Positions 1 to 64,000 of a stretch of 64,000 bases of DNA are shown here, piece after piece. The stretch comes from Anaerolineae bacterium (GTDB lineage Bacteria > Chloroflexota > Anaerolineae > Aggregatilineales > Phototrophicaceae): NCBI GenBank assembly GCA_025454525.1, contig JALOOG010000012.1, forward strand, positions 1 to 64,000, in the 5' to 3' direction. Within the stretch, counting starts at the first letter, position 1. The number at the start of each line of letters is the position of its first letter. The notes under the pieces were generated by a model. The model ran no database searches. It was given only the letters and a program-made list of their open reading frames with translations, and was not told where the DNA came from. Made by a program: the position numbers and the translations under genes.

Positions 1-3000
1 GGGTCGTGATCGGGTCAATCAACGGGACATACGTGCCACTGGCAACGTTATAACGCATCTGGACACGTTGTGATGATCCATCGGCGTAGTTGACGATGAC
101 GCGGATACGGAAGTTTGGCGCACCGGTCGAACGAGCGAACCCGTTGAAGGTCAAGACATCGCCCGTATTGAAGGCGGTGAATTGTGTGAGGTCAACCCGT
201 TGTTGCAGGATGCTGTCTTCCACGGCACCACCACCGATGAACATGAACGAACAGACCCCCGTGCGAGCCAAGCTTGCGTCACAGACACGACGTTCACCAG
301 AGCCGTTACGGATGCCCCAGAAGTCGGCCACGCCGTCAGCGGGGTTGGTATCGTCCTCGAAGCTACGGTTACGGAGCAGTTCGACCGCGTTCGGATCGGG
401 GGTATTGGTCGCAGTCGGTGGGACTGGCGTATTGGTGGCCGTCGGCGGCACAGGAGTTTCGGTTGGGCCTCCCGGCGTGTTGGTGAGAGTCGGCTCTGGC
501 GTGTTCGTAGCCGTGGGCGCAGCGTTCACCGTGAAGCTAAAGGTGGTCTCCACTTGTTGCGGATCGGGGCCGCTGACTTCACCCGTCACCAAGACGGTGT
601 AGGTATCGGGCGCTAACAGTGATGACGGGGTAAACGTGACTGTACGGGTCGGTTCATCATAGACAAACGTCCCAGTGACTGCGCCAACGGTTGCACCCGT
701 GACGGTGAAGTCGGTAGTCGGAGGCATCGATTTGCTCCAAGTGACCGTCACCGTCGTATTATCGGGGACGTTGGTTGCGCCGTCGGACGGGGTGAACGCG
801 GTGACAAACGGATCGCGCCAAGTGGCCACGGTAAAGTCGATCGTTTGTTGCGCGCCGTTTACGCTGTCTACCAACAAGGCACGATCGGGTAATTCACTTC
901 CATCCGCCGCTTTTTCAACCCGTTCCCAATTACCGCGGGTGAACTTGAAGCGGAGATCCGTGCCATTCAAGAAGGTAAAGGTACCTTCCCAAACATTCGG
1001 ACTGGTTTGTGTAAGCGGTGCGAAACCCGGATTCCATGGGCCCCAGACCGTTTGATTACCCGCAATGTGGACGACCGATCCCGCGGGGGTATTGGCCGGA
1101 ACGGTCACGCGGAAGGTGATCTCAACCGGGACGTTTTCAGCCGTAGCGGTGATCGCATTCGAGTCCGCCGAGAGGTTGAAGCTGGTATCGACCGCACGAA
1201 CGACATAGGTATAGGTCTGATTCGCCGTGACACCGCTATCGATAAAGGTGAGAACTGCATCATCCACCGTGCCGATCAGAACGTAACCCGTTGGCGGGGT
1301 TTGCGTGCGATAGATTCGATACGAATCGACGGCGATATCATCGGTGCTGGCCGTCCAAGCTAAGCGAATTTCCGAAATTGAAGTCGAAGAAACGCTTAAG
1401 ACAGGGGCAGCAGGCGGTGTGGTGTCGCTGCTGGCGTTGACAGTTAACACGCCGAGATCAACGACTTCATTATCCCATGCGCCGTCTAAGTCACCGTAAG
1501 ACCAAGTGGCCCCATTATCGACGCTAAAACGAACGGCATAGTAGAACGAACCGACTTGATTGGGCAGTAGCGTACCAATATATTGATCCGCGTCACCTTG
1601 TTCAGAGTCGTATGCCATATTGAACCAAGTCCAATTGGTATCGGTTGGATTGGCCACAGAACCGTAACCGGCTTGCGCGGTGATCCCTGGAGTTTGACCT
1701 ACCGTGACATCCGTGCCGCCCGGAATAGTGATCCGTGCATATACTTGATCCGTGGGGGTCGTGGTGCTGATGGTATGGGTCAAGGTCGTGGGCCAGTGCA
1801 TAAAATAGACAACCCCTGAACCACCGAGATCCCATTGCGGGTTCGCGTAAATCTCATTGGAGAAGCTGCTCACGATTCCGCTTGCCGTGTTACGAGCAAC
1901 CACGACGTAGTAATACTTGCCACCCGTTTCGACTAACGTATCGGTGTAACTCGTGGTTGCCGAGGATCCGAGCATTTGATAACCACCGCCGCTTAAGTAG
2001 CTGCGATAGACATCGTAAACATCGGCACCAGGAACGGCTGACCAAGAGAGAACGACAGGCGCGGCCACGCTGCTCAATGAGAGCGATGGGGCGGCCGGGG
2101 GAGCGGAATGGCTTGAGTTCATCACCAACAGCGCGCCGCCACGGGCAGGGACGTTGGTGACGGTGAGATTCCCATTGGAGTCCACTGTGTAGGTATCGAC
2201 GGCCGGAGTCATCACATCATCGAAGTTGGCCCCAATCGGTAAGTAGCCCAACACGTTTACGGTGATGTTTTGGGTATTGGTGCTACGGTTGATAAAGACC
2301 ACCGCGGCATTCGACAGATTCGGCATCCGTCGCCCATAGACATATAGCGGGTCTACTGCTGGGCTAAGCGAGAAGTTTTGCATCAACAGCGGACGGAAAT
2401 CACCGGTACGTAAGGCGGGGTTGTCGTTACGTGTGGTAGCCAATAACGTGTAGTGATCCAACAACTGATCGCGAGCGCTATTGGGCGCGTCGGATTGGAG
2501 GTGGACATAGTACGGAGTACCGAGTCCGCTTTCTAACCAGGGGAACGGTTGACGGTTATAGGGATCGTCTTCCCATTTGCCGCCGCTCCATGTTTGTGGT
2601 CCAGCCAAACCGACTTCATCCCCATAGTAGATCGTGGGTGCGCCGGGCAGGGTGAGTTGTAACAACGCCACGCCTTTGAGACGAGTGATCGCATCTGACC
2701 AATCGTGCGCCGGATTGAGCGGGAATTGAGTGCCTTCCGCTGGATTAGACGGATGACCATGTTCTAACATGAACAGAGCGCGGCTGGTGTCATGGCTGCC
2801 TAGCAAGTTCATCATCGCGGCAAACGCTTCGGGCGCATACCGTTCTTGTAAGCTTAACAGACGTTCATTTGTGACAGACGGCGAGAACGGATTGATCACA
2901 CCCGCAGAGCTACCGCTGTTATGATCGTTATCCGTAAACGGTGTATCGCGCCAGAAACCCAACACGGTCGTGCTGAATTGGTAGTTCATGGTCGCATCCC

Positions 3001-5107
3001 ATTCGCCGGGATTGCCATTCGGGAAGGTGACACCACCGCTGACACCGCCGCTTGTCCATGAGGTCGAAATACCCCATTCTTCACCGACGATATAAGCATC
3101 AGGATCAACCCCATGAACCGCTTTACGGAATTCTTCCCAGTAGGGGTTGAATTGTTCGCGACCGTCGGTTAACTCTTGTTGAATCCCATGATCCACTTCA
3201 GGAGCGACATCCAAGCGCCAACCGTCCGCGCCTTGCGCGATCCAGTATTCACCCACCGGTTGCGTGACACCTGACCAGGTGTGATTTAAACCATTGCCCC
3301 ACACCAGATCTTGCGCCATGTTGCCAGCGGTATCCAACACGGGTAAGCTGTCGAAAATACCGAACCAGAACGGATAGGTCACGTTTCCGTCACACAACGC
3401 CGGGTTGGTCGGAGGATTCGGCGGGATAAAACGATACATGGGACGGAAGGGGCTGTTAACATCTTCACAAGCACCCGATCCATAAGTGGCGTTGCTGTAT
3501 TGGCTATACCGATCGAAGTAGAAGCTATCCGATGAGGTGTGGTTAAACACGCCGTCAAGGATGATCCGGATTCCGCGATTTTCGGCCTCTTGCGCTAAGG
3601 TTTGGAACAGCGCCAAGTTACCGAAGTTATCATCGATCTGGCTGAAATCACGCGCATCGTATTTGTGATTCGACGGCGCTTCAAAAATCGGGTTCAGATA
3701 CAGCGCAGTGACCCCCATGGTCTCTAGGTAATCTAAGCGATCGATCACCCCTTGCAAGTCACCACCATAGAAGTTACGACTCCATGACCCTTCGCAACCA
3801 TCATTACTATTGATGCGTGGATCACAGATCACCGTGTTCCAATTGACAGCGAGTGAGCGATTGATGGTACCGCCCGCTTCATTGTAGAAAAATGATCCCG
3901 CCGCAAGATTATTGGCCGGATTGCCATCACGGAAACGATCGACAAAGACCTGATAGATCACCGCATTTTGTACCCAATCTGGGGTTTGGAAGGCCGGATC
4001 GTATACCGTCAATTGCCAGCTCCGATCTTGAGATCCTCCGATCGTCTCGCCCCAACCACCAAGGCTATCGCTATCTTCATAGAAGGCGGTAGCTGTACCG
4101 TCAGTGGCGATAAAACGATAGTAATACACGTTGGCTTGTGGGCCGGTGTTGAGCGGATATTCCCAGTAATCGTAATAATCATCGGTGTAGATTTTGGTCA
4201 TACCCGCGATCGTCTGTTGATCAGCACGATCGTTCCAGATCCGGATCTGCACGCCGGTGAGGTCAAATTTAGCTGAACGGAAGCGTAATTTCACTTGTGT
4301 CCCGAACGGCACAGCCCCGCCGGGGGTGCGATACAGCGTATTGCGGCTGTCGTGACCGAGATCGCTCCACCAGATATTGTTATCTTGCCGTGCGTTGACG
4401 CGATAGGCGAAACGGTTGGTGTTGGTGTTTAAGATTACCGTGATCGTTTGATTGGGCGCGGTTGTGGTAAAGCTCACCGTGCCACCATCAATAGCGCGTC
4501 CGGTAGAGGTGAATTGACGACTCCAATTGCCTAACTGACTGATCTTCGCTTCATAAGTCCCGGCACTTGCGATCGTGAAGGTGTTCGAGAAGATCCCATT
4601 ACCGCGATTGATCAGGTTGGTCGCGAGATTGTTATTATTCCAACCTTGCCATGCGCCGACCGCTATCCAATTGGTTGGGATGTTTTCGGTCGCTCCGATG
4701 AAGTTGACATCTACAAGATTAGTGCTAGGGGTAAAACCGTCATTATAGGTGCGGGTGTCAAAAACAATGAGGAGTTGTTGGTTGGCTTGATCGGTGCTAA
4801 ACCAATAATTTTGACTGGGAAATTCTTGTCCCCAAGCACAGTTGCCAATCACTTTTAATTCATACTGCCCAGCCACATTCAAGGTAACGCCTAAGGTATA
4901 GACTCCGTTTCCTTGATGAGTCATCGGGTTCGCGGCCGGATCCCAGTCCGCCGCACCCCCTGCTTCGGTCTGCCAATTTCCGGCAGCGCACACACTCGTA
5001 AATATTTGCGCGGTGGTGACAAACACGCTACTCAGTGTCAGCACGACCACACAAATTAGCATAGCAAAACGTAAAATTTGCCATGCTGGTCGGAAAGATC
5101 TGATCAT
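1..5107 (-). CDS. Secreted multidomain GH13 amylopullulanase-like enzyme (C-terminus beyond window)
   Basis: Open without a stop for 1702 codons, running off the left edge. The start at 5107 has a perfect AAGGAG five bases upstream. After a signal peptide/membrane segment (about 8-32) come two X25-like starch-binding modules (about 40-245), an N-terminal beta domain and a GH13 catalytic barrel (about 425-960). All four GH13 blocks are present: DGVFNHT at 518, GWRLD with nucleophile D633, VGEEW with acid/base E676, and GSHD with D773. Then follow FN3 (about 1000-1083), an unassigned beta module, a second FN3 (about 1228-1317), a CBM20 (about 1325-1430), a Big_5/SbsA-like Ig domain, a Thr/Pro repeat linker (about 1527-1571) and the start of a CBM4/9-like module. 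It probably degrades starch, pullulan or glycogen outside the cell. The exact linkage specificity cannot be told. The gene is monocistronic as far as visible. Confidence 0.93.
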   Translation of the reverse strand, partial: MIRSFRPAWQILRFAMLICVVVLTLSSVFVTTAQIFTSVCAAGNWQTEAGGAADWDPAANPMTHQGNGVYTLGVTLNVAGQYELKVIGNCAWGQEFPSQNYWFSTDQANQQLLIVFDTRTYNDGFTPSTNLVDVNFIGATENIPTNWIAVGAWQGWNNNNLATNLINRGNGIFSNTFTIASAGTYEAKISQLGNWSRQFTSTGRAIDGGTVSFTTTAPNQTITVILNTNTNRFAYRVNARQDNNIWWSDLGHDSRNTLYRTPGGAVPFGTQVKLRFRSAKFDLTGVQIRIWNDRADQQTIAGMTKIYTDDYYDYWEYPLNTGPQANVYYYRFIATDGTATAFYEDSDSLGGWGETIGGSQDRSWQLTVYDPAFQTPDWVQNAVIYQVFVDRFRDGNPANNLAAGSFFYNEAGGTINRSLAVNWNTVICDPRINSNDGCEGSWSRNFYGGDLQGVIDRLDYLETMGVTALYLNPIFEAPSNHKYDARDFSQIDDNFGNLALFQTLAQEAENRGIRIILDGVFNHTSSDSFYFDRYSQYSNATYGSGACEDVNSPFRPMYRFIPPNPPTNPALCDGNVTYPFWFGIFDSLPVLDTAGNMAQDLVWGNGLNHTWSGVTQPVGEYWIAQGADGWRLDVAPEVDHGIQQELTDGREQFNPYWEEFRKAVHGVDPDAYIVGEEWGISTSWTSGGVSGGVTFPNGNPGEWDATMNYQFSTTVLGFWRDTPFTDNDHNSGSSAGVINPFSPSVTNERLLSLQERYAPEAFAAMMNLLGSHDTSRALFMLEHGHPSNPAEGTQFPLNPAHDWSDAITRLKGVALLQLTLPGAPTIYYGDEVGLAGPQTWSGGKWEDDPYNRQPFPWLESGLGTPYYVHLQSDAPNSARDQLLDHYTLLATTRNDNPALRTGDFRPLLMQNFSLSPAVDPLYVYGRRMPNLSNAAVVFINRSTNTQNITVNVLGYLPIGANFDDVMTPAVDTYTVDSNGNLTVTNVPARGGALLVMNSSHSAPPAAPSLSLSSVAAPVVLSWSAVPGADVYDVYRSYLSGGGYQMLGSSATTSYTDTLVETGGKYYYVVVARNTASGIVSSFSNEIYANPQWDLGGSGVVYFMHWPTTLTHTISTTTPTDQVYARITIPGGTDVTVGQTPGITAQAGYGSVANPTDTNWTWFNMAYDSEQGDADQYIGTLLPNQVGSFYYAVRFSVDNGATWSYGDLDGAWDNEVVDLGVLTVNASSDTTPPAAPVLSVSSTSISEIRLAWTASTDDIAVDSYRIYRTQTPPTGYVLIGTVDDAVLTFIDSGVTANQTYTYVVRAVDTSFNLSADSNAITATAENVPVEITFRVTVPANTPAGSVVHIAGNQTVWGPWNPGFAPLTQTSPNVWEGTFTFLNGTDLRFKFTRGNWERVEKAADGSELPDRALLVDSVNGAQQTIDFTVATWRDPFVTAFTPSDGATNVPDNTTVTVTWSKSMPPTTDFTVTGATVGAVTGTFVYDEPTRTVTFTPSSLLAPDTYTVLVTGEVSGPDPQQVETTFSFTVNAAPTATNTPEPTLTNTPGGPTETPVPPTATNTPVPPTATNTPDPNAVELLRNRSFEDDTNPADGVADFWGIRNGSGERRVCDASLARTGVCSFMFIGGGAVEDSILQQRVDLTQFTAFNTGDVLTFNGFARSTGAPNFRIRVIVNYADGSSQRVQMRYNVASGTYVPLIDPITT

Positions 5108-5128
5108 ACAAGCTCCTTAAAACAATAA

Positions 5129-5156
5129 AGTATATAGCAGCAACATGAGCAATCAA
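5129..5156 (-). promoter_or_regulatory. Sigma-70-type promoter of the GH13 gene
   Basis: On the minus strand TTGATT (5156-5151) and TATACT (5134-5129) are separated by 16 bases, about 22 bases before the start codon. The predicted leader is only about 15 nt and carries the AAGGAG ribosome site. Assigned by consensus only. Confidence 0.5.
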
Positions 5157-5414
5157 TTTCCACATCCTCATAAGGCGAATTTCACCAGAAAAATGAGAAA
5201 AAACACCCTTTTATGAGTGTAAAATGAATGATGTTTGATCACAAGGGGTTAAAAATCTACTAAAAACATCTAAATCGAAAAGACTCCAGATCTCATCCTA
5301 TGTGATCGGCTCATGCACTGTTAAGGTACGTTGCGGTCATTATAGAATTAGACAAATAGGGGTGTCAAATGAAATCAGACAATTTACACAAGTTTCTTGT
5401 GTCATTTGTCACAA
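5157..5414. other. AT-rich intergenic region with an inverted repeat
   Basis: No coding potential seen. Contains a 7-bp inverted repeat ACACAAG-ttt-CTTGTGT at 5386-5402, with an outer GACAA/TTGTC pairing, just beyond the stop of the glycosyltransferase gene. It could be that gene's terminator or an operator for the GH13 gene; there is no clear U-tract on the minus strand. Confidence 0.4.
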
Positions 5415-6515
5415 TCACCACAAACTGTCGTAAACTTGGGCCGTCCCAAGGGCGACTTGTTTGTGCGTAAAGTGCTGAATTGCCCGCGCACGACCTTGAT
5501 CGGCCCACCATTGACGCTGAGTCGGATCACAGTGGAGCGCGGCAAGGTGTTTGTGCAAAGTGCTGATGTCGCCTTCGGGGAAAATCAGGCCTGCGTCACC
5601 GATCACACCTGGAATCGCGCCGCTATCCGATCCGATCACCGGAGTCCCACTACACATCGCTTCTACCAACACGCGGCCAAATTGTTCTTTCCAATTCGGG
5701 CGCGTGCGTGAAGGCAACACCAACACATCAATGCTGTGATATAACGCGGGCATTTCAGTAGATCGGACTTGCGCCTGAAATTGTATGCGATCCGCAATCC
5801 CTAAAGTCTGTGCTTGCATTTGTAAGGCGTTGAGTTGTGGCCCGCCTCCTAACAAAATCAAGCGCCAATCCCCTGATAAGCGGGCGCAGGCCGCGATGAG
5901 ATCGGCGATCCCTTTTTCCTCAACCAAGCGCCCGAAATAGCCGATCGTAAACGGCCGTTCAACTCGTTCATCCGGCGGATGAAACAGATCCGGATCTGTG
6001 CCAAATTGTGGGATCACGCTGATCGGTTTAGTAAAGCCTTTTTCGCGCCAGACTTGTGCGGCGCTCTCTGTGCCAACAATCGCATGATGCACGGTGTTTA
6101 AAACCCAACGCTCTCCCCAACCGAACGGGGGGGGATAAGCGCGATAAATATTCTGCCAACTAAAAAACAGCGATTTCGTCTTCAATCGCTCTGCATAAAA
6201 CAGCATTTGCCACGCGGCAAGGTTATACGGTTCTTCGTCAATGTGAACAATATGCGGTTGAAACGCGCTTAAACGCTCACCCAATCCGACATACGAATGC
6301 AGATGAAAATCGCCATTGCGTCGGATCGGCAAGACTTCCAAGCGATACCCGTCGGTATAAACACGCTCTAAAGGCATTTCACCCCGTTCATCGCGCCACG
6401 ACGGAGGCACGATCACCCATAAGTCGATCCCTTGTTGCGCGATCAACTCTAACTTACGCTGATAGATCCCAACAATACACGCCTTTGAGATCATCGCTAC
6501 CCGTAACTTGACCAT
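5415..6515 (-). CDS. GT4-family glycosyltransferase
   Basis: A group 1 (GT-B fold) glycosyltransferase of 366 residues. The C-terminal domain shows GYFGRLVEEKG and the EX7E donor-binding motif in KEQFGRVLVEAM, followed by SGTPVIGSDSG, where nucleotide sugar binds. The N-terminal half shows the usual acceptor domain with HIVHIDEEPYNLAAW. The start is taken at ATG 6515, three bases after the accC stop. An upstream in-frame ATG at 6557 would overlap accC and adds 14 unlikely residues. Translation is probably coupled to accC. The likely role is transfer of a sugar to a cell-envelope glycan or glycolipid; donor and acceptor are unknown. Confidence 0.85.
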   Translation of the reverse strand: MVKLRVAMISKACIVGIYQRKLELIAQQGIDLWVIVPPSWRDERGEMPLERVYTDGYRLEVLPIRRNGDFHLHSYVGLGERLSAFQPHIVHIDEEPYNLAAWQMLFYAERLKTKSLFFSWQNIYRAYPPPFGWGERWVLNTVHHAIVGTESAAQVWREKGFTKPISVIPQFGTDPDLFHPPDERVERPFTIGYFGRLVEEKGIADLIAACARLSGDWRLILLGGGPQLNALQMQAQTLGIADRIQFQAQVRSTEMPALYHSIDVLVLPSRTRPNWKEQFGRVLVEAMCSGTPVIGSDSGAIPGVIGDAGLIFPEGDISTLHKHLAALHCDPTQRQWWADQGRARAIQHFTHKQVALGTAQVYDSLW

Positions 6516-6517
6516 GA

Positions 6518-8023
6518 TCAATGCCGCCCCATACGGAAATGATCCCCACGATTCCATGGGCTATAACTATCCCCCTCACCCTGACCGGCCACCGCTGACG
6601 GGGTGATCGGTTTCGCTTTGAGATCCGATAATGCGACCGCGATCAACGCCAGATCATCCATCGGTGTTTCAGCAGCGAGTAAGTGATGCAAATGGGTATC
6701 AACAAATGTGGTATCGATGTCACCCGCGATAAAGACTGGATGATCCAGTAGGGTGAGCAGAAAATCAAGATTCGTCGTCACCCCTAACACCACTGTATCG
6801 CGTAATGCTTGTCTCATGCGGGTGATCGCTTCTTCACGGGTGCGATCGTACACGATGATCTTGGCGATCATCGGATCGTAGTGGATTGTGATCTCATCCC
6901 CTGATTTTAAGTAGGTGTCTACCCGTACATTCGGTGCTTGTGGTGCGATAAACGTATGCACTTTGCCGATCGCGGGTAAAAATTGATTGCGCGGATCTTC
7001 AGCATATACCCGACATTCGATTGCATGGCCTCGTTGACGGAGATCTGCTTGATCAAACGGGAGCGGTTCACCACTTGCGACCTGAAATTGCAATTTGACC
7101 AGATCCACCCCCGTCACACATTCGGTGACAGGATGCTCCACTTGGAGACGGGTGTTCATCTCTAAGAAGAAAAACTCCCCTTGTGGAGTCGCGATAAACT
7201 CCACCGTCCCGGCGTTGACGTAATTCACTGCCCGGGCCGCATCCACGGCCGCTTGTCCGATCGCGTGCCGTTGAGCGTCGCTTAATAGGGGAGACGGGGA
7301 CTCTTCAATGATCTTCTGATGTCGCCGTTGGGTGCTACATTCGCGCTCAAAGAGGTGTAAGGTGTTGCCATGCCGATCCGCGATCACCTGAACTTCGATA
7401 TGGCGGCCGGTATCGATATAGCGCTCTAAAAATACCCGCGCATCTCCGAAAGCCTTTTGTGCTTCACGCCGCGCCCCTGCGATCGCTTCTGGCAGATCGG
7501 CGGCGGCGCGCACAATGCGAATGCCTTTGCCGCCGCCCCCACCCGCCGCCTTGACCATGATCGGATAGCCTATCTGTTCCGCGGCCGCGAGAAACGCTTG
7601 ATCCGGCGCATCATCCGATGAAAAACCCGGTACTAACGGCACATTCGCCCGTAACATCAACTCCCGTGCCTGGGTTTTAACCCCCATGAGACGGATCGCC
7701 TCTGGATCTGGCCCGATCCATGTCAGGCCCGCACCGATCACCGCTTCGGCAAAGCCCGCATTTTCCGAAAGAAAACCGTACCCCGGATGCACACAATCGC
7801 ACCCTGTATCGACCGCCGCCGCGATCAATCGCGGGATATTGAGATAACTTTCCGACGGCGGCGCGGCCCCGATCAAGATCGCCTGATCCGCCAATTGCAC
7901 ATGACGGGAAGCGCGATCCGCCTCAGAATACACTGCCACCGTTTGTATCCCTAACTCACGACACGCCCGGATAATCCGTACCGCAATTTCACCACGATTC
8001 GCGATCAAACACTTTTTGAGCAT
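6518..8023 (-). CDS. accC: Biotin carboxylase subunit of acetyl-CoA carboxylase
   Basis: ATP-dependent carboxylation of biotin on BCCP, the first half-reaction of acetyl-CoA or related acyl-CoA carboxylases. Begins KKCLIANRGEIAVRIIRACR (biotin carboxylase N-domain). It has the ATP-grasp glycine loop KAAGGGGGKGIR, the CSTQRRHQK segment, EMNTRLQVEHPVTE in the active site and the C-domain GHAIECRVYAEDP. Length 501 residues is slightly longer than typical (about 450), the excess being a variable C-terminal tail. ATG 8023 is preferred over GTG 8032. No carboxyltransferase or BCCP gene is in the window, so it may serve acetyl-, propionyl- or another acyl-CoA carboxylase. Confidence 0.93.
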   Translation of the reverse strand: MLKKCLIANRGEIAVRIIRACRELGIQTVAVYSEADRASRHVQLADQAILIGAAPPSESYLNIPRLIAAAVDTGCDCVHPGYGFLSENAGFAEAVIGAGLTWIGPDPEAIRLMGVKTQARELMLRANVPLVPGFSSDDAPDQAFLAAAEQIGYPIMVKAAGGGGGKGIRIVRAAADLPEAIAGARREAQKAFGDARVFLERYIDTGRHIEVQVIADRHGNTLHLFERECSTQRRHQKIIEESPSPLLSDAQRHAIGQAAVDAARAVNYVNAGTVEFIATPQGEFFFLEMNTRLQVEHPVTECVTGVDLVKLQFQVASGEPLPFDQADLRQRGHAIECRVYAEDPRNQFLPAIGKVHTFIAPQAPNVRVDTYLKSGDEITIHYDPMIAKIIVYDRTREEAITRMRQALRDTVVLGVTTNLDFLLTLLDHPVFIAGDIDTTFVDTHLHHLLAAETPMDDLALIAVALSDLKAKPITPSAVAGQGEGDSYSPWNRGDHFRMGRH

Positions 8024-8055
8024 GAATGACACCGATCTTTGTCTGTTTTTTGCTG

Positions 8056-9021
8056 TTATTGTACCGATTCGGGTTTATTTTGTAAGATCGACTCGATCCG
8101 CGTGTCGATTTCCGGTGTGATCTTCACACTCAACGCTTTTAGGTTTTCATGGATCTGTTCGGGTTTGCTGGCCCCAGTGATCACACTACTCACCACGGGA
8201 TTTTTCATCGCCCATGCAAGCGCTAAGGCGGCCATGGTCGTTCCCATTTCTTCCGCGATCAGGCTCAATTGTTGAGTTTTGCCGATGCGATCCTCGCTGA
8301 TCTGACGGCTAAACCAATTCGGATCGACGTTTTGGGCGCGGCTGCCTTCTGGAATGCCGTGGTTGTATTTTCCGGTCAACACGCCTTGCGCGAGTGGACT
8401 CCACACCACCAAACCGATCCCGTTTTGTTCACACACCCGTTGCACATCGCCTTCCACTTGATCGCGATCCAACATATTGTAAAGCGGTTGTTCGGTGACG
8501 GGCTTGTAATGATTGATCCGATCGGCGATCTCAAGCGCTTCGCTGATTTGTGCGCCTGACCACATGCTTGTCCCCCAATACAGGATCTTGCCTTGTTGGA
8601 TCAGATCATGAATCGCACGCACGGTTTCTTCGGTAGGGGTCTCATCATCGTAACGGTGACAGAAGAAAATATCGATGTAATCCATGTCAAAGCGTTTGAG
8701 TGATTGATGTACCGATTCAAAAATGTGTTTACGCGATAAGCCGCGATCGTTGATGTGATCGCTCATCGGCCAAAAGGCCTTGGTGCTGATCACCAGATCG
8801 CTCCGCTTAAAGTCTTTGATCACCGTGCCGACCACTTTTTCCGCTTCACCGCGGGCATAAATATCTGCCACATCGATAAAGTTGATCCCCTGTTCGATCG
8901 CGACTCGTAAACATTGTGCGGCGGTGTCATTTTCAACGGTGTTTGATCCATAGGTTAACCATGCGCCCAACGAGATCGCGCTGACTTTTACGCCTGCCTT
9001 GCCTAACCGACGATATTCCAT
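8056..9021 (-). CDS. Aldo/keto reductase, Kv-beta/YghZ type
   Basis: An NADPH-dependent aldo/keto reductase of 321 residues. The catalytic tetrad is visible: Asp and Tyr in DVADIYARGEAE, Lys in DLVISTKAF and His in DIFFCHRYDDE. The C-terminal cofactor loop is in SSVITGASKPEQIHENLKAL. The closest pattern is the AKR6/YghZ group (potassium-channel beta-like), which reduce aldehydes such as methylglyoxal. The start has AAGGAG nine bases upstream. It lies 32 bases upstream of accC on the same strand, so the two may be cotranscribed. Confidence 0.9.
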   Translation of the reverse strand: MEYRRLGKAGVKVSAISLGAWLTYGSNTVENDTAAQCLRVAIEQGINFIDVADIYARGEAEKVVGTVIKDFKRSDLVISTKAFWPMSDHINDRGLSRKHIFESVHQSLKRFDMDYIDIFFCHRYDDETPTEETVRAIHDLIQQGKILYWGTSMWSGAQISEALEIADRINHYKPVTEQPLYNMLDRDQVEGDVQRVCEQNGIGLVVWSPLAQGVLTGKYNHGIPEGSRAQNVDPNWFSRQISEDRIGKTQQLSLIAEEMGTTMAALALAWAMKNPVVSSVITGASKPEQIHENLKALSVKITPEIDTRIESILQNKPESVQ

Positions 9022-9434
9022 GTTTTCCCGCTCCTTGATTTTAAGCGATCGCGCTCATTTTTAGGCGATTATACCCGTCTGAATGAAAGTGCCACTATAA
9101 CCGTTAATGAGTAGGATCAACTCGCAATCTCAAGATGATAGAACGGGGCTTTATCTGAATGAGGTAACATGAAAAAACATCCCCCAATGGAGATACACCT
9201 GCTCATCGTAAATGGGCCAGTTCCCTCCGTCTGACAGCCATGTATGGGGAGGGCTAGGGTGGGGTTGGACGCAAGAAACTTTCCTGATATTACTTTTGTG
9301 TTTTCTGTGGTTTAAATATTTTCGCGCTTTTCTATGCTTAAAACGTATTTTTGTTTAGCAAGGTCTGCCAACATTGATATTTATAGGTGAATCTGCAATG
9401 CTTGATTCAAACCGCTGAAAATTTTATCTACAGA
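9022..9434. other. Intergenic region, left edge of accessory island
   Basis: No gene recognised over 413 bases. It contains the first copy of the intergenic repeat described separately and the likely promoter region of the aldo/keto reductase gene. Composition becomes more AT-rich towards the methyltransferase gene. Confidence 0.5.
9185..9325 (+). repeat. Diverged intergenic direct repeat, copy A
   Basis: Shares two blocks with 13490-13635 in the same orientation and order: an ATGGAGA..CACCT.CTCAT block and a longer block containing GGGCTAGGGT followed by 25 bases (9271-9295) that match 13570-13594 at 24 positions. The spacing between blocks is about the same. The two copies bracket the restriction-modification and TIR genes. 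Confidence 0.65.
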
Positions 9435-10361
9435 TCAAAACAAAGGGAGTTGTGCGAGAATAGGTACCGATGAGCGTGCTTTATCTTCAATATAGGCTTG
9501 AATACAAGTGGCCACAAACTCCGCCAATTTCACGGGAACGGCGTTGCCGATCATCTGCTCAAGATCGGTTTTTGTACCAGAAAACTGAAAGGTTTCGGGA
9601 AAAGTTTGCAGATAACTACGTTCGATGGTGGTTAATGGGCGAATGGCAGCACTCATTGGCGCAGAGTCTTGTGGATGTGTTCGATAAGTTGCTGGAATTG
9701 GACGATTCACCCCGCGAATGGTGGGACTTGGTTCATAGATACTAAAGATAGCGCGTCGGGCATAACTTCTTGGGTGTCGATAATAGTGTTCAACGCCGAG
9801 TCGATCACCTAGATAATCAAATACTGTCAGCGGTTGAGGTGCAAAACGTTGTTGATAGTAGGGTTGTAACGTGTTATGACCGCCCCCCAATTCTGCCACT
9901 AAAAAATAACGTTTGCGGTTTTGCGGCACTCCACATAAACTAGCGTTAAGAATCGCCTCGGTCAATCCATAACCACGATCAATCAATAGTTGTTTCGCAG
10001 TTTTAAGGCTTTGGCTTTTGTGTATCAAATCCACATTTTCCATGACAACCCACTCTGGACAGGTATCTATGACCATTTTCGCAAATTGAATCGTAAGATC
10101 GGCACGTCCTTGTTGTTCATCACGTTTTCCGGCACTGGAGTAATCCTGACAAGGTGGGCCACCGATCAGCATATCCGGTGAGTTGGGCAGTCTCGTAACT
10201 TCTCGTAAATCCGTGAGGTGAATCGGATGCTGAAAGTTTTGGCGGTACACCTCTACTGCCGCTCCCCAATGATCGTAAGCTGCGATGAGGTTATATCCCA
10301 CATTTTGGAAGCCTAATGATAGTCCACCACACCCAGCAAATAGATCAATCACACGCATCAT
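9435..10361 (-). CDS. DNA cytosine-C5 methyltransferase (HindV-like, predicted GRCGYC)
   Basis: 308 residues with all diagnostic 5-cytosine methyltransferase blocks: DLFAGCGGLSLGF (motif I, AdoMet), GGPPCQDYS with catalytic C71 (motif IV), MENVD (VI), QNRKRYFLV (VIII) and GNAVPVKLAEF (X). It follows the endonuclease gene by six bases, and AAGGA lies just before the start (10361 or 10358). In Haemophilus the HindV pair has the same gene types side by side, so the recognition GRCGYC is an inference from the neighbour. GATC density (8 in 927 bases) is less than half that of the surrounding genome, suggesting transfer. It appears intact, so it would now act as a solitary methylase. Confidence 0.93.
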   Translation of the reverse strand: MMRVIDLFAGCGGLSLGFQNVGYNLIAAYDHWGAAVEVYRQNFQHPIHLTDLREVTRLPNSPDMLIGGPPCQDYSSAGKRDEQQGRADLTIQFAKMVIDTCPEWVVMENVDLIHKSQSLKTAKQLLIDRGYGLTEAILNASLCGVPQNRKRYFLVAELGGGHNTLQPYYQQRFAPQPLTVFDYLGDRLGVEHYYRHPRSYARRAIFSIYEPSPTIRGVNRPIPATYRTHPQDSAPMSAAIRPLTTIERSYLQTFPETFQFSGTKTDLEQMIGNAVPVKLAEFVATCIQAYIEDKARSSVPILAQLPLF

Positions 10362-10367
10362 GAATCC

Positions 10368-11429
10368 TTATTCAAACAATTCAAGTGAACTAAGGATCGC
10401 CGCATCTAGCCGACGTTCTGGACTTAACAAATGTTGACCGCCCCCTAAAATAATAGATTTAATCGCCGTGCGTTGGATACGCGGAGTCGTTAATTCAGCG
10501 CATTTCATCCATTGATGGGTAATGCGCCCGGGAATAGAAAATGCTTTATCATTTTTGGTTGCATGTGATAATTCATCGATGATTTTGGCATGATTAATTT
10601 GACCGTCTTCAGCATAATCCAATAGCATTTTCATCAACCAAATAATTGAACGTGCTTGACGTGTAATGCGATTCATTTTGTCGCTGACCACATAAAAGAA
10701 CAATTGCGTGAATGCGAAATTACTCCATACAAACAGATCAAAGGCATTTTGGTGTAAAAGAGGTTTTTTGCCTTGTGTTTTCCATATAGGTTACATCAAG
10801 AGAGGGTGTTGTAAATGAGCAGACTCGTTCATAATGTGGGTCAAATTTTTTACCATAACAGGTAAATACGGGAGAATTTCTTCCCCGCTATTCCAATCGT
10901 CGATCTGAAAAGGGGTGGTCATCAATAGCTCTAAAAGAGTCAAGCGTTGATCTTTAAAGGCAAAGGCGATGCTTAAAGCTAAATAGACAATGGTATCTGG
11001 TCGGATCACAATTTCACAACTATACCCGTTGTCATCTAAATGATAGGTAGAATTATCGGGTAAAGCAGTCAACTTAATCTCAAGACCGCGTAAACTAAGC
11101 GATGTAGATCGTTGTAGAGTGACCAGATCGATACAGGGTAAACTCCCGACAATCAATTGTTGATATGGGGTGAAATCACTTTCAAATGCGAAAAATAAAT
11201 CATCATCTAACGGCGGAAGTCCGAACAGGTCACTGACCTTGATTTGAGAATGAATCAGTTTCCCTTCAGAATTTAAAACCAGATAGATCGGATTGATAGA
11301 TTGGCTATACATATAGCAGGCTAATGCTGCTGGAAAAGTGGCATTAAAATTGTTTTTACTCCACCCTTCTTCGGTAGAGAAATCACGATTAGAGTATTGA
11401 AGTCCAAAAAGGGCAGGATTTGTAATCAT
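10368..11429 (-). pseudogene. HindVP-like type II restriction endonuclease, split by one in-frame TAA
   Basis: The first part encodes 212 residues beginning ITNPALFGLQYSNRDF and stops at TAA 10793-10791. The same reading frame then stays open for 140 more codons to a stop at 10368, including LGGGQHLLSPERRLDA near the end. No frame change is needed: 11429 to 10703 is exactly 242 codons. Read through, the protein is 352 residues, about what I recall for HindVP-family enzymes, which start with the same ALFG..(S)NRDF pattern and sit beside a C5 methylase. One nonsense mutation (or a sequencing error) therefore separates it from a full gene. GATC density is low (8 in 1.06 kb), as in the partner methylase. 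Family assignment is from memory of the motif and context. Confidence 0.72.
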
Positions 11430-11663
11430 TGTTTTGGTTTGCTCATCTATAAAGATAAATTAGAAACAGACAACCACTAATGACACCTTAGCCCCCATAA
11501 ACCCGCTTGCTGTACGCAAGACAGGCAAAGCGAATGTATTTATTCTCTCGTTTTTAACGCATCACTCCTGATTTTACCATCCCACTTTATCTCTGCAACT
11601 GAACAAGACTCCCTAAATCGTTTATAATCAATCCGACAGAATCATAGCAAAGATGACGGCGCG
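11430..11663. promoter_or_regulatory. Divergent promoter region between the restriction and TIR genes
   Basis: For the plus strand, TGAACA (11600-11605) and TATAAT (11623-11628) are 17 bases apart, placing a start point near 11635 for the TIR gene at 11664. For the minus strand a weaker TTGTCT/TATAGA pair lies about 15-40 bases before the endonuclease start. No other structure seen. Confidence 0.42.
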
Positions 11664-13226
11664 ATGAAATTATTGATCAGTTATTCCAGTCAAGACAAAA
11701 AATGGGTGTTTGAGTTGGCCGAAGCCCTACGCGCACGGCATGAGGTCTGGTGGGATCGCAAGGTGTTACCCGCGTCGGATTGGTGGGACGCGATCCTCAC
11801 CAATCTCGAAAAAAGTGATTGTATCTTGTATATACTAAGCCCGAAATCGGTGGATTCGATCTATTGTCGGGCGGAGATCGCTTATGCGGTCGCGTTGAAT
11901 AAGCCGATCCTACCGTTGATCCTTGAGCCGTGTGTATATCCTAAGCTATTAGAGGGAAATCGGACGCAATATCACGCGATCGCTGACGGTGAGACGATCA
12001 AAGATGTGTTGTTAGTGATCGCGGAATCATTGGGGGAAATCCGCTATGATCTAGGGGTTGGCAAGCGCTATGCCCCACCCACCACGCCACCTCACCGTCC
12101 CCATGAACCGAAACCCACCGATCATCGCGATGCAGATGAGGTGTTTCAATTGGCCGAAGACGCGGTTGCGGTCGATTTTGAGAAGGCCGAAGCCTTGTTT
12201 CAGGCGGTGATCGCCGCTGATCCCAAGATCTTAGGCGTGGCGGCCAAAAAGCGATTAGAAACCTTGCGATCGGAGCGGGAACGCGGTCAAGCCTATCAAC
12301 GGGTCAAGCGTTTCGCGCAAAATCCCGCCTTGCGAAGCAGCGCGAAAGAGGCATGGCGCGCCTTTCAAGCGGAATATCCGGGCTATGATCCCGACGGTAT
12401 CGCGTTATTGTTAAAAGATCCCGATGAGACTCCGATCCAAAAAGCGATCCGATCGGCTTACGCCTTTAGGGGAAAACGCAACGCGGATTGGACTCCAGTA
12501 GTGATGCAATTTAGCGATTTGAAGATCCCAGAGATGCCGTTTTGCCTCGTGCCGGTCGGATCGTTTGAGATGGGCGATGATCGCCACGATGATCAGAAAA
12601 AGCACCCGCAGACGATCACGCGGCCGTATTGGATCGGGCAGTTTCCCGTGACCAACGCGCAATGGAAGCGAGCGGTGGCGGCCAAAGTGGTGAGTGAGCC
12701 AGCTAAAGGTAATCCGTTGACTTGGTATCAGGATGCGGCGATGCAGGATGCGCCTGTGGTCGGAGTCTCATGGTTTGAAGCGCTGAAGTTCTGCCAGTGG
12801 TTAGGGGCGCGGTTGCCAACCGAACGGGAATGGGAGTACGCCGCACGGGGAATCGAGAGTCTCGTTTACCCGTGGGGAAATGACTGGGAAAACGGGGATA
12901 GGGCGGTTTGGTCGGGGAATAGCGGTGGTAAACCGAACCCAGTGATGGTGAAACCGGAAGGGCGGAGTTGGGTTGATGCTCGGCATCTGAGTGGCAATGT
13001 CTGGGAGTGGTGTAGCACAGTTTATGACGAGTCAAACTACCCTTATCCGTATCAAGAAGATGACGGACGTGAATATTTATCTTATGATAATTATCAGCGC
13101 GTCTTGCGGGGTGGCTCTTGGCTCAACAATGTAGACTACCTCCGCGCTGCGAATCGTTACTGGGACGTTCCGTCGGTCCAGTTCAACTACCTAGGCTTCC
13201 GTTGCGCCCGCTTTCTTGATTCTTGA
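11664..13226 (+). CDS. TIR domain protein fused to a C-type-lectin/FGE-sulfatase-like domain
   Basis: 520 residues. Residues 1-125 are a TIR domain: LLISYSSQDKKW, DRKVLPASDWW, and LSPKSVDSIYCRAEIAYA with Glu71 where TIR NADases carry the catalytic glutamate. Residues about 150-260 are a helical, TPR-like linker. Residues about 290-517 are an FGE-sulfatase/CLec fold (PVGSFEMGDD, VSWFEALKFCQWLGARLPTE, LSGNVWEW, RVLRGGSW, LGFRCAR). The two cysteines of true formylglycine-generating enzymes next to GGS are absent, so this half probably binds ligand rather than oxidising cysteine. GATC is frequent up to about 12660 (27 in 1 kb) and absent from the last 567 bases. It may be a sensor-effector defence or signalling protein. 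No clear Shine-Dalgarno sequence. Confidence 0.85.
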   Translation: MKLLISYSSQDKKWVFELAEALRARHEVWWDRKVLPASDWWDAILTNLEKSDCILYILSPKSVDSIYCRAEIAYAVALNKPILPLILEPCVYPKLLEGNRTQYHAIADGETIKDVLLVIAESLGEIRYDLGVGKRYAPPTTPPHRPHEPKPTDHRDADEVFQLAEDAVAVDFEKAEALFQAVIAADPKILGVAAKKRLETLRSERERGQAYQRVKRFAQNPALRSSAKEAWRAFQAEYPGYDPDGIALLLKDPDETPIQKAIRSAYAFRGKRNADWTPVVMQFSDLKIPEMPFCLVPVGSFEMGDDRHDDQKKHPQTITRPYWIGQFPVTNAQWKRAVAAKVVSEPAKGNPLTWYQDAAMQDAPVVGVSWFEALKFCQWLGARLPTEREWEYAARGIESLVYPWGNDWENGDRAVWSGNSGGKPNPVMVKPEGRSWVDARHLSGNVWEWCSTVYDESNYPYPYQEDDGREYLSYDNYQRVLRGGSWLNNVDYLRAANRYWDVPSVQFNYLGFRCARFLDS

Positions 13227-13489
13227 TTCTCGTCCTTCCGATTCTGTTCTTTTGATTCTGCTCTTTGTTCTTGTTCTTTTGCCAAGCGTTTCGGAGATGC
13301 GAATGGGAGTCCCCCTTTGCCCGCTTGCGGGCCGGAATTGGGTGAGGGAAATCGATAAGATGTGATAATATCGGGGATGATCGGGTGGTTGAGGGGGGGC
13401 AAGATTCACCTTTACGCAAGGGGACGGCAATTCCACCCGTAAGGCTTAGCGCAAATAGGGAAGCGAAGTCATCTCAACCCAGTCACCCA

Positions 13490-13635
13490 TTAATGGAGAC
13501 CCACCTCCTCATCCCACGCAAACCGATTCTCTGCCCCATGCTTGGGAAAGGGCTAGGGTAGAGTTGAATGCAAGAAACTTTCCTGAGATTACTTCTGCGC
13601 TCTCTGTGTCCTCTGTGGTTCAAAGCTTTTAACGG
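13490..13635 (+). repeat. Diverged intergenic direct repeat, copy B
   Basis: Counterpart of 9185-9325, same orientation, 4.3 kb apart. The best conserved part is 13570-13594 (24 of 25 bases identical), preceded by GGGCTAGGGT and followed by a CTCTGTGTCCTCTGTGGTTC-type tail of the sort seen in dispersed intergenic repeats of many bacteria. Confidence 0.65.
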
Positions 13636-13667
13636 AAACTGTTAATGAGACTCAAACTCGTAACCTT

Positions 13668-13696
13668 TGTCACGACTTTTCCGCTCATCTGTGCGA
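13668..13696 (+). repeat. 29-base intergenic element, copy 1
   Basis: Matches 48809-48837 at 27 of 29 positions on the same strand (begins TTTGT, ends CTCATCTGTGC). Flanking sequence is unrelated. It lies 123 bases upstream of rpe. Confidence 0.55.
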
Positions 13697-13818
13697 TCCA
13701 TACCGGATTGATCTACAGGCTGAACCGCTTGCCCTAAGCGATGCACGAGATGCAACGGGCCGCAATCAACGCTATAATCAACGGCGCACAGCCCGATCGA
13801 TGATCTAAGGACAAGCCC

Positions 13819-14481
13819 GTGAATTTCATCAAATTAGCCCCCTCAATTCTTTCAGCCGATTTTACCCGCTTAGGTGAGCAGATCGCCGAATCAGAACGCC
13901 ATGGCGCGGATTGGATTCATGTTGATGTGATGGATGGGCGGTTTGTCCCGAATATCACCATGGGCCCGCTAATCGTCCAAGCAGCCCGACGAGTCACCTC
14001 GCTGCCCTTGGATGTGCATCTGATGATCGTAGAACCCGAACGTCATCTTGAGGCCTTTGCCAAGGCCGGCGCAACCGCGATCAGCGTGCATTATGAGGTA
14101 AGCCCGAATCTGCATCGCACGCTACAGGCGATCCGCGATCTTGGGTGTAAAGCCGGGGTTGCGCTCAATCCACACACCCCCGCGCAAGTGATGGTCGAAA
14201 TTCTAGATATGGTGGATGAGATCGTGGTGATGACCGTCAACCCCGGTTTTGGTGGTCAAACGTTTTTAGCGTCCACCATGCCCAAAATCGCCCGATTGAA
14301 AGCGATGATCCGCGAAACACATCGCTCGATCGATCTGATTGTGGACGGTGGGATCAACCCCGATACCGCGATGACCGTGGTGCAAGCGGGGGCGGATGTA
14401 TTGGTCGCCGGAAGCGCCATTTTTAACGAAGATTTTACGATCGAACAAGGCATCCAGCGGCTTAAGAGCGCATTGGAATGA
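13819..14481 (+). CDS. rpe: Ribulose-phosphate 3-epimerase
   Basis: Interconverts ribulose 5-phosphate and xylulose 5-phosphate in the pentose phosphate pathway. The 220-residue TIM barrel shows all signatures: LAPSILSADF, HVDVMDGRFVPNIT (metal and catalytic Asp/His), LDVHLMI, VMTVNPGFGGQ and LIVDGGI with the second catalytic Asp. The start is GTG 13819, supported by AAGGA nine bases upstream. It is the first gene of a long plus-strand block and is separated from fakA by about 70 bases. Confidence 0.96.
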   Translation: MNFIKLAPSILSADFTRLGEQIAESERHGADWIHVDVMDGRFVPNITMGPLIVQAARRVTSLPLDVHLMIVEPERHLEAFAKAGATAISVHYEVSPNLHRTLQAIRDLGCKAGVALNPHTPAQVMVEILDMVDEIVVMTVNPGFGGQTFLASTMPKIARLKAMIRETHRSIDLIVDGGINPDTAMTVVQAGADVLVAGSAIFNEDFTIEQGIQRLKSALE

Positions 14482-14554
14482 ATAACCAAAGCCCTTCGAG
14501 AGTGTTAAAGAATGTAGCATTTTTATTAAGAAATACAGGTAAGGACTCGTGGGT

Positions 14555-16213
14555 ATGGTAGTCGAGATCAAACGTCAGGTATGTGATGGGCATCTGTTAA
14601 AGTGGTTAATGGCGGCGGGCCTCGCATGGCTAGAAAATCATCGTAAACAGGTCAACGATCTGAATGTGTTTCCTGTGCCGGATGGTGACACAGGGACAAA
14701 TATGACGTTGACCTTACAAAAAGCGTATGAGGCGATCGCTCAAATGGACGAATCGCATTTTGGAGTGGTCAGTGCCGCCGTTGCCCACGGGGCATTACGC
14801 GGCGCACGCGGCAATTCTGGCACGATCCTCTCGCAATTATTCGCGGGATTTGCCGAATCGGTGCGCGGCCATGAATATCTTGATCTGCCTTTACTGGTGA
14901 CTGGGGTACAACGCGGTGTCGAAAAAGCCTATCAAGCGGTGAGTGAACCCGTAGAAGGCACGATCTTGACCGTGGCGCGTGAGGCGATGGAAGCTGTGAC
15001 GGCGTTTGATCCCGCGAGTCGCGATCTCAAGACGGGATTTGAAGTGTTATTGCAAGCGGCGTATGAGTCGCTGCAACGCACGCCGGATCTCTTGCCCCGT
15101 TTGAAACAAGCCGGGGTGGTGGATTCAGGTGGTCAAGGCTTGGTGTATATCTTAGAGGGTATGTCTCGTTTGTTACACGGTGAACCGATCACGATCCGTG
15201 AAACGGCCTTAGCGCAAGCGACTCCCGATGATTGGCAAGAGGCGCTCTTACCTGAAGATGAAGAAGGTTATGGCTACGATGTGCAGTTCTTGATCCATGG
15301 CGAACAATTAGATGTGAACCAAGTTCGGCATGATATTGAGGCGATGGGATGGTCGGCCTTAGTCGTCGGTGATGAAGCGTTGATCAAAGTCCATGTGCAT
15401 GTGCATGATCCCGGCCAACCGTTGAGCTATGCGATCGGGTTAGGGGCGCAAATTGACGATATTGTCGTTGAGAATATGCAGTTGCAATATCAATCGTATG
15501 TGCAGGCCCGCATCGATCGCCATGACGATCAACTGCAAGCGGTGGAAGGGGTGGCGGTGATCGCAGTAGCGAGTGGCGATGGATTGCGTGACTTATTGAA
15601 AAACGAGTTCGGTGTGGCCGCGGTGATCTCAGGCGGTCAAACGATGAACCCTAGCACCGAAGATTTTCTCGCGGTGATCGATCGCTTGTCGAATCATGAG
15701 ATCATCCTGTTACCCAACAACAAAAACATCCAACTCGCTGCGGAACAAGCGGCCGAATTAGCCCGTAATAAACAGGTGCGTGTGATCCCGACCAAAACGA
15801 TCCCGCAAGGCATCGCGGCCTTGATGGAATACGTCAATTTGCGCGATGAACCGATGGAGACGATCTTTGAAGGGATGCGCGAAGGGATGCGGGAAGTCGT
15901 CACTTGTGAGATCACCACCGCGACCCGGGATGCGCTGATCGATGGCGTAGAGGTGCGCGAAGGTCAATACATCGCCTTGATCAATGGACAATTGCGCTTA
16001 GCTGAGTCGGAGCTAACGACGGCGGTCACTCAGGCGCTCCAAAAAGCTGGGGCAGGCGATTATGAGTTGATTACGGTATACTATGGGCAACAGGTCAAAC
16101 CCCAACAGGCGACGAGTTTACAAGCGCACTTAAGTGAGCAGTTCGCTAACCAAGAGATCTTCTTGGTCAATGGGGGACAACCCCTTTACCCGTATTTGAT
16201 CAGTTTGGAATAA
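14555..16213 (+). CDS. fakA: DAK2-domain fatty acid kinase, FakA type (YloV family)
   Basis: About 552 residues. The N-terminal DAK2 kinase domain has NDLNVFPVPDGDTGTNM, whose aspartates bind Mg-ATP, and GARGNSGTILSQ. The middle and C-terminal DegV-like/activator region carries VKVHVHVHDPG and LLPNNKNI. In Staphylococcus, FakA phosphorylates fatty acids held by FakB (DegV) proteins, and here two degV genes follow directly, which supports the assignment. The ATG at 14555 is placed nine bases after AAGGA; the alternative GTG at 14549 is only three bases from it. The acyl-phosphate product would feed phospholipid synthesis. Confidence 0.9.
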   Translation: MVVEIKRQVCDGHLLKWLMAAGLAWLENHRKQVNDLNVFPVPDGDTGTNMTLTLQKAYEAIAQMDESHFGVVSAAVAHGALRGARGNSGTILSQLFAGFAESVRGHEYLDLPLLVTGVQRGVEKAYQAVSEPVEGTILTVAREAMEAVTAFDPASRDLKTGFEVLLQAAYESLQRTPDLLPRLKQAGVVDSGGQGLVYILEGMSRLLHGEPITIRETALAQATPDDWQEALLPEDEEGYGYDVQFLIHGEQLDVNQVRHDIEAMGWSALVVGDEALIKVHVHVHDPGQPLSYAIGLGAQIDDIVVENMQLQYQSYVQARIDRHDDQLQAVEGVAVIAVASGDGLRDLLKNEFGVAAVISGGQTMNPSTEDFLAVIDRLSNHEIILLPNNKNIQLAAEQAAELARNKQVRVIPTKTIPQGIAALMEYVNLRDEPMETIFEGMREGMREVVTCEITTATRDALIDGVEVREGQYIALINGQLRLAESELTTAVTQALQKAGAGDYELITVYYGQQVKPQQATSLQAHLSEQFANQEIFLVNGGQPLYPYLISLE

Positions 16214-17080
16214 ATGCTGAACGTCCATATTGTCACTGACAGTTGCGCGCACTTCGTCGATCCCTATTTTCTCCGCCATTATCCGGTGACGGTCGTCCCG
16301 AATAGGCTAGAAATCGGCGGTAAGGTCTATCAAGAAGGGGTCGATCTGGGAGTAGAAGAGGCGCTACAATTAATGGCTGCACAAGGGACTCCGCCAACGG
16401 TGATTCCCCCAAGCACGGCCGAATATGTCAAAGTGTATAATCGCGCCGCCCGCAACGGTGACGCGATTCTCTCGATTCATGCTTCGCGTGAGCTATACAA
16501 CAGTTGGCATCATGCCCGTGAGGCCGCGCAACAATTCGCCACGCAAGCCCAAATCGCGGTGATCGACTCACAAACGATCTGCACCGCGCAAGGCTTATTG
16601 GTGCGCTTGGCCGCGGAATCGATCGGCAAAGTTGATCAGTTTGATCAACTGGTGCGAAAAGTGCGAGGTGGGGTGGAACGGGTTTATTCGCTGTATTGTG
16701 TAGAGAATCTTACCTATCTGCTCCATCACAAGATCCTCTCACCCGCGCATGGGATCTTAGGCACGATGTTAGGGATCAAACCCTTTTTGACGATCGAAGA
16801 AGGACGCTTGTTACCGATCGAAAAAGTACGCACCCGTATCCAAGCCGTAGAGCGTATGTTTGAATTTATGACCGAATTTGAAGATGTACATGAAACCGTT
16901 TTGATCCAACCGAAATCTGGTCATACTGAGATCATGCGTTTATTAATGGAACGGTTGACACAAGAACTCCCGAATCGACGTGTTTCGACCACAAGTTACA
17001 CCGCATCATTGGCCGCATTGATCGGCACAGATGCTCATGGATTGGTGATCTTAGAAGACGAATTAGACGATGACCTATGA
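16214..17080 (+). CDS. DegV family fatty-acid-binding protein (FakB-like) 1
   Basis: 288 residues. Starts with NVHIVTDSCAHF, the DegV entry motif (usual form xIxTDSxxD). Further family features are PPSTAEYVKVYN, ILSIHASRELYNSWHHA and IAVIDSQTICTAQG. FakB proteins bury a fatty acid and present its carboxylate to FakA. The ATG abuts the fakA stop (TAAATG), and the 3' end overlaps the next degV by four bases, so the three are one operon with coupled translation. Confidence 0.88.
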   Translation: MLNVHIVTDSCAHFVDPYFLRHYPVTVVPNRLEIGGKVYQEGVDLGVEEALQLMAAQGTPPTVIPPSTAEYVKVYNRAARNGDAILSIHASRELYNSWHHAREAAQQFATQAQIAVIDSQTICTAQGLLVRLAAESIGKVDQFDQLVRKVRGGVERVYSLYCVENLTYLLHHKILSPAHGILGTMLGIKPFLTIEEGRLLPIEKVRTRIQAVERMFEFMTEFEDVHETVLIQPKSGHTEIMRLLMERLTQELPNRRVSTTSYTASLAALIGTDAHGLVILEDELDDDL

Positions 17081-17925
17081 AAAAAATACGCTTTGTGACC
17101 GATAGTGTTTGTGACATCCCAAAAGATTTGATCGAAAAATGGGATATTGGCGTTGTTCCCTGTTACGTCAATTATGGTGGCAAAAGTTACGCCGATGACG
17201 GGGTTGAACTGAATCGCGAGGAATATTTTAAACAATTAGCGGATATGCCAGATCATCCGACTACGGCCGCACCTCCACCCGCTTTAGCTGAAGAAGTGTT
17301 AACGAAATGGTTTGAAGGTGCAGATCATTTGATCGTGATCACCACGCCGGCCAAGCTAAGCGGGATCTACAATTCGATGCGTTTAGGTGGGCAAAAGCTC
17401 CCTCAAGATCGCATCACCTTGATCGATAGCGGTCAATTAAGTATGGCGATCGGTTGGCAGGTGTTGATTGGTGCAGAAGTGGCGGCTAAAACCGGCGATC
17501 TGGCACAAACCTTAAACGCGATCCAACGCATTCGCGATCATCAAGCGCTGTATGCAGGCTTATCAACCATGGAATTTTTACGGCGAAGTGGGCGTGTAGG
17601 GTGGGCGGCCGCGGGCATCGGGGCATTGCTTCAGATCAAGCCGATTGTTAAGGTTGGCGGTGGCGAAGTCGTATCAGAAGCGCGTGTCCGCACCTTTAGC
17701 CGGGTGATCGATAAGTTAATCGAATTGGCACATCAACACGCGCCACTGGACAAGTTAGCGGTACTGCATATCAATAATCTTGAAGGCGCGGCGGAATTGC
17801 GCGCCCGTCTGAAAGACATCATGCCAGAAGATACGATCACAACAGGTTGTGGCCCAACCTTGGGGACTCATATTGGCCCCGGCGCGTTGGGATTGGCAAC
17901 CGTGAGTAAAAGTTGGAAAGCCTAA
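17077..17925 (+). CDS. DegV family fatty-acid-binding protein (FakB-like) 2
   Basis: 282 residues with the more canonical DegV pattern: RFVTDSVCDIPKDL, PTTAAPPPALAEEVL, LIVITTPAKLSGIYNS, ITLIDSGQLSMAIGW and GALLQIKPIVKV. It is clearly diverged from the preceding DegV protein, which suggests the pair binds different acyl chains, as reported for FakB1/FakB2 in Staphylococcus. Begins in an ATGA overlap and ends directly at the recG start. Confidence 0.9.
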   Translation: MKKIRFVTDSVCDIPKDLIEKWDIGVVPCYVNYGGKSYADDGVELNREEYFKQLADMPDHPTTAAPPPALAEEVLTKWFEGADHLIVITTPAKLSGIYNSMRLGGQKLPQDRITLIDSGQLSMAIGWQVLIGAEVAAKTGDLAQTLNAIQRIRDHQALYAGLSTMEFLRRSGRVGWAAAGIGALLQIKPIVKVGGGEVVSEARVRTFSRVIDKLIELAHQHAPLDKLAVLHINNLEGAAELRARLKDIMPEDTITTGCGPTLGTHIGPGALGLATVSKSWKA

Positions 17926-20658
17926 ATGCCATCTGCAATAGAGACACTCGTTAAAATCCTTAAATTAGAGCGTCAACAGGGCTGTAAAAATAACGCGGTG
18001 ATCGGCGGGATCGGTGCGTATGCTAAAAATTGGGTGAATGACGCGCATAAACAAGCCCGCAATGGCGAACAACGCGCTTTGGTGGATGAACTGCACGCTT
18101 TGTTATTTCGCTATGAAGCGTTGGATGTCAAAACCGAACGTTTCGACTTGATCACCTATATGTTAGATCGGATCACCGGACGCACACCCATGCCTCCGGA
18201 GTATCAAGCGCGTGCTGCGGAATATACCCGTCAACAAACCGTCGCATCACCGCCCACGGTTGAACCAGAAGCGACTCCTGTCGCACCGCGTGATCAACCA
18301 GAGCGTGAACGTGAACCCGTGCGACCGCGTGCGGCCAAACCCAAAGAACGTGAAGAAAAACGGCGTAAGGACAAGGAACGGGAAAAACCCGTCACCCCCG
18401 CGCCAGAAAAAGCACGGATCGAAGCGCATGACGCGGACAATGACAACGAACCGGAAATCACTGAAACCGTATTTGAGACTAGCGACGGGATCGAAGCGAC
18501 TTATACCGGGCAATTAGACATCCCGTTAGATACACCGTTAGCGCGCCCTCCACGCCGACCGAAACGACACCTTGAAACCAGTGAGGCCGCTGATCTGATG
18601 CGTGGACTCAAGGCCTCGGTGATGAATGTGAAAGGCGTGGGGCCCACCAAAGGCCAACATCTCCGTAAATTGGGGATCGAAACCCTCGATCAATTGATGT
18701 ATGCCCGGCCGCGTCGCTATGATGACTATCGTCGCTTGATGCCGATCGCGAAATTGTTACCCGAAATGCGGATCACGGTGATCGGGACAGTTCGCAAGGC
18801 GGAGATCCACATCGGACGCAACAACCGTAAAGACTTCTTTATGGAAGTGGATGATGGAACGGGGATGCTCTCGGTTTTATTTTATGGTCAACATTTTCTT
18901 GTGCGTTCGATCCGCGTCGGGAATCAATTGGTGATCAACGGGGAGACCTCAATTTTTAACGGGCGGATTCGTCTCGTCAACCCGGAATGGGAAAAATTGG
19001 ATGTCGAAAATTTGCATAACGTTGGCATCATCCCGATCTACCCGTTAACCGAAGGCCTCACCGCCCGCACCATGCGTCGGTTGATGCGTGATGCAGTGGA
19101 ATATTGGGCCGAACGTTTGCCCGATTTTATCCCAGATGCGACCTTAGAACGTGCTGAATTAGCCGATCTCGGTTGGGCCTTAAAACACCTGCATTTCCCA
19201 GAAGGTTGGGATCATCTGCATCATGCCCAACAGCGCTTAGGCTTTGATGAATTGATCTTGTTGCAATTGGCCATCTTAGGCAATCGGCGTGAATGGCAAT
19301 CTAAGCCCGGGATCGCGCTTGAGATCGGCGATCAATTCATGGATGAGTTTATCGAAGCGGTGTTCCCATACCCCCTCACGGGCGCGCAACGTCGGGCGAT
19401 TGAGGACATCCGCCGCGATGTGAGCCAAGCGATCCCGATGAATCGACTGTTACAAGGCGATGTGGGATCAGGGAAAACGGCGGTTGCCTTGACCTCGTTA
19501 ATCATGGCCTTTGCCAATGGCAAACAAGCCGCACTGATGGCCCCTACGGGTATCCTTGCCGAACAACATTACCGCAACCTCACCCGTATGTTGGAACGGA
19601 TGCCCGGTGAACATAAACCCACCGTCAAATTGTTGACCGGATCGCTCTCAAACAGTGAACGCGATGCGGTCTATAACGGATTGGCGGAGGGGTGGATCGA
19701 CATCGTGATCGGCACTCATGCGCTGATTCAAGAAGGGGTACAGTTTAACGAATTGGCGATCGTGGTGATCGATGAACAGCATCGTTTCGGCGTGGAACAG
19801 CGCGGCGCGTTGCGCGGTAAAGGCACGAATCCGCATGTATTGGTGATGACGGCCACACCGATCCCGCGCACGTTGGCACTCACCATGTATGCGGATCTAG
19901 ACTTATCGGTCATGGATGAAATGCCGCCGGGCCGGATTCCGGTGCGGACGCGGATCGTCTATCCCGTCCATCGCGAAAAGATCTATGAATTTATTGAGGC
20001 CCAACTTAAAGAAGGCCGACAAGCGTTTGTTGTGCATCCGTTGGTGGAAGCCTCTGATAAGATTGAGGCGGAATCAGCCGTTGAAGCGTATGAGCGTTTG
20101 CAAAAGGTGTTTCATCGGTATAAAGTGGGACTGTTACACGGCAAGATGAAACCGGCCGAAAAAGATGACATCATGGCACGGTTTAGCGGCGCGGAGTTTG
20201 ATGTGTTAGTAACAACGTCGGTGGCTGAAGTGGGTGTTGATGTGCCGAATGCCAGTGTGATCGTGATCGAAGGTGCGAATCGCTTTGGGTTGGCGCAATT
20301 GCATCAGTTTCGCGGCCGCGTAGGACGCGGGGGTTATGCGTCATTCTGTTTGTTGATCCCAGATAACACCAATCGCGATGCGATGGAGCGTTTACAAGCG
20401 TTAGAAGCGACCAACGATGGTTTTAAATTAGCCGAGATCGATTGGAAATTGCGCGGGATGGGGGATCTGATCGGCACGCGCCAAAGTGGGAGCGCAGAAT
20501 TGCGCTTTGCTGATGTGATCACGCCGGAACTGGTGCAATTGGCACAACGCGAAGCACGCACGATCTACGCCGAAGATCCCTATCTGGAACGGCCGGAACA
20601 TCGTTTATTGCGTCAACGGGTGACGATGTTGTATCGCCCCGAAAGCGATCTTAGCTGA
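17926..20658 (+). CDS. recG: ATP-dependent DNA helicase RecG with long N-terminal extension
   Basis: Branch-migration helicase that remodels stalled forks and Holliday junctions. Core from about residue 225: wedge domain with VKGVGPTKGQHLRKLGIETL and MYARPRRYDDY, OB fold, Walker A GDVGSGKT near 511, DEQH box near 614, MTATPIPRTLALT and the helicase C-terminal GRVGRGG. Length is 910 residues against about 700 in E. coli. The extra 200 residues are a helical N-terminus, a Pro-rich stretch and a strongly charged Lys/Arg/Glu segment (about 125-165). The ATG directly follows the degV stop. Confidence 0.94.
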   Translation: MPSAIETLVKILKLERQQGCKNNAVIGGIGAYAKNWVNDAHKQARNGEQRALVDELHALLFRYEALDVKTERFDLITYMLDRITGRTPMPPEYQARAAEYTRQQTVASPPTVEPEATPVAPRDQPEREREPVRPRAAKPKEREEKRRKDKEREKPVTPAPEKARIEAHDADNDNEPEITETVFETSDGIEATYTGQLDIPLDTPLARPPRRPKRHLETSEAADLMRGLKASVMNVKGVGPTKGQHLRKLGIETLDQLMYARPRRYDDYRRLMPIAKLLPEMRITVIGTVRKAEIHIGRNNRKDFFMEVDDGTGMLSVLFYGQHFLVRSIRVGNQLVINGETSIFNGRIRLVNPEWEKLDVENLHNVGIIPIYPLTEGLTARTMRRLMRDAVEYWAERLPDFIPDATLERAELADLGWALKHLHFPEGWDHLHHAQQRLGFDELILLQLAILGNRREWQSKPGIALEIGDQFMDEFIEAVFPYPLTGAQRRAIEDIRRDVSQAIPMNRLLQGDVGSGKTAVALTSLIMAFANGKQAALMAPTGILAEQHYRNLTRMLERMPGEHKPTVKLLTGSLSNSERDAVYNGLAEGWIDIVIGTHALIQEGVQFNELAIVVIDEQHRFGVEQRGALRGKGTNPHVLVMTATPIPRTLALTMYADLDLSVMDEMPPGRIPVRTRIVYPVHREKIYEFIEAQLKEGRQAFVVHPLVEASDKIEAESAVEAYERLQKVFHRYKVGLLHGKMKPAEKDDIMARFSGAEFDVLVTTSVAEVGVDVPNASVIVIEGANRFGLAQLHQFRGRVGRGGYASFCLLIPDNTNRDAMERLQALEATNDGFKLAEIDWKLRGMGDLIGTRQSGSAELRFADVITPELVQLAQREARTIYAEDPYLERPEHRLLRQRVTMLYRPESDLS

Positions 20659-20697
20659 TTTATTAGAGAAAGTTTGCACACAGGGAGTAAGCAAGGT

Positions 20698-21189
20698 ATG
20701 GCCCGAATTGCGGTTTATCCGGCAACGCTTGATCCAATCCACCACGGCCACATTGACATCGCCGGACGGGCTGCCCGTATTTTTGACGAGGTGATCGTGG
20801 CAGTCTATGATAAACCCAAGAAGAACACCTTGTTTACGGTGGATGAGCGTTTAGCATTGGCGCAAGCGGCCCTACAGGACTATAGTAATATACGGGTTGC
20901 GAAGTATTCCGGTTTGATCGTAAACTACGCTAAGTCGGTGGGTGCGACCGTGTTGGTACGTGGGTTACGGGTCTTTTCAGATTTTGAATTTGAGTTCCGT
21001 TACGCACTGGCCAATAAAAAACTTGCACCAGAGATCGAAATGGTCTCGATCATGACCGATGAACGTCATCTCCATATCAGCTCCAGCACGATCCGCGAGA
21101 TCGCTGAATTGGGTGGAGATGTCTCAACAATGGTGCCGCCATTTGTGGTGGAAGCGTTAAGTGCGCGCTTTGCTCAACATAATCAATAG
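20698..21189 (+). CDS. coaD: Phosphopantetheine adenylyltransferase
   Basis: Penultimate step of coenzyme A synthesis: 4'-phosphopantetheine + ATP to dephospho-CoA. Nucleotidyltransferase signature YPATLDPIHHGHIDI (HxGH motif), LVRGLR, and the C-terminal ISSSTIREIAELGGDV. 163 residues is the usual length. The start is taken at ATG 20698, ten bases after AGGGAG; an in-frame TTG at 20674 would only add a non-conserved octapeptide. Confidence 0.95.
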   Translation: MARIAVYPATLDPIHHGHIDIAGRAARIFDEVIVAVYDKPKKNTLFTVDERLALAQAALQDYSNIRVAKYSGLIVNYAKSVGATVLVRGLRVFSDFEFEFRYALANKKLAPEIEMVSIMTDERHLHISSSTIREIAELGGDVSTMVPPFVVEALSARFAQHNQ

Positions 21190-21201
21190 GGAAGGGTTTG
21201 C

Positions 21202-21720
21202 ATGGATATTCAACATCTTGTAGATCGTTTAGAGGACTTGATCGATGAGGGGCGGCACATGCCGTTCAGCAAATTTACGTTGATCGATGAAGAACGCGCT
21301 TTAGAGATCATCGATCAAATGCGAATTTCGATCCCAGAGGAGATCGAAAAGGCCTCGCGGATCATCGGGCAGCGTGATCGCGTTTTGGCCCAAGCGAACG
21401 AAGAAGCGGCGCGGATCTTACAATTGGCACGTCAAAAAAGCGAGCAAATGGTCAATGAAACCGATGATGTAAAACGCGCACAAGAACGCGCCAATTACAT
21501 TATCGAACAGAGCCGCATTGAGGCCGCGAACATCACAGCCGAAGCCGATCAATATGTCAAAGATGTGTTGAGCCGCTTAGAACAAACCCTATTGCGGAGT
21601 ATCAATGAGGTTCGCAATGGTTTAAGCCAATTGAGCGAGATCGAAGCACCCGTGCGCGCTACCGTGAATGCGAATGTGCCGCAACCGGTCATCCGGCAAA
21701 CGGTTGATATTGAGCGTTAA
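21202..21720 (+). CDS. Coiled-coil protein of unknown function (V/F-ATPase-stalk-like)
   Basis: 172 residues, mostly one long charged alpha helix. Residues about 45-145 are dense in Ala, Glu, Gln and Arg (AQANEEAARILQLARQKSEQ), resembling the b-subunit/DivIVA type of coiled coil, without a transmembrane segment or catalytic motif. The N-terminus has a short conserved-looking block, HLVDRLEDLIDEG. Lies 12 bases after coaD with a good GGGAAGG ribosome site, so it is cotranscribed. It may be a scaffold for envelope or division proteins, but no function can be assigned. Confidence 0.8.
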   Translation: MDIQHLVDRLEDLIDEGRHMPFSKFTLIDEERALEIIDQMRISIPEEIEKASRIIGQRDRVLAQANEEAARILQLARQKSEQMVNETDDVKRAQERANYIIEQSRIEAANITAEADQYVKDVLSRLEQTLLRSINEVRNGLSQLSEIEAPVRATVNANVPQPVIRQTVDIER

Positions 21721-21728
21721 TCACCTGT

Positions 21729-24083
21729 ATGCGACTGGTCTATGTCGCGTTGGCATGGGTGGTGGGCATCATCGCCGCCGGGGGAGCGATCGCGCTTAGC
21801 CCTAGCGCGTGGTTGATCTTTGCCGTGTTGACCTTAGCGTGTGTCGGATTACACCGTCGTGATCCGTCTATCCGTTTTTTGTGGTTGCTATGGCTATGTA
21901 TGGCGTTGGGCGGTTTGCGGATGTCTCTGCATCCTCAAACCAGCGCGATCGCGGCTTATAACAACCTCGGTGGTTTAACCTTATCTGGTACGGTGACACG
22001 CGACCCCGATGTACGGGATGATCGCGTTTTTTTGCATTTGCAAACCGATCAAGTATTTTTTGCTGGACAAGCACAACCGACCAGTGGTTATGTACTGGTG
22101 CAAACCCCACGGACGGAGGGTATCCGCTACGGAGATCGAATCAGTGCGACCGGATTACTCATTCACCCCGGTGAGTCGGACACTTTTTCGTATGCCGATT
22201 ACTTGCGCCGCAGCGAGGTGTTTAGCATCATGCGTAACGCGATCATTACGATCGAGTCACGCGGACATGGATCGGCCTTTTATAGCGCTTTGTTTGATCT
22301 TCGTCGGGATCTGAAAACCGAGATCGCACGCTATCTCCCAGAACCTCACGCGGGTTTATTGACCGGAATCCTGTTAGGGGATGAGCGCGGGATCTCACCA
22401 GAACTAGAGAAGGCCTTTAGCGTGGTGGGAGTCTCGCACATTGTGGCGATCAGTGGCTTTAACATGGCCGTGGTGAGCGGGGTGATCACACTGATTTTAA
22501 GCCGTTTTACCACCCGTAAAACGGTGATCATGGGGATCGGGATCGTCACCTTAATTGCTTATACGTTACTGGTCGGTGCCAATGCGGCCGTTGTAAGAGC
22601 TGCGGTGATGAGCAGTTTGTTATTGATCGGCGCTGCGATCAACCGTAAAACTTATGTCCCCGCCTCTTTAAGTTTCGTTGCGTTGCTGATGTCCCTCCAA
22701 AATCCGCTGGTTTTATGGGATCTTAGCTTTCAATTGAGCTTTTTTGCCACGTTAGGGCTTGCCTTATTTGCCGATCCGTTGACCTTTTGGATCGATCGTC
22801 GTCTCCAACGTCGTTTCCCGGAACATATTGCTTTGCGGTTGCATCAGATCGCCGAACCGATGATTGTCACCTTTGCGGCCTTGATCTTCACCTTGCCGTT
22901 GATCGCGATCATCTTTAATCGTTTATCATTGGTGGTATTGCCGATCAACCTGTTGGTGATTCCGGTGCAAACCGCGTTATTATTGTTGGGCGCGGTCTCA
23001 TTATTTTTGGCGTTGATCCTCCCACCGATCGCACAAATTGGTTTTTGGTTTACGATGTTGCTGTTATCTTGGACGATCGAAATCGTGCGCTTATTTGCAC
23101 GCTTGCCATTTGCCGAGGTGTCTTTTAGCCTAGATCCGCGTCTGGTGTTGGGTTTTTTTGTCGTCATAATGGGATGGGCGATCATGCGTGCAACTCAACC
23201 GAATGGGTGGTTTCGCTTTCAAGACTTTTTTCGACAACAGATCGTCTTGAATACCGCGTTCATCTCTGGAGTCGGGGTGCTGTTATTGATGATCGGTGTG
23301 ATCCAATCGCGTCCCGATCGCTATTTTCACCTTTGGTTATTGGATGTTGGGCATACCAACGCGATTTGGATGCAAACGCCCGGCGGCGCACACATTTTGA
23401 TCGATGGAGGCAATTTTCCGTCCCGTCTCTTGACCGCGATCGGGGATCGAATGCCGTTTTATGACCGTGAAATCGAATTGCTCTTTGTCACTACTCCAGA
23501 TGAGACCAGCTATAACGCTTTAACCGCCGTTTTAGCGCGTTATGAGGTGGGTGCGGTGATCACCAATGGTCAACCGAACGTCGGTGACGCATTTGAGGCG
23601 TTACAGGTTGCGATCGGTGATCGTCCGGTGGTGAGTGTGACGGCCGGCTATAGTGTTGATCTAGATGATGGGACGCGGATCGAGGTCTTACATCCGCAAC
23701 GCCAACCGACCTTAGGGGAGCCGTTAGGAGATGGCGCATTGGTCTTACGGGTGAGTTATGGGGAAGTGTCGTTTCTGCTCACCAGCAATTTAACCCAAAC
23801 TGGACAATTAGCATTATTGTCTGAAGGGCAATTTCCGTTAGCGACGGTGTTCCAATTGCCCCGGCATGGCGCGCAAGGTGCGCTCAATACCGACTTTTTG
23901 GGCGTGATTCAACCATCGTTGATCTTATTGCAGACCGATCAGGCTAATCCTTTTAATCATCCGCATGGTGATACGCTTGCTTTGTTGGGCGATGTGCCAC
24001 TGTATCGCACCGATCATCACGGCACGATCCATTTATGGACGGATGGCCGCCAATTATTCGCACAACCTGAACGTTTGCCTTAG
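21729..24083 (+). CDS. comEC: ComEC/Rec2-type competence membrane protein
   Basis: 784 residues. N-terminal DUF4131-like region (1-190), central Competence domain with many membrane helices (about 200-480, containing LLTGILLGDERG and VVGVSHIVAISGFNMAVVSG), and a C-terminal beta-lactamase-like domain (about 520-775, LLDVGHTNAIWMQTPGG and LIDGGN). ComEC forms the channel for single-stranded DNA uptake. The C-terminal domain lacks the usual HxHxDH metal motif: the corresponding place reads FVTTPDETSYNAL. Only eight bases separate it from the preceding gene. Confidence 0.9.
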   Translation: MRLVYVALAWVVGIIAAGGAIALSPSAWLIFAVLTLACVGLHRRDPSIRFLWLLWLCMALGGLRMSLHPQTSAIAAYNNLGGLTLSGTVTRDPDVRDDRVFLHLQTDQVFFAGQAQPTSGYVLVQTPRTEGIRYGDRISATGLLIHPGESDTFSYADYLRRSEVFSIMRNAIITIESRGHGSAFYSALFDLRRDLKTEIARYLPEPHAGLLTGILLGDERGISPELEKAFSVVGVSHIVAISGFNMAVVSGVITLILSRFTTRKTVIMGIGIVTLIAYTLLVGANAAVVRAAVMSSLLLIGAAINRKTYVPASLSFVALLMSLQNPLVLWDLSFQLSFFATLGLALFADPLTFWIDRRLQRRFPEHIALRLHQIAEPMIVTFAALIFTLPLIAIIFNRLSLVVLPINLLVIPVQTALLLLGAVSLFLALILPPIAQIGFWFTMLLLSWTIEIVRLFARLPFAEVSFSLDPRLVLGFFVVIMGWAIMRATQPNGWFRFQDFFRQQIVLNTAFISGVGVLLLMIGVIQSRPDRYFHLWLLDVGHTNAIWMQTPGGAHILIDGGNFPSRLLTAIGDRMPFYDREIELLFVTTPDETSYNALTAVLARYEVGAVITNGQPNVGDAFEALQVAIGDRPVVSVTAGYSVDLDDGTRIEVLHPQRQPTLGEPLGDGALVLRVSYGEVSFLLTSNLTQTGQLALLSEGQFPLATVFQLPRHGAQGALNTDFLGVIQPSLILLQTDQANPFNHPHGDTLALLGDVPLYRTDHHGTIHLWTDGRQLFAQPERLP

Positions 24084-24094
24084 GAGCGTGGTTT

Positions 24095-24457
24095 ATGACC
24101 CTGCCGACCCAATTGATCCGTGTCGCACCGATGTTAGCGACGTATCACATCGATCGGATCTTGACCTTTTATCAAACGCAACTTGGTTTTCAACTTGATT
24201 TTCGTTATGACGGTTATGCGGCTGTTGCACGAATGGGCGTTCAAATTCACTTTTGGCAATGCGATGATCAAACGATTGTGGAAAGCAGTGGTTGTTATAT
24301 TTATGTAGAAAATATCGCCCCGTTGTATGAAGAATATCGCGCAAGTGGCGTAATTCATCCCAACGGAGCGTTAGCGATCAAACCTTGGGGAGTCAATGAG
24401 TTTGTAGTGCTGACTCCTGATCAAAATCTGATCAAATTTGGTGAAATTATACGGTAG
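24095..24457 (+). CDS. VOC-family (glyoxalase/bleomycin-resistance fold) protein
   Basis: 120 residues with a paired beta-alpha-beta-beta-beta pattern: LIRVAPMLATYHIDRILTFY at the start, then YAAVARMGVQIHFWQ, and the C-terminal EFVVLTPDQNLIKFGE with Glu at a metal-ligand position. No cysteine-rich or thiol-binding feature that would identify a substrate. A ribosome site AGGAG follows the comEC stop, so it is the last gene of that operon. Its 3' end overlaps the convergent galK by 11 bases. Confidence 0.85.
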   Translation: MTLPTQLIRVAPMLATYHIDRILTFYQTQLGFQLDFRYDGYAAVARMGVQIHFWQCDDQTIVESSGCYIYVENIAPLYEEYRASGVIHPNGALAIKPWGVNEFVVLTPDQNLIKFGEIIR

Positions 24458-25586
24458 ATGCCCCTTCGGCCGCGCTTGTGATATAAATTTGCGCGGTGTG
24501 TCCGGTGGCCGTGCGATAACATTCGGCGACTTGTTGCGCGAAATCAGTTGCGCCATTGGCTTTGACCAAAGCGACCGCACACCCCCCAAAACCGGCACCC
24601 GTCATGCGCGCCCCATAACAGGCCCAATGTCCTCGCGCACATTCAACGATCGCATTCAGCGCATCGGTCGATACTTCAAAATCATCGCGCAAGCTGTCAT
24701 GACTATCGTTCATCAAGCGGCCCAACTTACTCGGATCGTTGGCCTTCATGGCATCACGGGCCGCAAGGGTGCGCTCATTTTCGCTCACCACATGACGGGC
24801 GCGACGGCGGGTCAATGGTTCTAATTGATCCATGTGTGCTTCTAATTGATCCAAGTTGACATCGCGTAACGCTTTGACCCGAAAAAAACGCGCCGCTTCT
24901 TCACATTGCGCCCGCCGTTCGTTATATGCACCGCCCACGAGGCCGCGCCGCGTGGAGGTATCCAAGATCACCACCGCGGTATCGGTTGGCAAAGGCACGA
25001 GTTCGGTTTCTAGGGAACGACAATCGATCAATAGGGCGTAACCCGCTTGACCAGACACCGAGATCATTTGATCCATGATCCCACTTTTGACTCCGATCCA
25101 TTGATTCTCAGTTTTCTGACCCAATTTAGCGATCTGTGCTTTGTTCCATACGAACCCAGACACCGCATGAAACGCCCGCGCTGTGGCCATTTCTAACGCG
25201 GCCGATGAGGATAGCCCCGCGCCGATCGGCACATCGCTTTTTAACACACCTTCCCATGCTTTGAGGTTAAGCCCTGCACTCTCTAGGGCCCATGCCATGC
25301 CCTTGATATATTCGAGTGGGTTTGAAGGGCCTTTTTCAAGTTGATCCAATGAAAAGTCAACCTCTTGCTGAAAATCCATCAAATAGACCCGCACGCGATC
25401 ATCTTCACGCGGTCGCAAAGCGATCCAGACGGTGCGATTGATCGCAAGCGGCAGCACAAACCCATCGTTATAATCGGTATGTTCGCCGATCAAGTTAACG
25501 CGGCCAGGAGCGCGTACAAGCAACGCAGGGGCTTCACCGAAGTGATCGGTAAACGTATCGATGACGACTTGTTGAATCTTGTCCAT
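24447..25586 (-). CDS. galK: Galactokinase
   Basis: Phosphorylates alpha-D-galactose to galactose 1-phosphate (Leloir pathway). GHMP kinase of 379 residues with the galactokinase signature GRVNLIGEHTDYNDG, the ATP loop DVPIGAGLSSSAALE and the third GHMP motif MTGAGFGGCAVAL. The active-site Asp is in KSGIMDQM. Starts six bases after the galT stop without a clear ribosome site, suggesting translational coupling. Last gene of the beta-galactosidase-galT-galK operon. Confidence 0.96.
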   Translation of the reverse strand: MDKIQQVVIDTFTDHFGEAPALLVRAPGRVNLIGEHTDYNDGFVLPLAINRTVWIALRPREDDRVRVYLMDFQQEVDFSLDQLEKGPSNPLEYIKGMAWALESAGLNLKAWEGVLKSDVPIGAGLSSSAALEMATARAFHAVSGFVWNKAQIAKLGQKTENQWIGVKSGIMDQMISVSGQAGYALLIDCRSLETELVPLPTDTAVVILDTSTRRGLVGGAYNERRAQCEEAARFFRVKALRDVNLDQLEAHMDQLEPLTRRRARHVVSENERTLAARDAMKANDPSKLGRLMNDSHDSLRDDFEVSTDALNAIVECARGHWACYGARMTGAGFGGCAVALVKANGATDFAQQVAECYRTATGHTAQIYITSAAEGASTV

Positions 25587-25592
25587 AGGGGG

Positions 25593-26636
25593 TTACGCCT
25601 GTTTGTAGTGGATCTCGGATAAATCACGTAAGCGTTGGGCGGCCTGTTCGGGCGTGATGTCCCGTTGCGCTTCGGCCAACAATTCAAACCCGACCATAAA
25701 CTTACGCACAGAAGCGGAGCGTAACAGCGGCGGGTAAAAATGCGCGTGTAATTGCCAATGGGCGTGATCATCATCGTTAAATGGCGCACCATGCCAACCC
25801 ATCGAATAGGGGAAGGAGACTTCAAACAGGTTATCGTACTTGGTCAACAAGCGTTTGAGGATGTCCGCTAGGGCTTCACGTTGGGGGTCATCTAAGTCCA
25901 TCAGATGCTTGACAGGTTGCAACGGGATCACAAGAGTCTCAAAGGGCCATACCGCCCAATAGGGGACAACCGCTAACCAATGCTCATTTTCGACCACGAT
26001 CCGCTCACCGCTTTCGCGCTCCATACGGGCGTAATCGATCAAGAGCGGGGTTTGATGATTCGCTTGGTAATAAGCGCGTTGATTTCGATCTTCCGCGGCG
26101 GCCTCATTCGGCAAAAAGTCACACGCCCATAATTGTCCGTGGGGGTGCGGATTCGACGCGCCCATCATCTCACCGCGATTTTCAAACACCTGCACCCATT
26201 GATACTGCTCAGAAAGTTCGCTGACTTGTTCCCCCCACACATCCACCACCCGCCGAATATCGGCATGATCCATTTCTGCCAAAGTCAGATCATGGCGTGG
26301 CGAAAAACAGATTACGCGGGATGTGCCACGCACGCTTTCAGATTGAAACAAGGGTAACACCGACTCGCGTGAGGAGGGCGTGTCCGGTAACATCGCTGCG
26401 AAATCATTGGTAAACACAAACGTGCTGGTATAAGGGGGGTTATGCGCCCCGTTAGCCCGTTCATTACCGGGGCAAAGGTAACATTTTGGGTCATGTTGTG
26501 GACGCGATTCCACAGCTGGCCGCTCAACGCTGCCTTGCCATGGCCGTTTGGTGCGATGCGGTGATACTAACACATATTCACCCGTCAGCGGATTGAGGCG
26601 GCGATGCGGATGTTCAGCAGGGTTAAAATCCGACAT
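25593..26636 (-). CDS. galT: Galactose-1-phosphate uridylyltransferase
   Basis: Exchanges UMP between UDP-glucose and galactose 1-phosphate. 347 residues with the zinc motif [13 protein letters not shown], the nucleotidylated active-site histidine in [10 protein letters not shown] and the C-terminal [16 protein letters not shown] lies seven bases before ATG 26636. It is 45 bases downstream of the beta-galactosidase gene. No galE (epimerase) is in the window. Confidence 0.96.
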
Positions 26637-26681
26637 AATAAGCTCCCAGATTAGAGGGGGACATCGGCCCGCCTCAATAAA

Positions 26682-28868
26682 TTAGGCTTGTAACACGATC
26701 AACACTTCAGCCAAGGCATGATAGGGCGTTTTGGCGCGCACACGCACCGGCCCCGGTGTAAAACGCGCTTTCAGATACACCGCCGCTTGACCCCCGACTA
26801 AAGCAAACGGGTTTTCACCGATCAGATCGGCTTCACCTTCCACCTCAAACGTAACCACGGTATGGGTATAAGGGAGCGGTGTGCCGTAATCATCGGTGAT
26901 CTTAAAGACGATCCGCGTCATATCGATCCCGTCCGCTTGGATCACCGCATCATCAGCTTGTAAGGTCAAACGTTGAGGGAAGGCATCTTGCGTGATACAA
27001 CATTCGGCCACGGCTTGATCGTTGAGGTATCCAACGATCCGCAATTCCCCGTAAGGATGCGCCAACAACACGCCTAGATTCATCAATTTAAACGGTGCGT
27101 AGGGCAGATTCGGGAATTGTTGCACATCGCGGGTATATTGTGCCAATTGTTGCACCCCGCCGATAAACACCTCGATCCGATCGCAATTGCTGAACACATA
27201 GATCGGTTCAATCACCCCTTCTTTAAGATCACCTAGTTTCCAGGTCGTGGCCGCATGAAGGATCACCCGTTGACTCGGCGCTTGTTGACTGGCATAGAAG
27301 TAAGCCGCGTGTTTTGGCAAGCGGAAAATGTCCATGACCCCGTGATAACAGATCCGATCGCCCGCCCCAAATTCTTTATGAGTGTTATAGTCAAACGCAC
27401 ACCACCCGATCGCCCCGGCCACACCGCCCGTACTCATCTGTAGGCTCTGAATCCGTGCATGGCGTAGTGCATGTTCCACCAAGCGTTCCTCATTATCATA
27501 CGATTTAGTTGGGAACATATGGCCGTTGAACTCGGTGACCAAATGCGGCGTATGATCCGGCTCTAAGATCCCATTGGAAAAATCGTTGAAGGTATACACA
27601 TCTTCCAAGAAATCGCCACCCAAGAAGAAGCGGACTCCGCCCGTCGGACGGGTGGGATCAAGGGATCGTGCGAGGGCGTTGGTCTTGGTGTAAAAGTCCG
27701 GCTCATCAAACGACTCATTGATCCGCACCCCCCAAATGATGATCGACGGATGATTGCGATCGCGTTCGATCATCGCCTTCACATCGCGTAAAGAGAGGTT
27801 TTGCCAGTCGGAGTCGCCGATATGTTGCCAACCGGGGATCTCCTCAAACACCAATAAGCCGATCTCATCACAGCGATCCAAAAAGTGGCGGCTTTGCGGA
27901 TAATGTGAGGTTCGCACGATGTTACAGCCCAATTCGTATTTGAGAATTTCTGCGTCTTTCCGTTGGAGTCGGGCGGGGGCCGCTGCACCGATGTACGGGT
28001 AATTTTGATGTCGATTCAAGCCGAATAATTTGAGCGGTTTCCCGTTCAGATAAAAACCGTCATTGCGGAATTGTGCTTCGCGAAAGCCAAAGTGTGTACT
28101 GATCTGATCATCCCCAAATTCGATTACGATGCGATACAAATGGGGCTGATCTAACGTCCACAATTGCAGCGACTCCCACGTCGCCCCTTGACAGATCTCC
28201 GATAACGACACGTTCACCCGTTCACCGGCCGCCAATGTGGTCGATTGAAGCAGCGTTTTGATCACTTGATCGCCATCATAGATCGTCGCTTTTACGACAC
28301 CTGCAAATTCTTGATCGCGTTGATTCCACACATCGACATCGATCTGAAGTTTAGGCGCATCTGTGAGTACCTCATGGGCATAGACAAAGACCCCTTCAAT
28401 ACGAGCCAGATCCACATAACGCAATTGTACTTCCCGATAAATCCCACCGAATACCATATAATCTACGGTATGGCCAAACGGGGGTATATCAGCGCGTTCT
28501 CGCGAGTCTAAATGCACCGTGAGCAGATTTTCATCGTCATCATGGAGATAATCGGTGATGTCATACGAAAATGGGGTGAATCCGCCTTTGTGTTCGGGGA
28601 AAGTGTGATCGTTGATCGTCACTGTGGCGGCTAACATCGCGCCTTCAAAATCTAGGAACACCCGCCGTCCGCGTCGCGGTTGGGGTAGGGTAAACACCTT
28701 ACGGTAAGTGGAGATAAATTGATAATCGGCATCGTCAAAATTGTGATGTGGAAACAATTTATTGGTATGAGGGAGTGTTACCCAACTAAACGCACTCGGT
28801 GGGGTTTCGAGTCCTACTGGTTGCGGGTAAAACAGCCAATCATGATTGAATGGAATGACCAATCTCAA
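26682..28868 (-). CDS. Glycoside hydrolase family 2 beta-galactosidase-like enzyme
   Basis: 728 residues: sugar-binding jelly roll (about 1-160, TYRKVF..RRGRRVFLDFEGA), Ig-like domain (about 160-270), GH2 barrel (about 275-570) and C-terminal beta domains. The acid/base Glu is in WGVRINESFDE and the nucleophile Glu in LVTEFNGH; FGLNRHQNYPYIG is a typical GH2 substrate loop. With galT and galK downstream it most likely hydrolyses lactose or another beta-galactoside in the cytoplasm, as no signal peptide is seen. The start is uncertain: TTG 28868 or the next TTG six bases on, with weak AAGG/AGG upstream. Confidence 0.87.
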   Translation of the reverse strand: MRLVIPFNHDWLFYPQPVGLETPPSAFSWVTLPHTNKLFPHHNFDDADYQFISTYRKVFTLPQPRRGRRVFLDFEGAMLAATVTINDHTFPEHKGGFTPFSYDITDYLHDDDENLLTVHLDSRERADIPPFGHTVDYMVFGGIYREVQLRYVDLARIEGVFVYAHEVLTDAPKLQIDVDVWNQRDQEFAGVVKATIYDGDQVIKTLLQSTTLAAGERVNVSLSEICQGATWESLQLWTLDQPHLYRIVIEFGDDQISTHFGFREAQFRNDGFYLNGKPLKLFGLNRHQNYPYIGAAAPARLQRKDAEILKYELGCNIVRTSHYPQSRHFLDRCDEIGLLVFEEIPGWQHIGDSDWQNLSLRDVKAMIERDRNHPSIIIWGVRINESFDEPDFYTKTNALARSLDPTRPTGGVRFFLGGDFLEDVYTFNDFSNGILEPDHTPHLVTEFNGHMFPTKSYDNEERLVEHALRHARIQSLQMSTGGVAGAIGWCAFDYNTHKEFGAGDRICYHGVMDIFRLPKHAAYFYASQQAPSQRVILHAATTWKLGDLKEGVIEPIYVFSNCDRIEVFIGGVQQLAQYTRDVQQFPNLPYAPFKLMNLGVLLAHPYGELRIVGYLNDQAVAECCITQDAFPQRLTLQADDAVIQADGIDMTRIVFKITDDYGTPLPYTHTVVTFEVEGEADLIGENPFALVGGQAAVYLKARFTPGPVRVRAKTPYHALAEVLIVLQA

Positions 28869-28939
28869 GCAAAACCTAACCTTCCATAAAGATAAATCTG
28901 ATTAAAAACAATCCGGCTAAGGATCCGATCCTTGGCCGT

Positions 28940-28969
28940 GTAAGGGCAAGCGATCCCGTTTGCCCTTAC
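28940..28969 (-). terminator. Hairpin downstream of the 165-residue membrane protein gene
   Basis: Inverted repeat GTAAGGGCAA / TTGCCCTTAC, extendable to 12 pairs around a GATCCC loop, between the membrane protein stop (29024) and the beta-galactosidase start. No strong U-tract. It would end the upstream transcript before the galactoside operon promoter. Confidence 0.55.
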
Positions 28970-29023
28970 GAATAGATTACAACGTTTAGGTGAGAATGCG
29001 ATAACGCAATTCTGTCTCCGTGT

Positions 29024-29521
29024 TTATAAGGCTTGGGTGGAAGCACAACCTCGTTGTAACAGCGCCCAAAACAAGAAGAAGTGACCACCGCCGACCAACC
29101 CGGTTAAGATCCCTGGTGCTAAGGCGGCCGGGGTTTTCCCGCGTGCGCGCACCATACCCGCCACGATCAACGGGATCACAAACATAAAGGTATTGATCCC
29201 CAACACAGGCAGATCACACGGGCTGAAGATCGTGCGCGGTTCAGACACCGCAATCTTAGAGATCACCGAAGTCCCCACCACGGCCACCATCAGCAAACCG
29301 GGTAACAATTGTTTATCCGGCACAAGGAACATCGTGATCATCCCTAAGATGAAGATCGCGTAAAGCAGGATGTCGATCAACAAATAGGGCATTTCGTTAC
29401 GCGGCGCAAGCGCATTGAGCAGCGCTTGGGTGTCCACATCGCTTTGAGCATAACTTAAGGGTACAAACACCACCAACAACATAAACAGCTCTAAAAGGGC
29501 GAATAAATGTTTTTTCTGCAT
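29024..29521 (-). CDS. Small multi-spanning membrane protein of unknown function
   Basis: 165 residues with four hydrophobic segments: 6-26 (signal-like, ending SYAQS), about 48-68, about 72-92 and about 107-125, plus a weak last one near 138-158. No recognised motif. GAGGAG eight bases before ATG 29521 supports translation. It follows the HAD gene on the same strand after a 35-base gap, so the two may form an operon. Confidence 0.7.
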   Translation of the reverse strand: MQKKHLFALLELFMLLVVFVPLSYAQSDVDTQALLNALAPRNEMPYLLIDILLYAIFILGMITMFLVPDKQLLPGLLMVAVVGTSVISKIAVSEPRTIFSPCDLPVLGINTFMFVIPLIVAGMVRARGKTPAALAPGILTGLVGGGHFFLFWALLQRGCASTQAL

Positions 29522-29556
29522 AAAACGCTCCTCACAGACACGATCGGTTAATCTAC

Positions 29557-30165
29557 TTATTGTACACTTGTGAGCTTAGATTCCAAAACAGGCTTTAGTG
29601 CGAGCGTTGCATGATACAAGAGACCATGAATCCCTAGAGCTTGGGCGGCCGCGATGTTGTCGGGCATGTCGTCAATGAAGATCGTCTCTTGCGCGGGGCG
29701 GCCTAACGCGGTCAACACATACTGATAAGCGGGTGGCGCGGGTTTCATCACCCCGATCAATGCGGAGATCACCAACGGATCAAACAGCTCCAAGATCGCT
29801 AAATCGCGCAACTTATCGATCAGAGCGGGGCTATCGTTGCTTAAGAGGGCGATCGTATGACCACGTTCTCGCAACTCCCGGATGTAATCGATCAAGCCTA
29901 AATCCAACCGATCACCGCGGAAAAAATCCGCTTTTAACTCAACCAGATCTTCAGGGGAGAGCTGTAAGGTTTGCGCCACATCGGCCCAATAATCGTCTAC
30001 GCTAAGCGTTCCGGTTTGAGCCATGCGCCAACTAGGGCTGCCATGGACGACTTGTTCTACTTGCCCACGCGCTAAACCGAGTCGATCATCCCATCGGTGA
30101 CGATAGGAATAATCTTCCGTTTTCATCAATACGCCGCCAAAGTCGAAAATCACCGCATGTTTCAT
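29557..30165 (-). CDS. HAD-superfamily hydrolase, subfamily IA
   Basis: 202 residues. Motif I is VIFDFGGVL (Asp nucleophile, the DFGGV variant common in YihX-like phosphatases), motif II ALLSNDSP, motif III Lys in GVMKPAPPAYQYVL, motif IV FIDDMPDNIAAAQALG. The cap is alpha-helical. Likely a small-molecule phosphatase (sugar phosphates), substrate unknown. It is divergent from the BrkB-type gene with about 40 bases between start codons. Confidence 0.9.
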   Translation of the reverse strand: MKHAVIFDFGGVLMKTEDYSYRHRWDDRLGLARGQVEQVVHGSPSWRMAQTGTLSVDDYWADVAQTLQLSPEDLVELKADFFRGDRLDLGLIDYIRELRERGHTIALLSNDSPALIDKLRDLAILELFDPLVISALIGVMKPAPPAYQYVLTALGRPAQETIFIDDMPDNIAAAQALGIHGLLYHATLALKPVLESKLTSVQ

Positions 30166-30204
30166 TATAATTTGATCCTACGCTCATCAATTGAGGTGTT
30201 ACTC

Positions 30205-31146
30205 ATGAGATCACGGATTATAAAACTGCTCTCTCGCTTACGCGAATGGTGGTTACGGCGCAAATATTCCACCCGCACTTTACCCACACATCTTTGGCGC
30301 GCCTTCCAAAATTTTAATCGCTACGGCACGACGGAAGCGGCCTCGTTATCCTATTACGCCATTTTTTCGATCTTTCCGTTGATGCTGTTGTTGGCCGTGG
30401 CGGTGAATAGCGCGGTGAGTCCGACCGTGGCACAAGAGCAGATCTCGATGGGATTACGCATCTTTTTACCTCAACAAAGCGTTCTGGTCTTACAACAAAG
30501 TCTCCAAGAGGCCTTACAACAAGGCAGTCAATTTCAATTGATCGCCTTAGTCGGTTTGTTATGGTCAGCGTTAGGGTTATTCTCGAATCTTTCGCGCTCT
30601 TTAGACTTGATCTTTTTAGTCCCGTCGAGTCGTAGCATGTGGCGACAACGTTTGTTAGCGTTTCTGATGACGCTGATCTTGATCGTGTTGATCATCAGCT
30701 CCTTCATCACATCGGGGATCTTACGGTTGATCGCGGCGTTTTTGGTTAGCGGCCCCAACACATGGATCACAATCGGCACGATCTTTTTACCGTTTAGCAT
30801 CAACTTATTGATCTTTGTGATGTTGTTTCGCTATGTGCCGTCTCGTCATGTCCTTTGGGAAGCGATTTGGCCGGCGGCGATCTTTGGTGCGGCGGGGTGG
30901 GAGATCGCGAAAGCGGGGTTGGCTTGGTATTTGAGCAGTTTAGAGCGTTTTGTGGCGATTTATGGAGGGATCACGACTGCGATCATCCTCTTGTTATCGG
31001 CTTATGTGATCGCTTCGATTTTTCTGTTTAGCGCGGAGTTGTGCGCCCGCCTCAACGAGTGGTTATTAGAGCATCAGACCGCACCCCAACCACTTTATGT
31101 AGAAGGCCCACAAGTGATCCAATTACCGCCGAATCAGAGCAAATAA
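30205..31146 (+). CDS. YihY/BrkB-family membrane protein
   Basis: 313 residues with six predicted transmembrane helices. The family signature AASLSYYAIFSIFPLMLLL is in the first helix and SRSMWRQRLLAFLMTL precedes the second. The start is taken at ATG 30205, six bases after GAGGTG; longer in-frame starts would overlap the divergent HAD gene. The family is conserved but its biochemical role is not settled (it was once called RNase BN). The C-terminal 30 residues are a Pro/Gln-rich cytoplasmic tail. Confidence 0.9.
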   Translation: MRSRIIKLLSRLREWWLRRKYSTRTLPTHLWRAFQNFNRYGTTEAASLSYYAIFSIFPLMLLLAVAVNSAVSPTVAQEQISMGLRIFLPQQSVLVLQQSLQEALQQGSQFQLIALVGLLWSALGLFSNLSRSLDLIFLVPSSRSMWRQRLLAFLMTLILIVLIISSFITSGILRLIAAFLVSGPNTWITIGTIFLPFSINLLIFVMLFRYVPSRHVLWEAIWPAAIFGAAGWEIAKAGLAWYLSSLERFVAIYGGITTAIILLLSAYVIASIFLFSAELCARLNEWLLEHQTAPQPLYVEGPQVIQLPPNQSK

Positions 31147-31148
31147 AA

Positions 31149-31176
31149 ACGGGCGAGTCGATAGAGACTCGCCCGT
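31149..31176. terminator. Bidirectional terminator between BrkB-type gene and micro-protein genes
   Basis: Perfect 11-bp stem ACGGGCGAGTC / GACTCGCCCGT with a six-base loop, directly after the stop at 31146 and just before the minus-strand stop at 31184. The A-run on the left gives a U-tract for the minus-strand transcript. Confidence 0.8.
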
Positions 31177-31183
31177 TCGTAGT

Positions 31184-31351
31184 TTAGAGGTTCTGAAGGC
31201 GTTCACCGATTTTCACCATCTGACGACCTAACTCATTCAAGACAGTGTTCGGCATTTTTTCCGCCGGATGGATCTGGTTAATTAAACGGTGTTGTTCAGC
31301 CTCTTGCATCAGCCGTTCGCGGCGTTCGCGTTCAAGTTCAAACAGGTTCAT
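31184..31351 (-). CDS. 55-residue micro-protein, paralogue of the 31417-31620 product
   Basis: Begins MNLFELERERRERLMQEAEQ and ends with NELGRQMVKIGERLQ. The latter matches SLGRQLVKIGEQLQ in the neighbouring 67-residue protein, including position near the C-terminus. The N-terminal half is a charged amphipathic helix. An AAGGGGA ribosome site precedes ATG 31351. No membrane segment or known domain. Small proteins with an LGRxLVxxGExLQ ending occur, as far as I recall, in other Chloroflexota; function unknown. Confidence 0.65.
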   Translation of the reverse strand: MNLFELERERRERLMQEAEQHRLINQIHPAEKMPNTVLNELGRQMVKIGERLQNL

Positions 31352-31373
31352 GAGCTTTCCCCTTGTGTTATGA

Positions 31374-31440
31374 GCGTTTCGATTGCAAATCTGTTACGTG
31401 TTTCGGTTGCAAACTGCTAGGAACGTTTCGGCTGTAAATC
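31374..31440 (-). repeat. Three tandem imperfect 22-25-base units
   Basis: On the minus strand the motif TTTGCAAYCGAAACG or a close variant recurs three times: the last codons of the 67-residue gene (DLQPKRS) and two more copies after its stop. In one frame the later copies read SLQPKH and DLQSKRS followed by TAA, as if the gene end had been duplicated and then frameshifted. Confidence 0.5.
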
Positions 31441-31620
31441 ACGGATCGGTTGCGTTTCCTCACCTTGCAGTTGTTCACCGATCTTGACCAATTGACGACC
31501 TAAAGAGCGTAGCAAGTGGTGATCCGATGACCGATGTTCTTGCCCGATACGGGCGTGTTCAGCATCTTTCATCATTTGATGGCGATGCGTGTTGTTATAG
31601 ATCTGATTGATCGTGTTCAT
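31417..31620 (-). CDS. 67-residue micro-protein with LGRQLVKIGEQLQ motif
   Basis: Histidine- and glutamine-rich N-terminal half followed by SLGRQLVKIGEQLQ and a basic tail. It is a paralogue of the 55-residue protein downstream and shares gene order, strand and a similar AAGGA-type ribosome site (eight bases before ATG 31620). It lies in a unit that starts at a good promoter (31941-31968). No signal peptide. Function unknown. Confidence 0.65.
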   Translation of the reverse strand: MNTINQIYNNTHRHQMMKDAEHARIGQEHRSSDHHLLRSLGRQLVKIGEQLQGEETQPIRDLQPKRS

Positions 31621-31735
31621 GATCAGACATTCCTTGTGTGTGTGTGATTTTTAGGCGTGTGTAAAACTCAATTGACTGGGCGAGCGGGGAGTGGGCGACT
31701 CCGCGCAATTGTGTACAACCGTCTGATAATGATAA

Positions 31736-31765
31736 AAGCCCCTGAACTTTCGCGCTCATGGGCTT
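31736..31765 (-). terminator. Possible attenuator/terminator between micro-ORFs
   Basis: AAGCCC / GGGCTT six-base stem with an 18-base loop, followed on the minus strand by TTTATCATTATC. It sits between the 24-residue ORF and the 67-residue gene, so it could attenuate the downstream genes. The stem is short and the call is tentative. Confidence 0.35.
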
Positions 31766-31797
31766 GGCGACTCCGATAGAACTGGAGGAAATTTCGC

Positions 31798-31872
31798 TTA
31801 GCGGGGCGCGATAGTGTCGATTCCCATGTGGGCGATACCGACGGGTTGTTTTTGTAACAATTGAAGCACCAT
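31798..31872 (-). CDS. 24-residue micro-ORF (leader peptide or small protein)
   Basis: ATG 31872 is preceded at an ideal eight-base spacing by AAGGGAG. The ORF encodes MVLQLLQKQPVGIA plus ten more residues ending in DTIAPR. It is the first ORF after the promoter at 31941-31968 and is followed by a hairpin, an arrangement typical of leader peptides. It could instead be a free-standing peptide. Evidence is only the expression signals. Confidence 0.45.
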   Translation of the reverse strand: MVLQLLQKQPVGIAHMGIDTIAPR

Positions 31873-31940
31873 TAAAGCATCTCCCTTCTCAAATCTCACT
31901 ACCGAACGATGTGTGAGCTGTGCTGCTCAACTGTTTACAG

Positions 31941-31968
31941 AGTATCATGACCCATTCTAACCTGTCAA
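31941..31968 (-). promoter_or_regulatory. Promoter of the micro-protein unit
   Basis: Consensus TTGACA (31968-31963) with GATACT (31946-31941) 16 bases downstream on the minus strand. This is the best -35 box I noticed in the window. Predicted transcript start near 31934, about 60 bases before the 24-residue ORF, divergent from the MoxR gene. Confidence 0.6.
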
Positions 31969-32111
31969 GCACCAAAGGTAAAGAAATGATTAAAACTTTG
32001 TAAAGGTTTCCACCTTTTGACTTTTTTTAAATCAACCGCTTTGATCTACCCCGAATGAGAGATCGGTGTATGATCCAATACAAACATCGTTTAAATCGAA
32101 GGTAGAGTACC

Positions 32112-33104
32112 ATGAGCCAGTCAGCCATGCCGATTGAGGAATTTAGCCGCTTAGCCCGCGCCATTGAGGCGGAGGTTTCGCGGGTGATTGTGGGTCAAAA
32201 AGAGGTGATTCGCAGTGTGATCATCTGTGTGATCACGGGCCGCCATGCCTTGTTAGAAGGTGTGCCGGGCTTAGGCAAGACGCAATTGATCCGCACGTTG
32301 GCAGATGTCCTTGACCTGCATTTTTCGCGGATTCAATTTACCCCAGATATGATGCCCGCCGATGTGACCGGTACCAATATCATGGATGAAAATGAGGATG
32401 GCCGGCGCGTCTTTCGGTTTCAAGCAGGCCCGATCTTTGCCAATTTGATCCTCGCCGATGAGATCAACCGTGCGACCCCTAAGACTCAATCGGCGCTGTT
32501 GGAGGCGATGCAAGAGAAAACCGTGACTGTGGCGGGCAAAGGCTATCAACTTGAGTCGCCGTTTTTTGTCTTGGCTACCCAAAACCCGATCGAACAAGAA
32601 GGCACATACCCCTTACCGGAGGCGCAATTAGATCGCTTCATGTTTAAGGTCAATGTCACCTTTCCGACGATTGATGATCTGGTCACGATCATCGATCGCA
32701 CCACCGGGATCGATGTCCCCCGCGCCCAAAAGATCACCACAGGCGCGGAGATCCTCAAAATGGGGGAATTAGCGCTTAATGCGCCCACTGCCAGTCATAT
32801 CAATCGATATGTAGCGCAATTGATCGTATCGACACATCCCGAAGACCCGAACGCGCCGGAATTGGTGAAGAATTATCTCCGCTATGGCGCGAGTCCCCGC
32901 GGCGCACAGGCCTTGATCCTAGGGGCGAAGGTCAACGCCTTATTAGAGGGCCGCTATAATGTGTCATTTGAGGATGTGAACGCGGTTGCACCCGCCGCTT
33001 TGCGTCATCGCTTGTTATTGAATTTTGAAGGACTCGCGGAAGGCATTAAACCGGACGAGATCGTCGCAGAGCTATTAAAATCTGCCCAAAAATTAGCGGT
33101 TTAA
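32112..33104 (+). CDS. MoxR-type AAA ATPase
   Basis: 330 residues. Walker A EGVPGLGKTQLIRTLA, Walker B LILADEINRATPKTQSALLEAMQE, sensor 1 FVLATQNPIEQEGTYPLPEAQ and the C-terminal helical lid. MoxR ATPases work as chaperones or activators with vWA-domain proteins. The DUF58/vWA partner usually encoded beside moxR is not adjacent here; one lies at 58404-59309. AAGGTAGAG precedes the start. The 3' end overlaps the convergent GT9 gene by 12 bases. Confidence 0.93.
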   Translation: MSQSAMPIEEFSRLARAIEAEVSRVIVGQKEVIRSVIICVITGRHALLEGVPGLGKTQLIRTLADVLDLHFSRIQFTPDMMPADVTGTNIMDENEDGRRVFRFQAGPIFANLILADEINRATPKTQSALLEAMQEKTVTVAGKGYQLESPFFVLATQNPIEQEGTYPLPEAQLDRFMFKVNVTFPTIDDLVTIIDRTTGIDVPRAQKITTGAEILKMGELALNAPTASHINRYVAQLIVSTHPEDPNAPELVKNYLRYGASPRGAQALILGAKVNALLEGRYNVSFEDVNAVAPAALRHRLLLNFEGLAEGIKPDEIVAELLKSAQKLAV

Positions 33105-34142
33105 CCCTAAAAATCGTGCGATCTGCTCAAACGCATCATCTACACTAATTCCATCGCGTCCCCAGTCCCATGATTGGGGACTACCTGTCCTCACACCGCC
33201 GCGACTCACCGTGGCGGGTTTCCAGATCGCGATCGCGTTCGGGGCATACGGCGCATAGCGGATCGGATCGGTCGGGCCTAAGATCATGATCGTTTTTGCG
33301 CCTGTGGCCGCTGCTAAATGGGTGAGTCCGGTATCGTTCCCGATGTAGCCTTGTGCGAATGTGGCCAAGGCCGCGATCTCACCAAATGACAGTGATCCGA
33401 CAAACGAGATCGCCGGAGTCCTCATTGCCTTGATCATCGCATCGACGATCGTGTGATCTTTTGGCCCGCCGATGATCACCGTGGATAGACCCAAGCGATC
33501 GGCTAAAGTTGCAAACAACTCCGGCGGAAAGCGTTTCACATCCATCTGCATTCCGGGATTTTGGCCGCCCGCCGGATTGATGACGACAAATCGCCCGCTA
33601 ATCCCATGTTTAGCGAGCTTCTGTTGCACTTGTTCCCGATCACGGTCGCTGATAGGGACATTGGCATAACAATCAGCCGTATCGATCCCCAAAGCGCGCA
33701 CCACATCTAGGTAGATCTCCGCTTCATGGCGGGGGGTGTTGGGATCGATTGGAACGCGCACGTTATAACCGAAACCCCGCCCATGGCTATCGAGTCCAGC
33801 GCGGATCGGAATCCCAGATAATCCTACAGCAAGGCTCATCAACGGCGATCGCACTAGCGATACCGCGAGATCAAATTGACCCGCCCGCAATTGCCAGACA
33901 AACCTCGTAAAATCACCCATCGTATACAGCGGTAAAGCCCGATCACCTGTATCGATCCACGCATCGATCAGCGGATGATGAGCGATTGCGGGTTTTGACC
34001 AACGCCCGATCGCCCATGTCAGGTGCGCGTGTTCATAGGCACGCCGTAAGGCTTTCAACGTGGCGGTCGCAAGGATCACATCCCCGATACAACACGGTTG
34101 AATCAAGACGATCCGTTGCGGTTTATCCTTGTGCGACCACAT
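33093..34142 (-). CDS. GT9-family glycosyltransferase (ADP-heptose transferase-like)
   Basis: 349 residues. GT-B fold with RIVLIQPCCIGDVILATATLKALR at the N-terminus, GGQNPGMQMDVKRFPPE and, in the C-terminal domain, VIIGGPKDH and YIGNDTGLTHLAAATGAKTIMILGPTDP, the GT9 donor-site pattern. Bacteria with an outer membrane use it for lipopolysaccharide heptose; in other lineages it adds sugars to unknown envelope glycans. It overlaps the end of the upstream PPOX gene by about 20 bases and is the last gene of a five-gene operon. The exact start is uncertain. Confidence 0.87.
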   Translation of the reverse strand: MWSHKDKPQRIVLIQPCCIGDVILATATLKALRRAYEHAHLTWAIGRWSKPAIAHHPLIDAWIDTGDRALPLYTMGDFTRFVWQLRAGQFDLAVSLVRSPLMSLAVGLSGIPIRAGLDSHGRGFGYNVRVPIDPNTPRHEAEIYLDVVRALGIDTADCYANVPISDRDREQVQQKLAKHGISGRFVVINPAGGQNPGMQMDVKRFPPELFATLADRLGLSTVIIGGPKDHTIVDAMIKAMRTPAISFVGSLSFGEIAALATFAQGYIGNDTGLTHLAAATGAKTIMILGPTDPIRYAPYAPNAIAIWKPATVSRGGVRTGSPQSWDWGRDGISVDDAFEQIARFLGLNR

Positions 34143-34533
34143 GCGTCGGTTTGATCTTGTAGATCACGCGGGTTTCACGGTAACGTTGTTCGGGGTTATT
34201 GGCGTAATACTCTGGTCGATTGAAGTAGACCGCGCTCAATTGATTGATATGATCTACCCCACCTTCTTCAGTGACCTCCGCCACTTCACCCCGAATTTCG
34301 AGGTAACGATACGGGTTTGCAGGGTCAATGGAGAGAATCGTCACCCTGGGGCGTTCGGTCATATTGCGGTCTTTTTGCCGATTCCGTGCGGTGTTGATCC
34401 AAATATGGGTACCGTCAAAGCTAAACCAGACCGGAGTCGCTTGAGGTTGATTATCCGGCATCAAAGTGACCAATGTCACCACGATCGGCCGTTGTACCAG
34501 ATCAAGATATGCTTCAGGAATTTGTACAGACAT
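34123..34533 (-). CDS. PPOX-class (pyridoxamine oxidase-like) flavin/F420-binding protein
   Basis: About 136 residues forming a split-barrel: LVQRPIVVTLVTLMPDNQPQATPVWFSFDG, WINTARNRQKDRNM (cofactor phosphate region) and YLEIRGEVAEVTEEGG. The pattern matches PPOX-class F420-dependent or FMN proteins. The start at ATG 34533 lies five bases after the sortase stop; an in-frame upstream start would overlap the sortase gene. Substrate unknown. Confidence 0.85.
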   Translation of the reverse strand: MSVQIPEAYLDLVQRPIVVTLVTLMPDNQPQATPVWFSFDGTHIWINTARNRQKDRNMTERPRVTILSIDPANPYRYLEIRGEVAEVTEEGGVDHINQLSAVYFNRPEYYANNPEQRYRETRVIYKIKPTHVVAQG

Positions 34534-34538
34534 GCGCT

Positions 34539-35021
34539 CTAAGGCTCCAAGGTTGCGATCACCGCCCAACGAAAGAGATATTCACCCGTTTCTGCTTGAT
34601 ACGATCGCGCATCACAGGTGATCAAGGTGAGGCGATCGTCGGGTGTTGGATACAATACCGTGAGATCGGTCTGATTGACCAATTTTGTCTCGATCACCCG
34701 GTAATAGGTGGGCTGTAATCCCTGCCAAAACACGATCCGATCCCCGATCTGTAGATCTTGCAGATCTCTAAAGATCCCCGCAGATCCATCTGGATATTCG
34801 ACGTGTCCACCCAACACCATATTACCGGATCGCCAACCCGTATACTCAAAATGGCCAATCTTGGCTTCCCAAGGATCGATCTCCCAAGTTTCAGGGCCCA
34901 ACGGAAAAGAGGTGATCGGGCTGATCACCTCAATTGATGGGATCACAAGACGCGGGTGATCGATCGCCTGATACCACGAGATCGCGATCAACAGCGCATA
35001 AACCCACTGCCAAACCCCCAT
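34539..35021 (-). CDS. Class D/E-like sortase
   Basis: 160 residues. One N-terminal membrane anchor (about 4-18), then the sortase barrel with catalytic His in VLGGHVEY, Cys in LTLITCDARSY and Arg in YLFRWAV. Sortases attach proteins to the surface by cleaving a sorting motif. No protein with an evident LPxTG-like motif plus tail is encoded near it, so substrates must be elsewhere or the enzyme has another use. Located 10 bases after the CoA lyase stop within the operon. Confidence 0.87.
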   Translation of the reverse strand: MGVWQWVYALLIAISWYQAIDHPRLVIPSIEVISPITSFPLGPETWEIDPWEAKIGHFEYTGWRSGNMVLGGHVEYPDGSAGIFRDLQDLQIGDRIVFWQGLQPTYYRVIETKLVNQTDLTVLYPTPDDRLTLITCDARSYQAETGEYLFRWAVIATLEP

Positions 35022-35031
35022 ACGATTGAAC

Positions 35032-35919
35032 TTAAACCCGAATACCGGCCGATCGAGCGCGGGTTAAGATCGTGTTGGCTGCGCGGATCATCGGCATATC
35101 CACCATTTTCCCCTCAAACACAAACACCCCGACTCCATTGATTTGATGTTCTTCATGTGAGGCGATCAACCGGCGTGCGCGGTCAATTTGAGTGGCGGTG
35201 GGTGTAAAGACTTGTTGAATGACTCCGACTTGACGCGGGTGAATCGCTAATTTTCCGGTATAACCCATTTGCGCGGATCGTTCAGTTTCAGCGGATAAGA
35301 GCGCGTCATCTGCCCGTAGATCGATAAACGGGGTATCGATCGCTTGTAAATCAAAGGCCTTGGCATGTAAAACCACCGCGCTTTTTGCGTAAAAACCTTC
35401 CCACCCGTCCGATGTGCGAATCGCCCCCATATCTCCGGCGAGATCCTCCGCACCAAAACACAAAGCGCGTAAGCGAGGACTCGCTTGTGCGATCTCGCGC
35501 AAATTGACCACCCCTCGCGCAGTTTCGATCAATGCGAGTAAGATCGTGCTGTGTTCGGCGATTTGATACTGATGTTCGAGTTCAGTGAGTCGTTGATCGA
35601 TCACCTGAAGTTGTTCAGGGGTTTCCACTTTGGGGATCATGTAACCCTGTGGACGGCCCGCAAAGGTGAGTAGGAGATCATCCTGAAACAAACGATCATC
35701 GGTGACAGGATTGATCCGGACTAAACACTCGCTATTGCCAAAAGTGATCTCTTGCAAAGCGGTTCGGGTGACATCCCGCGCCAGAGCCTTGTTGCTAACT
35801 GCTACGCCGTCTTCCAGATCCATGATGATCGAATCGACTTCAAGGTGTGCGCCTTTTTCGATCTTGCGCCGATCATCGCCGGGCATAAACAACAAGGCGC
35901 GGCGGGTGTCAATGGGCAT
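35032..35919 (-). CDS. HpcH/HpaI-type CoA-ester lyase (CitE-like)
   Basis: 295-residue TIM barrel. RRALLFMPGDD at the start, SIIMDLEDGVAVSNK, Mg-binding Glu in ALIETARGVVNL and Asp in CFGAEDLAGDMG. The family includes malyl-CoA, citramalyl-CoA and citrate lyase beta subunits, which split beta-hydroxyacyl-CoA into acetyl- or propionyl-CoA and a ketoacid. The single gene cannot be placed in one pathway. ATG lies three bases after the response-regulator stop, with AAGGAAG upstream: strict coupling. Confidence 0.9.
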   Translation of the reverse strand: MPIDTRRALLFMPGDDRRKIEKGAHLEVDSIIMDLEDGVAVSNKALARDVTRTALQEITFGNSECLVRINPVTDDRLFQDDLLLTFAGRPQGYMIPKVETPEQLQVIDQRLTELEHQYQIAEHSTILLALIETARGVVNLREIAQASPRLRALCFGAEDLAGDMGAIRTSDGWEGFYAKSAVVLHAKAFDLQAIDTPFIDLRADDALLSAETERSAQMGYTGKLAIHPRQVGVIQQVFTPTATQIDRARRLIASHEEHQINGVGVFVFEGKMVDMPMIRAANTILTRARSAGIRV

Positions 35920-35922
35920 CGC

Positions 35923-36603
35923 TTAATCTTCCTTAACCCCATGTGAGGGGACGACTTCTTTAATGTTATGTTTCACGGCATACGCGGCCGCTTCAGCGCG
36001 ATTGGCTGCACCGATCTTGGCAAGGACACTACTCACATAATTTCGCACCGTGCCTTCACCTAAGTAAAGTTTGACCGCGATTTGACGGTTCGTCAAGCCT
36101 TCGGCCACCAAGGCCAACACCGATAGCTCTTGTGGCGTGAGATTGGCAAATGCAGCCACTTGTTGCGCCTCGTTGATCTTTCGCATTTCTGTGAAAACAG
36201 TGCTAGTCATCGCGGGGTCAAGCATCCCTTCACCGCGGCTGACTCGCTCAATCGCGTGCATTAACTCGTTATCCCCGATCCGCTTTAACACATAACCGGA
36301 TGCGCCGGCTTGGATCGCCGCAAACAACAATTCATCTTCGGCATACGAAGTCAGCATAATGACTCGGCAGGAAGGCACGTTCTGTACAATCTCACGACAC
36401 GCTTGAATGCCCGAAATTCCCGGCATCCGTACATCCAAGATGGCCACATCCGGATGATGATGTTTGGCTTGTGAGATCGCCTCTTCACCGGTAGACGCTT
36501 CAGCGATGACTCGGAAGTTAGGTTGCCGTTCCACTAAGGCACGTAACCCGGCCCGAACGACAGAATGATCATCGGCAATGAGAATTTGCACTGTACCGGA
36601 CAT
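35923..36603 (-). CDS. NarL/LuxR-type response regulator
   Basis: 226 residues. Receiver domain (1-120) with LIADDH, phosphorylated Asp in DVAILDVRMPG and conserved Lys in GYVLKRIG; LuxR helix-turn-helix (about 155-215) with LTPQELSVLALVAEGLTNRQ. ATG 36603 is used: longer frames run into the divergent kinase gene. It heads the operon 36603 to 33093. Its kinase partner is almost certainly the divergent product at 36662. Confidence 0.93.
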   Translation of the reverse strand: MSGTVQILIADDHSVVRAGLRALVERQPNFRVIAEASTGEEAISQAKHHHPDVAILDVRMPGISGIQACREIVQNVPSCRVIMLTSYAEDELLFAAIQAGASGYVLKRIGDNELMHAIERVSRGEGMLDPAMTSTVFTEMRKINEAQQVAAFANLTPQELSVLALVAEGLTNRQIAVKLYLGEGTVRNYVSSVLAKIGAANRAEAAAYAVKHNIKEVVPSHGVKED

Positions 36604-36626
36604 ATTGTGAGATCTTTCGCTATAAT
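36597..36626 (+). promoter_or_regulatory. Promoter of the sensor kinase gene
   Basis: CGGACA (36597-36602) and perfect TATAAT (36621-36626) separated by 18 bases; the kinase ATG is at 36662. The -35 box overlaps the start codon of the divergent response regulator, so initiation of the two could interfere. Confidence 0.42.
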
Positions 36627-36661
36627 GGGTTGCAAAACTTAAGCATATTCTAGTGATACTG

Positions 36662-37813
36662 ATGATGACTAGTGACAAAACTCCTACTTTAGACATGCAG
36701 TTCGTCCTAAACCAATTAAAAAGCATCGCTTCGGCCGTCATGCACGCCGCGGAAGCTCAGACCTTAGAACAAGTCTTGGAACAGATCGCCCATGTCGCCC
36801 GTGATCTGATTGGGACTCGGTATGCTGCCTTAGGCATCCCAAGTCAAAATGATACTTTATTGTACTTTAAATTTGCCGGAATTTCGCCAGAAGAAGCCAG
36901 TTACATGGATCATCTGCCGCATGGACACGGGCTTTTGGGCGCGGTGATGCGGGAACGTGAGACGATCTTAGTAGAACATATTGATCAAGACTCGCGTTCG
37001 AGTGGGTTTCCGGCTGGACATCCTGTGATGGATCGCTTTCTAGGCGCACCGATTCAAGTGAGTGAAGAATTATTCGGGATGCTTTATCTCTGTGATCGTT
37101 TAGATGGTCAACCCTTCAATGAGCAGGATCAATGGCTAATTGAAACCCTTGCAGGGTATGCCGCCTTAGCGATTGCAGGCACCCGCTTGCGCGAAAAACA
37201 ACAGCGTTTAACGTTGTTGGAAGAACGTGAACGGATCAGCATGGAATTACATGACGGGGTGATCCAATCACTTTACGCAGTTGGGATGCACCTTGAATTG
37301 TTACGCACAGGCAATCGTCCGATCAATGGTGAGTTAAGCGTGGTGGTCGAAGAACTGAACCATGTGATCGATGATATTCGTGATTACATCATGAACCTGA
37401 AGAAGCAACGCAATACGCATCAGACCATTCGTGAGTGTTTACATAATCTGGTGCGTCGTTTGCATGTCCCGAATACGATCGCAGTCTACATTGATGCGCC
37501 GGAAACCATGCCCGCTTTCACCGAAACCACTTTTGAGTCGATCTGTCAGATCGTTTATGAGGCCGTGAGCAATTCGGTACGCCATGCACACGCTAAACAG
37601 ATCAACATCACCGCCTTACAAAACGAAAATCTGTTGATGATCAATATCAAAGACGACGGCATCGGCTTTGATACCAGTCAGATCGATAAATTTACCGGAC
37701 TCGGTTTAGAGCATATTCGTCAACGCGCACAAAATCACGGTGGACTGATTAATATTGAAAGTGAAAGTGGTCAAGGAACACGCCTAACCGTGACGATTCC
37801 AGTAAAAGTGTGA
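36662..37813 (+). CDS. GAF-domain sensor histidine kinase (HisKA_3, NarL partner)
   Basis: About 383 residues. GAF sensor domain (about 30-185), dimerisation helix with phospho-His in RERISMELHDGVIQSLYAVG, and HATPase_c with N-box VYEAVSNSVRHA, G1 DDGIGFD and G2 GLGLEHIRQRA. No transmembrane segment, so it senses a cytoplasmic signal (small molecule, redox or gas). ATG 36662 or 36665 is likelier than GTG 36653. Forms a two-component system with the divergent LuxR regulator. Confidence 0.93.
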   Translation: MMTSDKTPTLDMQFVLNQLKSIASAVMHAAEAQTLEQVLEQIAHVARDLIGTRYAALGIPSQNDTLLYFKFAGISPEEASYMDHLPHGHGLLGAVMRERETILVEHIDQDSRSSGFPAGHPVMDRFLGAPIQVSEELFGMLYLCDRLDGQPFNEQDQWLIETLAGYAALAIAGTRLREKQQRLTLLEERERISMELHDGVIQSLYAVGMHLELLRTGNRPINGELSVVVEELNHVIDDIRDYIMNLKKQRNTHQTIRECLHNLVRRLHVPNTIAVYIDAPETMPAFTETTFESICQIVYEAVSNSVRHAHAKQINITALQNENLLMINIKDDGIGFDTSQIDKFTGLGLEHIRQRAQNHGGLINIESESGQGTRLTVTIPVKV

Positions 37814-37894
37814 TTTAAGTCACCGTTCTTGAATTACCTTTGTTGTGACAAGCTGGGTTATGATAGACCTAAAATACAGCCAAAGGGGTATTTT

Positions 37895-38332
37895 ATGTTG
37901 AATAACTTTACAGTAAAAGAATGGATGACCAGTCCGGTTATTACGGTGACACCAGACACAACCTTAAGCGCCGCCCATCAATTGATGAAAGACAAGAACG
38001 TGCGGCGCTTAATGGTGGTCGAAAATGAGAAATTGGTGGGTGTGATCACCAAAGGGGATGTGCGTGAAGCCAGTCCTTCCGATGCAACCTCGCTTAGCAT
38101 TTGGGAATTGAACTATTTGTGGGCGCAATTGACGGTCGAAAAGGTCATGACTCGTCAAATTTTGAAAGTAAATTCTCATGATCCCATTAGCAAAGTAGCT
38201 CGCCTAATGTTGGAAAATAAGGTGAGTGGCCTTCCAGTGATGGATGAAAACGATCGCCTCGTCGGGGTGATCACCGAGTCCGACATCTTCAGGATGTTAG
38301 TCATCACTTCCGAACAAGTAAGCCAATCCTAA
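37895..38332 (+). CDS. CBS-domain pair protein 1
   Basis: 145 residues containing two CBS motifs: VKEWMTSPVITVTPDTTLSA (first) and VEKVMTRQILKVNSHDPISK (second), each followed by the VVENEKLVGVITKGDV / VMDENDRLVGVITESDI pattern. Stand-alone CBS pairs bind adenosyl nucleotides and act as energy sensors. The start at ATG 37895 follows AAAGGGG; an upstream in-frame start adds 22 unlike residues. Confidence 0.9.
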   Translation: MLNNFTVKEWMTSPVITVTPDTTLSAAHQLMKDKNVRRLMVVENEKLVGVITKGDVREASPSDATSLSIWELNYLWAQLTVEKVMTRQILKVNSHDPISKVARLMLENKVSGLPVMDENDRLVGVITESDIFRMLVITSEQVSQS

Positions 38333-38365
38333 CAAATTGAAGTTGGTCAGTGAAGGAAAATAACG

Positions 38366-38782
38366 ATGAATGTGGTAGACATCATGACCCATAAACCGGT
38401 GACGATCCGAGCTGACCAGTCACTCGCCCGCGCTTTAACCCTCATGCAAGAAGTGGGATGCCGTCATCTGCCTGTCATCAGTCATGACGGCCATTTAATC
38501 GGCGTGATTAGTGATCGGGATTGTCGCACGGTGATGAATTCGCCTTTAGTCGATCAAAACCCGGATGACTTGTTAACCCGCACCGCGGTGCGTAACGCCA
38601 TGTCCGCCGCGCCGATCGCCACAGAACCGCATTGCAGTGCGGCCGAAGCCGCCCGTTTGATGTTAGAAAATCATATCGGTTGTTTGCCCGTCATGCGCGG
38701 TGAGACGATCGTCGGTATTGTCACCACCTCTGACATCATGATGGCCTTTGTCCGTATGCAAACCGGCCAACTTGAAATGTAA
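38366..38782 (+). CDS. CBS-domain pair protein 2
   Basis: 138 residues with two CBS motifs, VVDIMTHKPVTIRADQSLAR and VRNAMSAAPIATEPHCSAAE, ending in the usual VGIVTTSDIM. It has only general similarity to the preceding CBS protein. AAGGA lies before ATG 38366. The two genes sit 33 bases apart and end at a common terminator, so they probably act or are regulated together. Confidence 0.9.
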   Translation: MNVVDIMTHKPVTIRADQSLARALTLMQEVGCRHLPVISHDGHLIGVISDRDCRTVMNSPLVDQNPDDLLTRTAVRNAMSAAPIATEPHCSAAEAARLMLENHIGCLPVMRGETIVGIVTTSDIMMAFVRMQTGQLEM

Positions 38783-38784
38783 CC

Positions 38785-38816
38785 AACGGGACAGATTCAC
38801 CAGAGTCTGTCCCGTT
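38785..38816 (+). terminator. Rho-independent terminator after the CBS genes
   Basis: Perfect 11-bp stem AACGGGACAGA / TCTGTCCCGTT, ten-base loop, followed by AAATTTTCC, three bases after the stop at 38782. Confidence 0.8.
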
Positions 38817-38891
38817 AAATTTTCCTTTGCGTGATCTCACGTTTTGATGTTAAGATTCCGAACGCTATTGTTTGACCGTCAAGGGATGTTC

Positions 38892-40784
38892 ATGCTGTAT
38901 CGGATCGGACTCATCGTAATCGTGATCGGGTTGTGTGCTTGTGGGGCCGCCCCTACAGAGCCATTGCCTACCTTAGTCATTCTGCAAACCGCATCGCCAA
39001 CCCCATTACCGCAACTTTTGGCATTTTGGCAACCTGTCACCGGATCACTTTCGGCGGATGCAACTTCCCAAGCTTGGGTCTTTAACGCTGAACAAGGGGA
39101 TCAAATTGCCCTTCGCGCCATTGGACGCGGTATCACCTTGACCTTACGCCTATACGATCCTACGGACACCTTGATCCGCGAAGGCGGAAGTATTCAAATG
39201 GCCTTACCAGTGACGGGGGAATATCGCGTCCAAGTGATCGGTACAGGGGACGGCAGTTATGAATTGGGCCTTAGTTACACCGATCGCGAAAATTCGGGAA
39301 TTGTCACGTCTACTCCGATTCCAGAAGTGGTCGGAGTCCCCACCCCGCCGCCGATTCCAGTCGATTTAGGCGCATTTATCGCACAATTAACCAACGGTGA
39401 AACGATCGGCGGGACGCTCACCGTCAACGATAACAATCACGTTTACACCTTTAACGGGATCGCGGGTCAATATATCACGTTAACGCTTGCACGGGTTTCG
39501 GGGGCCATATCCCCGTTACTTACCCTGTACAATCCAACCGGTGAAGTGATCGCGGTAGATGCCAACAGTGGCAATAACAGCGATGCCCTCTTGCGAAGCA
39601 TTTTATTGTCGGAAAATGGGATTTATGCCGTACAGGCCTCTGGTCGCGGTTTTGAAGGGGTTTATTCGATCGCGTTTCAAGCCACCGATGCGCCTGTTCC
39701 GATCACACCCACACTGATTATTGAACCTTCTCCGACTCGGTTTATTCCTCAACTCACTCCCGTGATCGATGCCGCGGACTTTGATGATAAATTACGCGAT
39801 CATCTGCCTGTACGGGCCAATTTAGCCCGACCCGCTGCGGTCAACCGACATCTTTTTGATGCAACCTCAGGGGATGTGATCACGCTAGGCGTACAACCTA
39901 CGGAGGAGTCCGCGGTGATCCCGCGCCTTGAATTAATCGATCCCAACGGATTGATCATCGCCACTGTAGACGGCGATCGCTCTCCTACCGATCGTTCCGC
40001 GTTAATTTCGCAGCTTCAGTTGGCCGAAACCGGTACCTATACCGTGTTTGTGAGCGCATTAGGCGAGTCTTTCGGAGAATACATCATCTCGTATGGTTTC
40101 GGCGCGACTCGTGACAATTGGATGCGTGGGCCGGTGTATGTGGATCGCCCAAATGAAGGGGAGATCGTACAGGTCGGGATTCGGGATGTGTGGTATCTGC
40201 ATTTAGAAGCCGGGGATGTGATCAGCGCTTCGGTGATGCCTTCGGCGGGTATTCTCGATCCGGTGTTAGAACTGGTCACGCGGGACGGCACATTGTTAGG
40301 CATTGACAACGGATCAGGCGAAAACGGTGCATCGGTGATCAACGGGGTGCAGATTCCTCAAACGGATCTCTATTATTTGCGGGTGCGTCCGGCGCAAAAT
40401 GAGTCCCTAGGGCGTTACGAGTTGACTTGGCGTTATGTGAGCGTTGCCCCCACTGCGACTCCTCCACAGGGAATCGCACGCTTGATGAGTATTACCGATC
40501 AAGTGGCCGATAGTGCTTATCAATTTTATCCGTTCTATGGGCGTGCCGATCAACGGATTCGCATCAGCATCATCGCCGAATTTGGCAGCGATTTTGATCC
40601 GGTGAGCGCGTTATTAGATCCGAATGCGGTGGTGATCGCTTCCGGAGATGATAGCCCTAATAGCTTAAATCCGGTCTATGAAGTCACCCTTCCGGCGGAC
40701 GGTACCTATACCGTCCGCGTGAATGGGTATCTAAAAGGCGGTAACTTTGACCTGATCGTAGAAGAGTTGATCGCGATCAGGTAG
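38892..40784 (+). CDS. Lipoprotein with repeated PPC-like beta domains
   Basis: 630 residues. Signal peptide with lipobox ending GLCAC, so Cys20 or so would be acylated. The rest is built of about five beta-sandwich units of the bacterial pre-peptidase C-terminal (PPC) type, each with the phrases (T)LRLYDP..., LYNPTGEVIAVDAN, LIDPNGLIIATVDG, and GTYTVxVxG. Thr/Pro linkers separate some units. No catalytic domain is seen; likely a surface binding or structural protein. ATG 38892 is six bases after AAGGG. The 3' end overlaps the convergent esterase-like gene by eight bases. Confidence 0.85.
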   Translation: MLYRIGLIVIVIGLCACGAAPTEPLPTLVILQTASPTPLPQLLAFWQPVTGSLSADATSQAWVFNAEQGDQIALRAIGRGITLTLRLYDPTDTLIREGGSIQMALPVTGEYRVQVIGTGDGSYELGLSYTDRENSGIVTSTPIPEVVGVPTPPPIPVDLGAFIAQLTNGETIGGTLTVNDNNHVYTFNGIAGQYITLTLARVSGAISPLLTLYNPTGEVIAVDANSGNNSDALLRSILLSENGIYAVQASGRGFEGVYSIAFQATDAPVPITPTLIIEPSPTRFIPQLTPVIDAADFDDKLRDHLPVRANLARPAAVNRHLFDATSGDVITLGVQPTEESAVIPRLELIDPNGLIIATVDGDRSPTDRSALISQLQLAETGTYTVFVSALGESFGEYIISYGFGATRDNWMRGPVYVDRPNEGEIVQVGIRDVWYLHLEAGDVISASVMPSAGILDPVLELVTRDGTLLGIDNGSGENGASVINGVQIPQTDLYYLRVRPAQNESLGRYELTWRYVSVAPTATPPQGIARLMSITDQVADSAYQFYPFYGRADQRIRISIIAEFGSDFDPVSALLDPNAVVIASGDDSPNSLNPVYEVTLPADGTYTVRVNGYLKGGNFDLIVEELIAIR

Positions 40785-41970
40785 CCGACACTTCCCCCGG
40801 ATATGCCCATGATAACGCTTCCGGCACGATACTACGGAAACCGACCAAGCCATGACCGCTGCCTAATTCGGCGTATTTATAAGCGGTATCGGCGCGCTTT
40901 TCCAAAATTTGCCGGAGCGTTTGTGCCGGATTGTAAAACCGTGAACGTGCTTCATAACGTCCCACCGATTGGAAGATCCGTCGGGGTAACAACCGTGCTT
41001 GATCGAAACGTGTTGCATAGGTTTCTAGCAATTCTTCCGCGATCCCTTTGCCTAATGGCGGCGATAACATGATCAATTGTGAGAACACCGCCGGATTTAA
41101 CAGGGCCGCATGAGCCGCCGCGATCGCACTCACTGCCACACCACCGACTCCTAAATTGGTGGGATCAACGCGATATTGGGCTTGCAAGAAGGGGAGTAGT
41201 TCGGTGAGGGTGAAGAAATAATGCCGATCGTTGCTCACATAGGTCTTGATCCGGTCACTTTGATCGCCACTTTGGATCATCGCGATTATCACCGGCCGCA
41301 TCCGCCCATGTTTGATCAGCGCGTCCGCCACATGGGGGATTTGCATTGTCCCGATCGCCCATTGCCCATCGTTGAGGATCAAGAGGGGATAGGCTTGTTT
41401 GTTATGCTCATACCCCGGTGGGGTATAGACCCATAACTTGCGCCCCGTGAAATTTAATTGTGCGCTGTTGATCTGATGCTCAAATACGCGGCCTTTGGGG
41501 ACTCGTGATAATTTTGCCCAATCGGGAAATGACCGCGCCGCGGACATCCGTAACACCGACACATCCATTTGTTGCGTTTTCATGCGGATCGGGTTATACG
41601 GATCGGCCATCCAAAAGTTTTTGATCCGTTGCACAATATCGCGTTCTTGGGCGATCGGGGTCATCGGATCGTTCACCACAATCAGATAATCCAACAGATC
41701 ATCCTCTTGAAAGGTGAGGGTGACATACCAGAGTGATGTTCCGGCGAGGTTTTGCATTGGTACAAACGGCGGATCGCTTTTGACGTTATCAAGGTTGACG
41801 GCCACACTTTTTGCGCCCGATCGTGCATAGATAAATGTCGCTTTACGCCCCTCAACCCACGGAAAATTCGGATGTTCTCGTAACAACGCATTTACAAGGG
41901 GTTGACGTTGCTCTAGCGGTGTTTCCAGCGCATCGGCAAGAAATCGTTCAAAAGAAGACCATTTTGGCAT
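40777..41970 (-). CDS. Esterase-D/enterochelin-esterase-fold protein lacking the usual Ser nucleophile
   Basis: 397 residues. N-terminal beta domain (about 60-150, like the Ig domain of Fes-type esterases) and alpha/beta-hydrolase domain (about 170-395) with LWVYTPPGYEHNKQAYPLL, LNDGQWA and a C-terminal SGHGLVGFR carrying the expected His. Where family members read GGHSMGG the protein reads GGVAVSA; with spacing to the next Pro unchanged, Ala replaces the nucleophile Ser. It may be inactive or use the Ser two residues later. The start at 41970 has AAGGAG ten bases upstream. Divergent from the O-antigen-ligase gene. Confidence 0.8.
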   Translation of the reverse strand: MPKWSSFERFLADALETPLEQRQPLVNALLREHPNFPWVEGRKATFIYARSGAKSVAVNLDNVKSDPPFVPMQNLAGTSLWYVTLTFQEDDLLDYLIVVNDPMTPIAQERDIVQRIKNFWMADPYNPIRMKTQQMDVSVLRMSAARSFPDWAKLSRVPKGRVFEHQINSAQLNFTGRKLWVYTPPGYEHNKQAYPLLILNDGQWAIGTMQIPHVADALIKHGRMRPVIIAMIQSGDQSDRIKTYVSNDRHYFFTLTELLPFLQAQYRVDPTNLGVGGVAVSAIAAAHAALLNPAVFSQLIMLSPPLGKGIAEELLETYATRFDQARLLPRRIFQSVGRYEARSRFYNPAQTLRQILEKRADTAYKYAELGSGHGLVGFRSIVPEALSWAYPGEVSAT

Positions 41971-42049
41971 CAGCGCTGCGCTCCTTATGCTAAACTGAAG
42001 TGATCTATCTAAATCAGCAAAAGCATAACACATCGCTTCTCGTTTTGGT

Positions 42050-43408
42050 GTGAGTATTTGGGGAAATGTCCGTTTGTTTAGACGATTTTGGCCGATTCAA
42101 TTTGGGATTCTGCTCACTTTTTTAGCTGTTCCGATCTGGTATCGCTTTGGCGAAGCGCCGTGGGGAGTCACACCGTTTTATTTCACCCGTTTTCTGATCC
42201 TGATCCCGCTTACACTCACCGTGATCCTCTGGTTTCTGTTGGGAATGCCCGGGATTCGTCGCTTTCTAGAGGATAAATTACGGGTGATTCTGTTTATCGC
42301 GTTATTTGCTTATGCGCTATGGTCGTATGCGTCGGGTGGATGGGCGTTTATGCGCGTGGATCAACCAGATCTTGCCCTAAACATCAGTTTACAATTTGCG
42401 CTAGTGGTGCTTTTTTGCTTGGTAATCGCTTGTAGTCAGATCCCGCCGCGTTGGGTGATCCTTGTGTTGATCGTTGGTCTCATCTGGAGCGTAGCGATCG
42501 GCGGCGCGCAAGTGGCGTTACAGCGTTCTTTGGGTTGGCAACACTTGGGCGAATTTCCGCTTGATCCCGCTTTATCGGGGATCAGTGTGATCCAAGTAGA
42601 TGATCAGCGTTGGCTGCGTCCCTATGCTTTATTGCCACATCCGAATCCTTTAGCGGGATTTTTGGGAGTCGCGTTATTGGCATTGATTGCTCCCTTGACC
42701 GATCCGCGTCCGCTGATCCGGTGGAGCGCACACGCGATCTTGATCATCGGATTATGGGGTTTACTGCTCACTTTTTCGCGGGGGGCTTGGTTGGCCTTGT
42801 TAGGGGCGGGCGTGTTTCTCTTGCCGCTGTTATGGCGCTTAGATCGTTTACGTTTGACCTTCCCCTTGATCATCGCCACAATGACCGCCGTCTGTTTTTT
42901 TTTGATCTATCAACCCTTGATCTTGACTCGTGCCGGAATTGATCAAGAGGGACAACCCGAAAATACCGAATTGTATTCGATCGGTGAGCGCGCCCTGTTA
43001 AGTCAATTGGCGGTGCGTACCATTCGTGATTATCCGTTGGTGGGAGTCGGCGCGGGCAATTTTCCGTGGCGGGCCAGTTATTACTTTTATGAAGATCGCA
43101 TCCGACTCCGCGGCAATCATGTGCATCAGGTCTGGTTATCGGTCTGGGCCGAAACGGGATTGATCGGCTTTATCTTGTTAAATATCGCGTTGATTGCGGG
43201 GTTTGAGAGCGCTTTAGGCCAAATTCGTCTGAAATCTAAGGATGCGATCGGCCGCGCCGTGTTGTTAGCGGGTGTGATCGCGCTCACCTTGATCGGCTTA
43301 TTTGATTATTACCCATATACCTTGCCCCAATTTCAAATTTTATGGTGGGGGTTGTTGGCAGTGGTGATCAGCCCTGATCCTGAAATAGCGAGTCCCGTCC
43401 CTGCATGA
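42050..43408 (+). CDS. O-antigen ligase/polymerase-like (Wzy/WaaL) membrane protein
   Basis: 452 residues with ten or more transmembrane helices. The large periplasmic loop before the last helices contains LAVRTIRDYPLVGVGAGNFPW and RGNHVHQVWLSVWAETGL, the Wzy_C signature (G-x-G-x-x-N-x-W and H-x-x-x-x). It transfers or polymerises lipid-linked glycans at the cell surface. The start is GTG 42050. The neighbouring GT4, GT9 and surface lipoprotein genes fit an envelope role, though no undecaprenyl-glycan cluster is visible. Confidence 0.85.
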   Translation: MSIWGNVRLFRRFWPIQFGILLTFLAVPIWYRFGEAPWGVTPFYFTRFLILIPLTLTVILWFLLGMPGIRRFLEDKLRVILFIALFAYALWSYASGGWAFMRVDQPDLALNISLQFALVVLFCLVIACSQIPPRWVILVLIVGLIWSVAIGGAQVALQRSLGWQHLGEFPLDPALSGISVIQVDDQRWLRPYALLPHPNPLAGFLGVALLALIAPLTDPRPLIRWSAHAILIIGLWGLLLTFSRGAWLALLGAGVFLLPLLWRLDRLRLTFPLIIATMTAVCFFLIYQPLILTRAGIDQEGQPENTELYSIGERALLSQLAVRTIRDYPLVGVGAGNFPWRASYYFYEDRIRLRGNHVHQVWLSVWAETGLIGFILLNIALIAGFESALGQIRLKSKDAIGRAVLLAGVIALTLIGLFDYYPYTLPQFQILWWGLLAVVISPDPEIASPVPA

Positions 43409-43450
43409 TACAATCGCACGCATAAATGCTCTATTTCAGAAGGATTCCCA

Positions 43451-46400
43451 ATGGTGACCAGTGACCAGATTAAAGATTATTTATTTCGCGGCAACTTAGA
43501 CGAGATCGACCCCGATGTCGCTGAACTTGTCCGCCATGAAACCGCTCGTCAAGCCCGTTATTTGATCATGATCCCTTCAGAAAGCACCATCCCGCAAGCG
43601 GTGCGTGAGACGCTTTCTTCAGCTTTTCATAACATTTACGCCGAAGGCTATCCGTTAGAGTCGACTCGTGTCTTACCAGAAGCCGAGTTGTTAGATTACA
43701 ACGCCCGCTTAACCGAATACCGTCGCTATGGGGATGAGCGTTATTACATGGGGACGGAATACGCCAATATCGTCGAAAGCTTGGCCCGCCGCCGCGCCGC
43801 CGAATTATTTGCGACTGATCGCGTTAAGGCCGATGATCTATTCGTCAATGTGCAGGCCTTATCCGGTGCGCCAGCCAACAACGCGGTGTATTCGGCCTTG
43901 CTCAAAGTCGGTGATGTGGTCATGGGGATGGACTTAATCCAAGGCGGACATCTGACTCATGGCAGTCCGGTGAATCGTAGCGGCAAAAATTACACGATCG
44001 TTAGCTACGGCATTAATCCGTCCACCGGCCAAATTGATTATGATGAGATGTTGCGCCTTGCCAAAGAACATCAACCCAAGATGATCATCGGCGGTTATAG
44101 CAGCTATCCACATACGCCGGATTGGGCGAAATATCGTGAGATCGCCGATGCTGTGGGCGCATATCTGTTAGCGGATATTGCCCATGTGGCCGGCTTAGTG
44201 GCCGCCGGAGTCTATCCGAATCCCGTTGGGATCGCCGATGTGGTGACGTTTACCACCCATAAGACCTTAGGTGGGCCGCGTGGCGCGGTGATCATCACCC
44301 ACAAAAAAGCGTTAGCGACCAAATTGGATCGGGCGGTATTCCCCGGTGAGCAGGGTGGCCCGCACATGAACGCGATTGCTGCTTTGGCCGTCGCACTTAA
44401 ATTAGCGGCTACCGATCAATTTAAGGAATTGCAACAACGCACCGTCGAAAATGCGGCCCGCTTAGCGCAACGTCTGCATGATCGCGGCTTACGCATCCCG
44501 TTTAACGGCACGACCACCCACCTGTTAAATGTCGATTGTTCAGCGATCACTGGCCCAGACGGCACGCCCTTAAGTGGTGATATGGCCGCCCGCATTTTGG
44601 ATTTAGTGGGGATCGTCTGCAATCGTCAAACCATTCCGGGCGATACCAGTGCTTTACGTCCGTCCGGGATTCGACTTGGCACACCATGGATTACACAACG
44701 CGGTTTCGGCCCGGCCGAAATTGATGAATTAGCGGACATCATTGCAGATGTGCTGCTCAATTGTGTGCCGTTTAGCTATAGTGGCAAGAAAAATCCCTTA
44801 GCCCGCGCTAAATTGGACTTTGAATTGTTGCAAAATGCCAAGTTGCGTGTGCGCGATCTCGCCGCCAGTGTCGGGATTGATACCGATGCTGTAGCGGATG
44901 ATTACCCCCATTTTTATTACAGCGACTCGGTAGACGGCGCGCAAACCTTGTCGATCAGTGGCCCCAAGTCGAAAGAGTTTTTGCAAGTCGTCTTAACCAG
45001 TGATGTTGAAGCCCTCAAAGTCGGTGAGCAACAAGCGACTCGCCTCTTGACTCCACATGGCCAAGAAGTCAGCTATGGACTCTTGGAGAATGTGAACGAT
45101 CAAAGCTATCTGTTACACGTCAACGATCACGGCGGTTACATTGCCGCATGGTTACGCGCCTTATCTGACGGCTTTGTCATTTTTGATCACCAAGACATTT
45201 ACGCCAAAGTGCCGGGCCCAGTGGATGTTCGCGTGATCAGTCCGACACGCCAAGTCACCGAATTTGCCCGTGAGGCGGGTTATGCCCCGTATAAGACCTA
45301 TTTCATCGGGATGAATGGTGAACAGTACCTTAGCCAACGCGATTTTGTGCCACAACCGTTTGTCTGGCAAGAACCGCAACGTGATCTACTCACCACCTCG
45401 CTCCATAGTCTCCACAAGAACATGAACGCCAAAATGGTCGAATTTGCCGGATATGATATGCCTGTATGGTATACCTCGGTTATGGAAGAACATCTCGCGG
45501 TACGTAACTCTGCGGGGATCTTTGATGTCACCCACATGGGCGTTTTTGATGTACGAGGCGCGGGTGCAGAGGCCTTCTTAAACGCGGTGACGACGAATGA
45601 TGTCCCGGCCTTAGCGGTAGGGGAGTCGCATTACACCTATTTCTTAGACACCGACGGCATCCCGTTAGACGATTTGATGATCTATCGCCTTGCTTTAGAT
45701 CATTTTATGGTGGTCGTGAATGCGTCCAATAATGATAAAAATTGGGCTTGGCTCAAAGCGGTGAAAAATGGCGAAGTGATCATCGATCCCGCATATCTTT
45801 CGCGTCGGGCGGCTGGAGCCGATCGTTGTGTTTTGCGTGATCTCCGCAATCGCACCGCGGGTAAAGAAATGCGTGTGGATTTAGCGCTCCAAGGCCCGCA
45901 AAGCCTCAATATCCTCTTAAAACTAGAAGCATCGGAGGAGGTCAAAGCGCGCTTAAAAGCCTTAGCATGGGCGGGAGTCATGCCGATCAACCTTGGCGGT
46001 TATGATCTGATCATTTCGCGCACGGGTTACACCGGTGAACGGGTTGCTTATGAGTTATTTGTGCATCCAGAGGCCGCGCCTTATTTATTCCGTAAGTTGA
46101 TCGATCTAGGCGCGACGGCTTGTGGTTTAGCTTCACGCGATAGCCTTCGCACTGAGGCCGGACTCCCGCTTTACGGGCATGAATTAGCGGGATCGCTCAA
46201 CCTTAACCCGGCGGATGCGGGCTTTGATACGTATGTCAAGTTGTCGAAACCGTTTTTTGTGGGCAAAACCGCTTATATTGCCCATGAACAACAACGCGAT
46301 GCCGAGATCGCCCGTTTCCGCTTAGAGGTGAAAGGCGCTCGCCCCGCGCATCAAGGGGATCCTATGGTGGATCGGCGCGGGCGTGTAGTGGGCATTGTGA

Positions 46401-46606
46401 CCAGTTGCAGCATCGATAGCGAGGGGTATCAATTAGGTCAAGTCTACCTCAAACAAGAGTATCATGAAGAAGGTACACAATTGTTTGTATTTGCTGGATC
46501 AGAACGTACCAAGCCGCAATCCGTCGCGGGTTTAAGCATCGGGAGCAAGGCCCCCATGCCAGAGAGCGCCACGATCTTAAGCCGTTTCCCCAAGCGCAAG
46601 AAGTAA
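43451..46606 (+). CDS. Fused serine hydroxymethyltransferase and glycine-cleavage T-protein
   Basis: 1051 residues. Residues 1-440 are a full SHMT (serine + THF to glycine + methylene-THF) with the PLP lysine K271 in TFTTHKTLGGPRGA. Residues about 490-620 resemble the N-terminal lobe of T-protein (SISGPKSKEFLQVVLTSDVE) but have SY in place of the catalytic Asp pair. Residues about 645-1040 are a complete aminomethyltransferase (GcvT): MVEFAGYDMPVWY, DVTHMGVFDVRG, catalytic D740/D741 in PLDDLMIY, and ISRTGYTGERVAYELF. It would couple glycine cleavage and serine synthesis through a shared folate. AGAAGGA precedes ATG 43451. No gcvH or gcvP is in the window. Confidence 0.93.
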   Translation: MVTSDQIKDYLFRGNLDEIDPDVAELVRHETARQARYLIMIPSESTIPQAVRETLSSAFHNIYAEGYPLESTRVLPEAELLDYNARLTEYRRYGDERYYMGTEYANIVESLARRRAAELFATDRVKADDLFVNVQALSGAPANNAVYSALLKVGDVVMGMDLIQGGHLTHGSPVNRSGKNYTIVSYGINPSTGQIDYDEMLRLAKEHQPKMIIGGYSSYPHTPDWAKYREIADAVGAYLLADIAHVAGLVAAGVYPNPVGIADVVTFTTHKTLGGPRGAVIITHKKALATKLDRAVFPGEQGGPHMNAIAALAVALKLAATDQFKELQQRTVENAARLAQRLHDRGLRIPFNGTTTHLLNVDCSAITGPDGTPLSGDMAARILDLVGIVCNRQTIPGDTSALRPSGIRLGTPWITQRGFGPAEIDELADIIADVLLNCVPFSYSGKKNPLARAKLDFELLQNAKLRVRDLAASVGIDTDAVADDYPHFYYSDSVDGAQTLSISGPKSKEFLQVVLTSDVEALKVGEQQATRLLTPHGQEVSYGLLENVNDQSYLLHVNDHGGYIAAWLRALSDGFVIFDHQDIYAKVPGPVDVRVISPTRQVTEFAREAGYAPYKTYFIGMNGEQYLSQRDFVPQPFVWQEPQRDLLTTSLHSLHKNMNAKMVEFAGYDMPVWYTSVMEEHLAVRNSAGIFDVTHMGVFDVRGAGAEAFLNAVTTNDVPALAVGESHYTYFLDTDGIPLDDLMIYRLALDHFMVVVNASNNDKNWAWLKAVKNGEVIIDPAYLSRRAAGADRCVLRDLRNRTAGKEMRVDLALQGPQSLNILLKLEASEEVKARLKALAWAGVMPINLGGYDLIISRTGYTGERVAYELFVHPEAAPYLFRKLIDLGATACGLASRDSLRTEAGLPLYGHELAGSLNLNPADAGFDTYVKLSKPFFVGKTAYIAHEQQRDAEIARFRLEVKGARPAHQGDPMVDRRGRVVGIVTSCSIDSEGYQLGQVYLKQEYHEEGTQLFVFAGSERTKPQSVAGLSIGSKAPMPESATILSRFPKRKK

Positions 46607-46620
46607 ACGCCGCTGAATGC

Positions 46621-46652
46621 AAGGGACGTAATTCGTTTTTGTTACGTCCCTT
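46621..46652 (+). terminator. Terminator hairpin after the SHMT-GcvT gene
   Basis: Perfect 11-bp stem AAGGGACGTAA / TTACGTCCCTT with a ten-base loop, 15 bases after the stop. The following U-tract is poor, so it may be Rho-assisted. Confidence 0.65.
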
Positions 46653-46735
46653 GTGAGTGTTGCGATCTAACGTTTCGCTTTTCATCGTGAAGAGAATTGA
46701 TTTTTACTCTAAGAAAAATTTAATCGAATCTCCGT

Positions 46736-46764
46736 TTGATTCCATTTCTTTCCGATGGTAAAAT
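46736..46764 (+). promoter_or_regulatory. Promoter of the acyl-CoA dehydrogenase gene
   Basis: TTGATT (46736-46741) and TAAAAT (46759-46764) with the optimal 17-base spacer; start codon 40 bases downstream. The sequence AATCGAATC occurs on either side of the promoter, a possible operator pair. Confidence 0.55.
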
Positions 46765-46803
46765 CGAATCATGAGTAGATTATTTTAGAGTTGAGAGTGT
46801 GGG

Positions 46804-47991
46804 ATGATCAACGAACAAGTAGAACAATCCGGTTTCGATTTTTTGAAGATGGATACTTTCTTGATGGATCACCATCGGGAATTACGCGACTCGGTGCGCG
46901 CTTTTGTGCAAAGCGATGTGTTACCCAACATCAATCCCTATTGGGAACGTGCTGAATTTCCCCGTGAGATCGCGATGAAACTCAAAGGCCTCCCGATTAT
47001 GGGCGGTTTGATCCGTGGCTTTGGCAGCGCCGGACTTGATCCGATCGCGATGGGCTTGGTGATGTATGAACTGTCTAAAGGCGATGGATCGATCACGACC
47101 TTTTACGGGGTGCATTCCGGTCTGGCAATGGGATCGATCGGGTTGTTAGGATCGAATGAACAGCGTGAGCGTTGGTTGCCGGCCATGGCCAACCTAGAGA
47201 AAATCGGCGCATTCGGCTTGACTGAACCAGAACGCGGCTCAAATGCCGTGGATGTCCAGACGACCGCGATCCGCGATGGCGATCACTTTGTCATCAATGG
47301 CGCGAAACGTTGGATCGGCAATGCGTCGATCGCCGACTTGATCGTGATCTGGGCGCGCGATGAAGAAGGTCGTTTCGGCGGTTATGTTTTAGAAAATCCG
47401 AGTCAAACCGAAGGTGTGACGATCACCGACTTACAAGGCAAGATCGGTAAACGTGCCATTTTGAACGCGCAAATTGAATTGAACAATGTGCGTATTCCGG
47501 TGGAAAACAAGCTAGAAAAAGCCAATTCTTCTCGCGATGCTGGCAAAGTGCTGGTGTTAGGGCGGTATGGCGTGGCGTGGGAAGCAGCCGGAGCGGCCGC
47601 AGGTTGTTTTGAACATGCCTTAGAATATGCCAAAAATCGTGAACAATTCGGTAAACCGATCGCCGGTTTCCAATTGATCCAACAAAAATTAGTTGAAATG
47701 GCGACCGAAGTCACCTTGATGCAACTTCTCTGTTTCCAGATGGGTAATTTGATCGTCGCTGGCAATTTTAATGAAGCGATCGCTTCTATGGGCAAGTACA
47801 ACAATGCCCGTAAGGCCCGTCAAGTCGCTCTAATGGCCCGCGAGGTCATGGGAGGCAACGGGTTATTGATCGAAAATCATGTCGCACGTCTCTTGACGGA
47901 CATTGAGGTGATCTACACCTACGAGGGGACGAACGAAGTTCAAACCTTGATTGTGGGTCGTGAATTAACCGGAATTAATGCGTTTGTCTAA
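46804..47991 (+). CDS. Acyl-CoA dehydrogenase (glutaryl-CoA dehydrogenase-like)
   Basis: 395 residues, FAD enzyme of fatty- or amino-acid oxidation. N-terminal helical domain, middle beta domain with GAFGLTEPERGSNAVDVQT and GAKRWIGNASIADL, and C-terminal helical domain with KNREQFGKPIAGFQLIQQKL and AREVMGGNGLLIENHVARLL, followed by the catalytic base Glu in VIYTYEGTNEVQ. The wording of these motifs is closest to glutaryl-CoA dehydrogenase and the related short-chain group. Own promoter and terminator make it a single-gene unit. Confidence 0.93.
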   Translation: MINEQVEQSGFDFLKMDTFLMDHHRELRDSVRAFVQSDVLPNINPYWERAEFPREIAMKLKGLPIMGGLIRGFGSAGLDPIAMGLVMYELSKGDGSITTFYGVHSGLAMGSIGLLGSNEQRERWLPAMANLEKIGAFGLTEPERGSNAVDVQTTAIRDGDHFVINGAKRWIGNASIADLIVIWARDEEGRFGGYVLENPSQTEGVTITDLQGKIGKRAILNAQIELNNVRIPVENKLEKANSSRDAGKVLVLGRYGVAWEAAGAAAGCFEHALEYAKNREQFGKPIAGFQLIQQKLVEMATEVTLMQLLCFQMGNLIVAGNFNEAIASMGKYNNARKARQVALMAREVMGGNGLLIENHVARLLTDIEVIYTYEGTNEVQTLIVGRELTGINAFV

Positions 47992-48004
47992 AGCGTAACG
48001 GTTT

Positions 48005-48037
48005 ACAGCGGGGAGCAATATTCCCCGCTGTATTTTT
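48005..48037 (+). terminator. Rho-independent terminator after acyl-CoA dehydrogenase
   Basis: Ten-bp stem ACAGCGGGGA / TCCCCGCTGT, seven-base loop, then ATTTTTT. It lies just before the convergent SCO1 stop at 48046. Confidence 0.85.
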
Positions 48038-48045
48038 TGAGGATC

Positions 48046-48699
48046 TTACCCTAAGCGGGCCACCAGATCATCCACGATTACTTGTGGATCAATCCCATAC
48101 AGATATTTAGCGACTAAATTTCCTTGCGGATCGACTAAAAAGCTAGAAGCGGTGTGATCAACCGTGTAGTTAGCAGCACCAGGGCTTTTATTGAGGGTAA
48201 ATTCCGCCCCGAACTGTAAAGCAAAGGGGCGAATCACCGCTTCTGTTCCGGTCAGCCCTATAAACGACGGGTCAAACCGTTTCACAAACCGATCCAACAC
48301 CGCGGGGGTATCGCGTTCACCATCCACACTAATCATTAAAAATGTGACATTTTCGGAGTGTTCACCAAGTAATTGTTTGACCTGTCGAAAGTCACTCATG
48401 GTGATCGGGCAGACATCCGGACAATGGGTAAATCCGAAAAAGGTCAGCACATAGCGCCCTTGATACGCGCTAAACGCCATTGTTTGTCCGTTGGTATCGG
48501 TCAAGGTGACATCAGTGATCGGGGTTGGATCTAGACGAGTCACTCCGTCAAAACTTTCAGCATCCTGTAAGATCACGACATCATTGCTTGTAGTTTGAGT
48601 CGGTTGTGTTAAAACCATTCGGGTGATTAAAGCCACAATGATCACCAGCGTGAAGGCCGTGATCATCAATAAAACGGGGGAGATACGTTGTTTTGGCAT
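48046..48699 (-). CDS. SCO1/SenC-family copper chaperone
   Basis: 217 residues. One N-terminal membrane anchor (about 8-30), then a thioredoxin fold with the copper-binding FGFTHCPDVCP (CxxxC) and the distal His in YTVDHTASSFLVDP. SCO proteins deliver copper to, or reduce thiols of, the CuA centre of cytochrome c oxidase, implying aerobic respiration. No oxidase gene is nearby. Convergent with the acyl-CoA dehydrogenase. Confidence 0.93.
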   Translation of the reverse strand: MPKQRISPVLLMITAFTLVIIVALITRMVLTQPTQTTSNDVVILQDAESFDGVTRLDPTPITDVTLTDTNGQTMAFSAYQGRYVLTFFGFTHCPDVCPITMSDFRQVKQLLGEHSENVTFLMISVDGERDTPAVLDRFVKRFDPSFIGLTGTEAVIRPFALQFGAEFTLNKSPGAANYTVDHTASSFLVDPQGNLVAKYLYGIDPQVIVDDLVARLG

Positions 48700-48808
48700 A
48701 GACTCATATCAATCAGTGACTATTTGTGAAAATTGTAACAGATCTCGGTTGACGGAGCAATTCCCAAAACGACACATAGCCAACGGCCAAGTTTTGAAAA
48801 AGTGGACA

Positions 48809-48837
48809 TTTGTTACGACTTTTTCGCTCATCTGTGC
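48809..48837 (+). repeat. 29-base intergenic element, copy 2
   Basis: 27 of 29 positions identical to 13668-13696 on the same strand, followed here by CTAAAATC. A partial, weaker resemblance (ACATTTGTTTCGATTTT) occurs at about 59492-59508. Confidence 0.55.
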
Positions 48838-49082
48838 TAAAATCAAAAGAACACGACAGGCACGATTTTTAGGAGCATTCGATGAGACAGGGCGACAAAC
48901 ACTTTTAGAGTTTTTGAGGCGCATTAGGTACATATATTACGATATAAATGACCTTGCCGCTGTCAGTAAGTCCTCATAAAGATTTTGCGAAAACCAGTCG
49001 TAAAGGATGCCTAGGCGTATTCTGGGCCACCAAAACCCGCTCGATGCTCTTCAAAAGGGCAATTGAGCTTTTGAATCAGTCA

Positions 49083-49183
49083 TTAACGGTCGCCTAGGTC
49101 TTTCATGTGTTTCCAAAAACGCTCAATCCGGTTCAAAACGGGGCAATTAGGTGGGGCAACCAAAGTACCTCTAAACGGTGTTC
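49083..49183 (-). pseudogene. Remnant of an IS630-family transposase (DDE_3 C-terminus)
   Basis: The minus strand from 49160 reads VAPPNCPVLNRIERFWKHMK then five more residues and a stop at 49083, the classic end of IS630 transposases (P-x-LNPIERxW with the third catalytic Glu). Just upstream, LEVLWLP, the normal preceding segment, lies in another frame, so a frameshift separates the two. Older sequence up to about 49420 may belong to it but is too decayed to read. No terminal inverted repeats were identified. Confidence 0.68.
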
Positions 49184-49401
49184 AAATTCTCATCCCCATT
49201 TCTCAAATTTCTTTTGTGGATTTACCGCCAAAAAAACTTTTTTCTTCTCCACCGCCGCCTTGAACCTAAACGGCATAACAATTCGCCTTACGATAATGCC
49301 ATTAACCTTACTGACCCCAAAAATTGCGTTGCTGATCGGATTAAAGCGCACTCATTTCAACCCAAAGTGCTTTCATTCAGCGCTGCCGTTGATCGTAAAA
49401 C

Positions 49402-49430
49402 GTTACACTTTGCGCCGAACGTGATACAAT
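49402..49430 (+). promoter_or_regulatory. Promoter of the P1-family peptidase gene
   Basis: GTTACA (49402-49407) and TACAAT (49425-49430) with a 17-base spacer and an extended TG one base before the -10; start codon 25 bases downstream at 49455. Confidence 0.48.
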
Positions 49431-49454
49431 GTCTCAATAAATAGGATCATCGAT

Positions 49455-50411
49455 ATGCTCACCAATCAAACTTTAACCGCGATTTCTGGAATCCGCGTTG
49501 GTCATAGTACCCATCTGCAAGGCGCAACGGGTTGCACCGTGATCTTATGCCCACCCAACACCGTAGGAGGTGTTGATCAGCGTGGTGGCGCGCCCGGCAC
49601 TCGCGAAACCGATCTCTTGCGCCCATTACATCTCGTTCAACACGTTCATGCGATCGTCCTATCCGGTGGAAGTGCTTACGGTTTAGCCACCGCGGACGGT
49701 GTGATGCGTTGGTTAGAGGAACGCAAGATCGGCTTTCCGATCGGGCAAAATACTGTTGTGCCGATCGTCCCCACCGCGATTTTAATGGATCTGGTGATCG
49801 GTGAACCGGGAATCCGCCCCGATGCCTCAATGGGTTATGCGGCGTGTGAACAGGCCGACGATAACCCCGTGTTACAAGGCACGATCGGCGCAGGAACGGG
49901 CTGTCGCATCGGCGGTTTTTTGGGGCTTGAGCGTGCGACCAAAGGTGGGATAGGTTCAGCAGCGATCCAATTAGAAGGCGGTGTAATTGTGGCCGCTTTA
50001 GTCGCTGTTAATGCGCTAGGAGATGTATTGGATGAGCAAGGTCAGATCCTCGCAGGAGTGCGAACACCGGACGGAACAGGTTATGCCGGGGCCTTAACCA
50101 CCCTACGTAGTTTGATCAGCACCCCACCCCCACCTGTCACCAATACCGTGATCGGTGTGGTTGCAACCAATGCCCAACTCACCAAAGAGGAGGTAAATTG
50201 GATCGCACAAATGGCACAAGATGGACTAGCGCGTGCGATCCGACCCGCGCATACTTCCTTTGATGGTGATACGATTTTCGGACTCGCCACAGGTGAGGTA
50301 GCCTCAATCGGGGTTAATCTGATCGGAGCGTATGCGGCTGAAATGTTTGAACAGGCAATCCGTCAAGGGGTGCGTAGCGCGACTTCTTTGGCGGGGGTAC
50401 GCAAAATTTAA
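49455..50411 (+). CDS. P1-family (S58, DmpA-like) N-terminal nucleophile hydrolase
   Basis: 318 residues: ISGIRVGHSTHLQGATGCTV, GVDQRGGAPGTRETDLL, AIVLSGGSAYGLATADGVM, GCRIGGFLGLERATKGGIGSA and NTVIGVVATNAQLTKEE. These are the blocks of DmpA/BapA aminopeptidases, which self-cleave to free an N-terminal Ser or Thr nucleophile; the NTVIGVVATNA block is the expected processing region. Substrates in the family are short peptides with beta-amino or D-amino acids. No signal peptide. The gene is followed by an unrelated two-component pair after 60 bases. Confidence 0.9.
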   Translation: MLTNQTLTAISGIRVGHSTHLQGATGCTVILCPPNTVGGVDQRGGAPGTRETDLLRPLHLVQHVHAIVLSGGSAYGLATADGVMRWLEERKIGFPIGQNTVVPIVPTAILMDLVIGEPGIRPDASMGYAACEQADDNPVLQGTIGAGTGCRIGGFLGLERATKGGIGSAAIQLEGGVIVAALVAVNALGDVLDEQGQILAGVRTPDGTGYAGALTTLRSLISTPPPPVTNTVIGVVATNAQLTKEEVNWIAQMAQDGLARAIRPAHTSFDGDTIFGLATGEVASIGVNLIGAYAAEMFEQAIRQGVRSATSLAGVRKI

Positions 50412-50494
50412 CATAATTCACCCGAATCTTAACGCACATTTAGCAAATAGGTTAAATAATCAGGGGTCTAACGATGATGAAGGTAAAAGGATCT

Positions 50495-51184
50495 ATGGTC
50501 AAGGTACTCGTCATTGAAGACGAAGAAACTTTGCTCAACAACCTAGCGGATAAACTCAAGGCCGACGGGTTTAATGTGACTACCGCTCGTGATGGCGAAC
50601 TCGGTTTAGAGAAAATTCGCAACGAACACCCTGATCTGATTGTATTAGACATCATGCTTCCCAAATTGGACGGTTTAAGCATCTGTCGCATCGTCCGCCA
50701 CGATACTTCAACGTCTCATATCCCGATCATCATGATCACCGCACGCGGGAATGAAGTTGATAAGATCGTCGGCTTAGAAAGTGGCGCAGATGATTACATC
50801 GTCAAACCATTTACACTTGGTGAATTTTTGGCCCGGGTGCGCGCTGTGATGCGTCGCTTTTCCGGCCGTCTGATGTTACAACAAGACGAGATGATCGCTA
50901 ACGATCTCCGTTTGAATCTCACGGCCCGACGGGTGTTTAAAAATGGCGAAGAAATTAAACTGAGTAACAAAGAATTTGACCTGTTAGCTGAATTGATGCG
51001 AAATCGTAGCGCGGTACTCTCACGCGATCTGATCCTTACCAAAGTTTGGGGTTATGACTATTTTGTCGATAAACGTACCGTCGATGTGCATATCCGGTGG
51101 TTACGTGAAAAACTTGAAGAAGACCCCTCGAATCCGCGTCGGATTGTCACCGTGCGTGGGGTAGGCTATCGCTTTGAAGGGTAA
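50495..51184 (+). CDS. OmpR/PhoB-family response regulator
   Basis: 229 residues. Receiver with VIEDEETLLNNL, phospho-Asp in DLIVLDIMLPKLDG and Lys in DYIVKPFTLGEF; winged-helix domain (about 130-228) with LSNKEFDLLAELMRN and TVDVHIRWLREKLE..RRIVTVRGVGYRF. The start at ATG 50495 lies close after AAAAGGA; 50474 is possible and would add seven residues. The kinase gene follows after 33 bases. Confidence 0.93.
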   Translation: MVKVLVIEDEETLLNNLADKLKADGFNVTTARDGELGLEKIRNEHPDLIVLDIMLPKLDGLSICRIVRHDTSTSHIPIIMITARGNEVDKIVGLESGADDYIVKPFTLGEFLARVRAVMRRFSGRLMLQQDEMIANDLRLNLTARRVFKNGEEIKLSNKEFDLLAELMRNRSAVLSRDLILTKVWGYDYFVDKRTVDVHIRWLREKLEEDPSNPRRIVTVRGVGYRFEG

Positions 51185-51217
51185 TTAATCGCTACGTCTT
51201 GCGGTTGGAGTTAGATC

Positions 51218-52675
51218 ATGCTTGAATTTCTGGTGATGCTGTTAGCCATCGCCTTAATAGTGCTTGGGCGGGCTTATTGGCAATTAAGTAATAAGTTAAC
51301 ACAAGCACCATTGCCTACTTTCGTAAAATCAGCATCAACCGGAGAGATCGAACGCTTAGAACAGACTCTCCAAGCTAAAAATGAGGAACTCAATCAACTC
51401 CGTACCGAGTTAGATCGGCTTCGGATTGAAGTTGCCCACCAACAAGAGAGCCTAACCGCAAATGAAGTTCGCTTGTCTGAACTTCATCAATCGCTAACGC
51501 TCAAAGCATCAGAACTCACTCCCTTACAGCAATCAGTGGAACAGGCTCACCAGACCATTCACTCGCTACAATCGGTTTTAGAGGCAAAGACAAGCGAAAC
51601 TGCTTACAAACTAGCACTTACGCTCACGCTTGCGAATGGCGCTTTTGATGCGCTATTGGTGATCGATCGCGAAACCAACGTGTTAGCGATGAACACAGCG
51701 GCCGAGAAGCTGTTTAATACCCAATATCCCGTGTTAAATCGGCGTTTGTTAGACATGACTCATATCCCCTCGTTAGAACTCATGGTAGAGGACACCTTGA
51801 TCAACGAGGAAGAACTCTTAGAAGAACAGATCATGGTGGGAGAGCGTACTTATCGCGTGCGCGTACAGATTATGCGGCGTGATGATCACGAATTTATCGG
51901 TGTCGCGATGCAAGATGTCTCGCAACTGGTCAAATTAAATCGGGCGCGTCGGGATATGGTCGCTAACATTTCACATGAACTCCGTACACCGATCGCCAAT
52001 ATCCGGTTGATCATCGATGGATTGTTTCATGAACAGGACAAACCCAAACGCAAGGATAGCATCTCCTCCTTACGCGCCATTGCCCGCGAAACCGACTCGC
52101 TCTTATGGTTAGTGCAAGAGATGGCCGATCTTTCGATGATCGAATCTGGTCAAGCGATTGTTCGTATGATAGAGGTCTCGTTAAGTGAGATCGTGCATGA
52201 TGCAACCGAACGTCTAGCCGATCAATACGCTGCAAAACACTTACGAGTCGCCCGTCATATCCCCGAAAAAATGCGGGTTTTATGTGATCGGGATCTCATT
52301 CAACGGGTGGTGATGAATCTACTGCATAATGCGATGAAATGGTCACCGATCGGCAATGTCGTCACGATCAGCGCAGCCAATGCAGGGGATGAGGTGATTA
52401 TCAGTGTTTATGACAACGGCCCCGGCGTACCAGAGGATCAAGTGGAGCGGATTTTTGAGCGCTTTTATCAGGTGGATATGTCCCGATCAGGCCAAGATGG
52501 ATCGGGTTTAGGCTTAGCGATCTGTCGTCACATTGTAGAAGCACACGGGGGACGTATCTGGGCGGAAGGCAATACCGATGGTTCTGGTGGACGTTTCCGG
52601 TTTACCCTCTTAAGCGTTGAACCGACCTTAGAGATCAACGGGTATTCCGAACAAAATGGGCAAGGTGGGAGTTAA
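51218..52675 (+). CDS. PhoR-like sensor histidine kinase with coiled coil and PAS domain
   Basis: 485 residues. One N-terminal transmembrane helix (3-22), a long coiled coil (about 45-125), a PAS domain (about 135-235, LVIDRETNVLAMNTAAEKLF), HisKA with phospho-His in MVANISHELRTPIANI and HATPase_c with MNLLHNAMKWSP, YDNGPGVPEDQ and GSGLGLAICRHIVEAHGG. There is no periplasmic domain, so the signal is membrane-proximal or cytoplasmic. TTGGAG precedes the start. Its 3' end overlaps the convergent small membrane gene by four bases. Confidence 0.93.
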   Translation: MLEFLVMLLAIALIVLGRAYWQLSNKLTQAPLPTFVKSASTGEIERLEQTLQAKNEELNQLRTELDRLRIEVAHQQESLTANEVRLSELHQSLTLKASELTPLQQSVEQAHQTIHSLQSVLEAKTSETAYKLALTLTLANGAFDALLVIDRETNVLAMNTAAEKLFNTQYPVLNRRLLDMTHIPSLELMVEDTLINEEELLEEQIMVGERTYRVRVQIMRRDDHEFIGVAMQDVSQLVKLNRARRDMVANISHELRTPIANIRLIIDGLFHEQDKPKRKDSISSLRAIARETDSLLWLVQEMADLSMIESGQAIVRMIEVSLSEIVHDATERLADQYAAKHLRVARHIPEKMRVLCDRDLIQRVVMNLLHNAMKWSPIGNVVTISAANAGDEVIISVYDNGPGVPEDQVERIFERFYQVDMSRSGQDGSGLGLAICRHIVEAHGGRIWAEGNTDGSGGRFRFTLLSVEPTLEINGYSEQNGQGGS

Positions 52676-52917
52676 TCCCACCAGCGATACCAACGCCGAC
52701 GTGCGTTATACACCCGTCCGATCGGCGCAGACTGTACGTAATACAGCCATACCCATAACAACATCAGGAAGAAGATCCCACCGACAGCGCCGACAACTAA
52801 GCCGATTAAGCCGCCCATGGCGACATCTCGGCCGGTGCGCTCATGTAGATAAGCCGTACCGAACGATCCGACCGCACCCCAAAACAAGATCCGTAACGCG
52901 ATGATTGCCCAAATCAT
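52672..52917 (-). CDS. Small two-helix membrane protein
   Basis: 81 residues from ATG 52917 (preceded by GAGGGATC). First helix IWAIIALRILFWGAVGSFG, short loop YLHERTGRD, glycine-rich second helix GGLIGLVVGAVGGIFFLMLL and a basic aromatic tail ending RRRWYRWWD. No catalytic motif. A longer in-frame start at 52977 would add a hydrophilic 20-residue stretch and is less likely. Function unknown. Confidence 0.7.
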   Translation of the reverse strand: MIWAIIALRILFWGAVGSFGTAYLHERTGRDVAMGGLIGLVVGAVGGIFFLMLLWVWLYYVQSAPIGRVYNARRRWYRWWD

Positions 52918-53038
52918 ATGATCCCTCTTAGCCGGCTTTATTGGATAGATCTCATGATAACTAAAATTTCTATTCACGCAAGTGCGTTAGAATAAAGGTT
53001 GAAGTGGCCTAGGCTCAATCCGAAAGTTTTTTCACGCT

Positions 53039-56000
53039 ATGCAATTAACAGGACTCGTCGATTTATTCCGTGATCATCCGCGCTATCAGACTTGGCGTGC
53101 TGATCAACCTGCGCTATCGGTCATCCGTTCAGCGCGTCCATTTTTACTAGCGACTCTCGCCCAAGAAGAACGAACACCGATCATCTTTCTCACGGCACGG
53201 ATCAAGCGCGCCTATAATGTGAGTGAACAGTTACCCGTGTGGATCACCGATCTTCCAATTTACCGTTTTGCTGAACCGGCCCCACACTTTTATGAGCGTG
53301 GGTTTTGGGGTGAATCGGTGATCCGCAATCGCATTCAATCCCTTGCGGCCTTGCTCAACGATCAACCGTCGATTGTCGTCAGTTCCACACGGGCATGGAT
53401 GCAACGTACCCTACCAGTACATCAATTTCGTCAATCCACATTACGTTTAGCGGTCGGCCAACAACCGATCCTAGATCAGCTGTTGTCTACATGGCTAGGT
53501 ATGGGCTATGAGAGTAGTAGTATTGTGGTTGAACCGGGGACATTCAGCCGACGGGGTGGAGTGTTAGACATCTTCCCAATCGCCTTTGATTCCCCGGTGC
53601 GGATCGATTTTTTCGGGGATGAGATCGAAAGCCTGCGCTTATTTGATCCCGCCACACAGCGCACTATTGAACGCATCCAAAGCATTGAGATCACGCCTGC
53701 CCGTGAGGTGTTGCCAAGTCAAACCGCCTTCGCACCGTTAACGGCTTGGTTTGAGGGTTTACCCCCTGAAAGCGAATTACATCGTGATCAAGAAGCCTTA
53801 CAAACTGGTGTCACCTTTCAGTTTCTTGAGCAGTATCTCCCCTATATTTATCCCCAACCGATCCAATTATTAGATTACGCGCCCGATGATGCGCTAATCG
53901 TGATCGAAGACCTTGATGAGATCCGCGAAACATTCACCGAAATTGATGAGACCGCGCAAAAGAAACGCGCTGATGAGATCGGCGCAGGCCGCTTACCTTC
54001 AGATTACCCACTCCCCTATTCGACATGGGAAGCGCTAGAAACCTCTCTACAAAATCGACGGGTATTGTCGCTTCATACGTCCGATAACGATCAATCGCGG
54101 TTGTTTTTCCCCGGTGCGCGTTTTGGGGGTCAATTAAAGCCCGCGATCACGCAATTACGCGCCCTGACCCGCAAAGGCGGTAACGCGATCACCGTGATCG
54201 AACAACCTGCCCGCATTTTAGATCTCTGGCGTGAACAAGATCACAGCGGCTTTGTCCCGATCTTAAACGATCTGACTGAAAAACCCGCCCCGGGCCTATT
54301 CGCCCTGATCACCGGCACCTTACAAGAAGGTTGGACGCTTCAACTTGATCAACAAGAGATCCGTTTGATCACCGAAGCAGAGTTGTTCGGGTGGAGTCGC
54401 CCTGAACCGCGTCGGAGATCCACTTTGAAGCGAGTGAAAGTGCGTGATGCAGAGTATGGCGATTGGCGTGAAGGTGATTACGTTGTGCATATCGACTACG
54501 GGATCGGCCGCTTTATAGGCTTAGGTCAACGCACGATCGAAGGCAACGAACGGCAATATTTGGTAATCGAATACGCCAACAATGATACGCTGTATGTCCC
54601 GATTCATCAGGCGGATCGGCTCACCCGTTACATCGGCGCAAATGACACCCCGCCCAATGTCAATCGCTTGGGTCAACCGGAGTGGGTGAAAACACGCAAC
54701 AAAGCGCAAAAAGCGGTAGAAGAAGAAGCCGAGGAGATGTTACAGCTCTACGCGGCCCGCGCCCAAGTCTCCCGTGATCCGTTTGCCCCTGATAACCATT
54801 GGCAACGGGAGTTAGAAGCCTCTTTTCCGTATGTCGAAACTGAAGATCAATTGCGTGCTGTGCGCGATGTGAAGGCCGATCTAGAACGTAACTTCCCAAT
54901 GGATCGTTTGATCTGCGGTGATGTCGGTTATGGTAAAACGGAAGTGGCGATCCGAGCCGCCTTTAAAGCGGTCATGGACGGGAAACAAGTCGCGTTACTC
55001 GTGCCAACCACAATCCTAGCGAATCAGCATTATGAGACCTTTAGAGCGCGCATGTCTAGCTTTCCGGTCGAGGTCGAACAACTTTCGCGCTTCCGAGGCA
55101 AAGAAGAACAAGAAAAGATCTTACCCCGCTTGAAAAATGGTGAGATCGACATCATCATCGGAACTCATCGCATCCTCTCGGAAGACATTCAATTTCAAGA
55201 GTTAGGACTCGCGATCATTGATGAAGAACAACGCTTCGGTGTCAAACAGAAAGAACATTTTAAAAGACTTCGCACTCAAATCGATGTTCTCACCATGACC
55301 GCGACTCCGATCCCACGCACGCTCTATATGAGCCTCACAGGCGTGCGTGACATCAGTATGATCCAAACCCCACCAGATGAACGTCTCCCGGTATCAACGC
55401 ATGTCGGTGCATTTGATGAAACCTTGATCCGACAAGCGATCTTACGGGAGATCGAACGCGGAGGGCAAGTGTTTGTGGTTCATAACCGCGTGCGAACGAT
55501 CGATCACTTGGGTGAATTGATCGAAGACCTTGTACCAGAAGCGCGCGTTATCACCGCTCATGGTCAAATGAATGAACGCGAATTAGAACGGGTGATGAAT
55601 GCCTTTGCCCGCTGTGAATTTGATGTGTTGATCTCCACCTCAATTATCGAAAGTGGGATCGATATTCCGAACGCCAATACCTTGATCGTCGATCGGGCAG
55701 ATTGGTTTGGTTTAGCACAACTTTATCAGATTCGCGGACGGGTGGGACGGAGCGCACAACAGGCCTATGCCTATTTTTTCTATCATCGTACCGGACGCAT
55801 TACCGAAGAAGCCCGCGAACGCTTACAAACCCTTGCTGAAAATACCAGTCTTGGATCGGGCTTTCAGATCGCGATGCGCGATTTAGAGATTCGTGGCGCG
55901 GGGGATATTCTTAGCACCCGTCAAACTGGCCATGTGTCTGCGGTCGGTTTGAACCTCTATACCCAACTCTTGACCCAAGCGATCCAAAAACTCAAAGGCA

Positions 56001-56470
56001 CAGGGGAGGATGAACCACTCCCAGTAAGCGCTACGAGTAGCATGATCCTAGATCTGCCATTGCCCGCTTACTTACCGGAAGATTGGATTCCCGATCTCTC
56101 ATTACGGTTACAGATTTATCGTCGTATCGCAAATTTGACTACTCGCGAATCAATCAATGAGATGATCGCTGAATTGATCGATCGGTTTGGTGAGCTTCCG
56201 CCGGCCGTAGAAGGCTTGCTCTATCAAATTGAGGTGAAACTTCTCGCACAACACGCGAAAGCAAGCGCAGTGATGGTTCGCGATCGCGTGATTCAGATCA
56301 AATTGCCTTATCTGCCAGAGATCAACCGGACGGCCTTCGCTCACAAGTTGGGACGACAGATTACCGTGACCCGTACCGCGGTTGAAATGCCGATCGGCGA
56401 TCTCTGGCAAGAGCGCTTGATCCAATTGTTAACGCGCTTAGGGCAAGAAACCCCAGTGATTGCCTCTTAA
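53039..56470 (+). CDS. mfd: Transcription-repair coupling factor
   Basis: 1143 residues, the usual length. Removes RNA polymerase stalled at DNA damage and recruits UvrA. UvrB-like N-terminal region (about 1-330, GTFSRRGGVLDIFP), RNA-polymerase-interaction domain (about 470-540, GDYVVHIDYGIGRFIGLG), helicase core with Walker A GDVGYGKTEVAIRAAF, DEEQ box IIDEEQRFGVKQKEHF, MTATPIPRTLYMSL and the TRG/motif VI GRVGRSAQQAYAYFFY, then the C-terminal UvrA-masking domain D7 (about 1000-1130). No good ribosome site precedes ATG 53039. Confidence 0.96.
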   Translation: MQLTGLVDLFRDHPRYQTWRADQPALSVIRSARPFLLATLAQEERTPIIFLTARIKRAYNVSEQLPVWITDLPIYRFAEPAPHFYERGFWGESVIRNRIQSLAALLNDQPSIVVSSTRAWMQRTLPVHQFRQSTLRLAVGQQPILDQLLSTWLGMGYESSSIVVEPGTFSRRGGVLDIFPIAFDSPVRIDFFGDEIESLRLFDPATQRTIERIQSIEITPAREVLPSQTAFAPLTAWFEGLPPESELHRDQEALQTGVTFQFLEQYLPYIYPQPIQLLDYAPDDALIVIEDLDEIRETFTEIDETAQKKRADEIGAGRLPSDYPLPYSTWEALETSLQNRRVLSLHTSDNDQSRLFFPGARFGGQLKPAITQLRALTRKGGNAITVIEQPARILDLWREQDHSGFVPILNDLTEKPAPGLFALITGTLQEGWTLQLDQQEIRLITEAELFGWSRPEPRRRSTLKRVKVRDAEYGDWREGDYVVHIDYGIGRFIGLGQRTIEGNERQYLVIEYANNDTLYVPIHQADRLTRYIGANDTPPNVNRLGQPEWVKTRNKAQKAVEEEAEEMLQLYAARAQVSRDPFAPDNHWQRELEASFPYVETEDQLRAVRDVKADLERNFPMDRLICGDVGYGKTEVAIRAAFKAVMDGKQVALLVPTTILANQHYETFRARMSSFPVEVEQLSRFRGKEEQEKILPRLKNGEIDIIIGTHRILSEDIQFQELGLAIIDEEQRFGVKQKEHFKRLRTQIDVLTMTATPIPRTLYMSLTGVRDISMIQTPPDERLPVSTHVGAFDETLIRQAILREIERGGQVFVVHNRVRTIDHLGELIEDLVPEARVITAHGQMNERELERVMNAFARCEFDVLISTSIIESGIDIPNANTLIVDRADWFGLAQLYQIRGRVGRSAQQAYAYFFYHRTGRITEEARERLQTLAENTSLGSGFQIAMRDLEIRGAGDILSTRQTGHVSAVGLNLYTQLLTQAIQKLKGTGEDEPLPVSATSSMILDLPLPAYLPEDWIPDLSLRLQIYRRIANLTTRESINEMIAELIDRFGELPPAVEGLLYQIEVKLLAQHAKASAVMVRDRVIQIKLPYLPEINRTAFAHKLGRQITVTRTAVEMPIGDLWQERLIQLLTRLGQETPVIAS

Positions 56471-56483
56471 ACCTAAACCGTTC

Positions 56484-56510
56484 AAGGGTGTGGAGCAAGT
56501 TCACACCCTT
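56484..56510. terminator. Shared terminator between mfd and lysC
   Basis: Nine-bp stem AAGGGTGTG / CACACCCTT with a nine-base loop, 14 bases after the mfd stop; the right arm overlaps the lysC stop codon. U-tracts are short on both sides. Confidence 0.65.
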
Positions 56511-57924
56511 AAATCGGGACAGCCTCTAATGCAAGATCGTGTAACAAGGTGACAGCGCGCTCTAGATCGTGTTCATTGACAATAAACGAGATACTGCATT
56601 CCGATGATCCTTGTGCAATCGCCAACACGTTGATCTGTTCATCCCCTAATACGGTGAACACCCGTCCGGCGATTCCTGGTGTGCCACGCATCCCCGATCC
56701 AACCACCGTTACGATCACAATATCAGGCATGATCTCCACACTATCAACGTTTTGGGCCGCAATTTCGGCCCGAAATTCGGTTTCAACGCCCATTCGGGCC
56801 GCTTCAGCTTTATCATCGGTCACCACAAAGCACATACTTTGCTCTGATGACGATTGTGAGATCATCAAGATGTTTGCGCCCGCATTGGCTGTAGCCAAAA
56901 ACGCCCGCCCAGCCATGCCCGGCACGCCGATCATGCCTTTCCCGCTCACAGTGAGCATACTCACACTACGGATCGCGGTGACGGCTTTGATAATCGTAGA
57001 ACTCCGTTGCGATTCAGAGGTGATCAAAGTTCCGGGATGATCGGGGTTAAAGGTGTTACGGACGCGCAAGGGCATTTTCAAATTCAAGATCGGTTGTACA
57101 GTCTTGGGATGCAACACTTTTGCGCCGTAATAGGCTAATTCCCCCACTTCCTGATAGGACACGTAAGGCAAGACTCGTGCGCGTTTGTCGATACGTGGAT
57201 CGGTGGTCATCACGCCGTCTACATCTGTCCAGATGATCAACTCATCGCTATGAGTATAAGCGGCAAAGATCGCACCGCTGTAATCGCTTCCGCCACGTCC
57301 TAACGTCGTCCAAGCACCATCCGGAGTCGCGCCGATAAACCCGGTGATCACGGGCGTAATCCCACTTTGGATGACGGGAAGCAGCTTTTCGCGGATCTTC
57401 GCCTCGGTGATGTCCCATAAGGGTAAGGCGCTCTGATAATTGTTGTCAGTGATCACAAACTCGCTTGCGTCATAGGGTTTTGCATTGATCCCATTTTGAG
57501 CAAGGGCAGTCGCAATAACACGCGCACTCAAACGCTCTCCAAAAGCGGTGATCGCATCCCGAATCCGCGGAGTTGCTTCACCTAAAATGCTGATCGCATG
57601 GCAAAGTTCCACATATTCATCTAACAGTTTATTGACCGTAGCACTCAATTTATCGCGTGCATCGCCGGCATTGATCAAACGTTTGATCGTATCGTGATGA
57701 CGTTCGCGTAACTTTTCCGCCACCGAGAGATAGCCCCATTTGTCCCCACCCAACGCCAATTGAATCGACGATAGTAAGGTATCAGTGACACCTGACATCG
57801 CCGAAACCACTAACACCACACGATTTCCGCTCCCGATCTCACGTTGGGTGATCTGGATCACATTTTTGATCGCTTCGAGACTGCCGACGGAAGTCCCACC
57901 GAATTTCATCGTCAATGTCTGCAT
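56509..57924 (-). CDS. lysC: Aspartate kinase with tandem ACT domains
   Basis: Phosphorylates aspartate, the first step to lysine, threonine and methionine. 471 residues: MKFGGTSVGSLEAIKNV (ATP/substrate lysine), VITGFIGATPDGAWTTLGRGGSDYSGAIF and DVDGVMTTDPRID in the kinase domain, then two ACT domains (about 315-470, VSGKGMIGVPGMAGRAF and VVGSGMRGTPGIAGRVF) for feedback control. The long single-chain form resembles LysC/ThrA-type enzymes. AGGAG precedes ATG 57924 by six bases. No adjacent asd or dap genes. Confidence 0.95.
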   Translation of the reverse strand: MQTLTMKFGGTSVGSLEAIKNVIQITQREIGSGNRVVLVVSAMSGVTDTLLSSIQLALGGDKWGYLSVAEKLRERHHDTIKRLINAGDARDKLSATVNKLLDEYVELCHAISILGEATPRIRDAITAFGERLSARVIATALAQNGINAKPYDASEFVITDNNYQSALPLWDITEAKIREKLLPVIQSGITPVITGFIGATPDGAWTTLGRGGSDYSGAIFAAYTHSDELIIWTDVDGVMTTDPRIDKRARVLPYVSYQEVGELAYYGAKVLHPKTVQPILNLKMPLRVRNTFNPDHPGTLITSESQRSSTIIKAVTAIRSVSMLTVSGKGMIGVPGMAGRAFLATANAGANILMISQSSSEQSMCFVVTDDKAEAARMGVETEFRAEIAAQNVDSVEIMPDIVIVTVVGSGMRGTPGIAGRVFTVLGDEQINVLAIAQGSSECSISFIVNEHDLERAVTLLHDLALEAVPI

Positions 57925-57966
57925 ATATGCTCCTCATCTTGCGATGACCGTTTACAAAAGAACACT

Positions 57967-58407
57967 TTAAGCGGATCGGAGTTCTTCTCGAATCCGCATC
58001 AAAATTTTGCCAAGGTGATTTTCGCCGATCCAACGCTGTTCAGTCTCATCCCAGACCGCGCCGTAAAATCGATCATCCCATGTATTGCCTTCAATGATCT
58101 CAAGATCCCCGGTTGCCAACAAAAGATCGCGCAAGTCAGGGTAACGGGTGAACTTTTGGCGCAAGAGATCCGCCATAATATCAAGTTTGACCTGTTCCCA
58201 GTCTGAGCGTAAAGTCACTTTGCGACCTAAACGCTTGACCACTAACGGGGAAGGAGTCTCACGTAAGCGGCGACGTTCTTCTGGGTGATCAGTTTTAGCT
58301 GCTTGAAAGGCGTGTTCGATCGTCGGATATTCATCCCCTTCCCAAGTCAGAGGTGTATGGTAAAAGTTGGATAAAAAGTGATATTTGTCCCGAAACGAGG
58401 TGATCAT
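57967..58407 (-). CDS. NADAR-family protein (YbiA/RibX-like, DUF1768)
   Basis: 146 residues: FRDKYHFLSNFYHTPLTWEG, YPTIEHAFQAAK and the C-terminal WDDRFYGAVWDE and NHLGKILMRIRE. This is the NADAR fold, first named for its link to NAD and ADP-ribose. Known members cleave N-glycosidic bonds, for example toxic riboflavin intermediates in YbiA or ADP-ribosyl-guanine in other members. Its ATGA start overlaps the DUF58 stop by four bases, so it is translationally coupled to that gene, an unusual partner. Confidence 0.9.
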   Translation of the reverse strand: MITSFRDKYHFLSNFYHTPLTWEGDEYPTIEHAFQAAKTDHPEERRRLRETPSPLVVKRLGRKVTLRSDWEQVKLDIMADLLRQKFTRYPDLRDLLLATGDLEIIEGNTWDDRFYGAVWDETEQRWIGENHLGKILMRIREELRSA

Positions 58408-59309
58408 TTCACCAATCCTAACTTGCGAAGTTCATACAAAATCACCTTTTCCCACGCTAAATCCGTCACCAAAGGTAGGTAATGTACCCCACGACGGGTG
58501 CATTCCGCACGGATTTCTTGTCGCCAAGCCTCTAAACGCCGAATGTAGATCTCGCGCATGGTGGAGTCAAGTGTCACTTCTTGAAACGCTCCAGTTTCAA
58601 CATCCACCAATCGGAGATCGCCCGTTAATGGCGGGGTGATCTCATCGGGTGAGAGGACATGCAAGATTACCACTTCATATCCCTTGCCCAACAACGTATT
58701 TAACCCGTCTAAATAACCTGTAGGCGAAAACATATCGCTGATGATAAAACACAATCCCGGTCGTCCGGCGCGTAAAGCGTAATCCTTGATCATCAAGTTG
58801 AGATCGGTAACACCGCCGCTTTTGAGCTGATGGGTGTAGCGTAACATGGCCACAGTTTGCCCGCGTCCGCGTGACGGCCCGAATGATTCGACGCTACTTT
58901 GGCTAAAAGCGGACATCATAACCCGATCGTTTTCCGAAAGCGCGATATAGCCCAAAGCCGCGAATAATCGCTTGCTAAACAAGAGTTTATGCTGATCGGG
59001 AGCAGTCTCATCCCCCCAATCCATGCTGGCCGACGCATCTAAAAGGACATGAACGGCTAGATCCTCTTCATCCTCTAACAGCTTGACATACGGGCGCTCT
59101 AAACGGGCGTATACATTCCAATCGAGTCGGCGCAAGTCATCACCGGGGACGTAATTCCGATAATCCGCAAATTCAATGCTTGTGCCGCGTTTGATCGAAC
59201 GGCGTTCCCCTTTCATCGCGCCGGCACGCACTTTAGAAGCCACTAAGGACAACTGCTCAAATTTGCGGCGTGTCGCTTCATCCAACAATAACGGTTCAGG
59301 GTTGGTCAT
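58404..59309 (-). CDS. DUF58 protein with vWA-like domain
   Basis: 301 residues. KGERRSIKRGTSIEFADYRN, GDDLRRLDWNVYARLERPYV (the DUF58 signature), then a vWA-type domain with metal-site DASASMDW. DUF58 proteins are normally partners of MoxR ATPases; the MoxR gene here is 26 kb away at 32112. The start at 59309 has AGGA at good spacing; 59324 is possible. It overlaps the end of a small membrane-peptide gene upstream. Confidence 0.9.
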   Translation of the reverse strand: MTNPEPLLLDEATRRKFEQLSLVASKVRAGAMKGERRSIKRGTSIEFADYRNYVPGDDLRRLDWNVYARLERPYVKLLEDEEDLAVHVLLDASASMDWGDETAPDQHKLLFSKRLFAALGYIALSENDRVMMSAFSQSSVESFGPSRGRGQTVAMLRYTHQLKSGGVTDLNLMIKDYALRAGRPGLCFIISDMFSPTGYLDGLNTLLGKGYEVVILHVLSPDEITPPLTGDLRLVDVETGAFQEVTLDSTMREIYIRRLEAWRQEIRAECTRRGVHYLPLVTDLAWEKVILYELRKLGLVK

Positions 59310-59439
59310 CTGATTGATCCTCATTCAGGCTGATCAGGGTGAAGGCGGTAGCGGCAACAACGGAAAATTTATTCGGCGACAGCAGCAGCGTAATACAAAG
59401 CATAATTTTAGCTGTGATCAAATGATTTAAACCGCTCAT
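59296..59439 (-). CDS. 47-residue hydrophobic peptide upstream of DUF58
   Basis: ATG 59439 has GGAGG five bases upstream, one of the better ribosome sites in the window. The product begins MSGLNHLITAKIMLCITLLL and has a second hydrophobic stretch near FSVVAATAFTLISL, then an acidic tail. The ORF overlaps the DUF58 start by 14 bases, as in coupled translation. No homologue recognised. Confidence 0.5.
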   Translation of the reverse strand: MSGLNHLITAKIMLCITLLLSPNKFSVVAATAFTLISLNEDQSDDQP

Positions 59440-59649
59440 TTTGCCCTCCGCTACTTCGTTTACCGTCTAGTATCACACAAGATGGGCTTAAAAACGAAAC
59501 ATTTGTTTCGATTTTCTAGGACAAGCGCCTTGTCTGATTGTAACACAAAAGGTTGTACAGACATTTTACAGACGGTATTCAACTGTTTTTCAAGGCGGCT
59601 TGGTAGAATACTTTCTAAAGTTTGATGCTGTGAAGTAAAGGGATCATCT

Positions 59650-60495
59650 GTGATCATTGATAATCATACCCATACGCTTATCCGCATGGCGCTAGAAGAA
59701 GACCTTGGCGATCGCGGTGATCTGACTAGCTTGGCTACATTGCCCCCCAACAGCACGATCACCGGACGGATCACTGCCAAAGCAATCGGCGTAATCGCGG
59801 GGTTGGCCATTGTGGACGCGGTGTATGAGGTGATCGATCCTACTGTCAAGGTGACTCACGCCGTCAAGGATGGGCAAGCGGTAGAAGCTGGCACATTGAT
59901 CGCTGAAGTGGCGGGTAGCAGCCACGCGGTGTTAGCGGGTGAACGGATCGCCCTCAATTTCTTACAACGGTTGAGCGGAGTCGCCACACTCACCGCACAA
60001 TTTGTCCAAGCGGTAAGCGAGACCCACACGATGATCTTAGATACACGCAAAACCACACCGGGGTATCGGATGCTGGAGAAATACGCGGTTAAGATGGGCG
60101 GTGGACAAAATCATCGGATCGGCTTACACGATATGATCCTCATCAAAGACAATCATATTGACGCGGCGGGCGGGGTAACGCCAGCGATTCAAGCGGCCTT
60201 GGCTTATGAGATCAAAGCGCCGATCGTGGTGGAGGTCAAAAACGAAAGCGAATTGAGAGAGGCACTCGCCTTCCCGATCACGCGGATCTTGTTGGATAAC
60301 ATGACAACCGATCAAATGCGGCAAGCAGTAGCGATCACCGCCGGACGAGTGCCGCTAGAAGCCTCTGGCAACATGACGCTTACACGGGTGAAGGAAGTCG
60401 CACACACCGGAGTCAATTACATCAGCGTGGGGGCATTAACTCATTCTGCGCCCGCGTTGGATCTGTCGATGCGACTTTCCCCGATTCAACGATAA
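59650..60495 (+). CDS. nadC: Quinolinate phosphoribosyltransferase
   Basis: Converts quinolinate and PRPP to nicotinate mononucleotide. 281 residues: MALEEDLGDRGDLTS, AGERIALNFLQRLSGVATLT, ILDTRKTTPGYRMLEKYAVKMGGG (PRPP-binding Arg/Lys), NHRIGLHDMILIKDNHI and ILLDNMTTDQMRQAV. The start is GTG 59650, with AAAGGGAT upstream. It is first in the NAD operon nadC-nadA-nadB, followed by a desulfurase. Confidence 0.96.
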   Translation: MIIDNHTHTLIRMALEEDLGDRGDLTSLATLPPNSTITGRITAKAIGVIAGLAIVDAVYEVIDPTVKVTHAVKDGQAVEAGTLIAEVAGSSHAVLAGERIALNFLQRLSGVATLTAQFVQAVSETHTMILDTRKTTPGYRMLEKYAVKMGGGQNHRIGLHDMILIKDNHIDAAGGVTPAIQAALAYEIKAPIVVEVKNESELREALAFPITRILLDNMTTDQMRQAVAITAGRVPLEASGNMTLTRVKEVAHTGVNYISVGALTHSAPALDLSMRLSPIQR

Positions 60496-60518
60496 CACGT
60501 AAAGGGATGGAGTAAAAC

Positions 60519-61601
60519 ATGATGGACATTCAATTGGTTGATCTTGCATCTGAAAAGAAAACCTTACCGGAACGCGAGGCGGAGGCCGTCGCACGAATCA
60601 CGCAAGCGCGGGCGATCCTCGGTGATCAAGTGGTGATCTTGGGTCATCACTATCAACGCGATGAGGTGGTGCAGTTTGCAGATTTTCTAGGGGATAGTTA
60701 TCAACTTAGCAAAGAAGGCGCAAAAGTCAGCGCAAAATACATTGTGTTCGCCGGGGTTCATTTTATGGCGGAAAGCGCGGACATCTTGGGGCGTGAAGAT
60801 CAAGTGGTGATCCTACCCAACATGAACGCGGGTTGTAGTATGGCGGACATGGCCAACCTCGAACAGGTCTTGACCGCATGGGCAGAATTAGATGACGTGT
60901 TCGGCGCTGATCCAGAAACATGGGTGATGCCGATCACCTATATGAACAGCGCGGCGAACCTCAAGGCCTTTGTGGGTGAACATGGTGGCACTGTATGCAC
61001 CTCGTCAAATGCCCAAGGTGCGTTAGAATGGGCTTTTGCCCAACGCGAAAAGGTGTTTTTCTTCCCGGATCAACATTTAGGCCGTAACACCGGAAAAAAA
61101 ATGGGGATTCCGTTGGAGGAAATGGTGTTATGGAATCCGTTTAAACCTTATGGCGGTCTCACAGATGAGCAGATCCGCAAAGCCAAGATCATCTTATGGC
61201 AAGGACATTGTAGCGTTCATCAACAATTTCGGCCGCAACATATCGATTACTGGCGTAAACAAATGCCAGACATCAACATCTTGGTTCACCCAGAATGTAT
61301 GATGGAAGTGGTCGATCAAGCGGATTATGTGGGATCAACCTCGTATATCATCAAGATGGTGGAAAACGCACCGATCGGGAGTAAATGGGCGATCGGAACA
61401 GAAATGCACATGGTGAATCGGCTTAAAAATGAGCAACCAGACAAATTTGTGAGCTTGCTTTCGCCGTTTTCGTGCTTATGTAGCACCATGTACCGGATCA
61501 ATCCGCTTGATCTGGCGAATGTGTTAGAGAACTTGGTTGAGGGGCGGGTGATCAATCAGATTACAGTCGCGCCACGGGTCAAACATTTTCAAAATTGTTA
61601 A
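60519..61601 (+). CDS. nadA: Quinolinate synthase
   Basis: Condenses iminoaspartate with dihydroxyacetone phosphate to quinolinate using a [4Fe-4S] cluster. 360 residues: VILGHHYQRDEVVQFADFLG, MNAGCSMADM, TVCTSSNAQGALEWA, HPECMMEV and SPFSCLCSTMYRI. These carry the cysteines of the NadA cluster, including the extra CxC pair seen in many bacteria. GGATGGAG precedes ATG 60519. The cysteine desulfurase at 63473 may build its cluster. Confidence 0.96.
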   Translation: MMDIQLVDLASEKKTLPEREAEAVARITQARAILGDQVVILGHHYQRDEVVQFADFLGDSYQLSKEGAKVSAKYIVFAGVHFMAESADILGREDQVVILPNMNAGCSMADMANLEQVLTAWAELDDVFGADPETWVMPITYMNSAANLKAFVGEHGGTVCTSSNAQGALEWAFAQREKVFFFPDQHLGRNTGKKMGIPLEEMVLWNPFKPYGGLTDEQIRKAKIILWQGHCSVHQQFRPQHIDYWRKQMPDINILVHPECMMEVVDQADYVGSTSYIIKMVENAPIGSKWAIGTEMHMVNRLKNEQPDKFVSLLSPFSCLCSTMYRINPLDLANVLENLVEGRVINQITVAPRVKHFQNC

Positions 61602-61854
61602 ATTGGAAGGGTGATCGCGATCTCCAAAATTGAAATACATGGTTGAACCAATTTCAAAGTTTGGGGATCAAGCTGAAACCCTTTCAATTTCCACCCAACA
61701 TCAATCAAACATATTTGAGATGCTTGAACTTTAAATTTTGAATCTATTCGCATTCTTTGAAAAATTGAGCTCAAAAATTGAAATTTTAAATTATTATTTT
61801 TTAGAATCATCTTGTGTAGATAAGCAAAAATTTAAACGACTTGGACAACGAATC
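61602..61854 (+). other. AT-rich gap in the NAD operon with inverted repeat
   Basis: 253 bases, clearly lower in GC than the rest and with repeated AAAATTGAAA-like words. An imperfect inverted repeat, CCAAAATTGAAAT (61624-61636) and ATTTCAAAGTTTGG (61651-61664), could form a hairpin around a 14-base loop. It may be a processing or attenuation site between nadA and nadB. No known riboswitch recognised. Confidence 0.4.
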
Positions 61855-63453
61855 ATGACTGACTTGCAAACAGATACGCTGATTATCGGATGCGGGATCG
61901 CAGGAGCGGCGGCCGCATTACACTTAAGCGATCATCCGAATCATCATGTTACGGTGATCACCCGTTCCACCAATCCAGCCAATAGCAATAGCTCATGGGC
62001 GCAAGGCGGCATCGTCACCCGTGGACTAGAAGACTCCCCCGATCTGTTGATCGAGGACATCTTGCGCGCAGGCGCGGGATTAAGCAAACCATCCGCGGCG
62101 AAATTACTTGCCGAAGAAGGGCCGCGTCTCGTTCAATCTGTGTTGATCGAACGGTGTGGAGTCAAGTTCGACCAAGATGAACAACATGAGTTGATCTACG
62201 GGCTAGAAGCCGCTCATAGCACACGCCGAATCATCCATGTGGGCGATCAAACGGGCGAAGCGATCATCCAAGGCATGTTAGATACCCTAGCAACCCGCCC
62301 TAACGTTACCTTACTGACTGATCACACCGCGGTTGATCTGATCACGTTTCCACATCATGCCCTTGATCCGATGCAAGTGTATGAACCGATGCGTTGTCAT
62401 GGCGCGTATGTCTTGAATCGTGAATTAGGGGAAATCGGGCGCGTTTTAGCGGGCCACACGATTTTAGCTACCGGTGGATTAGGACAGATCTTCCGTAACA
62501 CCACCAATCCAAAAGGCGCACGCGGTGATGGTCTCGCAATGGCTTGGCGGGCGAACGTGCGCGTAGCCAATGCCGAATATGTGCAGTTTCATCCGACGGC
62601 CTTAAGTGTGCGCGGCGCACCGAACATCTTGATCAGTGAAGCGGTGCGCGGTGAAGGCGCGATCTTGCTGACACCAGACGGAGAGCGCTTTATGTCAAAA
62701 TATTCGCCCGAATGGCAAGAACTTGCCCCGCGTGATGTCGTAGCGCGTGCGATCCACACGGAGATGATCGAAAATGGATATGAGCATGTCTTTTTAGACA
62801 TTGGTAGCAAACGCCCGTCCACGTTTATCCGTGAGCGTTTTCCGCTGTTAATCGCTAATTGTCAACGCTTCGGCATTGATCCGACTAGCCAACCAATCCC
62901 CGTTGTACCCGCCGCTCATTATTTTTGCGGGGGGGTATTGGTGGATGATTGGGGACGCACCGATTTTGAAGGCCTTTACGCGGTCGGTGAAGTCAGTTGT
63001 ACGGGTCTGCATGGGGCGAATCGCTTGGCAAGCACCAGCTTATTAGAGGGATTGGTATGGGGCGATCGCGCCGCCACTTATATCTTAGATCACCCGCGTG
63101 ATCCGATCCGTTTACATCAGATTCCAGAATGGATTCATCTGGGGGATACCGACCCCGATCCCGGTTTGTTGGAAGGGGATATGACCACCATTCGCAACAT
63201 CATGTGGCATTACGTCGGATTGGTACGCACTCAAAAGCGGATGGATCGTGCGGATCGGGAATTGCGTCACCTATTCCACGAAATTGAAGATTTTTATCGC
63301 ACGGCCCGACTCAATGACGCGCTGATCGGTTTACGCAACGCGATCCAAGCGGCACGGATCGTGACTTTTTCAGCACGGCGTAATCGGGTGAGTCGTGGCA
63401 CACATTACCGCGCTGATGCGCCCGCTACTACGCCCGTTAGCATGATGAGATAA
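61855..63453 (+). CDS. nadB: L-aspartate oxidase
   Basis: Oxidises aspartate to iminoaspartate, the NadA substrate. 532 residues: FAD loop TLIIGCGIAGAAAALHLSDH, NSNSSWAQGGIVTRG, ILATGGLGQIFRNTTNPKGA, YVQFHPTALSV, the active-site PAAHYFCGGVLVDDWGRTDFEGLYAVGEVSCTG, and GANRLASTSLLEGLVWG. ATG 61855 is chosen because the 39 residues an upstream start would add are encoded in the AT-rich gap and resemble nothing. A clear ribosome site is lacking. Confidence 0.95.
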   Translation: MTDLQTDTLIIGCGIAGAAAALHLSDHPNHHVTVITRSTNPANSNSSWAQGGIVTRGLEDSPDLLIEDILRAGAGLSKPSAAKLLAEEGPRLVQSVLIERCGVKFDQDEQHELIYGLEAAHSTRRIIHVGDQTGEAIIQGMLDTLATRPNVTLLTDHTAVDLITFPHHALDPMQVYEPMRCHGAYVLNRELGEIGRVLAGHTILATGGLGQIFRNTTNPKGARGDGLAMAWRANVRVANAEYVQFHPTALSVRGAPNILISEAVRGEGAILLTPDGERFMSKYSPEWQELAPRDVVARAIHTEMIENGYEHVFLDIGSKRPSTFIRERFPLLIANCQRFGIDPTSQPIPVVPAAHYFCGGVLVDDWGRTDFEGLYAVGEVSCTGLHGANRLASTSLLEGLVWGDRAATYILDHPRDPIRLHQIPEWIHLGDTDPDPGLLEGDMTTIRNIMWHYVGLVRTQKRMDRADRELRHLFHEIEDFYRTARLNDALIGLRNAIQAARIVTFSARRNRVSRGTHYRADAPATTPVSMMR

Positions 63454-63472
63454 CTCGTTAGGAGAGATCAAG

Positions 63473-64000
63473 ATGAACGCATTTGTCTATTTAGATCACA
63501 GCGCAACTACACCCACCGATCCGCGGGTGGTCGAAAAAATGCAACCTTATTGGACACAGGTATTCGGCAATGCGTCCAGTTTACACACCGCTGGAAAATC
63601 CGCCGCGGCGATCTTAAACCAATGCCGTGAGACCGTCGCCGGAATTTTAAATTGTGATCCAGCGGAAATTGTCTTCACCAGTGGCGGCACCGAAAGCGAT
63701 AACCTCGCCTTACGCGGTGTGGGTGACGCGGTAAAATCACGCGGACGCGGTCATCACATCATCACCACCGCGATCGAACACCATGCGGTGATCGATGTGG
63801 TCAAAGAATTAGGTGAAAAAGGCTACGAGGTGACACTCTTGCCCGTTGATACCTATGGACGGGTGGATGTGCAGACCGTGTTAGATGCGCTCCGTCCCGA
63901 AACGATCATGGTTAGCGTGATCTATGCTAACAATGAGGTTGGCACGATCAATCCAATTGCAGAGATCGGCGCAGCCCTCAAAGCGCGGCGCATCCGGTTT
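63473..64000 (+). CDS. Cysteine desulfurase (IscS/NifS family), 3' end beyond window
   Basis: First 176 codons. YLDHSATTPTDPRVVEKMQPY, FGNASSLHTAGKSAA, EIVFTSGGTESDNLALRG, TTAIEHHAVIDV (PLP-stacking His) and VMVS-like IYANNEVGTINPI. AGGAGA lies seven bases before ATG 63473, 19 bases after nadB. In several bacteria a dedicated NifS-like desulfurase is encoded with nad genes and matures the NadA cluster; that is the likely role here. Confidence 0.93.
   Translation, partial: MNAFVYLDHSATTPTDPRVVEKMQPYWTQVFGNASSLHTAGKSAAAILNQCRETVAGILNCDPAEIVFTSGGTESDNLALRGVGDAVKSRGRGHHIITTAIEHHAVIDVVKELGEKGYEVTLLPVDTYGRVDVQTVLDALRPETIMVSVIYANNEVGTINPIAEIGAALKARRIRF

Follow-up and report, generated by a model that had tools for sequence, protein, structure and literature searches.

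The minus strand of the window, by which we mean the whole 64,000-base stretch analysed, carries a restriction-modification operon in which an endonuclease gene (R) is followed by a C5-cytosine methyltransferase gene (M) that starts 6 bases past the end of the R frame (Table 1). The R frame runs from an ATG to a TAA with one internal stop only, the TAA at codon 213. As the first-pass annotation had described, the two ORFs on either side of this lesion, 11429-10791 (212 aa) and 10703-10368 (111 aa, TTG start), share one frame on the minus strand, with 29 open codons between the premature stop and the first start-type codon; the frame check and the span of the Pfam matches both bear this out. 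Directly upstream of the operon, and divergent from it, lies a gene for a TIR domain fused to an FGE-sulfatase (SUMF1-like) domain.

Table 1. Coordinates of the interrupted operon, its parts and the divergent upstream gene
Feature	Position	Strand	Remarks
R gene, HindVP/BsaHI-type Type II restriction endonuclease frame	10368..11429	-	353 codons including the premature stop, followed by the terminal TAA (10370-10368)
Premature in-frame TAA, codon 213	10791..10793	-	column is Gln in 12/13 and Glu in 1/13 intact homologues
N-terminal fragment, 212 aa	10794..11429	-	PF09519 positions 1-190 (E 5e-64)
C-terminal stretch, 140 residues	10371..10790	-	PF09519 positions 192-332 (E 5e-62); no good start codon at its head
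ExK motif, E117-I-K119, before the stop	11073..11081	-	aligned with R.BsaHI E130-V-K132 (PMC2413257)
SPERRLD, residues 336-342, after the stop	10404..10424	-	equivalent of R.BsaHI C-terminal SPERRFD (PMC2413257)
M gene, C5-cytosine methyltransferase, 308 aa, intact	9435..10361	-	PF00145, 226 bits; aligned with the neighbours of R homologues
TIR domain fused to FGE-sulfatase (SUMF1-like) domain	11664..13226	+	

The interrupted endonuclease and its intact partner

The family profile PF09519 (RE_HindVP) is matched on both sides of the stop, and since the two matches leave out a single profile position, exactly one family residue is replaced by the stop. The whole R frame scores 444.6 bits against the 332 positions of the profile, as compared with 427-449 bits for intact full-length relatives, and the 29 codons that follow the stop align with homologues as conserved HindVP family sequence. 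We aligned 13 intact full-length R homologues, seven from relatives of the source genome and six from named genomes, leaving aside a gene cut by a contig end (G001) and one that is itself disrupted (L014). The family alignment called for by the first-pass annotation gives a clear outcome: all 13 pass through the stop column with a sense residue. A natural end of the protein at residue 212 was looked for and is rejected, as none of the 13 ends there.

The identity of R is 46-56% to 10 full-length homologues and 47.6-47.9% to three added ones. Matches to PF09519 occur in 6 of 151 and in 5 of 400 genomes, two of which are shared, and among the resulting nine distinct genomes only that of the window has the stop. 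Where a column is invariant in the other 13 proteins, the window protein keeps the residue in 31 of 32 cases before the stop and in 35 of 35 after it; the same test applied to each of the 13 members in turn gives 31/31 to 31/34 and 35/35 to 35/39, respectively. The end branch of the window R in the tree of 14 sequences (0.44) is below the median (0.53), so there is no long branch. Apart from the stop, the R reading frame is without decay.

No phage homologues of R were found. Distant HindVP-type genes occur on small plasmids of enterobacteria (24 records, of which 23 are predicted to be mobilizable and 20 come from Escherichia), with 35-37% identity among the matches listed. The excluded gene of L014 comes from a Saprospiraceae bin; about 118 residues are missing from it at 2457-2606, where the frame changes. 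It is either a second broken copy or a bad join, the contig name giving a coverage of 1.3.

The stop separates two motifs that matter in R.BsaHI. The ExK motif, proposed to be catalytic in that enzyme, precedes it, while the SPERR(F/L)D motif is encoded past it and is missing from the translated 212-aa product. Replacement of R351, in the SPERR motif of R.BsaHI, by alanine leaves negligible activity (PMC2413257). Having lost SPERR, whose Arg is essential in R.BsaHI, the truncated product is probably inactive, a judgement based on mutants of the homologue and not on the window protein. The window R is thus a member of PF09519 by descent and, judging by its truncation, probably not a working enzyme. 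The homologue L008 was modelled (mean pLDDT 76.8, pTM 0.82), and in this structure the premature stop, residue 213, falls centrally within a predicted strand (209-216). Searching the PDB by fold with this model for a solved PD-(D/E)xK member returned no credible match, and no solved relative of R was found by sequence.

The M gene is 51-65% identical to the M gene beside each of the 13 homologous R genes and aligns with them without damage. Blocks PPCQ, ENV, QxRxR-like, and GNAVP, which we take to be the conserved C5-methyltransferase blocks of the window M, are all intact in the alignment with these 13 HindVP-type neighbours. Together with the PF00145 match, this upholds the earlier statement that the neighbouring cytosine methylase is undamaged. 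Among 151 relatives, M homologues at E <= 1e-40 are restricted to the own genome and to four relatives of the family, G014, G025, G034, and G071, which are those with a full-length R match. The own genome has 2 C5 and 8 N4/N6 methylase matches. By analogy with M.BsaHI, which methylates the central C of GRCGYC (PMC2413257), the window M is predicted to modify the same base.

Three systems serve as proven comparators, BsaHI from Bacillus stearothermophilus and HgiDI and HgiGI from Herpetosiphon giganteus. Like the window, they join a PF09519-type R, with ExK and SPERR, to a C5-methylase partner, and they recognise GRCGYC, the specificity that site absence indicates for the window; unlike theirs, the window R is interrupted by a single premature stop, and its activity and specificity are predicted from sequence. 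HindVP of Haemophilus influenzae Rd, the name-giver of PF09519, belongs to the same protein family, but it is reported to be without ExK and inactive in vitro, whereas the window R has ExK but is truncated (PMC2413257). The first-pass label "HindV-like" therefore holds for the family, while BsaHI, HgiDI, and HgiGI are more apt comparators than HindVP.

Absence of GRCGYC sites and its link to the gene

The window contains no GRCGYC site, against 84.6 (sd 8.2) in shuffled sequences. The own genome sample, composed of the window and 60 further stretches (909,827 bases, including 5,374 N), contains a single one, where 1,196, 1,034, and 785 are expected under Markov models of order 1, 2, and 4, respectively. 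Seven relatives with an intact R are similarly depleted, with observed/expected counts (order 2) of 1/49, 0/138, 0/21, 7/127, 2/136, 1/122, and 4/164, i.e., ratios of 0-0.06. In 25 relatives without a PF09519 match, hand-picked from listings and hence non-random, 1,108 sites are present where 1,472 are expected, with a ratio of at least 0.44 in 23 of them (one sample, G195, is with 4.6 kb too short for reliability). A rank test of the eight gene-bearing against the 25 gene-less genomes gives p = 1e-4, these genomes being related and not independent. The GRCGYC specificity predicted by the first-pass annotation is thereby supported from a different side, the site being missing where the gene is found and retained in 23 of the 25 genomes without it. 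From this gene-linked absence it follows that the system was real, GRCGYC-specific, and long resident; for the window R itself, cleavage of GRCGYC is indicated indirectly, through the lack of the site in the genome.

The single site of the own genome, GACGTC at 1294-1299 of L109, lies in what reads as an acyl-CoA dehydrogenase-like gene, and is perhaps the first to return. The two gene-less exceptions are G013 (L146; 0 observed, 44.3 expected) and G021 (L149; 4 observed, 31.5 expected), each sampled over 20 kb, in which searches found neither a PF09519 gene nor a C5-methylase. Either a system since lost or some other, unrelated enzyme with a GRCGYC target may account for their lack of sites, and GRCGYC absence alone is consequently no proof of a resident HindVP-type gene.

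Avoidance of palindromes is strong in the own genome, where 14 of the 64 six-base palindromes stand below 0.1 of expectation and several are fully missing (CACGTG, 0/252; GCATGC, 0/150; TGCGCA, 0/294; GTGCAC, 0/174). Comparable purging affects 22 of 45 testable palindromes in G014, 19 of 55 in G071, and 18 of 49 in G363, a pattern suggestive of numerous Type II systems in this group, whether still present or already gone. A general avoidance of palindromes is rejected as the cause of the GRCGYC deficit, since the non-palindromic pair GACGCC/GGCGTC is gone too: none is observed against 466.5 expected in the own genome, and 6 against 754 in the eight gene-bearing genomes, with 711 against 657 in the 25 controls. 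The absence therefore follows the gene and covers the whole degenerate site, and does not reflect a general dislike of palindromes.

Loss of the sites by methylcytosine deamination is unsupported here, as the central C-to-T product of GRCGYC stands at 0.87 of expectation in the own genome. With this product not in excess, the purge is better explained by selection through cleavage than by methylcytosine mutation. The test is clear for the own genome only, the product being mildly above expectation (1.1-1.3) in G014, G025, G034, and G071, as in some controls. As to timing, 14,547 words of the sample are one change away from GRCGYC, and the one site seen bounds the divergence at about 0.08% per position (95% upper limit), an average since selection stopped that assumes equal rates; most of these words lie in coding DNA under constraint, and at neutral positions divergence could be several-fold greater. 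With almost no sites returned, too little time can have passed since any inactivation for GRCGYC to reappear: either R was lost very recently, or in most cells it was not really lost.

Avoidance of Type II sites is known to be stronger for long-resident systems and to leave traces after their loss (Rusinov et al. 2015, PMC4687349). The avoidance described here likewise outlasts the complete system, with the difference that R persists in nearly unaltered form. GRCGYC has also been described as markedly scarce in cyanobacteria that carry a GrCGyC methylase, whether or not the endonuclease accompanies it (PMC4390886). That methylase-linked lack resembles the present case, which differs in belonging, as we judge, to another phylum and in the broken R that is still in place.

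Interpretation of the stop codon

We consider it fairly likely that the locus is a BsaHI/HgiDI-type operon whose target GRCGYC has been purged from the genome and whose R was very recently stopped at codon 213, leaving the intact M alone. A PF09519 Type II operon, R then M, would have been active on GRCGYC long enough to purge nearly all chromosomal sites before a very recent, single nonsense change at codon 213 of R. Translation would then halt inside the fold, ahead of the C-terminal SPERR required in the family, cleavage would be lost, and M would be left solitary in a genome with almost nothing to methylate. The stop itself, the family of R, the undamaged M, the purge of sites and its tie to the gene are demonstrated by the analysis, whereas the fragment's loss of activity, the order of these events, and the reality of the stop in the living population are what we infer.

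The most serious competitor, to which we give perhaps a minor share of belief, is an artefact of consensus or strain, in which most cells would have an intact R, the contig would show a minority allele or an error, and the system would be ordinary and active. The genome, with 230 contigs, 97% completeness, and 2.5% contamination, resembles a metagenome bin; the rest of the R frame is undecayed and the sites have not returned, and their near-total lack also fits an endonuclease that is still working. Resequencing has, moreover, shown that single premature stops and frameshifts were in many cases errors, a point discussed for R-M genes (PMC3488263). A one-codon substitution within an otherwise clean consensus is, however, a rare kind of assembly error. 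Genuine loss of the endonuclease first is, for its part, common when R-M systems decay. The very recent inactivation proposed by the first-pass annotation agrees with the single site left in the sample and with the lack of other frame decay, with the artefact, for which that annotation had also allowed, as its less likely alternative.

The undamaged downstream frame and the missing return of sites would also suit readthrough of the TAA or its decoding as an amino acid, either of which would yield full-length enzyme at a low level, but we regard this as very improbable: of 718 long frames in the sampled genome 389 end in TAA, more than in any other stop, the same codon ends the R gene at the normal C-terminus of the family, and no homologue has a stop at the column of the premature one. 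A genome-wide recoding of TAA is rejected for the first of these reasons, and the recoding that the first-pass annotation had offered as an alternative is unlikely. Slightly more improbable still is an enzyme in two pieces, with N- and C-terminal parts made separately and assembled into a working endonuclease, so that the stop would be tolerated or selected. In its favour, both parts are well conserved, but no in-frame ATG, GTG, or TTG occurs within 29 codons past the stop, a start at 10703 would omit conserved sequence, the break would fall inside a strand according to the model, and none of the 13 other members is split at that point. Of two versions of a scan for other genes with one stop, the first listed none and missed the known R case, and the second gave two other candidates with the R case below its cut-offs, which makes the scan an insensitive one.

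A BsaHI/HgiDI-type Type II system that loses its endonuclease first is of a kind already known; what is new is that the site counts provide independent evidence for specificity, long residence, and recency. Under the favoured reading, that of a recent stop in a long-resident operon, the locus would represent ordinary decay that is unusually well dated, the count of returned GRCGYC sites acting as a clock for endonuclease loss that needs no comparison of strains. The depth of the purge, about 1 in 1,000 of expectation, indicates how completely a lineage can clear a restriction site, and it weakens the usual argument for the keeping of R-M systems, namely that the methylase is always required.

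More speculatively, and with clear doubt on our part, self-purging of target sites may free a genome from its own R-M system, the window having caught the middle step. The series would begin with the seven relatives that keep both genes in working form and are almost free of sites, continue with the own genome, equally free of sites, in which R has just been lost, and end with G013 and G021, which lack the site and have no PF09519 gene and no C5-methylase. If this is true, a chromosome without targets would make methylation dispensable and post-segregational killing impossible, so that either gene could be lost free of cost.
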